Origin: Streptomyces sp. SM1
GTDB taxonomy: Bacteria; Actinomycetota; Actinomycetes; Streptomycetales; Streptomycetaceae
Length of the DNA: 32,438 nt
Direction: 5' to 3'
Assembly (NCBI RefSeq): GCF_002910825.1
Contig: NZ_NEUB01000579.1
Span: forward strand, 1-32,438
Made by a program: the position numbers and the translations under genes. The notes under the pieces were generated by a model, which was given only the letters and a program-made list of their open reading frames with translations, was not told where the DNA came from and ran no database searches. The stretch's first letter is position 1. Every line of letters starts with the position of its first letter. Positions 1 to 32,438 of this stretch are shown here, piece after piece.

Positions 1-2194
1 CCGGGGACTCGTCGTGGGTCAGGTCCGGCATCCGGTGCAGCCACTTCGGCAGGTACCAGTTGCGCTCGCCGAGCAGCGCCATCACCGCCGGGAGCAGCAC
101 ACCCCGGATGATCGTGGCGTCGATCAGCACCGCCGCCGCCAGGCCGACGCCCATCTGCTTCATGGACTGCATGGACAGCGTGCCGAAGATGGCGAACACG
201 GCGACCATGATGACCGCGGCGCTGGTGACCACGCCGGCCGTGGTGACCACACCGTGCTGGATCGCGTCCCGCGTGCTGCGGCCCCGCATCCGGGCCTCGC
301 GGATCCGGGAGACCACGAAGACGTGGTAGTCCATCGACAGGCCGAACAGGATCACGAACAGGAAGAGCGGCAGCCACGTGATGATGGCGCCGACCCCCTC
401 CGCGCCCACCAGGGACGCGCCCCAGCCGTGCTGGAAGACCGCCACGAGGATGCCGTACGCGGCGCCCACCGACAGCAGGTTCAGCACGATCGAGGTGATC
501 GCGACGGTGATGGAGCGGAACGACAGCAGCATCAGCAGGAAGGCGAAGACCACCACGAAGAGGAAGACCGGGACCACGGAGCCGACCAGCTGGTCGTTGA
601 AGTCCTTGTTCCCGGCGACCTGCCCGGTGATGGGTGCCTCGACCCCGTCCACGGTGCCCAGCGTGGCGGGCCGTACCTCGTCGCGCAGCTTGACCAGGCT
701 CTCGGCCGCCTTGTCCTGGTCGGAGCCGCCCACCAGCGGCACGTAGACGAAGGCGACGTTCTGCCGGCCGTGCACCCTGATCTCGACCGGGCCGCGCGAG
801 GCACCCGAATCGACCGCCTGCGCACGGAAGTCGGCGAGTGCGGCCTTCACCTCGGCCGCGTTGATGTCGTCCGCCCTGACGACCACCTCGGCCGGCTCGG
901 AGCCGCCCGGGAACGCCTCGTTGACGCGGTTGTACGTCTGCACGATCGGCAGCGAGTCGCCGAACTCCTGGTCCAGCGTGAGGTTCTCCGTCTTCATCCC
1001 GACCGCGGGAGCGGCCACGGCGAGCAGCGCGCCGGTCGCCACCACGGCGGCCAGGAGCGGCTTGGCGAGCACCCGCTTCAGTACGGCGGTCCAGAACCGG
1101 CTGTCGTTGCCGCCGTTGGCGCGGCGCTTGCGCAGGAACGGCAGCCTGCCCTTGTCGACCCGCTCGCCCAGCAGCGAGAGGAGCGCGGGCAGGACGGTGA
1201 CGGAACCGACCATGGCGACCGCCACCACCATGAGCGAGGCCAGGCCCATCGCCTCGAACTCGGCGATCCCGGTGAACAGCATGCCCGCCATGGCCACGCA
1301 CACCGTGACACCGGAGACGACGATCGCCCGGCCGCTGGTCGCCGCGGCGATCCGCAGCGCCGTCTGCGCGTCCCGTCCGGCCGCCCGCTCCTCGCGTTCG
1401 CGGCGCAGGTAGAACAGGCAGTAGTCGACCCCGACGGCCAGACCCACCAGCAGCATCACCGAGTTGGCGGTCTCGCTCATCGGCTGGAGGTGGCTGACCA
1501 GCCCCATCAGACCCATCGTCGCGATGATCGCGGTGATCGCCAGCGCCACCGGCAGCAGCGCCGCCACCAGCGCGCCGAACGCGATCAGCAGGATGCCGAG
1601 GGCCACCGGCACCGCGGAGTACTCGGCCTTCTTGAAGTCGTCGCCGAACGCGTCGTCGAACGTCTTCATCATGCTGGCGCCGCCGATCTCCTCGATCCGC
1701 AGCGCCTCGTGGTCCTGCTGGACGCCCGCGACGGCGTCGAGCACCGGTTCGACCCGCTCACCCGCGGTGTCCGAGTCGCCGCGCATGTCGAACTGGACCA
1801 GCGCGCTGTGCCCGTCCTCGGAGATGGTGTCGCTCTCGTACGGCGAGGTCACGTTCGCGACCTCGCCGGTCTTCTCCACGGCCGTGACGACCGCCGTGAC
1901 CGCCGACCGGAACTCCTGGTCCGTGGCGGTCAGACCCTCGTCCTTCGCCTGGACGAGTACGGTCTCACCGGCCGGCTCCTCGATGCCGGCCTCCTCGACG
2001 ATGCGGGCGGCGGTGTTGGTCTCCCCCTTGAGCTGGTCGCTGTTGCCGACATCGACCCGGCCGGCAGCCGAACCGAGTCCCATCGCCAGAACGACGAACA
2101 GCATCCAGATGCCGACGGCCGCCCATCGGTGCCGGGCGCTCCAGCCGCCCGCCCGGGCGGCCAGGCCCCGGACCCGCGTATCTCCGTTCCCCAT
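1..2194 (-). CDS. MMPL family RND-type membrane transporter (3' end cut by window)
   Basis: Integral membrane exporter of the MMPL family, expected to move lipids or other hydrophobic compounds across the cytoplasmic membrane. The reverse frame runs about 731 codons from ATG at 2194 and is still open at base 1, so only the last few residues are probably missing (family members of this type are around 720-760 aa). After one N-terminal helix (WAAVGIWMLFVVLAMGLG) comes an extracytoplasmic domain, then a block of helices (SAVPVALGILLIAFGALVAALLP; SVMLLVGLAVGVDYCLFYLRR; SLMVVAVAMVGSVTVLPALL). The pattern then repeats, with a second loop and helices including LFLFVILFGLSMDYHVFVVSR. The paired GVDYCLFYLRR and SMDYHVFVVSR segments are the MMPL signature. 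GAGGGAG lies 10 nt upstream of the ATG. The substrate is not deducible; no biosynthetic genes are adjacent. Confidence 0.95.
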   Translation of the reverse strand, partial: MGNGDTRVRGLAARAGGWSARHRWAAVGIWMLFVVLAMGLGSAAGRVDVGNSDQLKGETNTAARIVEEAGIEEPAGETVLVQAKDEGLTATDQEFRSAVTAVVTAVEKTGEVANVTSPYESDTISEDGHSALVQFDMRGDSDTAGERVEPVLDAVAGVQQDHEALRIEEIGGASMMKTFDDAFGDDFKKAEYSAVPVALGILLIAFGALVAALLPVALAITAIIATMGLMGLVSHLQPMSETANSVMLLVGLAVGVDYCLFYLRREREERAAGRDAQTALRIAAATSGRAIVVSGVTVCVAMAGMLFTGIAEFEAMGLASLMVVAVAMVGSVTVLPALLSLLGERVDKGRLPFLRKRRANGGNDSRFWTAVLKRVLAKPLLAAVVATGALLAVAAPAVGMKTENLTLDQEFGDSLPIVQTYNRVNEAFPGGSEPAEVVVRADDINAAEVKAALADFRAQAVDSGASRGPVEIRVHGRQNVAFVYVPLVGGSDQDKAAESLVKLRDEVRPATLGTVDGVEAPITGQVAGNKDFNDQLVGSVVPVFLFVVVFAFLLMLLSFRSITVAITSIVLNLLSVGAAYGILVAVFQHGWGASLVGAEGVGAIITWLPLFLFVILFGLSMDYHVFVVSRIREARMRGRSTRDAIQHGVVTTAGVVTSAAVIMVAVFAIFGTLSMQSMKQMGVGLAAAVLIDATIIRGVLLPAVMALLGERNWYLPKWLHRMPDLTHDESP

Positions 2195-2425
2195 GACGGG
2201 CTCGCTCCCTCGTGTGCGGCAGCGACCCCCTGCCGCCACCTGACACTCTCGAAGGTATGGCCCGGGTAAGCGCCTCTCGTCGTGCTGTCCGGTGAAGCTC
2301 CGGGGCCCGATGTCATCCCCTCGGCGTTCGGTCCCTCCACACTGGGGAGGACAGTGGCCCCCTACACGCATCAGGGCACAGGGGGACGGATGATCAGGGT
2401 CGGGCGCCGTCAGCGGTTCCGCAAC

Positions 2426-2438
2426 CTTGTTGAACAAG
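2426..2438. promoter_or_regulatory. 13-bp palindrome, candidate operator
   Basis: CTTGTTGAACAAG is a perfect palindrome with a single central base, AT-rich compared with its surroundings. It lies about 230 bp upstream of the MMPL start and 130 bp upstream of the DUF1697 start, so it could serve either gene. Function is inferred only from symmetry. Confidence 0.35.
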
Positions 2439-2514
2439 TCACAGGTGCGTGTACCGGTTGATCCGGGCCCCCTCGTTCCGCCAGAGTTTCGCGCAGCCCG
2501 CCACGCGCGGACCC

Positions 2515-2560
2515 CGGCCGTCGTGCCCGCCCCCACGGGGCACGACGGCCGTCCTAAGGT
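2515..2560 (+). promoter_or_regulatory. 14-bp inverted repeat plus TAAGGT -10 box upstream of the DUF1697 gene
   Basis: A perfect 14-bp inverted repeat (arms 2515-2528 and 2538-2551, CGGCCGTCGTGCCC and its complement, 9-nt spacer) sits immediately before TAAGGT at 2555-2560. That hexamer lies exactly 7 nt before the ATG at 2568. If it is the -10 of a leaderless transcript, the repeat is centred near -35, which suits a repressor operator. As RNA it could also fold as a hairpin, but no gene reads into it from the left on this strand. Confidence 0.5.
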
Positions 2561-2567
2561 GGGCGGC

Positions 2568-3116
2568 ATGGCGAAGAGATACGCGGCGCTGCTGCGCGGG
2601 ATCAACGTGGGCGGCGGCAGAAAAGTCCCGATGGCCGAACTGCGCACGCTCATGGAGGGCCTCGGGCATGACGGCGTCCGCACCCATCTGCAGAGCGGCC
2701 AGGCCGTGTTCGCCTCGGACCGGGGCGACGAGGAGTCCCTGGCCGCCGGACTGTCCACGGCGATCGAACGGCACTTCGGGTTCGTCGTGGACGTGATCGT
2801 GCGCGACCACGCCTACCTGAAGGGCATCGTCGAGGACTGCCCGTACCCGGCCGGCGAACTGGAGCCCAGGCAGCTCCACGTCACCTACTTCTCCGCAGCC
2901 GTCACGCCCGACCGCTTCGCCGGGATCGACCGAGCGGCCCACCTGCCGGAGGAGTTCAGCCTCGGAGACCGCGCGCTCTACCTGTACGCCCCGAACGGCC
3001 TGGGCCGCTCCCAACTCGCCGAGAAACTGTCCCGGCCCCGCGTCGGCAAGGGTGTCATCGCCACCACCCGCAACTGGAACACGGTGACGGAGCTCGTGGA
3101 ACTCACCGGCGACTGA
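2568..3116 (+). CDS. DUF1697 family protein
   Basis: 182-aa DUF1697 protein of unknown biochemical role. The N-terminus MAKRYAALLRGINVGGGRKV matches the family's opening motif (Y-x-A-L-L-R-G-I-N-V-G-G), and the C-terminal part has the usual basic R-x-x-x-G-x-x-A-T-T-R-N-W-x-T-V segment near residues 158-175. The frame stays open upstream to a TTG at 2427, but homology begins at ATG 2568 and TAAGGT lies 7 nt before that ATG, so a leaderless transcript from this start is the best reading. The next gene, broken, begins 87 bp downstream on the same strand with its own promoter-like box. Confidence 0.88.
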   Translation: MAKRYAALLRGINVGGGRKVPMAELRTLMEGLGHDGVRTHLQSGQAVFASDRGDEESLAAGLSTAIERHFGFVVDVIVRDHAYLKGIVEDCPYPAGELEPRQLHVTYFSAAVTPDRFAGIDRAAHLPEEFSLGDRALYLYAPNGLGRSQLAEKLSRPRVGKGVIATTRNWNTVTELVELTGD

Positions 3117-3137
3117 CCCGGGCAGGGCAGCCGGGAT

Positions 3138-3169
3138 TGGACCAGTGGCCGGGCGGCGAACTGGACCAG
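3138..3169. promoter_or_regulatory. Direct repeat TGGACCAG x2 upstream of the nitroreductase-like pseudogene
   Basis: TGGACCAG occurs at 3138-3145 and again at 3162-3169, 24 bp apart start to start. Both copies lie just upstream of a TACGGT box (3191-3196) placed 7 nt before the ATG at 3204. Spaced direct repeats before a promoter suggest a regulator site, but no regulator gene is adjacent. Confidence 0.35.
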
Positions 3170-3203
3170 GACCCCGCTCCCGGCCGCGCATACGGTCGAC
3201 GGC

Positions 3204-3829
3204 ATGAGCAATGGATCACCCACCCGTGTCGACTGCTGGTTCGACCCCGCCTGTCCCTTCGCCTGGATCACCTCCCGCTGGCTGCTGGAGGTCGAACGGC
3301 GACGCCCCCTCGATCTGCGCTTCCGTGTGATGAGCCTCCACCTGCACAACGTAGGCAACGAGCTCCCCGACTGGTACCGGGACCTGGTCGACCGCTCCGT
3401 CGGCCCGGTACGGGTGTCGGTGGCCGCGGCCGAACGGCACGGCGAGAAGGTGCTGCGAGACCTCTACACCGCTCTCGGCACGCGGATCCACGAGCGCGCC
3501 GTCGACGACTTCGACACCGTGATCGCCGAAGCCCTCACCGAACTCGGCCTGCCCGCCTGCCCGCCGGCCTGGCGGCCGCCGCGCACGACCCGGCCCACGA
3601 CGACGCCGTGCGCCGCAGCCACGCGGCGGGCGCCGAAGCGGACACGGGCGCCTACGTGGGGACGCCGACCCTTCACGTCGACGGGACCGTCTGGTTCGGA
3701 CCCGTCCTGCGGGCGGTCCCCCGGGGCGAGCGGGCGGCAGAACTCTTCGACAGCTTCCGGGTGCTGGCCGGTGACGCCGACTTCTTCGAGCTGAAGCGGA
3801 CCCGGACGGGCGGCCTGTCCTTCGCCTGA
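3204..3829 (+). pseudogene. Frameshifted DsbA-fold mycothiol-dependent nitroreductase-like (Rv2466c family) gene
   Basis: The first frame encodes a thioredoxin/DsbA-fold protein close to mycobacterial Rv2466c: [18 protein letters not shown] at the active site, then [19 protein letters not shown] and [18 protein letters not shown]. It keeps the right frame to ELGLPA near 3556 and then loses it. The rest of the family sequence ([37 protein letters not shown] with the cis-Pro motif, ELKRTRTG) continues in another frame to a TGA at 3829. The switch falls on a tandem duplication of CCTGCCCG; deleting one copy restores [14 protein letters not shown] and an intact product of about 205 aa. The motif is CPFA rather than the CPWC known for Rv2466c, so the ancestral protein had one active-site Cys. 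TACGGT lies 7 nt before the ATG. A sequencing error is the main alternative. Confidence 0.85.
3548..3565 (+). repeat. Tandem repeat (CCTGCCCG, 2.25 copies) causing a frameshift
   Basis: CCTGCCCG at 3548-3555 is repeated at 3556-3563 and followed by CC of a partial third copy. An 8-bp unit changes the reading frame, and removing one unit exactly restores the protein family sequence. This looks like a replication-slippage duplication. Confidence 0.85.
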
Positions 3830-3831
3830 GG

Positions 3832-3860
3832 ACCGGGCCGGCCCCGCCCGCCGGGCCGGT
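3832..3860. terminator. Candidate bidirectional terminator between convergent genes
   Basis: Arms 3832-3842 and 3850-3860 pair over 11 positions with one G.G mismatch, leaving a 7-nt loop. It fills the space between the plus-strand pseudogene stop and the minus-strand chelatase stop, where a shared terminator is expected. There is no U-run, as is usual in this GC-rich group. Confidence 0.5.
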
Positions 3861-4597
3861 CAGGCGCCGACCACCGCGAGCACGGGGACCCGCGCCGCGT
3901 CGTACCGCTCCAGCGCCACGCGCGCCACCTCCGGCGCCGCACCCAGCACGTCCGCCAGGACGTCCGCCCCCGCCGCGCCCCGGGCGATACGGTCCGGCAG
4001 GAAACCGGGGGCCAGTACGTACGGCGCGACGGCGACGCGGGCGCAGCCGAGGTCGCGCAGTTCACGTACCGCCTGCTCGGTGCGGGGGAGGGCCGCGGAG
4101 GCGAACGCAGGCCGCACGGCGCACCAACCGGTGTGCCGCCACTCCCGCGCGATTTCTGCGATCACTGCGATCGCCTCCGGGTCGGAGGACCCCGCCGAGG
4201 CCAGTACGACCCCGGTCGAGGACTTGTCGGCGGGCGTCAGGCCCGCCTCGTACAGCCGGCGCTCAAGGGCCGAGAGCAGCAGCGGGGACGGGCCGAGCAC
4301 CTCGGCCTGGCGGATCCGCAGCCGCGGCGGAGCCTCCGCCAGCACGGCCGGGATGTCCGACTTGGCGTGGAAGGCGCGGGTCAGCAGCAGCGGAAGCGCC
4401 ACCACGTCACGGACGCCCTCCGCGTCCAGGGACTCCAGCACCCCTTTCACCGAGGGGATGTTGAAGTCCAGGAAGCCCGTCTCCACCCGCAGCCCGGGCC
4501 GCAGCGACCGCACCCGCCGCACCAGGTCGTGCACGGTCGCGGCGTGCCGCGGATCGCGGCTGCCGTGGGCGATGACGAGAAGTACCGGACGACGCAT
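3860..4597 (-). CDS. CbiX/SirB-type sirohydrochlorin chelatase
   Basis: 245-aa two-domain CbiX-family protein, expected to insert a metal into sirohydrochlorin; here Fe2+ to make the sirohaem needed by the sulfite reductase of the same cluster. The N-terminal VLLVIAHGSRDPRH carries the metal-binding/catalytic His (residue 11), and AFHAKSDIP supplies the second conserved His of the first domain. The second domain begins near VVLASAGSSDPEA and keeps the fold but not the His motif. ATG at 4597 is 8 nt after the ssuC stop, with GAGG about 7 nt upstream, so it is the last gene of the sulfur run. A cobalt chelatase role cannot be excluded from sequence, but the context favours iron. Confidence 0.87.
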   Translation of the reverse strand: MRRPVLLVIAHGSRDPRHAATVHDLVRRVRSLRPGLRVETGFLDFNIPSVKGVLESLDAEGVRDVVALPLLLTRAFHAKSDIPAVLAEAPPRLRIRQAEVLGPSPLLLSALERRLYEAGLTPADKSSTGVVLASAGSSDPEAIAVIAEIAREWRHTGWCAVRPAFASAALPRTEQAVRELRDLGCARVAVAPYVLAPGFLPDRIARGAAGADVLADVLGAAPEVARVALERYDAARVPVLAVVGA

Positions 4598-4605
4598 GAG
4601 GTGCC

Positions 4606-5502
4606 TCAGCTCCTCACCAGCAGGCCGCGGCTGCGCAGTACCCAGCGTTCCAGCGGGCTGAAGACGAGCAGGTCGATGGCGATGCCGACGGTGAGGATGA
4701 GCAGGATGGCCTCGAAGACCATGGCCATGTCGCTGGCGTTGCGGCCGTTCTCCAGCAGTTGTCCGAGGCCGATGCCGAGGTCGGGGAAGGAGGCGATGAT
4801 CTCGGCGGCCATGAGGGAGCGCCAGGAGAAGGCCCAGCCCTGTTTGAGGCCCGCCACGTAGCCGGGCAGTGCGGCGGGCAGCACGATGTGCCAGGTGCCC
4901 TTCAGCCCGGTCGCGCCCAGGGTGCGGCCGGCGCGCAGGAAGAGCGGGGGGACCTGGGAGACGCCGGAGACCAGGCCGTTGGCGATGGAGGGGACGGCGC
5001 CGAGGAGGATGACGGCGTACATCATGGAGTTGTTCAGGCCCAGCCAGATCACCGCGGGCGGCACCCATGCCACCGACGGCAGGGACTGCAGGCCGGACAG
5101 GATCGGGCCGATCGCGGCGCGGATCACCTTCACCCGTGCGACCAGCAGCCCCAGCGGGGTGCCGATCAGGAGGGCGAAGAAGAAGCCGAGCAGACCGCGC
5201 GAGACGCTGGTCCAGATGTAGCCGAGCAACTCGCCCTGGAGCCACGCCTCACGGAGGACGTCCCACACCGCGCCCGGGGAGGGCAGCTTGGTCGGATCGT
5301 CCACGATCCCGAAGGAGACCAGCGCCTGCCACACGGCCAGCACCAGCGCGACGGCGACGACCGGCGGCAGGACCTTCTCCCTCAGGGTCTGCCGCAGCGG
5401 CCGACGGCCGGTCTGCACCGTCTCCAGGGCGTCGAGGCCCGCCTCCAGACCGGCGAGGTCGCCCCCGTCCCTGTCCTTCGCGGTCGTCTCAGTGCTGGCC
5501 AT
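4606..5502 (-). CDS. ssuC: ABC transporter permease, SsuC/TauC type (sulfonate/nitrate/taurine class)
   Basis: 298-aa inner-membrane permease with about six helices and the BPD_transp_1 domain. Recognisable segments are VVAVALVLAVWQALVSFGIV (first helix), LLGFFFALLIGTPLGLLVAR, SLPSVAWVPPAVIWLGLNN, and the ATPase-contacting EAA-like loop GATGLKGTWHIVLPAALPGYVAGLKQG. The ATG at 5502 overlaps the upstream ATPase gene by 14 nt and has GGGGAGA about 10 nt before it; an in-frame GTG at 5520 is less well placed. It pairs with the ATPase and binding protein upstream. The sulfonate label comes from family resemblance; genes around it concern sulfate activation, so the true substrate is open. Confidence 0.9.
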   Translation of the reverse strand: MASTETTAKDRDGGDLAGLEAGLDALETVQTGRRPLRQTLREKVLPPVVAVALVLAVWQALVSFGIVDDPTKLPSPGAVWDVLREAWLQGELLGYIWTSVSRGLLGFFFALLIGTPLGLLVARVKVIRAAIGPILSGLQSLPSVAWVPPAVIWLGLNNSMMYAVILLGAVPSIANGLVSGVSQVPPLFLRAGRTLGATGLKGTWHIVLPAALPGYVAGLKQGWAFSWRSLMAAEIIASFPDLGIGLGQLLENGRNASDMAMVFEAILLILTVGIAIDLLVFSPLERWVLRSRGLLVRS

Positions 5503-6277
5503 GACGGCGGATCTCCCCACGGAGTTCTTCGGTGATCTCGACGGACAGTTCCGCCACGGCGGTGTCCTCGATGCGGCGCGGGTGCGGGATGCCGACCGTC
5601 CACTGACGGGCGATCCGGCCCGGACGGGAGGACAGCAGCACCACCCGCTGCGCGAGCCGGACCGCCTCGCGCACGTTGTGCGTCACGAACAGCACCGACA
5701 GCCGCGTCTCGCGCCAGATCCGGGTCAGCTCGTCGTGCAGCACGTCCCGGGTGATGGCGTCCAGGGCCGCGAACGGCTCGTCCATCAGCAGCAGACTGCT
5801 CTCCTGGGCCAGCGCGCGGGCCAGCGCGACCCGCTGGCGCATACCGCCGGACAGCTCGTGCACCCGCTTGCCGTACGCACCCTTCAGCCGGACGAGCTCC
5901 AGCAGTTCCTCGGCCCGTCCCCGGCGCTCGTTCTTCGGCACGCCCCGCAGTCTCAGGGCGAGTTCGATGTTCTTGCCGGCGGTCAGCCAGGGGAAGAGCG
6001 CGTGTTCCTGGAACATCAGGGCCGGCCGGCCGTCCGTGGTGATCGTGCCGGCCGTGGGGCGGTCGAGCCCCGCGACCAGGTTGAGCAGCGTCGACTTGCC
6101 GCAGCCGGAGGCACCCAGGAGGGTGACGAACTCACCGGGCGCGACATCGAGCGTGATGTCGTCCAGCACGAGCTGCTGTCCGGCGGGCCCGGCGAACGAC
6201 TTCGAGACGTGCTCGATCCGGGCGGCGTGCGTGGCCGCCTCGGCGCCGTCGGCGGCCTTGGCGAGGGTCGTGGCCAT
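5489..6277 (-). CDS. ssuB: ABC transporter ATP-binding protein, SsuB/TauB type
   Basis: 262-aa cytoplasmic ATPase of the nitrate/sulfonate/taurine importer class. Walker A is GASGCGKST (residues 55-63), the Q-loop lies in MFQEHALFPW, the signature is LSGGM (142-146), Walker B is LLLMDEPFAALD (162-173) and the switch His is in FVTHN (H200). Start ATG 6277 is chosen over GTG 6286 because GGAGG (6290-6286) lies 8 nt before the ATG, and the GTG overlaps that site. It follows ssuA by 36 bp and overlaps ssuC by 14 nt, as expected for translational coupling of the ATPase and its permease. Confidence 0.93.
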   Translation of the reverse strand: MATTLAKAADGAEAATHAARIEHVSKSFAGPAGQQLVLDDITLDVAPGEFVTLLGASGCGKSTLLNLVAGLDRPTAGTITTDGRPALMFQEHALFPWLTAGKNIELALRLRGVPKNERRGRAEELLELVRLKGAYGKRVHELSGGMRQRVALARALAQESSLLLMDEPFAALDAITRDVLHDELTRIWRETRLSVLFVTHNVREAVRLAQRVVLLSSRPGRIARQWTVGIPHPRRIEDTAVAELSVEITEELRGEIRRHGQH

Positions 6278-6313
6278 GGTCGTCACCTCCTGGGAACTGG
6301 TCGTGATCCGGAC

Positions 6314-7417
6314 CTACTTGACGCCGAGGCCGGCGTCGTCGACGGCGGGCTCACCCGCGGCCTTCAGGACCTGGTTGAGCAGCGTGAGGTCGTAGATGCC
6401 CCTCAGGTCGGGCTCTTCCAGCAGGCCCGCCCTGACGGCGTGCTCCGCCTGCGAGCCGAGGGTGGCGGCCAGCGGGTCGTCGGTGAACCTGATCGACTTC
6501 CACGCCGGGTCGAGCACCTCGGCCGGCAACGCCTTGCCGGAGTCGGCCTCCAACTGCTTGTTGGCGGCGGCCTTCGCCTCCTCCGGGTTGGCGTTGATCC
6601 ACCGGTTGGCCTCGACGGACGCCTTCAGTACCGCCTCGACGGCCTTCGGGTGCTCCTCCAGGAACTCCTGTCGCACGATGATGTTCGTGATCACGAACTT
6701 CTCGTCCGGCCACAGCGTCGCCTCGTCCAGCAGTACCTTGCCGCCCTGCGCGACCAGCTTCGAGGCGGTCGGCTCCGGCACCCAGGCGCCGTCGATCGAC
6801 CCGGCCCTGAACGCGTCCGGGGTGACCTTGTTGGCGCTGCGGACCACCGTGACGTCGCCCGTGCCACTCTGGGCGTCGACCTTCCAGCCCTGCTCTGCCG
6901 CCCAGTTGAGGAACGCGACGTCCTGGGTGTTGCCGAGCTGAGGGGTCGCGATCCGTTTGCCCCTGACGTCCTTCAGCGACTTCACCCTGTCCGGGTTCAC
7001 CACGAGGCTCACCCCGCCGGACGCCGAACCGCCGATGATCCGCAGGTTCTTGCCGCCCGACTTGGTGTAGCCGTTGACGGACGGGGACGGGCCGATGAAA
7101 CCGATGTCTATGGAGCCGGAGTTGAGTGCCTCGATCTCGGACGGGCCTGCGTTGAAGACGGCGTACTTCGCTTCCGTGCCGCCCAGTTCCCTCTGGAACA
7201 GGCCCTTCCGGTTGCCCACCAGGGCGGTGCCGTGGGTGAGGTTGCCGAAGTAGCCGATCCGGACGGAGCCGAGTCCGTCGATCGTCTTCGCCCCGGCGGC
7301 GACCTTCACGGAGTCGTCGTCCTTCGCCTCGGACCCGTAGCCGCAGGCGGCCAGGGTGAGCAGCGGAAGCGCGGCTATCACCGCGAGGGTACGGCGCAGG
7401 GCGGTTGTGGCAGGCAC
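6314..7417 (-). CDS. ssuA: ABC transporter substrate-binding lipoprotein, SsuA type
   Basis: 367-aa periplasmic-binding-protein homologue anchored by lipid. The signal peptide ends in LTLAAC, with the lipidated Cys at residue 25 if translation begins at GTG 7417. AGAGGA lies 9 nt before that GTG, whereas the in-frame GTG at 7450 has a poorer site. The mature part follows the SsuA/TauA pattern: VRIGYFGNLTHGTALVG, IDIGFIGPSPSVNGY, LKDVRGKRIATPQLGNTQDVAFLNW and IDGAWVPEPTASKLV. It is the first gene of an ssuABC unit lying about 235 bp after cysN, with a strong hairpin between. No FMN-dependent sulfonate monooxygenase (ssuD) is present in the window. Confidence 0.92.
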   Translation of the reverse strand: MPATTALRRTLAVIAALPLLTLAACGYGSEAKDDDSVKVAAGAKTIDGLGSVRIGYFGNLTHGTALVGNRKGLFQRELGGTEAKYAVFNAGPSEIEALNSGSIDIGFIGPSPSVNGYTKSGGKNLRIIGGSASGGVSLVVNPDRVKSLKDVRGKRIATPQLGNTQDVAFLNWAAEQGWKVDAQSGTGDVTVVRSANKVTPDAFRAGSIDGAWVPEPTASKLVAQGGKVLLDEATLWPDEKFVITNIIVRQEFLEEHPKAVEAVLKASVEANRWINANPEEAKAAANKQLEADSGKALPAEVLDPAWKSIRFTDDPLAATLGSQAEHAVRAGLLEEPDLRGIYDLTLLNQVLKAAGEPAVDDAGLGVK

Positions 7418-7534
7418 GGGAGGTGTTCCTCTCGGAGGCCCGGCGGTCACGGTCTACTCAGGCCGTGGCCGGGAAGTCGGCAGGTTTTCGTCTACGGCGG
7501 CGGGGGGTGAGGGCGCGCGAGCGGTGCGCGTACG

Positions 7535-7651
7535 TCATCGCACACATCGGGCCACCCCGCCCTGCCCTCCCCCGGACTTCGTCCGGGGGGACCCCCAGCC
7601 GACGCGGCCGCCCTCCCTGGCGAACTCGGAGTAGTAGTCGGTGGAGTTCAT
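7535..7651 (-). CDS. Small ORF (38 aa) directly after cysN, uncertain
   Basis: An ATG at 7651 begins 2 nt after the cysN stop and gives MNSTDYYSEFAREGGRVGWG and then a Gly/Arg-rich tail ending ARCVR. I do not recognise a family. The first 14 codons look protein-like; the tail is encoded by the GC-rich hairpin at 7569-7589. Its only Cys lies three codons from the stop, similar in position to the Cys of the leader peptide before the sulfite reductase. It could be a real small protein, a leader that couples ribosome movement to the hairpin, or chance. GATGGGA lies 9 nt upstream but inside the cysN end. Confidence 0.35.
   Translation of the reverse strand: MNSTDYYSEFAREGGRVGWGSPRTKSGGGQGGVARCVR
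7569..7589 (-). terminator. Strong hairpin between cysN and ssuA (terminator or attenuator)
   Basis: Arms CCCCCGGAC (7569-7577) and GTCCGGGGG (7581-7589) pair perfectly over 9 bp with a 3-nt loop. It lies about 65 bp past the cysN stop and 150 bp before ssuA, so it could end the cys transcript or lower ssuABC expression relative to cysN. This GGAC-TTC-GTCC type palindrome is common between genes in Streptomyces. It lies inside the 38-codon small ORF. Confidence 0.6.
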
Positions 7652-7653
7652 GT

Positions 7654-8988
7654 TCAGAAGTCCCATCCGTCGTCCTCTGCCTCGTCCTTGACGGGCTCCG
7701 GCGCGGCGAAGGATTCGCCGACCATGCCGGCGGTGAGGGTGGTGCCGTCGCCGGGGTCGATGAGGATGAAGGATCCGGTGCGGCGTGAGTCGGCGTAGGA
7801 GTCGGCGGGGAGGGGTTCGGCGGTGCGGATCTTGACCCGGCCGATGTCGTTGGCGGTGAGCCGGCCGGGGTGGGGGTGCAGGGACAGGTCGTCGAGGGTG
7901 AGGCGGGAGGGGATGTCCTTCACGATCGCCTTGACGGTGCGGGTGCCGTGTTTGAGCAGGACCCGGTGGCCGATGGCGAGGGGGGCGTCGGCGACGTGGC
8001 AGACGGTGGCTTCGACGTCCTGGGTGGTGGCGGGTGCGTCCTTGGTGGGGACGATGAGGTCGCCGCGGGAGACGTCGATGTCGTCGGCGAGCAGGAGTGT
8101 CACCGACTGCGGGGTCCAGGCGGTCTCGACGGGCTCGCCCAGCAGGTCTATCCCGGTGACCGTCGTGGTCCGTCCGGAGGGCAGGACGGTCACGGGGTCG
8201 CCCACGCGGAAGGTGCCGGCGGCGATCTGGCCGGCGTAGCCGCGGTAGTCGGGGTGTTCGGCGCTCTGCGGCCGGATGACGTACTGGACGGGCAGCCGGG
8301 CGTGGCAGTGGGCGAGGTCGTGGGCGACCGGGACGGTCTCGAGGTGATCCAGGACGGTGGGGCCGCCGTACCAGTCCATGTGTGCGGACGGTTCGACCAC
8401 GTTGTCGCCGGCGAGTGCGGAGATGGGGATCGCGGTGACGTCGGGGACGCCGAGTTCGGTGGCGTAGGCGGTGAACTCCTCGGCGATGGCGGCGAAGACG
8501 GGCTCGCGGTAGTCGACGAGGTCCATCTTGTTGACGGCGAGGACGACGTGCGGGACGCGGAGCAGGGCGGCGATGGCGGCGTGCCGGCGGGTCTGTTCGA
8601 CGACGCCGTTGCGGGCGTCGATGAGGATCACGGTCAGCTCGGCGGTGGAGGCGCCGGTGACCATGTTCCGCGTGTACTGCACATGGCCGGGGGTGTCGGC
8701 GAGGATGAAGCGGCGCCGGGGGGTGGCGAAGTAGCGGTAGGCCACGTCGATGGTGATGCCCTGCTCGCGTTCGGCCCGCAGGCCGTCGGTGAGCAGCGCG
8801 AGGTCGGGGGCTTCCTGGCCCCGGTTGGCCGACGCCCGCTCCACGGCCTCCAGCTGGTCGGTCAGGACCGACTTGGAGTCGTGCAGCAGCCGGCCCACCA
8901 GGGTGGACTTGCCGTCGTCGACCGAACCGGCGGTGGCGAACCGCAGCAGCGTGGTGGCCGCGAGCTCCTCGGTGGTGATGGTGCTCAT
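7654..8988 (-). CDS. cysN: Sulfate adenylyltransferase subunit 1 (GTPase)
   Basis: 444-aa GTP-hydrolysing subunit of ATP sulfurylase, which with CysD makes adenosine 5'-phosphosulfate (APS) from ATP and sulfate. It shows the translation-factor GTPase motifs: GSVDDGKST (21-29), DTPGH (99-103) and NKMD (154-157), followed by two beta-barrel domains (from about VLPSGRTTTVTGIDLLGE to FILIDPGDGTTLTAGMVG). It is the stand-alone CysN without a fused APS kinase, consistent with the separate cysC gene. ATG at 8988 lies 2 nt after the cysD stop, so the two subunits are co-translated. Confidence 0.97.
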   Translation of the reverse strand: MSTITTEELAATTLLRFATAGSVDDGKSTLVGRLLHDSKSVLTDQLEAVERASANRGQEAPDLALLTDGLRAEREQGITIDVAYRYFATPRRRFILADTPGHVQYTRNMVTGASTAELTVILIDARNGVVEQTRRHAAIAALLRVPHVVLAVNKMDLVDYREPVFAAIAEEFTAYATELGVPDVTAIPISALAGDNVVEPSAHMDWYGGPTVLDHLETVPVAHDLAHCHARLPVQYVIRPQSAEHPDYRGYAGQIAAGTFRVGDPVTVLPSGRTTTVTGIDLLGEPVETAWTPQSVTLLLADDIDVSRGDLIVPTKDAPATTQDVEATVCHVADAPLAIGHRVLLKHGTRTVKAIVKDIPSRLTLDDLSLHPHPGRLTANDIGRVKIRTAEPLPADSYADSRRTGSFILIDPGDGTTLTAGMVGESFAAPEPVKDEAEDDGWDF

Positions 8989-8990
8989 CT

Positions 8991-9926
8991 CTAGAAGTAC
9001 CCCTCGCGCTTGCGGTCTTCCATCGCGGCCTCGGACATGCGGTCGTCGGCGCGGGTCGCACCGCGCTCGGTGAGCCGGGAGGCGGCGATCTCGGTGATCA
9101 CCTTCTCGATGGTGTCGGCGTCGGAGTCCACCGCGCCGGTGCAGGACATGTCACCGACGGTGCGGTAGCGCACCAGCCGCTTCTCGACGCGCTCGCCGTC
9201 CTTCGGCCCGCCCCACTCACCGGCGCTCAGCCACATGCCACCGCGGGCGAACACCTCGCGCTCGTGGGCGTAGTAGATCTCCGGCAGTTCGATGCCCTCG
9301 CGGGCGATGTACTGCCACACGTCCAGCTCGGTCCAGTTCGACAGCGGGAACACGCGGACGTGCTCACCGGGGGCGTGCCGGCCGTTGTAGAGGTTCCACA
9401 GCTCGGGGCGCTGGCGGCGCGGGTCCCACTGGGAGAACTCGTCGCGCAGTGAGAACACCCGCTCCTTCGCGCGGGCCTTCTCCTCGTCGCGGCGCCCGCC
9501 GCCGAACACGGCGTCGAACCGCTCGCTCTGGATCTTCTCGGTGAGCGGCACGGTCTGCAGCGGGTTGCGCGTGCCGTCGGGGCGCTCCCTGAGCTCCCCG
9601 CGGTCGATGTAGTCCTGCACGGAGGCGACGTGCAGGCGCAGTCCGTGCCGGGCGACGGTGCGGTCCCGGTAGGCGAGGACCTCGGGGAAGTTGTGCCCGG
9701 TGTCCACGTGCAGCAGCGAGAACGGCACCGGCGCGGGCGTGAACGCCTTCAGCGCCAGGTGCAGCATCAGGATGGAGTCCTTGCCGCCGGAGAACAGGAT
9801 CACCGGCCGCTCGAACTCACCCGCCACCTCACGGAAGATGTGCACCGCCTCGGACTCGAGGGCGTCCAGGTGGGAGAGGGCGTACGGGCTGGCCGTGCCC
9901 TCCTCGACAGTGGCGACGGCTCTCAT
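8991..9926 (-). CDS. cysD: Sulfate adenylyltransferase subunit 2
   Basis: 311-aa catalytic subunit of ATP sulfurylase, an ATP pyrophosphatase of the PAPS-reductase-like superfamily. The PP-loop is SGGKDS (46-51); LHVDTGHNFPEVLAYRD, FGGGRRDEEKARAKERVFS and the C-terminal YRTVGDMSCTGAVDS and DRKREGYF are typical of CysD. The ATG at 9926 overlaps the cysC stop in ATGA. It forms the enzyme with the CysN encoded 2 nt downstream. Confidence 0.97.
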   Translation of the reverse strand: MRAVATVEEGTASPYALSHLDALESEAVHIFREVAGEFERPVILFSGGKDSILMLHLALKAFTPAPVPFSLLHVDTGHNFPEVLAYRDRTVARHGLRLHVASVQDYIDRGELRERPDGTRNPLQTVPLTEKIQSERFDAVFGGGRRDEEKARAKERVFSLRDEFSQWDPRRQRPELWNLYNGRHAPGEHVRVFPLSNWTELDVWQYIAREGIELPEIYYAHEREVFARGGMWLSAGEWGGPKDGERVEKRLVRYRTVGDMSCTGAVDSDADTIEKVITEIAASRLTERGATRADDRMSEAAMEDRKREGYF

Positions 9927-10489
9927 GCCAGTCCCCTTTCGCTGAGCAGGGCGTACACCGACGCCGCGGACTCCTGCACGGTCCGGTTCTGCGACTCGAT
10001 CCGCAGATCGGGCGTCTCCGGCTCCTCGTAGGGGTCGTCCACCCCGGTGAGCCCGGTGAGTTCACCCGCGGCCTGCCTGGCGTACAGACCCTTCACGTCG
10101 CGTACGGAGCACACCTCGACCGGGGTCGCCACGTGCACCTCGACGTACGCCGTGCCGTTCGCCGCGTGCCGTTTGCGCACCGCGTCCCGGCTGTCGGCGT
10201 ACGGGGCGATCACCGGGACGAGCGCGGTGACGCCGTTGCGGGCGAGCAGTTCGGCGACGAAGCCGATGCGCTGCACGTTGGTGTGCCGGTCCTCGCGGGT
10301 GAAGCCGAGGCCCGCCGAGAGGAACTCGCGGATCTCGTCGCCGTCGAGCACCTCCACCCGCCGGCCCCGCTCGCGCAGCCGGGCGGCCAGTTCGTGGGCG
10401 ATGGTGGTCTTGCCCGCACTCGGCAGACCCGTGAGCCAGACGGTGGCTCCGGTCGTCACGTCGGTCTCCTGGATCTGAGGGTTCGTCAT
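9923..10489 (-). CDS. cysC: Adenylylsulfate (APS) kinase
   Basis: 188-aa APS kinase that phosphorylates APS to PAPS. The P-loop GLPSAGKTT (21-29), the EVLDGDEIREFLSAGLGFTREDRHTN segment that binds APS, and the YVEVHVATPVEVCSVRDVKGLYARQ lid region are all present and at normal spacing. Start ATG 10489 overlaps the cysH stop in ATGA, and its own stop overlaps the cysD start in the same way. The CysH here has the Fe-S cysteines of APS reductases, so CysC is probably not on the direct route to sulfite but supplies PAPS for sulfotransferases, or a branch of reduction. Confidence 0.95.
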   Translation of the reverse strand: MTNPQIQETDVTTGATVWLTGLPSAGKTTIAHELAARLRERGRRVEVLDGDEIREFLSAGLGFTREDRHTNVQRIGFVAELLARNGVTALVPVIAPYADSRDAVRKRHAANGTAYVEVHVATPVEVCSVRDVKGLYARQAAGELTGLTGVDDPYEEPETPDLRIESQNRTVQESAASVYALLSERGLA

Positions 10490-11196
10490 CCGTGCAGCCC
10501 GCACTCGGTCTTGGCCCGGCCCGCCCAGCGTCCGGCGCGGGCGTCCTCGCCCTCCAGCACCCGGCGGGTGCAGGGCGCGCAGCCCACGGAGGCGTAGCCG
10601 TCCGTCAGCAGCGGGTTGGTGAGCACGCCGTGCTCGGCGACGTAGGCGTCCACGTCGTCCTGGGTCCAGCGGGCGATGGGGGAGATCTTCACCTTCCGCC
10701 GCTTCTCGTCCCAGCCGACGACCGGGGTGTTCGCCCGGGTGGGGGACTCGTCGCGGCGCAGACCGGTCGCCCAGGCCTGATAGCCCTTCAGGCCCTCCTC
10801 CAGCGGCCGCACCTTGCGCAGCGCGCAGCACAGGTCGGGGTCGCGGTCGTGCAGCTTCGGGCCGTACTCCGCGTCCTGTTCGGCGACCGTCAGCCGCGGG
10901 GTCAGCGTGATGAGGTTGACGTCCATCACGGCCCCGACCGCGTCCCGGGTGCCGATGGTCTCCGGGAAGTGGTAGCCGGTGTCGAGGAACACCACGTCCA
11001 CGCCGGGCAGTACCCGGGAGGCGAGATGGGCGACCACCGCGTCCTCCATCGAGGAGGTCACGCAGAAACGGCTGCCGAAGGTCTCGGCGGCCCACCGGAG
11101 GATCTCCAGGGCGGAAACGTCCTCCAGGTCCCGGCCCGCCCGCTCGGCCAGCTCTCTCAACTCCGCCGTGCCGCTCTCCTGCCGAACCGCCGTCAT
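10486..11196 (-). CDS. cysH: Phosphoadenylyl/adenylyl-sulfate reductase (4Fe-4S APS reductase type)
   Basis: 236-aa reductase that converts APS (or PAPS) to sulfite using thioredoxin. The motifs are FCVTSSMEDAVVAHLA and VDVVFLDTGYHFPETI for nucleotide binding, then the 4Fe-4S ligands C123-C124 (DLCCALRKVRP) and C206/C209 (GCAPCTRR), and the C-terminal catalytic Cys in TECGLHG. The four ligand cysteines mark the assimilatory APS-reductase class rather than the cluster-free PAPS-reductase class. ATG 11196 overlaps the preceding small gene in ATGA, with GAGGGGA 8 nt upstream; a longer upstream frame is not needed. Confidence 0.95.
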   Translation of the reverse strand: MTAVRQESGTAELRELAERAGRDLEDVSALEILRWAAETFGSRFCVTSSMEDAVVAHLASRVLPGVDVVFLDTGYHFPETIGTRDAVGAVMDVNLITLTPRLTVAEQDAEYGPKLHDRDPDLCCALRKVRPLEEGLKGYQAWATGLRRDESPTRANTPVVGWDEKRRKVKISPIARWTQDDVDAYVAEHGVLTNPLLTDGYASVGCAPCTRRVLEGEDARAGRWAGRAKTECGLHG

Positions 11197-11372
11197 GTCC
11201 GGTCCCCTCCCGTGTCGGCTCGCTCGAGTCCCCGGGCCAGCAGCCCGAGGAACTTCAGCTGAAAGGCTCGGTTGCACGCTCCGCATTCCCACGTCCCGTG
11301 GCCCGCCTCCCCCGGAAGCAGGTCCTCGTCACCGCAGTAGGGGCAGTGGAACGGCGCGGCGCGCTCGCTCAC
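11193..11372 (-). CDS. 59-aa double-CxxC (zinc-ribbon-like) protein of the cys operon
   Basis: GTG at 11372 gives a 59-aa protein starting MSERAAPFHCPYCGDEDL, with CPYC (C10, C13) and CGAC (C30, C33) forming a rubredoxin/zinc-ribbon-like knuckle pair, then FQLKFLGLLARGLERAD. Both ends are locked into the operon: the GTG overlaps the sulfite reductase stop as GTGA, and its own TGA overlaps the cysH ATG as ATGA. A hypothetical protein at this place is a regular part of Streptomyces sulfate-assimilation clusters as I know them; its function is not established. Four cysteines at this spacing should bind zinc or iron. It could be a redox partner, an assembly factor or a sensor. Confidence 0.9.
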   Translation of the reverse strand: MSERAAPFHCPYCGDEDLLPGEAGHGTWECGACNRAFQLKFLGLLARGLERADTGGDRT

Positions 11373-13084
11373 GACAGCGCCTCGTCCGCGGCACGGCCGA
11401 CCCAGGCCGCGAACCGCTCGCCGTCCTCGCGATCCGCCTGGAAGCGCTTCACGACCCGCTCGATGTAGTCGGGCAGTTCGTCCGAGGTCACCTTCAGACC
11501 GCGGACCTTGCGCCCGAACGACGGCTCCAGACCGAGTGCGCCGCCCAGGTGCACCTGGTAGCCGCCGACCTGGTTGCCGTCGGCGTCGGTGACCAGCTGG
11601 CCCTTGAGCCCGATGTCCGCGGTCTGGATGCGGGCGCAGGCGTTCGGGCAGCCGTTGATGTTGATGGTGAGCGGCTCGTCGAAGTCGGGGAGACGGCGCT
11701 GCAGTTCGTCGATCAGGTCGCTGCCGCGCTCCTTGGTCTCGACGATGGCGAGCTTGCAGAACTCGATGCCGGTGCAGGCCATCGTGCCGCGGCGGAACGG
11801 AGAGGGGGTGACCCTCAGGTCCAGCGCCTCGAGGCCGTCGACCAGGGAGTCGACCCGGTCCTGCGGAACGTCAAGGATGATCATCTTCTGCTCGACGGTG
11901 GTGGAGACCCGGCCCGAGCCGTGGTTCTCGGCCAGTTCGGCGACCTTGGTGAGCAGCGAGCCGTCCATGCGGCCCACGCGCGGGGCGAATCCGACGTAGA
12001 AGCGGCCGTCCTTCTGGCGGTGCACCCCGATGTGGTCGCGCCACCGCTGGGCCGGCATCTCGACGGCGGGGCCGTCGGTCAGCTTGCGGCCCAGGTACTC
12101 GTCCTCCACGACCTGACGGAACTTCTCCGCGCCCCAGTCGGCGATCAGGAACTTCAGCCGGGCGCGGTTGCGCAGCCGGCGGTAGCCGTAGTCGCGGAAG
12201 ACGGAGGTCACGGCCTCCCAGACGTCCGGCACGTCCGCCTCGGGCACCCAGGCGCCCAGCCGCACACCGAACTTGGGGTTGGTGGACAGACCGCCGCCGA
12301 CCCACAGGTCGAAACCGGGGCCGTGCTCGGGGTGGACCACGCCGACGAAGGAGATGTCGTTGATCTCGTGCGCCACGTCGAGCAGCGGGGAGCCGGAGAC
12401 GGCCGTCTTGTACTTGCGCGGCAGGTTGGAGAAGCGCGGGTCGCCGATGTACCGGCGGACGATCTCGTCGAGTGCCGCAGTGCCGTCGATGATCTCGTCC
12501 GCGGCGACCCCGGCGACCGGGGAGCCGAGCATGCCGCGCGGGCAGTCGCCGCACGCCTCGGTGGTGGACAGGCCGACCGACTCCAGGCGCTCCCAGATGG
12601 CGGGTACGTCCTCGATACGCACCCAGTGGAACTGGATGTTCTGCCGGTCGGTGATGTCGGCGGTGCCGCGGGCGTACGTCTCGGCGACCTCGCCGATCAC
12701 CCGCAGCTGCTCGGTGCTGAGCCGGCCGCCGGTGACGCGCACCCGCATCATGAAGTACTCGTCCTCGAGCTCCTCCGGCTCCAGCAGACCGGTGCGCCCG
12801 CCGTCGATCCCGGGGCGGCGCTGCGTGTACAGGCCCCACCAACGGAAGCGCCCCCGCAGGTCGTTGGGGTCGATGGAGGCGAACCCGCGCTTGGAGTAGA
12901 TCGTCTCAATACGTGTCCGCACATTGAGACCGTCGTCGTCCTTCTTGAACTGCTCGGCACCGTTGAGCGGGGTCAGGTGCCCCACGGCCCACTGTCCCTC
13001 TCCGCGGTGACGGCTCACCTTGCGGCGGGGAGTCGCGGCGGCAGGCTTCTGCGCGGCGGCAGGGTTCTGCGGGGTGGCGGCCAT
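11369..13084 (-). CDS. sir: Sulfite reductase (ferredoxin-dependent, sirohaem/4Fe-4S)
   Basis: 571-aa NirA-type hemoprotein that reduces sulfite to sulfide with electrons from ferredoxin. It has the tandem ferredoxin-like halves of the family: YFMMRVRVTGGRLSTEQL and TADITDRQNIQFHWVRIED in the first, FYVGFAPRVGRMDGSLL in the second. The sirohaem/4Fe-4S ligands are C437 and C443 (ACTGIEFC) and C479 and C483 (NGCPNAC). Start ATG 13084 has GAAGGA 10 nt upstream. A nitrite reductase is the usual alternative in this family, but placement at the head of cysH-cysC-cysD-cysN with a sirohaem chelatase gene downstream settles it. A short cysteine-containing leader ORF precedes it by 129 bp. Confidence 0.95.
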   Translation of the reverse strand: MAATPQNPAAAQKPAAATPRRKVSRHRGEGQWAVGHLTPLNGAEQFKKDDDGLNVRTRIETIYSKRGFASIDPNDLRGRFRWWGLYTQRRPGIDGGRTGLLEPEELEDEYFMMRVRVTGGRLSTEQLRVIGEVAETYARGTADITDRQNIQFHWVRIEDVPAIWERLESVGLSTTEACGDCPRGMLGSPVAGVAADEIIDGTAALDEIVRRYIGDPRFSNLPRKYKTAVSGSPLLDVAHEINDISFVGVVHPEHGPGFDLWVGGGLSTNPKFGVRLGAWVPEADVPDVWEAVTSVFRDYGYRRLRNRARLKFLIADWGAEKFRQVVEDEYLGRKLTDGPAVEMPAQRWRDHIGVHRQKDGRFYVGFAPRVGRMDGSLLTKVAELAENHGSGRVSTTVEQKMIILDVPQDRVDSLVDGLEALDLRVTPSPFRRGTMACTGIEFCKLAIVETKERGSDLIDELQRRLPDFDEPLTININGCPNACARIQTADIGLKGQLVTDADGNQVGGYQVHLGGALGLEPSFGRKVRGLKVTSDELPDYIERVVKRFQADREDGERFAAWVGRAADEALS

Positions 13085-13213
13085 GGTTGATACGTCCTTC
13101 GGGGCAGGCGTGAATACGTCTCTGACCTGCGCATTCAGGCGCACGGTGGGAGTGCGCGTCATCGCGCGGGGAGTGAGGTGAAGAGGGAAATGCCGGGCGG
13201 TGCCGGGGTGCTC

Positions 13214-13297
13214 TCAGCGCGCCGGACAGATGGCGCTGGACATGCGGCCGAGGTCGACGTGCCGCCGACTCACCAAGGCGATTCCAGTTCCAGGCAT
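13214..13297 (-). CDS. Cysteine-containing leader peptide upstream of sulfite reductase (27 aa)
   Basis: ATG 13297 opens a 27-codon ORF whose core reads SRRHVDLGRMSSAIC followed by PAR and stop. This R-x-H-V/I-D-L-x-R-x-x-x-x-x-C pattern is the hallmark of the short 'putative leader peptides' found before sulfur-metabolism operons in Streptomyces and relatives. In mycobacteria, comparable cysteine-containing upstream ORFs control the genes behind them in response to cysteine. By analogy, ribosomes stalling or slowing at the Cys codon near the stop would raise sir expression when cysteine is low; this is inference here. An internal GTG at 13273, with GGAA upstream, is an alternative start. The sir ATG follows the stop by 129 nt. 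Confidence 0.85.
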   Translation of the reverse strand: MPGTGIALVSRRHVDLGRMSSAICPAR

Positions 13298-13335
13298 GGC
13301 GGAAGCCTGGCACGGCCGTCTGGACACAGTCCACC

Positions 13336-13364
13336 GTTATCCGAAATGTGGACACCCTTGTCTC
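13336..13364 (-). promoter_or_regulatory. Predicted promoter of the leader-sir-cys operon
   Basis: On the minus strand GAGACA (13364-13359), 17 nt, then GATAAC (13341-13336) form the best -35/-10 pair between the leader ORF and the upstream GNAT gene. This predicts a transcript start near 13329 and a 5' leader of about 30 nt before the leader ATG. A small inverted repeat TGGAC-ACA-GTCCA covers 13321-13333, at the predicted start. The -35 lies inside the left arm of the large palindrome. Confidence 0.45.
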
Positions 13365-13386
13365 GAAATGAGAGACAAGGGTGTCC
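13350..13386. promoter_or_regulatory. 15-bp perfect palindrome: operator of the sulfur operon or terminator of the GNAT gene
   Basis: GGACACCCTTGTCTC (13350-13364) and its exact complement (13372-13386) flank a 7-nt spacer. It overlaps the predicted -35 of the operon, so repressor binding there would block transcription. The inner GTCTC-N7-GAGAC is comparable in form to half-site repeats bound by sulfur regulators in other actinobacteria, such as McbR of Corynebacterium, but no regulator is encoded nearby. The other reading is a transcription terminator 38 bp after the GNAT stop. Both may apply. Confidence 0.6.
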
Positions 13387-13424
13387 TTGGTCACAAGAGC
13401 CGCGCGCGGTCTTGCCGGTGCCGG

Positions 13425-13997
13425 TCAGGCCGGGTAGGCCCCCGGCCACGGGCCCGGAGCCGGCACCTCCGGTTCGTTCTCGACCTTGGTGTCGAAGAGG
13501 GTGAAGCCCCGGCGCCGGTAGTTGTCCATGGCGTGCTCGCCGTCCTTGCTGCAGGTGTGCAGCCACACCCGCGTGGTCGGCTTCAGCCCCGGCCAGCGGT
13601 CCGCCAGGTCCCAGGCGCGGGCCGTGCCGTACGACAGCAGGTGACCGCCGATGCGCCGCCCGCGGAAGGCGGCGACGAGACCGAAGTAGACGATCTCGAC
13701 GACCCCGTCCTCCTGCGCCTCCAGCTCCACGTACCCCGCCGGCGTCCCGCGGTCGAGGGCGACCCACGTCTCCACCCCCGGCCGGTCCAGATGCTCCAGC
13801 CACTGCGCGTACGTCCAGCCCAGCCGGTCGGTCCAGCGGATGTCACCGCCGACCGACGCGTACAGGAAACGGCTGAACTCGGGCGAGGGCACCTCGGAGC
13901 GGACCACCCGCACATCCCCCTCGGGCGCGGCGGCCGGACGGAGATCGGTGGGAGCGGTCTGCTCCAGGGACCAGGTGGTCACGGAGAGGGTCGTCAT
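13425..13997 (-). CDS. GNAT family N-acetyltransferase
   Basis: 190-aa acetyl-CoA-dependent acyltransferase of the GNAT superfamily. The acetyl-CoA loop is AAFRGRRIGGHLL (motif A, Q/R-x-x-G-x-G/A), preceded by the beta-strand VVEIVYFGLV and followed by VWLHTCSKDGEHAMDNYRRRGF, the motif B region in which the product strand and the 'YRRRGF' turn are typical. The substrate cannot be told. TACCTT (14009-14004) lies 6 nt before the ATG at 13997, with no Shine-Dalgarno sequence, which suggests a leaderless mRNA. It faces the same way as the sulfur operon downstream but is separated from it by the 15-bp palindrome, so it is probably not part of it. Confidence 0.88.
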   Translation of the reverse strand: MTTLSVTTWSLEQTAPTDLRPAAAPEGDVRVVRSEVPSPEFSRFLYASVGGDIRWTDRLGWTYAQWLEHLDRPGVETWVALDRGTPAGYVELEAQEDGVVEIVYFGLVAAFRGRRIGGHLLSYGTARAWDLADRWPGLKPTTRVWLHTCSKDGEHAMDNYRRRGFTLFDTKVENEPEVPAPGPWPGAYPA

Positions 13998-14046
13998 GTC
14001 CGAAAGGTAACCACCAGGGGCCCGATCCTGTCGAACGCCTGATCAG

Positions 14047-14073
14047 GGTGCGGACGGACACCACGTCCGCACC
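14047..14073 (-). terminator. Terminator after the secreted-protein gene
   Basis: Arms GGTGCGGAC (14047-14055) and GTCCGCACC (14065-14073) pair perfectly with a 9-nt loop, starting 2 nt past the stop codon of the upstream minus-strand gene. Confidence 0.65.
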
Positions 14074-14074
14074 T

Positions 14075-15346
14075 CTACTCCAGGGACCCGTCCACCGACG
14101 CCAGGGGCAGCGCGAACAGCATCCGTCCGGACTGCGACCACACCTCGCCCGTCTCCTGCCAGTAGGACAGGGACGCCGCCTCACCGCTCCAGCAGCGGTG
14201 CGTCTCGTCCGCCCCGCAGCGGATGGGGCGGGCCCCCTCGGTGTCCTGCCGCCACAGGGTGCCGCGCTCGTCCGGCGTCCCGGTCATCCGGCCCAGATAC
14301 CAGCCCGACCGGTACGACAGCACACTGCGCACATGGGTCAGTTCCGTCTCGTACACCGCGACCGGGTCCGGTTCCAGCAGCCCGGCGCGCTCCGGCTCGT
14401 CGCCGAAGGAGTACCGCCACAGCCGGGTCGGCCCGTCCTCCTCCGCGGGCGTCGCCTCGTGGGCGACCAGACTGTCGGGCGCGGTGCTGCGGTCCAGGGA
14501 GATGCCGCCCGGCCGGGGGGCGCCGGCGCCGTTCGTCCGGTAGGAGGCGACCGCCGGGAGGACGTACCGCGCCCCGGCCGCCGACCAGCCGCCGGGCACC
14601 CGGCCGACGGACGGGCTCTCCACGGTGGCCCGCTGCACACGGTCCAGGTCGTACACGTACAGCGCGCCGCCCTCGCCCCGGCCCGTGGTCACCAGCAGTT
14701 TGTCCTGGTACCAGACCATGCCGGACACGGTGGAACCCAGCCCGCGGTAGTCCCGGCCCCCGTCCTCCGGTACGGCGAGCAGTGCCCAGGTGTAGCGCGG
14801 CCCGGCGGAGTCGCCCGCGTCCACGAAGGCGACCCGGGCGAGCCCCTGCTCCGCCGCCGATCCCGTGCTCCGGCTCCACCCGGAGAGGATCACCCGGTGC
14901 TCGCCCCAGCGGCCGTCCTCGTCCGCGTCCCCGGAGGTGGTGACCGCCCCGGGCCGCCAGCCGTCGGTGTCGCCACCCGGCCAGCAGTACGCCTGTGTCG
15001 CGGCCGGTTCGACGGGCAGGGCGCGCCGGTCGTCCTCCGCGCAGTCCTCCGCGTCGCTCAGCGAACCGTCCGGGTCGGCGAGCACGGCAGCGACACCGAC
15101 CGGCCGGCCCATGCCCTCGGCGAGGCGGCCGAGGGCCGCACCCGGAACATCGTGCCCGGTCAGCCGCAGCGGCGCGGTGTCGGAGGACGCGGTCAGCGGC
15201 TTCAGCGCCCCGGGATCATCGGCGTCGGTGGCCTGCGAAGCGCTGATCATGGTCGCCGCCGCGGTCAGCGCGAGAGCGGTCCCGGCCAGCCCGGCCCGCA
15301 GGACCCTGCCTCTCCTGCGCCGGCGGTGTCTGCCGCGATGCCTCAT
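14075..15346 (-). CDS. Secreted protein of unknown function (423 aa)
   Basis: Exported protein with an N-terminal signal: a run of Arg/His residues (MRHRGRHRRRRRGR), then the hydrophobic stretch AGLAGTALALTAAATMISA and a likely cleavage after the ASQA region; no lipobox Cys. The basic n-region is unusually long. The mature part is rich in Asp, Gly and Trp and has short repeating blocks of the kind WALLAVPEDGGRDYRGLG, MVWYQDKLLVTTGRGEGGALYVYDLD and GWYLGRMTGTPDERGTLWRQD, which suggest a beta-propeller-like fold. Pairs of Cys (AEDCAEDD / QAYCWPGG; IRCGADETHRCW) could form disulfides outside the cell. No family or catalytic motif was recognised. GGAGG lies just upstream of ATG 15346. It appears monocistronic, with its own terminator. 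Confidence 0.8.
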   Translation of the reverse strand: MRHRGRHRRRRRGRVLRAGLAGTALALTAAATMISASQATDADDPGALKPLTASSDTAPLRLTGHDVPGAALGRLAEGMGRPVGVAAVLADPDGSLSDAEDCAEDDRRALPVEPAATQAYCWPGGDTDGWRPGAVTTSGDADEDGRWGEHRVILSGWSRSTGSAAEQGLARVAFVDAGDSAGPRYTWALLAVPEDGGRDYRGLGSTVSGMVWYQDKLLVTTGRGEGGALYVYDLDRVQRATVESPSVGRVPGGWSAAGARYVLPAVASYRTNGAGAPRPGGISLDRSTAPDSLVAHEATPAEEDGPTRLWRYSFGDEPERAGLLEPDPVAVYETELTHVRSVLSYRSGWYLGRMTGTPDERGTLWRQDTEGARPIRCGADETHRCWSGEAASLSYWQETGEVWSQSGRMLFALPLASVDGSLE

Positions 15347-15609
15347 ATCGTCCTCCTGGGGCGATCCAACTGCGTCCGCTGATCCGCGGGTTGACCGTGG
15401 AACAGAAGGGGTGCCCGTACCGGGATGCTACGGCAGCCGACCGCCCCGGGAGAGGAAGACCCCGCAATTGTGCGAACCGGCGGCCCCCGCAGTCTGGCCA
15501 GGTGCACGCGTGTACGACCCCCGGCCCGCCGACGCGGCGCCGCCCGCCCCTCACGGACAGCGGTGTCCGCTCCCGAGGGCGGCCCCGGCGGCCCCCGACC
15601 CGGCCGGTC

Positions 15610-16884
15610 TCAATGACCCCGGGCCGGTGTGAGGCGGTCGCGCGGGTGGGGGAACACGGAGTGGGGCTGGTCGGGGAGGAGGGTCTCCACCTCGGCCGAC
15701 TCGGTGAAGCGGTACGGACGGTGGTCCAGGAGAGGACCCAGATAGCGGCGTACGCGGGACATCTCCGCGCGTACCGTCACCGTACGGGCGGGGTCGCCGA
15801 AGATGTCCCCGGCGAGGGCCGCCGCACTGCGCCCGGCGCGGTGTACGGCCAGCAGGTACAGCAACTCGGCGTGCCGGGGGCTCAGTTCACGGACCCAGGA
15901 GCCCGACCCGTCCGACACCTCCACCGACCGGCGGCGCGGCTCCCGCAGGTCCAGCACGATCCTCGCCCCGGCACGTGTCACCGGTTCGTCCGCCGCCCGC
16001 ACCAGCCAGCCGCCGGCCAGCGGCTCCAGCGAGCACCGGCCCAGGGCCGGCAGCCACCGCATGCCCGCCGGCACCGACTTGGGCAGCGCCAGCCGTTCCG
16101 TGTACGGCATCCCCGTCACCGCCGCCGTCCACCCGTGCCGGTCCACCACCAGCGCACGCCCGCCGGTCCGGGCCAGCAGCGGTGCCGCCACCGCGCGCAG
16201 CCGCTCCAGTGACCGCGCGTGCGTCTCCCGCAGCCGCGCCTCGGCGAGTTTCGCCACCGAGTCGACCCAGGCCAGCGTGGCCGGATGCATCGTCTCGAGC
16301 GGACCGCTCACGTCCACGACGCCGATCAGCCGGCCGTCCCGGGGATCGGTGATCGGCGCTCCCGCGCACGTCCACGTGGCCTGCGAGCGTACGAAATGCT
16401 CGGAGGCGAACACCTGCACGGGCCGTCCCGTCACCGCCGGGGTGCCCACCCCGTTGGTGCCGACCACGTCCTCACGCCAGTCCGCGCCGATCTGGAAGCC
16501 CAGTCCGTCCGCCTTGCGCAGTACCGGCGCACTGCCCTCCCGCCACAGCACCCGCCCCTCCTCGTCGGCCACCACCATGATGTGACGGGCGACGTCCGCG
16601 ACCGACAGCAACCCTTCCCGCAGCACCGGCAGCACATGCCGCAGCGTCGAGGACTGCCGCCGCCGCTGTACCTCCTCGTGGGACAGCAGACCGCTGCGGA
16701 AGCCGTGGTCCGGGTCCACCCCACTGCGCAGCATCCGCGCCCAGGACTGCCCGATCACCGGGCGGGGCGTCACGGGCATGCGCTGCCCGGACAGCGCGGC
16801 GGAACGGACCTCGTCGAGCACCCGCGCCGCACGCGCCGTGTCGACGACGGCCAGCTGCGTCACGTCCATCGGCGAGAGTGCCAC
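15610..16884 (-). CDS. GAF-domain transcriptional regulator (AcoR/DhaR N-terminal type)
   Basis: 424-aa predicted regulator. Residues about 40-205 resemble the sensor half of AcoR/DhaR-like activators: RPVIGQSWARMLRSGVDPD, then a GAF domain with VVGTNGVGTPAVTGRPVQVFA, HFVRSQATWTCAGAPI and GRLIGVVDVSG. The sigma-54 ATPase domain of AcoR is absent. Instead, a C-terminal segment (LSPRHAELLYLLAVHRAGRSAAALAG, then TVTVRAEMSRVRRYLG) looks like a winged helix that could bind DNA. Proteins of this layout are common in Streptomyces and often sit near dehydrogenase genes. GTG 16884 is chosen as start because GGGAGG lies 4 nt before it; the internal ATG 15 nt further lacks a site. The inducer is unknown. 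Confidence 0.82.
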   Translation of the reverse strand: MALSPMDVTQLAVVDTARAARVLDEVRSAALSGQRMPVTPRPVIGQSWARMLRSGVDPDHGFRSGLLSHEEVQRRRQSSTLRHVLPVLREGLLSVADVARHIMVVADEEGRVLWREGSAPVLRKADGLGFQIGADWREDVVGTNGVGTPAVTGRPVQVFASEHFVRSQATWTCAGAPITDPRDGRLIGVVDVSGPLETMHPATLAWVDSVAKLAEARLRETHARSLERLRAVAAPLLARTGGRALVVDRHGWTAAVTGMPYTERLALPKSVPAGMRWLPALGRCSLEPLAGGWLVRAADEPVTRAGARIVLDLREPRRRSVEVSDGSGSWVRELSPRHAELLYLLAVHRAGRSAAALAGDIFGDPARTVTVRAEMSRVRRYLGPLLDHRPYRFTESAEVETLLPDQPHSVFPHPRDRLTPARGH

Positions 16885-16975
16885 CGGACCTCCCGGAAGA
16901 AAGCTGTCGGACCCAGCACCCCATACTGCCGTCTGCCCCCGGTGGAGACGCTCAGTACAGGGACGGGAACAGCAA

Positions 16976-16993
16976 GTTGCAACCCCCTGCAAC
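16976..16993. promoter_or_regulatory. Inverted repeat GTTGCA-N6-TGCAAC, candidate operator of the GAF regulator gene
   Basis: GTTGCAACCCCCTGCAAC is a perfect 6-bp inverted repeat with 6-nt spacing about 90 bp upstream of the GAF regulator start. Its position and symmetry fit a site for autoregulation by an AcoR-like protein; I have no direct evidence which protein binds. Confidence 0.5.
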
Positions 16994-17074
16994 CCTGGTG
17001 GACCGCCGGGGACTGTTTGAAGATTGAGCGACGCCGTCCCGAGCGGCGTCCACGGCTCTCAAGGGGCCCGTGCG

Positions 17075-17112
17075 GCGGGGGTGGTGCCGTGTCGGCGCAG
17101 CACCACCCCCGC
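17075..17112 (-). terminator. 13-bp perfect hairpin downstream of the acyl-CoA dehydrogenase
   Basis: Arms GCGGGGGTGGTGC (17075-17087) and its complement (17100-17112) with a 12-nt loop. It lies about 130 bp past the stop of the minus-strand dehydrogenase and before the GAF regulator promoter, so it is probably the terminator for the former. Confidence 0.6.
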
Positions 17113-17170
17113 GTTCGCCTGCCGGCCGGACCTGCGCGCGCGGCACGGGGTGCGGCTTGCTGCGCGTCGG

Positions 17171-17220
17171 CGGCTGCGGGCAGGGGGTGGCCGGTCGCGC
17201 AGTTCCCCGCGCCCCTGGGG
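17171..17220. repeat. Dispersed Streptomyces intergenic repeat (GCGCAGTTCCCCGCGCCCCT type)
   Basis: The sequence from GGCTGCGGGCAGGGGGTGG through GCGCAGTTCCCCGCGCCCCT is, from memory, one of the commonest intergenic sequences in Streptomyces chromosomes. It lies directly after the dehydrogenase stop. Its function is not established. Confidence 0.55.
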
Positions 17221-17244
17221 TCGGCGTCCGCCTCCCCGTACAGT

Positions 17245-18879
17245 TCAGGAGACGGGCCGGGCCCGCTCCACCACCGACGCCAGATCCAGGGTGTGCGGCA
17301 GCGTCCCGAACGACGCGCCCGCGTCGCCGCCCAGCCGTCCCGCGCAGAACGCGTCCGACACCTCCGGCGGCGCGTAGCGCACCAGCAGCGACCCCTGGAG
17401 CACCAGCGCCAGCCGCTCCACCAGCCGCCGGGCCCGCCCCTCGACGCCCTCCAGATCCGCCAGTTCCGTCAGCAGGTCCTTGACCGCCGCGTCCAGCCGG
17501 TGGTCGGCCCCGCGCGCCCGCCCGACCTCCCGCAGATACGCGTCGAGTGCCTCCGGCTCGCGGCGCAGCGCCCGCAGCACGTCCAGAGCCTGGACGTTGC
17601 CCGCGCCCTCCCAGACCGAGTTCAGCGGCGACTCCCGCACCAGCCGGGGCATCCCCGACTCCTCCACGTACCCGTTGCCGCCCAGGCACTCCGCCGCCTC
17701 CACCGCGAGCGGCGCGCACCGCTTGGTCACCCAGTACTTCGCCGCCGGCACCGCGATCCGCAGCAGCGCCCGCTCCCGGTCACCGCCGTCGTCGTACGCC
17801 GCCGCCAGCCGCAGCGCCAGCGTGGTGGCCGCCTCCGACTCCAGCGCCAGATCGGCCAGTACGTTGCGCATCAGCGGCTTGTCGACGAGCTTGCCGCCGA
17901 ACGCCTCGCGGTGCGTGCAGTGGTGCACCGCCTGCGCCACGGCCTGCCGCATCAGCCCCGCCGAGCCCAGCACGCAGTCGAGCCGGGTCGCCGCCACCAT
18001 CCCGATGATGGTGCGCACCCCGCTCCCCTCCTCGCCCACCCGGCGCGCCCACGTCCCGGCGAACTCGACCTCGGCGGAGGCGTTGGACCGGTTGCCCAGC
18101 TTGTCCTTGAGCCGCTGGATGAGGAACACGTTGCGCGTGCCGTCCGCCAGCACCCGCGGCGCCAGGAAACACGTGAGGCCCCCGGGCGCCCGCGCCAGCA
18201 CCAGGAAGGCGTCCGACATCGGCGCCGAGCAGAACCACTTGTGCCCGGTCAGCTCGTACGCGCCGTCCTCGGCCAGCGGCCGCGCGGCCGTCGTGTTCGC
18301 CCGTACGTCGCTGCCGCCCTGCTTCTCCGTCATGCCCATCCCGAACAGCGCGCCGGGCTTCTGCCCGGGGGGCCGCAGGGCGCGGTCGTAGACGGTCGAC
18401 GCCAGCCGGGGCTCCCACTCCGCCGCCAGCGCCGGCTCCGTACGCAGCGCGGGCACCGCCGCGTGGGTCATCGACAGCGGGCACCCGTTGCCGGCCTCCG
18501 CCTGCGTCCACATCAGGAACGCCGCCGCCCGCCGCACATGACCGCCCGGCCGCCCCCACGCCCCCGTCAGCCCCGCCGAGACCCCCTTGCCGAGCAGCCG
18601 GTGCCAGGAGGGATGGAAGTCGACCTCGTCGATCCGGTGACCGTAGCGGTCGTGGGTGCGCAGCCGCGGCGGATTCTCGTTGGCCTGCGCTCCCCACTCC
18701 TGTACCTGCGCGGACCCGACGGTCCGCCCGAGCCCCGACAGCTCGGTCAGCCCCTCGTCCAGCACGTCCGCCGCCAGATGCCGCTCGACCGCCTCCACCA
18801 GAGCCCGGTCGGCGCCGAAGACGTCGTACTGCACGAGTGGGGGAGCCTGGTTGGTCACGGTGTGCGTGGTGCCTGCCAT
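17245..18879 (-). CDS. AidB-like acyl-CoA dehydrogenase family protein
   Basis: 544-aa flavoprotein of the AidB branch of the acyl-CoA dehydrogenase superfamily, longer than ordinary acyl-CoA dehydrogenases (about 380-400 aa). GMGMTEKQGGSDVRANTT (residues 180-197) is the AidB signature for FAD/substrate binding; ELTGHKWFCSAPMSDAFLVLA (209-229) and LECLGGNGY-type segment AAECLGGNGYVEESGMPRL follow. SVWEGAGNVQALDVLRAL carries the Glu (E424) at the catalytic-base position. E. coli AidB is linked to alkylation damage, but its enzyme activity is uncertain, so the role here is open. TACGTT (18891-18886) lies 6 nt before ATG 18879 with no ribosome site, consistent with a leaderless transcript, divergent from the YihY gene 90 bp away. 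Confidence 0.93.
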   Translation of the reverse strand: MAGTTHTVTNQAPPLVQYDVFGADRALVEAVERHLAADVLDEGLTELSGLGRTVGSAQVQEWGAQANENPPRLRTHDRYGHRIDEVDFHPSWHRLLGKGVSAGLTGAWGRPGGHVRRAAAFLMWTQAEAGNGCPLSMTHAAVPALRTEPALAAEWEPRLASTVYDRALRPPGQKPGALFGMGMTEKQGGSDVRANTTAARPLAEDGAYELTGHKWFCSAPMSDAFLVLARAPGGLTCFLAPRVLADGTRNVFLIQRLKDKLGNRSNASAEVEFAGTWARRVGEEGSGVRTIIGMVAATRLDCVLGSAGLMRQAVAQAVHHCTHREAFGGKLVDKPLMRNVLADLALESEAATTLALRLAAAYDDGGDRERALLRIAVPAAKYWVTKRCAPLAVEAAECLGGNGYVEESGMPRLVRESPLNSVWEGAGNVQALDVLRALRREPEALDAYLREVGRARGADHRLDAAVKDLLTELADLEGVEGRARRLVERLALVLQGSLLVRYAPPEVSDAFCAGRLGGDAGASFGTLPHTLDLASVVERARPVS

Positions 18880-18968
18880 GTCCCGAACGTACCCCGCCGA
18901 GGGCCCGCCTCACGCGGCGATCCCGCCTCCGGGTGAGTGCGACCAGGCACGACGGATACCTTTGGTCC

Positions 18969-20117
18969 GTGCAGCCAGCAAGTGAACCCCCAGACGAGCC
19001 CTCCGGCCGCCTCCACCGGGCACGGGCCCTCTACCGGAATGTCTCCAAGCGCAGGACCGCCTGGCTGCTGCTCAAGGACACCGTCAATTCCTGCATGGAG
19101 TACCGCATCCTGGGTCTGGCGGCCGAGGCGGCGTTCTTCACGCTGCTGTCGGTGCCCCCGCTGCTGCTCAGCATGATCGGCCTGCTCGGCTACGTCGACG
19201 CCTGGACCGGCGCCGACACCATCCAGAGCCTGCAGCGCAACCTCCTCGACGCCTCCCGCACGGTCCTCTCCGACCGGGGCGTGAGCCAGATCGCGGAGCC
19301 GATCCTGCGGGACGTGACCAAGGGCGGCCGGCCCGACGTGATCTCCCTGGGCTTCCTGATCGCCGTGTGGTCGGGCTCCCGCGCGGTGAACGTCTTCATC
19401 GAGACCATCACCGTCATGTACGGCCTCGACGGCGTCCGGGGCATCGTGAAGACCCGGCTGCTGGCCTTCCTGCTGTTCATCGTGGCCCTGCTGATCGGCT
19501 CGATCGCGCTGCCGCTGATGGTCGCGGGGCCGGACGCGGTCGTGGAGATCGTGCCCTGGTCGACGACGCTCGTCCAGATCCTGTACTGGCCGGTCGTGAT
19601 CCTGCTGTCCGTCGCCTTCCTGACCACGCTCTACCACGTCTCCGTACCCGTGCGCTCGCCCTGGATCGAGGACGTGCCCGGCGCGCTGGTCGCCCTCGGC
19701 ATGTGGGTGCTCGGCAGCTTCCTGCTGCGGATCTACCTGACCAACACCGTCGAGGGCCCCACCATCTACGGCTCCCTCGCCGCCCCCGTCGCGGTCCTGC
19801 TGTGGATCGGGGTCTCCGCGTTCGCCGTGCTCGTCGGCGCCGCCGTCAACGCGGCGATCGACCGCGTCTGGCCGGCCGCCGCGACGGCGGCGGCCCGCGA
19901 GGCGAACGAGCGGCTGCGGCAGGCACAGGTCGCCGAGTACGTCGCCCGCACCGCCGCCACGGCAGGCGAGGCGGATCCCGACCCCGACATGCCCTCCGAG
20001 TTCCCCGAACGCTGGTCCCGCTTCCTCCCCCCGGAGGACGTCACGGCCCGCCTGCGCACCCACGCGAAGCCCCCCCACCCGAAACACGACGACCCCCCGC
20101 TCTCCGAGGAGAAGTGA
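18969..20117 (+). CDS. YihY/virulence factor BrkB family membrane protein
   Basis: 382-aa integral membrane protein with about six helices of the YihY/UPF0761 (BrkB) family. The first helix begins at YRILGLAAEAAFFTLLSVPPLLLSM, where the family's A-x-x-x-F-x-x-x-L-S-x-x-P motif is clear; later ones include LGFLIAVWSGSRAVNVFIETI, RLLAFLLFIVALLIGSIALPL, ILYWPVVILLSVAFLTTLYH and PVAVLLWIGVSAFAVLVGAAVN. The C-terminal 60 residues are cytoplasmic, Ala/Arg then Pro/Asp-rich. Start GTG 18969 (residues VQPASEPPDE) is chosen because TACCTT lies 6 nt before it and the reading upstream is not protein-like. Members are described as possible transporters or RNase BN-mislabelled proteins; the function is unknown. 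Confidence 0.9.
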   Translation: MQPASEPPDEPSGRLHRARALYRNVSKRRTAWLLLKDTVNSCMEYRILGLAAEAAFFTLLSVPPLLLSMIGLLGYVDAWTGADTIQSLQRNLLDASRTVLSDRGVSQIAEPILRDVTKGGRPDVISLGFLIAVWSGSRAVNVFIETITVMYGLDGVRGIVKTRLLAFLLFIVALLIGSIALPLMVAGPDAVVEIVPWSTTLVQILYWPVVILLSVAFLTTLYHVSVPVRSPWIEDVPGALVALGMWVLGSFLLRIYLTNTVEGPTIYGSLAAPVAVLLWIGVSAFAVLVGAAVNAAIDRVWPAAATAAAREANERLRQAQVAEYVARTAATAGEADPDPDMPSEFPERWSRFLPPEDVTARLRTHAKPPHPKHDDPPLSEEK

Positions 20118-20152
20118 CCCGTTCCAGCCCTTCCGTCAGCCCCTCTGGGGGG

Positions 20153-20204
20153 TCCCCCCTTTGGGGGAGTTTGAGGAGCGGGGGTCCGGGGGCAGCGCCC
20201 CCGG
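20153..20204 (+). terminator. Double hairpin terminator after the YihY gene
   Basis: TCCCCC (20153-20158) pairs with GGGGGA (20163-20168), and CCGGGGGC (20186-20193) with GCCCCCGG (20197-20204) over a 3-nt loop. The second is the CGGGGGCAGCGCCCCCG form seen after many Streptomyces genes. It also faces the end of the convergent NmrA-type gene at 20265 and may serve both. Confidence 0.7.
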
Positions 20205-20264
20205 GGGGCGGGACGGGAAGGGGCGGCGGGGGCGAATCAACCAGGCAACACCCCCCGCCCCGGC

Positions 20265-21107
20265 TCACACCGCCCACGTTCCGGCCGCCGCCCCTTCCGC
20301 CACGAAGTCCCCGAAGTCCCGCGGCTCGCGGCCCAGCACCTGCCGCACCCCGTCCTCCACGTGCGCGTTACGTCCGTCCAGCAGGGTCGCGAACACCCCG
20401 GTGAGGAACGCGGCCTCCTCCGGCGGAACCCCGAAGCCCACCAGCGCCTCGCCGTAGTCCTGGACCGGCACGGACCGGTAGGCCAGCGCCCGCCCCGTCG
20501 CCGCCGCGATCTCCGCCACCGCCTCCCGCCAGGTCAGCAGCCGGGGTCCCGTCACCGTGAGCGTCCGCCCCGCATACCGCTCCCCGCCCGTCACCGCGGC
20601 CACCACCACCTCCGCTATATCCCGTACGTCCACGAACGGCTCCGCCACCTCACCCGCGGGAAACACCAGTTCCCCGCGCAGCATCTCGTCCAGCAACGGC
20701 CCCTCGCTGAAGTTCTGCGCGAACCAGGCGGCCCGTACGACCGTCCAGTCCGCGCCCGACGCACGCAGCGCCTCCTCGGTGGGCAACGCCTGGTCCTCGC
20801 CCCGCGCCGACAGCAGCACCAGCCGCCGCACCCTCAGGCCCAGCGCCACCCCGGCCAGCTCACCGACCGCCTCCGCCGTCCCCGGAGCGCCGACATCGGC
20901 GGGGTGCGCCAGATACGCCGCGTCCGCCCCGCGCAGCGTGTCCGCCCAGGTCGACCGGTCCTCCCAGTCGAAGCCGGTCGCCCGCGACGCCGCCCGTACC
21001 GTCAGCCCCGCCGCCTCGGCGGAGCGAGCCACCCGGCTCCCGGTACGCCCCGAGGCACCCGTGACGACCAGGGTCATGTCCTTCGCACTCTTCACGTCAT
21101 CCGTCAT
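20265..21107 (-). CDS. NmrA-type NAD(P)-binding reductase (atypical short-chain dehydrogenase)
   Basis: 280-aa Rossmann-fold protein of the NmrA/atypical SDR group. The nucleotide-binding loop is VTGASGRTGSRVA (residues 15-27, G-x-x-G-x-x-G), followed by the AASRATGFDWED segment and VRRLVLLSARG, and later WTVVRAAWFAQNFSEG and EPFVDVRDIAEVVVAA, all typical of quinone-reductase-like or redox-sensing family members. No Tyr-x-x-x-Lys catalytic pair is expected. ATG 21107 is used; an internal ATG at 21077 begins immediately before the Rossmann strand and is possible. It is divergent from an AraC regulator 81 bp away, a common pairing in which the regulator controls the reductase. Confidence 0.88.
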   Translation of the reverse strand: MTDDVKSAKDMTLVVTGASGRTGSRVARSAEAAGLTVRAASRATGFDWEDRSTWADTLRGADAAYLAHPADVGAPGTAEAVGELAGVALGLRVRRLVLLSARGEDQALPTEEALRASGADWTVVRAAWFAQNFSEGPLLDEMLRGELVFPAGEVAEPFVDVRDIAEVVVAAVTGGERYAGRTLTVTGPRLLTWREAVAEIAAATGRALAYRSVPVQDYGEALVGFGVPPEEAAFLTGVFATLLDGRNAHVEDGVRQVLGREPRDFGDFVAEGAAAGTWAV

Positions 21108-21188
21108 GCCACCGAGTCAACTCCGGTACGGCGCACGCGACCATCGTCGAACGGCTCATCCCCATAGGCCCGCGTCTACGCTGACCTC

Positions 21189-22124
21189 ATGGACGCACTC
21201 ACCGGCCTGCTCGAAGGCCCCCGGGCCCGCGGCGCGTTCATGATCCGCGCGTGTTTCGCCCCGCCGTGGGCGGTCCGCGTGGAGGACCGCGCCCCGCTGA
21301 CGGTGATGCTCCTCGTCCGCGGCCGGGCGTGGATCGTGCCGGACGAGGCCGGACGCCTCCTGATGAGCCCCGGCGACCTCGTCATCGCGCGCGGTCCGGC
21401 CCCGTACACCTGCGCCGACGACCCGGGAACGGCCCCCCAGGCCCTGATCCTCCCCGGCGGCGAGTGCCACTACCCCGACGGACGGCCCCTGAACGGCGTC
21501 ATGGACCTCGGCGTCCGCACCTGGGGCGACCGCCCGGACGGCGCGACGGTGATGCTGATCGGCACCTACCAGATGCGCGGCGAGATCGGCGGACGGCTGC
21601 TGGACGCGCTGCCGCCACTGCTCTCCCTCACCGCCGAGGTGTGGGACTGCCCGCTCACCCCCTTCCTCATGGAGGAGATCGTCCGCGACGCACCCGGTCA
21701 GGAGGTCGTCCTGGACCGGCTGCTCGACCTGCTGGTCATCGCGGCGCTGCGGACCTGGTTCGACCGGCCGGAGGCGGAACCGCCCGCCTGGTACCGGGCG
21801 CGGGCGGACCCGGTCGTCGGTCCGGTCGTACGGCTGCTCCAGGACGATCCCGCCCACCCGTGGACGGTCGCCGGACTCGCCGCGAAGGCCGGTGTCTCCC
21901 GCGCCGCGCTGGCCCGCCGCTTCACGCGGCTCGTCGGCGAACCCCCGATGACGTACCTCACCGGGTGGCGCCTCGCCCTCGCCGCGGACCGCCTCCACGA
22001 CACCGACGACACCATCGGCGCGATCGCCCGCCAGGTCGGTTACGGCAGCGCCTTCGCTCTGTCCACCGCCTTCAAACGGGCCTACGGCGTCAGCCCCCAG
22101 GAGTGGCGGACCCGCCCGGCGTAA
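21189..22124 (+). CDS. AraC family transcriptional regulator (cupin sensor)
   Basis: 311-aa regulator. The N-terminal cupin-like sensor ([28 protein letters not shown], then [20 protein letters not shown]) is of the Cupin_6/AraC_binding type. The C-terminal pair of helix-turn-helix motifs spans about residues 212-306: [21 protein letters not shown] and [32 protein letters not shown], which is a full AraC signature. TACGCT (21177-21182) lies 6 nt before ATG 21189 and no ribosome site is present. It is divergent from the NmrA-type reductase, its likely target. A second AraC gene starts 10 nt downstream. Confidence 0.95.
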
Positions 22125-22134
22125 CCTGGACGAC

Positions 22135-22821
22135 GTGTACAGGGAGCGGGCGTCACGGCTGACGGGCGCGGTCGTGTGGACCAACTCGCCCTCCGGCAGC
22201 GGGGAGGGCAGAGTGCTGCCCGACGGCTGCATGGACCTGCTCTGGAAGGAGGGCCGGCTGCTGGTCGCCGGCCCCGACACCCGGGCGCACGTCACCGGGG
22301 GGCCGCCGGCCACCTGGACGGGCATCCGCTTCCCTCCCGGCACGGCGCCCGCCCTGCTGGGCGTCCCCGCCCACGAACTGCGCGACCGCCGCGTCGACCT
22401 GGCCGACCTGTGGCCCGCGGCGGACGTACGCCGCCTCACCGACCGGGTCGACGCGGCGGACGACCCGGTGCGCGGCCTGGAGGACCTGGCCCTGCGCCTG
22501 GCAGCGGAGACCGCCCCGCCCGACCCCCTGCTCGGCCGTCTCGTGGCGGCCCTCGCCGAGGGCCGCCCGGTCGCCGCGACCGCCGACGAACTGGGCGTTG
22601 GCGCACGCCAGTTGCACCGCCGTTCCCTGACGGCGTTCGGCTACGGCCCGAAGACCCTGGCCCGCATCCTCCGTCTGCGCCGCGCCCTGGCCCTGGCCCT
22701 GGCGGGCGTCCCCTTCGCGGAGACGGCGACCCGCAGCGGATACGCGGATCAGCCTCATCTCGCGCGTGACGTACGGACGTTGACAGGGCTGTCGCTGAGC
22801 GAGCTACTCGTCCGCCGGTAG
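22135..22821 (+). CDS. AraC family regulator with DUF6597-like sensor
   Basis: 228-aa regulator starting at GTG 22135. The N-terminal half ([30 protein letters not shown], then [20 protein letters not shown]) is the sensor of the short AraC family with the 'LPDGCxDL' motif. The C-terminal half has [22 protein letters not shown] and [32 protein letters not shown] as the helix-turn-helix pair. TAACCT (22122-22127) is 7 nt before the GTG; the TAA of this hexamer is the stop codon of the preceding AraC gene. Its 3' end overlaps the convergent VOC gene by 18 bp. AraC proteins of this kind are often paired with a VOC gene, so the VOC protein is a reasonable target. Confidence 0.92.
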
Positions 22822-23205
22822 TGGGGCGAACAGGTCCACGCCGTTGCCGTCCGGGTCGAGGAGGACGGCGTAGCGCTGTCCCCACACCGCGTCCCACGGC
22901 TTGAGTTCGACACGGCTGCCCGCGTCGACCATCTCCGCGAACAGGGCGTCGACCTCCGCCGGACTGTCACACCGCAGCGCGAGCGAGGTCCTGCCCCCGC
23001 CCGTCGGCGGCTCGAACCCCGTGTGGAAGGACCGGACCACCTCCTCCGTGTCCATCATGAACCGCAGCCCGCCCGGCAGTTCCGCTTCCACATGTCCCTG
23101 TGTCTCGGCCCCGTCGGGGAAGGCGAACCCGAGCCGCCGGTAGAAGGCGACGGAGGCGGCCATGTCCGAGACGACCATTCCGATGGCATCGAATCGTGCG
23201 CTCAT
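22804..23205 (-). CDS. VOC family (glyoxalase/bleomycin resistance-type) protein
   Basis: 133-aa vicinal-oxygen-chelate protein with two beta-alpha-beta-beta-beta units: [23 protein letters not shown] in the first and [45 protein letters not shown] in the second. Typical metal ligand positions are replaced or uncertain, so catalysis cannot be asserted; a binding or resistance function is equally possible. ATG 23205 is chosen because TACGGT (23218-23213) lies 7 nt upstream and family homology starts there; upstream codons are not protein-like. The stop lies 18 bp inside the end of the convergent AraC gene. Confidence 0.9.
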
Positions 23206-23279
23206 GCGCCCCACCGTAGGGCCGGCCCGCCGGCCGGGTCTTGAAGGAATCGGACACCGGCCGGACCGGATCCGCGGGG

Positions 23280-23415
23280 TATCTGGCCCACCGGGTGAAG
23301 GACGCACTCGGCACGGTCGACGGCCTGTTCATCAACGCCGGCGTCACACGCCCGACGCCCTTAGGGTCGACCACCGAGAAGGAGTACGACGAGCTGTTCG
23401 ACATCAACGTCAAGA
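23280..23415 (+). pseudogene. Remnant of a short-chain dehydrogenase gene
   Basis: About 45 codons read LAHRVKDALGTVDGLFINAG, then VTRPTPLGSTTEKEYDELFDINVK, which is the middle of a classical SDR: the helix before strand beta-4, the N-A-G motif, and the E-Y-D-x-x-F-D-I-N-V helix. The Rossmann glycine loop and the catalytic Tyr-x-x-x-Lys are missing, and the sequence stops being SDR-like at both ends. The frame happens to stay open into the ThuA-like gene, but that gene has its own start and promoter box. I read this as a leftover of a deletion or rearrangement. Confidence 0.75.
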
Positions 23416-23457
23416 GGACACGGCGCCGGGGCCGCGACGCCCGGCGCACGCGCGCGT

Positions 23458-23480
23458 CCGGAGCCCGCCGTAGGCTCCGG
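23458..23480. promoter_or_regulatory. 8-bp inverted repeat over the promoter of the ThuA-like gene
   Basis: CCGGAGCC (23458-23465) and GGCTCCGG (23473-23480) are perfect complements with a 7-nt spacer. The -10-like TAGGCT (23471-23476), 7 nt before the start codon, lies inside the right half. A protein bound here would cover the promoter. Confidence 0.45.
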
Positions 23481-23483
23481 CGC

Positions 23484-24167
23484 ATGACCGCCCCCGCCCT
23501 CCTGGTCTACACGCGCACAACCGACTACCGGCACGATTCCATTCCGGCCGGCCTCGCCGCCCTGCGCGGCCTCGGCGCCTTCGACGTCGAGGCCACCGAG
23601 GACCCCCGGGCCCTCGAGGCACCACTCGGCCGGTACGCCGCCGTCGTCTTCCTCTCCACCAGCGGCGAGGTGCTCACCCCGGCCGGACGCGAGCGGCTGG
23701 CCGGGTACGTAGAGGAGGGCGGCGGGTTCGTGGGCGTACACGCCGCCGCCTGCACGGAGTACGACTGGCCGTACTACCGCGAGCTCCTCGGCGCCCGCTT
23801 CGACCGGCACCCGGCCCTCCAGCCGGGGCGCGCCGTCGTCGAGGACCACGACCATCCGGCGACCCGGCACCTGCCCGCTGTCTGGGAGTTCACCGACGAG
23901 TGGTACGACTTCCGCACCAGCCCGCGGGCCGGCGCCCGGGTCCTCGTCTCGGCCGACGAGTCGTCGTACGAGGGAGGCGGAATGGGCCCCGACCACCCCC
24001 TGGCGTGGTGCCGTGACCAGGGGGCCGGCCGGGTCTTCTACACCGCGCTCGGGCATGCCGCCGAGGCCTACGGCGACCCCGCCTTCCGCGCCCACCTGCG
24101 CGGCGGGATCAGCTGGGCGGCGGCCGGGGCGGGGGAGCGGGTCAGTCCGGGAGGTGGGCGGCCTTGA
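23484..24167 (+). CDS. ThuA-like domain protein
   Basis: 227-aa protein of the ThuA (trehalose-utilisation) superfamily, a class-I glutamine-amidotransferase-like fold. The typical parts are ALLVYTRTTDYRHDSIPAGL at the start, AVVFLSTSGEVLTPAGRERL, the GGGFVGVHAAACTEYDWPYY block, LGARFDRHPALQPG, and VFYTALGHAAEAYGDPAFRAHL with the conserved Gly-His near the end. The substrate is unknown; relatives have been linked to sugar metabolism. ATG 23484 has TAGGCT 7 nt upstream. Its 3' end overlaps the convergent MFS gene by 26 bp. Confidence 0.88.
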   Translation: MTAPALLVYTRTTDYRHDSIPAGLAALRGLGAFDVEATEDPRALEAPLGRYAAVVFLSTSGEVLTPAGRERLAGYVEEGGGFVGVHAAACTEYDWPYYRELLGARFDRHPALQPGRAVVEDHDHPATRHLPAVWEFTDEWYDFRTSPRAGARVLVSADESSYEGGGMGPDHPLAWCRDQGAGRVFYTALGHAAEAYGDPAFRAHLRGGISWAAAGAGERVSPGGGRP

Positions 24168-25371
24168 CGACCCTGCCGGCTTCCGCCGGGGTCCCGGTGC
24201 CGGACGCGGTGGTCACCTCGGAGCGGCCGCCGTCCCGGTTCAGTATGCCGCCCGTGACGGCGAGGCCGAGGCCGGCCACGGCGAGGACGGCGCCGACCAG
24301 GGCGGGCGAGGTCCAGCCCCAGCCCGCCGACAGGGCCAGACCGCCGAGCCAGGCGCCGCCCGCGTTGGCCAGGTTGAAGGCGGAGTGGTTGGAGGCCGCC
24401 GCCATCGTCGGGGCGTCCTTCGCCTTGGCCATGAGCAGCATCTGGACGGGCGTGGTGATGAGGGAGCCCAGCGCGCCGATGAAGGTGATCGTCACCAGGG
24501 CGGGCCAGAGGCTGTGGACGGTGAAGGAGAACGTCACCAGCGCCGCGGCGAGCAGGGCGAGCCCGGCGTACAGCGTCGGGCGCAGGGCGCGGTCGGTGAG
24601 CGGGCCCGCGATCAGCGTGCCGAGCGTCATGCCGACGCCGTAGAGCGCGAGGACCAGGGTGGTCGAGGCGTCGGAGATGCCCGTCACGTTGGTCAGGATG
24701 GGCACCAGGTAGCTGTAGACGGCGAAGAAGCCGCCGAATCCCACCACGGCGACGGCCAGACCGATCGCGACCTGCCGGTTGCCCATCGCCCGCAGCTCGC
24801 CCCGGACACCGGACTGCCCGCCGCGGGGCTGGTGGGGGACGAAGAGGGCCAGCGCGGCGAGCGCGACGAGGCCGATGACGGCGATCGCGACGAAGGCGGA
24901 CCGCCAGCCCAGCTGCTGGCCCAGGGCGGTGCCGGCGGGGACGCCGACGATGTTCGCGACGGTGAGTCCGAGGAACATCCTCGACACGGCGCGCGCGGCC
25001 CGGCCGGGGGCGACCAGCCGGGAGGCCACGACGGCGCCCACGCCGAACAGCGCCCCGTGCGGCAGCCCCGTCAGGAAACGCGCGCCGAAGAGCAGACCGT
25101 AGGTGGGGGCGAGCGCGGACGCGACGTTGCCGACCACGAACAGCCCGGTCAGGAGCAGCAGCAGCCGTTTGTGGGGTATGCGCGCGCCGATGCCCGTCAG
25201 CACGGGGGCGCCGACGACGACACCGAGCGCGTAGGCCGAGACGAGGTTGCCGGCGTCCGGCACGGAGACGCCGACCCCGTCGGCGATCTGGGGCAGCAGC
25301 CCCATGGTGGCGAACTCGGTCGTGCCGAGACCGAACGCGACGACGGCCAGGGCCAGCAGAGCCAGGGGCAT
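24142..25371 (-). CDS. MFS transporter, DHA1-type drug/arabinose efflux family
   Basis: 409-aa exporter with 12 predicted helices in two bundles of six. FGLGTTEFATMGLLPQIADG in helix 1 and the GVVVGAPVLTGIGARIPHKRLLLLL loop-helix are typical of the DHA1 AraJ/Cmx-type efflux group; MFLGLTVANIVGVPAGTALGQ is motif C (antiporter motif). The second bundle starts after the NRQVAIGLAVAVVGFGG helix. Start ATG 25371 directly precedes the first helix; the frame is open upstream but those codons do not look like protein. No clear ribosome site: AAGG is 13 nt away. The substrate is unknown. It is divergent from the carboxylesterase across a 474-bp gap. Confidence 0.9.
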   Translation of the reverse strand: MPLALLALAVVAFGLGTTEFATMGLLPQIADGVGVSVPDAGNLVSAYALGVVVGAPVLTGIGARIPHKRLLLLLTGLFVVGNVASALAPTYGLLFGARFLTGLPHGALFGVGAVVASRLVAPGRAARAVSRMFLGLTVANIVGVPAGTALGQQLGWRSAFVAIAVIGLVALAALALFVPHQPRGGQSGVRGELRAMGNRQVAIGLAVAVVGFGGFFAVYSYLVPILTNVTGISDASTTLVLALYGVGMTLGTLIAGPLTDRALRPTLYAGLALLAAALVTFSFTVHSLWPALVTITFIGALGSLITTPVQMLLMAKAKDAPTMAAASNHSAFNLANAGGAWLGGLALSAGWGWTSPALVGAVLAVAGLGLAVTGGILNRDGGRSEVTTASGTGTPAEAGRVVKAAHLPD

Positions 25372-25422
25372 GGTGCGGGAGAACCTTTCGAAGACAGCGG
25401 GCCGGGATCGAGGGAGGGGAAT

Positions 25423-25439
25423 GACCGAGGCCGTCGGTC
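25423..25439. promoter_or_regulatory. Inverted repeat GACCGA-N5-TCGGTC upstream of the MFS gene
   Basis: A perfect 6-bp inverted repeat 52 bp upstream of the MFS start codon, a normal position for an operator of an efflux gene. No regulator gene is adjacent. Such repeats arise by chance in GC-rich DNA, so the call is weak. Confidence 0.3.
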
Positions 25440-25582
25440 GTCCCCGGCTCTCGTTTCCGGTCGCGCTGAGCACCATTGCCCGGCGCACCCCGGGACAGGG
25501 CAGGCCCATGGACGGAGTGAGCCCATAAGGAGTGCAGCAAGAACGCCGGGCCGCGCATTCCAAGATCGGGGCGCACATCACC

Positions 25583-25596
25583 GTGAGCTGTGTCAC
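25583..25596. promoter_or_regulatory. Crp-like site GTGAGCTGTGTCAC
   Basis: The sequence fits GTG-N6-GNCAC, the consensus I know for Streptomyces Crp, and is also part of an 18-bp inverted repeat (CCGTGA-N6-TCACGG, 25581-25598). It lies 250 bp upstream of the carboxylesterase start and 212 bp upstream of the divergent MFS start. Confidence 0.5.
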
Positions 25597-25845
25597 GGGG
25601 AATCGGCCGGGGACGTATCCGGCGGCGCAGGCACGGGCCATCGGAAACCCACGTAGCACCGGACGGGAAACGAGGGGAAAGCCCTCCTTGCCGGAGGTCC
25701 GGCACACCGGGCTGGGAAGAACTCTCACACGGGACAGGAATACCGATGGGCGCTGGGGTGCTCTACGTGCTACCGGTGGGTTCGGGCCGACGGCCCGACC
25801 GCGGGGCCGGTGCGTGAGCACAGCGCGTGAAGGGCTGGTGGGCAC

Positions 25846-27390
25846 ATGACGGCAGGCCGGGAGAACCCCGTGGTCAGGACTCCGTACGGCGCCGTGGGCG
25901 GCCGCTGGGAACGCGACGTCGCCGTCTTCCGGGGCATTCCCTACGCGGCACCCCCCTTCGGCCCCCGCCGATTCCGCCCGCCCGTCCCCCCGGAACCCTG
26001 GGACGGTGTGCGCGACGCCGGCGCCTTCGGCCCGACGGCCCCGAAACCCCCGTACTCCGAGGCCTTCGCCTCGTACCTCTCCGACCCGGAGATCCCCGGC
26101 GACGACTGCCTCAACCTCAACGTGTGGACCCCGCACCCGTCCCCCGTCCCCCGGCTCCCCGTGCTCGTGTGGCTCCACGGCGGAGCCCTGACCAGAGGAT
26201 CCTCCGCCGTCCCCGTCTACGACGGCCGCACCTTCGCCCGCGACGGCGTGGTGTTCGTGTCACTCAACTACCGCCTGGGCGTCGAGGGCTACGGCCTCTT
26301 CCCGGACGCCCCCGCCAACCCCGGCCTGCGCGACCAGCTCGCCGCCCTCCGCTGGGTCCACGAGTCGATAGCCGCCTTCGGCGGCGACCCCGCCCGCGTC
26401 ACCCTCGGCGGACAGTCCGCCGGAGCCATCAGCGCGGGCGCGCTCCTCGCCGCTCCGCAGGCGCGGGGCCTGGTCCGCCGGGCGGTCCTGCAGAGCGGCC
26501 CGCCCGAGACCACGGACCGGGAAAAGGTACGGCGCATGGTCCGCCGCATGGCCAACCGCCTGAGGATACCCGCCACCGCCGAGGCCTTCGCCACCGCCGA
26601 CCGCGGCCGACTCCTCCGCGTCCAGGCCGACATCGGCCGCCTCAGCAGCCCGATACTGGGCGGCCCCGCCTTCGGCGTCGTCGTCGACGGCGACCTCGTC
26701 CCGCGCGACCCCCTGGAGGCACTCACCGACGGCGCCGCCCCCGGCGTCGACCTCCTGACCGGCTGGACCCGCGACGAGTACCGCCTCTGGCTGGTCCCCG
26801 GCGGCCTCCTGGAACGCGTCGACCGCCTCGGCACGGTCGCCCTGGCCGGCGCGATGGCCCGCTGCCGCTGCGGCAGCGAGGTCCCGCGCGGCTACCGCAC
26901 GCTGCACCCCGGCGCCGGCACCGCCGAGACGGTCGGCCAGATGGTCACCGACCACCTGCTGCGCGCACCCCTGCACCGCGTGGCCGACGGCCGCGTGGAC
27001 CCCTCGTACGTCTACGAGTTCGCGTGGCCCTCCAGCCGCCCCGGCATGGGTGCCTGCCACGCCCTGGAACTGGGGTTCGTCTTCGACAGCGGCGACGAAC
27101 CCGACGCCCGCAAACTCGCCGGCGAGGGCGCGCCGCAGGAACTCTCCGACGCGATGCACGGTGCCTGGGTACGGTTCGCCACCGACGGTTCGCCGGGGTG
27201 GGAGCGGTGGGACGCCCACCACCCGGTGCGGATCTTCGGCGACGGTGCCCCGCACACCGTGCAGGGCCCGCGCGACCGCGAACTCGCCCTGTGGACCGCC
27301 CCGGAGGCCTCCGCCCCCGCCCAGCCGCCCCCCGAAATCCGCTCGGTGGTCCGCCGTCTGCGCCGCACGGGCGCCCTCCGCCGCAACTGA
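25846..27390 (+). CDS. Type-B carboxylesterase/para-nitrobenzyl esterase family
   Basis: 514-aa alpha/beta-hydrolase of the carboxylesterase type-B family, cleaving carboxylic esters. FRGIPYAAPPFGPRRFRPP and GDDCLNLNVWTP (residues 28-46 and 85-96) are the two family signatures; HGG (111-113) forms the oxyanion hole. The nucleophile is S191 in GGQSAGA, where most relatives have GESAGG. The acid is E311 (WTRDEYR) and the base H405 (MGACHALELGFVF). No signal peptide is seen, so it should act in the cytoplasm. The catalytic set is complete. ATG 25846 is supported by the family start, although only a weak AGGG lies upstream. Confidence 0.93.
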   Translation: MTAGRENPVVRTPYGAVGGRWERDVAVFRGIPYAAPPFGPRRFRPPVPPEPWDGVRDAGAFGPTAPKPPYSEAFASYLSDPEIPGDDCLNLNVWTPHPSPVPRLPVLVWLHGGALTRGSSAVPVYDGRTFARDGVVFVSLNYRLGVEGYGLFPDAPANPGLRDQLAALRWVHESIAAFGGDPARVTLGGQSAGAISAGALLAAPQARGLVRRAVLQSGPPETTDREKVRRMVRRMANRLRIPATAEAFATADRGRLLRVQADIGRLSSPILGGPAFGVVVDGDLVPRDPLEALTDGAAPGVDLLTGWTRDEYRLWLVPGGLLERVDRLGTVALAGAMARCRCGSEVPRGYRTLHPGAGTAETVGQMVTDHLLRAPLHRVADGRVDPSYVYEFAWPSSRPGMGACHALELGFVFDSGDEPDARKLAGEGAPQELSDAMHGAWVRFATDGSPGWERWDAHHPVRIFGDGAPHTVQGPRDRELALWTAPEASAPAQPPPEIRSVVRRLRRTGALRRN

Positions 27391-27407
27391 ACCGCCCGGC
27401 AGTCCCG

Positions 27408-27913
27408 TTACTGCCCCACACGCCCGTCGACGCACTCACGCAACAGGTCCGCGTGCCCGCAGTGGCGGGCGTACTCCTCGACCCGGTGCACCAGCAGCTC
27501 CCGCACCGCGATGCCTTCCTTCCCGAGCCGGCGCTCGCGACCACCGGATCGGGATCCACGAACCAGGCGACGCACAGTTCCCCGCCGTGCGGGCTCTTCT
27601 TCACCACGTAGTTGACGAGCCAGTCCTGCACCTTGGGCGTACGCGCCTCACGCAGCATGCCGTCCAGCTCGCCGCGCTCGAACGCCTTCGGCCGGCAGAT
27701 CAGCAGCGCCAGCAGCCGCGCCGAGGTGTCCCCCGTCCCCCAGAGCTGCCGTGCCAGTTCCTGCTGCGTCCTCAACCGCTTCCCGACCGCCCGCAGCTTG
27801 CCGAGGTTCACCCCGTGATCGTCACCGTGCTTCTCGTTCACCGCGCGGACCTTCGGGTCCTCGAGCGCGGCCGGCTCGGCCGTCACCTCGGTGAGTGTCG
27901 TCGTCCCGGCCAC
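27408..27913 (-). pseudogene. Chimeric pseudogene: AlkD-like DNA-alkylation-repair N-terminus joined to a DinB/DUF664 C-terminus
   Basis: From GTG 27913 (AGAGGA about 8 nt upstream) about 125 codons read as an AlkD-like DNA alkylation repair protein: VRAVNEKHGDDHGVNLGKLR, RTQQELARQLWGTGDTSARL and KVQDWLVNYVVKKSPH, up to WFVDPDPVVASAG near 27540. From about 27539, in a different frame, 43 codons to TAA at 27408 read RERRLGKEGIAVRELLVH and RVEEYARHCGHADLLRECVD, the C-terminal end of a DinB/DUF664 (mycothiol-dependent type) protein. Both parts are incomplete: roughly 100 codons of the first and more than 120 of the second are missing. A single deletion between two neighbouring same-strand genes explains this. 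If translated, the AlkD half would run on as out-of-frame sequence. Confidence 0.8.
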
Positions 27914-28029
27914 CTCGGCATCCTCTCTCTCACCTACGAGTCTCAGCGTATGACGCCGGCCTGGCCGGACGCTGCGGGAGTCGCCGGGTGACGTCCCCAT
28001 GACCACGCCTTGTCGCGGTCGTCGGCGGT

Positions 28030-28065
28030 GCGCGCCCCGAAGGCGCGATGTCCTTCGGGGCGCGC
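28030..28065 (-). terminator. 14-bp perfect hairpin terminator after the short-chain dehydrogenase
   Basis: GCGCGCCCCGAAGG (28030-28043) pairs perfectly with 28052-28065 over an 8-nt loop, 12 nt past the stop of the minus-strand dehydrogenase gene. Confidence 0.8.
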
Positions 28066-28077
28066 AGGCGGTCCCGT

Positions 28078-28827
28078 TCAGGCGTTGTAGCCGCCGTGGG
28101 CGTCCAGCACCGCGCCCGTGACGTACGACGCGGCGGGGCTCGCGAGGAAGGCGATCGCTGCGGCGATCTCGTCGGGGTGCCCCATGCGCTGCAGGGAGAG
28201 CAATCTGACCAGGACTTTGAGGGTCTCGGGGTCCGGCGGTTGCATGCCGCCCTCCATCAGTCCGGCCTCCACGACGTTGGCCGTGATGTTCCGGGGCCCG
28301 AGGTCCCGTGCGACGCCCATGGTGTACCTCTCGATCCCGGACTTGGTCGCCGAGTAGTCGGCAAGGCCGGGGGTGCCGACCCGGGAGCCCAGTCCGGAAC
28401 TCACCGTGATGATGCGGCCGCCCGTGCGCAGCACTCGGGAGGCGGCCCGGATGACGGCGATCACGCCGAGGTAGTTGGTGGCGTGCATCCGGTCCAGGGC
28501 GGCGGTGTCGGCGTCCGGGTCGTCCACCGTGCCGGCCACGGAGATCGCCGCGTTGTTGACGAGGATGTCCAGGCCGCCGAAGTGCGCCACCACGTCGTCG
28601 ATCAGCGCCGGCGCCCGGCTCGTGTCCGCCTGGTCGGACTGGAAGGCGACGGCCTTGGCTCCCTTGCCGTGCACCTCGTCGACGACGGCCTGCGCCTGCT
28701 TCTCGGAGCTGACGTAGGTGAAGGCGACGTCTGCGCCCTGCTCGGCCAGCAGTCGTACGGTCGCGGCTCCCAGTCCGCGCGACCCCCCGGTGACCAGGGC
28801 GACTTTGCCCATGAGTGGCTTGCTCAT
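28078..28827 (-). CDS. Classical short-chain dehydrogenase/reductase
   Basis: 249-aa NAD(P)-dependent oxidoreductase of the classical SDR family. TGGSRGLG (13-20) binds the cofactor, NNAA (91-94) stabilises the fold, and the catalytic residues are S143/S144, Y158 and K162 (DYSATK). ILVNNAAISVAGTVDDPDADTAALDRM and the C-terminal ASYVTGAVLDAHGGYNA fit the FabG-like group. ATG 28827 is chosen over GTG 28836 because GAGG lies 8 nt before it and the GTG overlaps that site. It is divergent from an Rrf2 regulator with three operators between them, so it is the regulator's probable target. The substrate is unknown. Confidence 0.94.
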   Translation of the reverse strand: MSKPLMGKVALVTGGSRGLGAATVRLLAEQGADVAFTYVSSEKQAQAVVDEVHGKGAKAVAFQSDQADTSRAPALIDDVVAHFGGLDILVNNAAISVAGTVDDPDADTAALDRMHATNYLGVIAVIRAASRVLRTGGRIITVSSGLGSRVGTPGLADYSATKSGIERYTMGVARDLGPRNITANVVEAGLMEGGMQPPDPETLKVLVRLLSLQRMGHPDEIAAAIAFLASPAASYVTGAVLDAHGGYNA

Positions 28828-28860
28828 TCTTCTCACCTCGTTGATTGACCCTTCCTGGCA

Positions 28861-28883
28861 GTCGCAACGTTAATTGTTACGAC
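28861..28883. promoter_or_regulatory. Rrf2 operator O1 (GTCGCAAC-N7-GTTACGAC)
   Basis: Imperfect palindrome, 8-bp arms with 7 of 8 pairs and 7-nt spacer, 33 bp upstream of the SDR start. The same 8-N7-8 structure occurs in O2 and O3. Confidence 0.75.
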
Positions 28884-28888
28884 CACCT

Positions 28889-28911
28889 GTCGCAACTTTC
28901 GCTGTTACGAC
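28889..28911. promoter_or_regulatory. Rrf2 operator O2 (GTCGCAAC-N7-GTTACGAC)
   Basis: Arms identical to O1 and the same 7-nt spacing; only the spacer differs. It starts 28 bp after O1. Confidence 0.75.
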
Positions 28912-28917
28912 CGCACT

Positions 28918-28940
28918 GTCGTAACATGAAGCATTGCGAC
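28918..28940. promoter_or_regulatory. Rrf2 operator O3 (GTCGTAAC-N7-ATTGCGAC)
   Basis: Same arrangement with 6 of 8 arm pairs, 29 bp after O2 and ending 14 bp before the Rrf2 start codon. A TAACAT hexamer (28922-28927) inside it may be the -10 of the Rrf2 gene, and a GGAGGAGGGGG ribosome site follows. Confidence 0.7.
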
Positions 28941-28954
28941 CGGGAGGAGGGGGC

Positions 28955-29389
28955 ATGAGTGCCAACAGCAGGTTGACCATCGCCGCTCACGCGCTGGCCT
29001 GGATCGGTCTCTACCAGCGCCGGGGGCATGAGGTCGCCACCTCCGAGCAGATCGCGACCAGCGCGAACACCAACCCCGTGGTGATCAGGCGGCTGCTCGG
29101 CGAGCTGCGCAGGGCCGGGCTCGTGAAGTCCCGGCGGGGCGTGGGCGCGGGCTGGTCGCTGGCGCGTGAGCTGGAGTCGATGACCCTGCTCGACGTGTAC
29201 GAGGCAGTGGAACCCGGCCCGCTCTTCGCGATGCACCGCACCACCCCGGACCAGGAATGCGTGGTGGGTCACGGCATCCAGCCGGCGATGCGGGGCATCT
29301 ACGAGGGCATCGAGGAGACCCTGAGACACGAGCTGGCCCGCGTCACGCTCGAGAACGTACTCCGGGACGTACTCGCGGCACCTCGCTAG
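28955..29389 (+). CDS. Rrf2 family transcriptional regulator
   Basis: 144-aa Rrf2 winged-helix regulator. ATSEQIATSANTNPVVIRRLLGEL is the recognition helix-turn-helix (about residues 28-51), GLVKSRRGVGAGWSLAREL the wing, and MTLLDVYEAVEPGPLF the connecting helix typical of the family. There is only one Cys (C102), so it cannot hold the 2Fe-2S cluster of IscR or the 4Fe-4S of NsrR; it belongs with the cluster-free YwnA-like members. ATG 28955 has GGAGGAGGGGG immediately upstream; an in-frame start 21 nt earlier would disrupt that site. Three repeated operators precede it, and the divergent SDR gene is the probable target. Confidence 0.93.
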   Translation: MSANSRLTIAAHALAWIGLYQRRGHEVATSEQIATSANTNPVVIRRLLGELRRAGLVKSRRGVGAGWSLARELESMTLLDVYEAVEPGPLFAMHRTTPDQECVVGHGIQPAMRGIYEGIEETLRHELARVTLENVLRDVLAAPR

Positions 29390-29410
29390 CCTCCCCGTTG
29401 CGCCCTGACC

Positions 29411-30319
29411 TCACCAAGAGAGCGTGCCCGCGACCGACGAGATCGTCTCCGGCCCCACTCGGCAACAGCCCCCGATCAGCCGGGCCCCCGACTCCCGCCA
29501 TCCCGTGACGCGTGAGGCGGTGAAGGTAGGGGTGCCGGTCCAGTTCCGGGCCCTCGCGTCCCACTCCTCCCCGCTGTTGGGGTAGACCACCACCGGTTTG
29601 CCGGTCACGCGGGCGGCGAGCGCGACCGCGTGGTCGGCGTCCTCCGGTGTGCAGCAGTTCACGCCGACCGCGATCACCTCGTCCGCCCGCGCGGCCGGCG
29701 CGAACGCGTCCTCCAGGGGCTGGCCCGCCCGGGTACGGTCGCCGGCCGCCGAGTAGGAGAGCCAGGCGGGTACGCCGAGGCCGCGCAGGGCGCGCAGCAG
29801 GGCCTCCGCCTCGTCCGTGTCGGGGACGGTCTCCAGGGCCAGGACATCCGGAGCGGCTGCCGCCAGGACCTCCATGCGGGGGCGGTGGAAGCGTTCCAGC
29901 TCCGTGACCGACAGGCCGTAGCGGCCCCGGTACTCCGAGCCGTCCGCGAGCATCGCCCCGTACGGGCCGACCGAGGCCGCCACCCAGAGGGGTCGGGAGG
30001 TCCGGGAGCGCCGGGCCGCCGTACGGGCGCATTCGACGCTCAGCGCGAGGAGCGCGGCCGCCTCGTCCTGACCGGTCCCGCGCCGGGCGAAGCCCTCGAA
30101 CGTCGCCTGGTAGCTCGCCGTGATCGCGACATCCGCGCCCGCGTCGAAGTACGCGAGGTGGGCCGCCGTCACCGCCTCCGGGTCCTCGGCGAGCAGCCGG
30201 GCCGACCACAACTCGTCGCTGAGGTCGTGCCCCGCCGACGCGAGCTGGTTCGACATGCCGCCGTCGAGGACGACCGTGCCGTCCGCGAGTGCCTCGGCCA
30301 GGGAGGGAGTGCCGCTCAT
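29411..30319 (-). CDS. mmuM: Homocysteine S-methyltransferase
   Basis: 302-aa zinc-dependent enzyme that transfers a methyl group, usually from S-methylmethionine or S-adenosylmethionine, to homocysteine to make methionine. VVLDGGMSNQL (17-26), TASYQATFEGF (67-77), the zinc ligands in GVNCC (C222/C223) and GGCCRVGP (C285, C286) and the substrate segment VYPNSGEEWD are all present. TAGCGT lies 7 nt before ATG 30319 and no ribosome site is visible. The gene is divergent from the LuxR-like regulator and meets the Rrf2 gene tail-to-tail 21 bp away. Its link to sulfur metabolism is biochemical, not positional. Confidence 0.94.
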   Translation of the reverse strand: MSGTPSLAEALADGTVVLDGGMSNQLASAGHDLSDELWSARLLAEDPEAVTAAHLAYFDAGADVAITASYQATFEGFARRGTGQDEAAALLALSVECARTAARRSRTSRPLWVAASVGPYGAMLADGSEYRGRYGLSVTELERFHRPRMEVLAAAAPDVLALETVPDTDEAEALLRALRGLGVPAWLSYSAAGDRTRAGQPLEDAFAPAARADEVIAVGVNCCTPEDADHAVALAARVTGKPVVVYPNSGEEWDARARNWTGTPTFTASRVTGWRESGARLIGGCCRVGPETISSVAGTLSW

Positions 30320-30346
30320 ACCGACGACGCTAGCCGCCCCCTCGGT

Positions 30347-30360
30347 CACGGCGCGCCGTG
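30347..30360. promoter_or_regulatory. 14-bp palindrome between mmuM and the LuxR-type gene
   Basis: CACGGCGCGCCGTG is a perfect palindrome in the 78-bp gap between the divergent starts, 28 bp upstream of the mmuM ATG and 38 bp upstream of the regulator's GTG. It is a candidate shared operator; GC-rich palindromes can occur by chance. Confidence 0.4.
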
Positions 30361-30397
30361 CGGCCCCTGTGGGTGGATGCTGGGAGGACGCACAGCC

Positions 30398-32438
30398 GTG
30401 GCTGGAGAGAGAACAGGGGCGGTGGGTGCCGTGACCAAAGTCGATGGACAAGGGGCGGAGGCGGCCTCGCGGAGACGGTTCGTCGACCCGCACGGGGACC
30501 CGTTTCTGCGGACGAGGTTCGCCGTTCCCGCGCGTCCCGTGACGTTCCTGCCGCGCCCCCGGCTGACCCGGCACCTCGACGAGGCTCTGCGCACCCCGCT
30601 GACCATGGTCAACGGGGCAGCCGGGGCCGGGAAGAGCCTGCTGGTCGCCGACTGGGTGAGGCACCTGGACCGGCCGGGCGGACCGCACGTGGCCTGGCTC
30701 ACCACCGACGCCGTCGGGGACGCGCCGGGGATGTTCTGGGCGTACCTGTTGCAGGCCCTGCGCGTCGCCGGTGTCCCGCTCCCCCCGGACGTCGGGTTCC
30801 CGGCGGACGCGAACCGGCTGAGCCCCACCCTGCGCACCCGGCTCGCCGCGGGGCTGAGCGCCGGAGAGCGGCCCGTGGTCGTCGTGCTCGACGAGTTCGA
30901 CCGGGTGACCTCCCCGGAGATCGCCGAGCAGCTGGAGTTCGTACAGCACCACGCCCGGCCGGGGCTGCGGCTGGTCCTCGTGACCCGCACGGAGCCGCTG
31001 ATGCCCCTGCACCGCTACCGGGCCGCCGGAGAGCAGACCGAGATCAGGGGCGCGGAGCTGGCCTTCACCCCCGGCGAGGCGGAGCGGCTGATGGAGCTGC
31101 ACGGGCTGCGGCTGACCCCGGCCGCCGTGGGCGCCCTGGTGGAGCGGACCCGGGGGTGGGCCGCCGGGCTGCGGCTGTCCGCCCTGGCGGCGGGGGAGAG
31201 CCCGGATCCGGAGGTGTATCTCAAGGAGTTCGAGGCGGACCGCGGCGCGATCGCCGATTTCCTGCTGGCGGAGGTGCTCAAGCGACAGGACGCCGCGACG
31301 CAGGATCTGCTGCTGCGGGTGAGCGTGCTCGACCGCTTCTCTTCCGGGCTGGCCAACGCGGTCACCGGGCGCGACGACGCCGACGCCCTTCTGGTGCGGC
31401 TGAGCCGGGACAACGCCTTCGTCGAGCACGTCGGGCACGGGCTGTACCGGCTCCACCCCCTGTTCGCGGAGATCCTCCGCGCCCATCTGCGGATGCGCCG
31501 GCCCGGTCAACAACCCGGGCTGCACCGGCGGGCCGCCGGGTGGCTGCGCCGCTCCGGGGACCTCGCGGAGGCGCTCGGGCACGGCGCCGCCGCCGGAGAC
31601 TGGGAGTTCACCGCCGGTGCCCTGGTCGACGACCTGGCCATCGGGCAGTTCTTCACCGGACTGCGTTCCGACGCGGTGGCCGGGCTGTTCTCCCGGATGC
31701 GGTGGGACAGTGCCGGGCCCGCCCCGGAGCTGGTGCGGGCGGCCGGGCGGCTGGCCCGGTGCGAACTCGACGCGGGGATGAGCCATCTGCGCCGCGCCCA
31801 GGACGAACTGGGGGAGTACGGCGGCACGGCGGGCGGGTCGGCCGCCCGGCTGAGCTGCGCCCTGCTGGAGGCCCTGGCCGCGCGGCTGGCCGGTGCGCCG
31901 GACCGGGCGGAGGACGCGGCGCGGACGGCCGGGGAACTGTGGGACGCGGTCCCCGCCGGACTGCTGGACCGGCACCCCGAACTCACCGCGCTGCTGTTGG
32001 ACCATGTGGGCTCCGCGCGGCTGTGGGCCGGGCGCTTCGAGGAGGCGCGGGAGGCCCTGTCGAGGGTGGCGGACTCGGCCCCGGGCGCGGCCACGGCACT
32101 CCCGCGCGAGGACTCACTCGGCGGACTGGCGTTGATCGACTATCTGGACGGGTGGCTCGACCGGGCCGAACGCAGGGCCCGCGAGGCTCTCGCGGAGACG
32201 GAGCGGTTCGGTCTGCCCCGGCCGTCCGGTTCCGGTGTCGAACGGCTCGTCCTGGCCGCCGTCGCCGTGGAGCGCGACGAGCTGGGACGGGCCCAGGCCC
32301 TGCTCGACTCGTCGGCCGAGTCGCACCCCGCGATGCGGGACCCCGTACGGGAGGCCGGACGCGCCCTGACGACCGCGCGGCTGCACCTGGCGCGCGGAGA
32401 CCCCGGCGCCGCGCTGATGGCGGTGGAGGCGGAAGTGC
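30398..32438 (+). CDS. MalT/LuxR-type ATPase transcriptional regulator, partial (C-terminus beyond window)
   Basis: 680 codons are visible of a large LuxR-type (LAL/MalT-like) regulator. NGAAGAGKSLLVADWV (residues 72-87) is Walker A, VVVVLDEFDRV is Walker B, and LRLVLVTRTEPLMPLHRYRAAGEQTEI and RLHPLFAEILRAHLR are typical of this STAND-ATPase group. From about residue 370 the sequence is made of helical, TPR-like repeats (EEAREALSRVADSA and similar). The DNA-binding LuxR helix-turn-helix is expected beyond 32438. GTG 30398 is preferred because GGGAGG lies 10 nt before it; GTG 30431 is an alternative. It is divergent from mmuM; what it controls is unknown. Confidence 0.92.
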   Translation, partial: MAGERTGAVGAVTKVDGQGAEAASRRRFVDPHGDPFLRTRFAVPARPVTFLPRPRLTRHLDEALRTPLTMVNGAAGAGKSLLVADWVRHLDRPGGPHVAWLTTDAVGDAPGMFWAYLLQALRVAGVPLPPDVGFPADANRLSPTLRTRLAAGLSAGERPVVVVLDEFDRVTSPEIAEQLEFVQHHARPGLRLVLVTRTEPLMPLHRYRAAGEQTEIRGAELAFTPGEAERLMELHGLRLTPAAVGALVERTRGWAAGLRLSALAAGESPDPEVYLKEFEADRGAIADFLLAEVLKRQDAATQDLLLRVSVLDRFSSGLANAVTGRDDADALLVRLSRDNAFVEHVGHGLYRLHPLFAEILRAHLRMRRPGQQPGLHRRAAGWLRRSGDLAEALGHGAAAGDWEFTAGALVDDLAIGQFFTGLRSDAVAGLFSRMRWDSAGPAPELVRAAGRLARCELDAGMSHLRRAQDELGEYGGTAGGSAARLSCALLEALAARLAGAPDRAEDAARTAGELWDAVPAGLLDRHPELTALLLDHVGSARLWAGRFEEAREALSRVADSAPGAATALPREDSLGGLALIDYLDGWLDRAERRAREALAETERFGLPRPSGSGVERLVLAAVAVERDELGRAQALLDSSAESHPAMRDPVREAGRALTTARLHLARGDPGAALMAVEAEV

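Follow-up and report, generated by a model that had tools for sequence, protein, structure and literature searches.

The window, by which we mean the whole 32,438-nucleotide stretch of Streptomyces sp. SM1 DNA that was analysed, carries on its minus strand a 27-codon open reading frame (ORF; 13214..13297) that encodes MPGTGIALVSRRHVDLGRMSSAICPAR*, ends in TGA and matches the family profile NF042934. Its single Cys codon (hereafter the motif Cys, and the proposed sensor codon) is a UGU at 13226..13228 on the same strand, which is codon 24 of 27 and is followed by three codons (PAR) and then the stop. From the leader stop it is 129 nt to the start (13084) of sir, a gene of the sulfite/nitrite reductase family (11369..13084, minus strand; Pfam NIR_SIR and NIR_SIR_ferr) that is preceded by the Shine-Dalgarno sequence GAAGGA (13095..13100, minus strand), for which 75 of 79 orthologues match at all six positions. 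The original prediction, which named no strand, had proposed an ORF with one Cys codon just before its end, 129 nt ahead of sir, and all of these elements are found on the minus strand from 13297 to 13214. The start that it had picked at 13297 is also the conserved one (ATG in 79/79 parsed loci).

Two other readings of the region were considered. A plus-strand reading of 13214-13297 yields a translation unrelated to the leader peptide and was rejected. An in-frame GTG at 13327 would give a 37-amino-acid form, which was discarded since stop codons close the extension in many orthologues, whereas the ATG at 13297 is conserved.

The leader heads an operon of at least six genes, as had been predicted, all on the minus strand. 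Beyond sir are cysH, for phosphoadenylyl-sulfate reductase (10486..11292, the exact start being approximate; NF002537, 267.5 bits, cut-off 154); an ORF (9923..11095) with an adenylyl-sulfate kinase (APS kinase) domain at residues 203-389 (TIGR00455, 191.5 bits, cut-off 138.7), the true start of the kinase being internal to this ORF; cysD, for the sulfate adenylyltransferase small subunit (8991..9926; TIGR02039, 453 bits, cut-off 396.6); cysN, for the large subunit (7654..8988; TIGR02034, 540 bits, cut-off 336); and a gene for an SsuA-family aliphatic sulfonate binding protein (6314..7450; TIGR01728, 200.5 bits, cut-off 163.5). Past the SsuA-type gene the same strand continues with ORFs for an ABC ATPase, a permease and a CbiX-domain protein. 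From the gene layout we infer that the sir-cys genes form one transcript. A scan of the window with Rfam found nothing at the leader, and its sole match was the sRNA Scr6106 (RF02827) at 17031-17115 on the plus strand (91.8 bits, gathering score 52.5). The leader peptide has no match in Pfam.

Conservation of the sir leader and its proposed promoter

An alignment of the region across Streptomyces, which had been suggested alongside the original prediction, bears the ORF out. The motif was present ahead of sir in 81/81 loci, namely the window and the closest 80 of 581 confirmed sir relatives, all from Streptomyces. The window and 78 of these loci (79/81) could be parsed as far as the sir start, the pattern for the sir N-terminus having missed L022 and L023, and in 79/79 parsed loci the leader has an ATG start, 27 codons and TGT at codon 24, with 114-200 nt between leader and sir. 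More broadly, an even sample of the order gave a peptide match in 99/99 genomes, 84 of them from the same genus at E<=6.7e-8, and of 20 loci fetched from the lower-scoring part of that genus, 18 showed sir downstream by pattern. Distant genera of the order carry leaders such as MSRAGIALVSRRHVDYGRLSSMVC, with sir downstream in several.

The silent sites of the sir leader are nearly fixed as well: fourfold sites are 98% conserved in the leader (6 sites) vs 77% in sir (135 sites) across 55 loci. The codon for Arg 11 (window 13265-13267) is CGG (67) or CGA (12) in 79/79 leaders and never CGC or CGT, in contrast to Arg 18, for which CGC and CGT are used; a purine in the Arg 11 codon would suit a hairpin with GTCGAC four codons downstream. 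Two further Streptomyces sir leaders (L237 and L238) stop right after the motif Cys (...SSAMC*), and the old tail sequence persists behind the new stop.

Promoter-like elements stand immediately ahead of the leader. A proposed -35 element, TGGACT (13328..13333, minus strand), recurs in 75/79 sir leaders, and 18 nt after it comes a proposed -10 element, CAGGCT (13304..13309, minus strand), located 6 nt before the ATG. Of the 79 leaders, 73 have CACGCT as the -10 string and 4 have CAGGCT, TG is present at -15/-14 in 78/79, and a Shine-Dalgarno-like string before the leader start was seen in 0/79. For S. lividans, a passage of PMC8079986 gives 17% leaderless transcripts, a -10 element of the form TAnnnT and a mean distance from -10 to start of 6.3 nt. 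Because the -35 and -10 elements are conserved at a distance like that in S. lividans, and no Shine-Dalgarno sequence accompanies them, the transcript probably begins at the leader ATG or right beside it and would be leaderless. Family-wide, among the matches listed, a -10-like string occurs at the right distance in 84/154 leaders, a Shine-Dalgarno sequence alone in 20 and neither in 50; a -10 string preceded 48/780 chance start codons in a control, against which each family leader was allowed several starts.

Other sequence features share this upstream region (window 13320-13385). A palindrome, TGGACTGTGTCCA, extends over the -35 element, and GGAC/GTCC words are repeated in many orthologues. 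A near-perfect inverted repeat at about 13351-13385 is likely the end of an acetyltransferase gene. It is possible that the palindrome and repeat words serve as the operator of a repressor.

A leader family with a near-fixed UGU codon

The profile NF042934 is catalogued as 'putative leader peptide' (cis_reg_atten), and its cut-off of 27 is passed both by the 27-amino-acid form of the leader (32.9 bits) and by the 37-amino-acid form (31.6 bits), so leaders of this kind are already known to the databases. By this score the leader is a member of the family, whose motif, size and place agree with it, and no difference was found; the entry covers the peptide alone, and the fixed UGU codon and the spacer are absent from it. 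Leaders of the family occur before varied sulfur genes. The genome from which the window derives has four matches above the cut-off, including the sir leader, and the best downstream ORFs of the other three encode a sodium:dicarboxylate symporter-family protein, ThiS with cysteine synthase, and a rhodanese. Each of the 41/41 Streptomyces genomes examined has 3-13 family matches, and an even sample of the phylum gave a match in just 11/149 genomes (8 above the cut-off). In another genus of the order (g119), there are 5-7 sir-type leaders per genome among the genomes listed (G235, G236, G239, G241, G243, G249, G253, G255, G257 and G259).

A clear sulfur function was found downstream in 18 of the 28 family loci with a downstream ORF tested: cysteine dioxygenase (7), sulfatase (3), ThiS/cysteine synthase (2), rhodanese (2), SsuA-like protein (2, below NCBIfam cut-offs), dimethylsulfone monooxygenase (1) and sulfite reductase (1). 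The remaining 10 lack a clear sulfur link and comprise luciferase-like proteins (3), the symporter family (2), DUF4395 (2), a 2OG-Fe oxygenase, a family-5 solute-binding protein and one ORF without any match.

For codon analysis we used a set of 155 places with 97 distinct peptides among the matches listed for the window's genome, the Streptomyces genomes and the phylum sample, from which L350 was dropped, as it does not reach the Cys column, leaving 154 members. The set leaves out about 20 matches at 31.4 bits, almost all of them sir-type leaders, which are counted apart, and one further listed match is also absent. Coarse grouping divides the 154 members into 12 subfamilies, and a Fisher test on their Cys codons ignores this kinship. 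Since a protein profile was the means of search, the codons themselves were not selected.

The motif Cys is encoded by TGT in 150/154 members among the matches listed and by TGC in 4/154 (L333, L338, L342 and L352). Other cysteines of the same leaders are TGC in 160 cases vs TGT in 32, and 108 leaders among the matches listed combine TGT at the motif with TGC elsewhere. By place, the counts are 54 TGC and 5 TGT at column 12, 36 and 9 at column 17, and 34 and 0 at the fourth residue past the motif. The sir genes themselves use TGC 397 times and TGT 6 times. TGT also occupies the motif position in 30/30 mycobacterial sir-type leaders, in 40/40 order-level loci found with a wider regular expression and in 30/30 further Streptomyces loci. 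The base that follows TGT varies (C 111, T 30, A 8 and G 5 among the 154 listed members), which makes a longer fixed RNA word unlikely. L338 and L342 have in common the variant VRRRHVDFRRVASAVC, with TGC at the motif Cys.

The tRNA for cysteine (anticodon GCA) reads UGU by wobble, perhaps more slowly. The constraint on this codon fits a sensor codon, and it suggests that UGU could be the cell's read-out of cysteine supply. We found no description of UGU in leaders of this family in the passages retrieved from the open full-text literature, and the same passages yielded no account of a family-wide UGU combined with the sharp composition change at the stop that is described below.

The peptide is also strongly constrained, although the profile itself accounts for part of the amino-acid invariance. 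Among the 154 listed members, R6 and R13 are invariant (154/154) with five codons each, CGN and AGG, and D10 (153), L11 (152) and H8 (147) are nearly so. The motif Cys lies 0-7 codons from the stop in 151/154 of them, with zero codons in 14, and the stop is TGA in 145/154. Because the motif Cys is so near the stop, ribosomes waiting at UGU and ribosomes terminating would be nearly co-located; with almost identical positions, it should therefore be dwell time, not position, that matters. A run of regulatory codons is absent, there being one Cys codon in the leader, and a plain codon-counting attenuator is perhaps too simple a description, because the peptide ahead of that codon is nearly invariant.

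Proposed mechanism and alternatives

The composition of the RNA changes abruptly at the leader stop. The spacer at 13101..13213 (minus strand) is C-rich and G-poor (45% C and 23% G in the window). From the leader stop to the sir Shine-Dalgarno sequence, C exceeds G in 79/79 orthologues (median C/G 1.85), and over the first 90 nt past the stop it does so in 153/154 family members among the matches listed (median 1.72). C minus G is 0.02 over the final 30 nt of the ORF and jumps to 0.22 over the 30 nt that follow. Control regions with the sir zone excluded have a median C/G of 1.06 on the 3' side of genes (3.3% at >=1.7, n=363) and 1.15 on the 5' side (10% at >=1.7, n=289); regions upstream of other genes lean the same way, more weakly, with C>G in 61%. 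Mycobacteria show this skew weakly, with a C/G of 1.03-1.67 (median 1.22) across 13 of their sir leaders. Rho typically loads on RNA that is rich in C and poor in G, and the composition of the spacer fits a Rho-loading (rut-like) region, as which we propose it.

A scan of window positions 12950-13450 found no intrinsic terminator between the leader and sir on either strand, and the one terminator-like match in this interval lies upstream of the leader. Neither RNAalifold on 58 sequences nor single folds produced a consistent alternative structure. The genome of the window has a rho gene (665 bits); a point against a Rho step is that rho is dispensable in some Streptomyces.

A cysteine reading of the leader is likely. 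The original interpretation as a cysteine leader is partly supported, by membership in NF042934 at the head of sulfate-assimilation genes and by the constraint on the Cys codon, but it had missed that this codon is a rare and nearly fixed UGU, that the peptide ahead of it hardly varies and that the transcript is probably leaderless. We see about an even chance for the following mechanism, in which a leaderless upstream ORF responds to cysteine and thereby governs the sir-cys operon. Transcription would start at the leader ATG or right beside it, as the promoter elements indicate, and the 27 codons of the leader would be translated. Under a shortage of Cys-tRNA, the ribosome would wait at the single UGU, and the nascent R-x-H-V-D-L-x-R segment in the exit tunnel would probably prolong the wait. 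The waiting ribosome could shield the C-rich, G-poor RNA behind the stop from Rho, and RNA polymerase would then enter sir. When cysteine is plentiful, the ribosome would pass UGU, end at UGA three codons on and leave, whereupon Rho might load on the exposed RNA and halt transcription before sir.

It is important to note that two observations speak against a uniform model for the whole family. One is the weak skew in mycobacteria. The other concerns a large subfamily, the leaders of the WRRVHMDL[VL]RYAGC[VM]C type, which precede cysteine dioxygenase in 7/7 cases tested (L108, L119, L121, L122, L138, L139 and L143) and which end in a further Cys that is TGC in 34/34 at that position. Cysteine dioxygenase should not be switched on by a shortage of cysteine because the enzyme breaks cysteine down. 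Either the sign of control is reversed for these leaders, or the enzyme is used for sulfur release, or their signal is something other than Cys-tRNA.

A different proposal is translational attenuation, in which the leader RNA pairs with and hides the sir ribosome-binding site until stalling of a ribosome at the Cys codon exposes it. We judge this unlikely, but both translational and Rho-type readings are possible for the sir leader. Cysteine attenuation with a hidden ribosome-binding site was reportedly described for M. smegmatis by Canestrari in 2020. In the passages seen of PMC13236596, the mycobacterial relatives, including the cysteine genes of M. smegmatis, are described as translational and not transcriptional attenuators, and the unusually fixed codons of the sir leader would fit RNA pairing. 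We examined this idea by partition-function folding of 79 Streptomyces sequences in which a stretch the size of a ribosome was masked at each codon in turn. A ribosome whose A site holds the Cys codon brought no predicted release of the Shine-Dalgarno sequence (mean change in accessibility just +0.002); accessibility rose by >0.1 in 1 sequence and fell by >0.1 in 4. The same simulated stall freed the Shine-Dalgarno sequence in 2 of 13 mycobacterial sir leaders (L156 and L157, about +0.3 to +0.5) and gave negative results for the other 11. Because the folding of GC-rich RNA is error-prone and this mycobacterial control was mostly negative (11/13), the folding is weak evidence against masking. 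A further difficulty is that UGU is the last codon in 14/154 leaders, where stalling and terminating ribosomes would cover nearly the same RNA.

Alternatively, the leader might be an arrest peptide like TnaC that senses a small sulfur molecule (cysteine, a precursor or sulfide), such that UGU just sets the place of the pause. This we regard as distinctly improbable, since an arrest peptide by itself offers no reason to prefer UGU over UGC, and we know of no ligand for such a peptide. The near-invariant R, H, D, L and R speak for it, and under this reading the direction of the response could vary between subfamilies, which the cysteine dioxygenase leaders would require. If UGU occupies the A site, then counting back from the residue in the P site puts R6, D10 and R13 at distances of 12, 8 and 5. 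By our calculation, W12, D16 and I19 of TnaC (residues named in a passage of PMC10941005) are equally far from P24, which may be a coincidence.

Strong amino-acid conservation could also denote a small protein with its own function, for which regulation of sir is incidental, but the fixed place before sir and varied sulfur genes, the fixed UGU, the stop right after the motif and the variable tail make this a very remote prospect. It is scarcely credible that the ORF arose by chance and that what is conserved is an element of the DNA or RNA: synonymous sites of the sir leader are indeed fixed too, yet the ORF spans 27 codons without a frameshift in 79/79 loci, and the same peptide is written with other codons in paralogues and in other genera.

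Relation to known leaders and significance

The cysteine-sensing leader proposed here resembles several known systems. The claim that mycobacterial counterparts tie expression to cysteine is in accord with passages of PMC13236596 and PMC4633059. Mycobacterial leaders of the Ms4527A type likewise lie ahead of sir (13 of 30 loci could be parsed, with sir downstream in 13/13), share the motif R-R-H-[IV]-D-[LF], use UGU at the last motif Cys in 30/30 and are probably leaderless. However, they have three or four Cys codons (polycysteine) rather than one, and the skew of C over G past the stop is stronger in the Streptomyces leader. Against the Ms4527A profile (NF042936), the leader scores 28.2 bits, below the cut-off of 45.

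The TnaC leader of the E. coli tna operon resembles the sir leader in some features. As portrayed in parts of PMC10941005, it is a short peptide whose fixed residues lie close to its end, with a UGA stop and Rho-dependent control; a rut site directly follows the tnaC stop, and the arrested ribosome blocks Rho. In TnaC the arrest takes place at the stop codon, is brought on by excess free Trp and serves breakdown genes, whereas for the Streptomyces leader we propose a shortage of Cys-tRNA that acts at a sense codon ahead of biosynthetic genes. In 2005, Seliverstov predicted cysteine leaders that lack terminators in mycobacteria, Propionibacterium and Bifidobacterium, and suggested a tna-like Rho mechanism while terming the prediction rather weak (PMC1262725, in part). 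Those leaders also have Cys codons near the stop and no terminator hairpin, but they contain runs of Cys codons, and the passages seen report no cysteine leader from Streptomyces. The uORFC-8-2 motif, found before cysS in Rhodobacterales, is another predicted cysteine-sensing leader ORF at a cysteine-related gene; according to the passages seen of PMC8632094, it differs in having two tandem Cys codons, mostly UGC, and an intrinsic terminator, and it comes from another phylum.

Extended to the family as a whole, our proposal would be that UGU has been kept because tRNA-Cys reads it slowly, such that one codon might replace a polycysteine tract, and that a conserved, arrest-like peptide places this single Cys codon a few codons ahead of the stop. 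The 3-13 leaders of each Streptomyces genome could then together make up a sulfur regulon run by ribosomes. We put forward only tentatively, and with some doubt, this picture of a family defined by one wobble-read UGU, a Rho region guarded by a paused ribosome and a genome-wide set of copies that acts as a regulon.

A leader with a single Cys is a simpler model than polycysteine leaders. Changing UGU to UGC alters one base and leaves the peptide the same, and this substitution separates codon speed from peptide sequence. The finding also bears on the workings of attenuation in bacteria with leaders that have no terminator; to judge from the portions seen of PMC1262725, this question dates from at least 2005. 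If the proposal is true, the speed of a single codon would set sulfate assimilation in Streptomyces.
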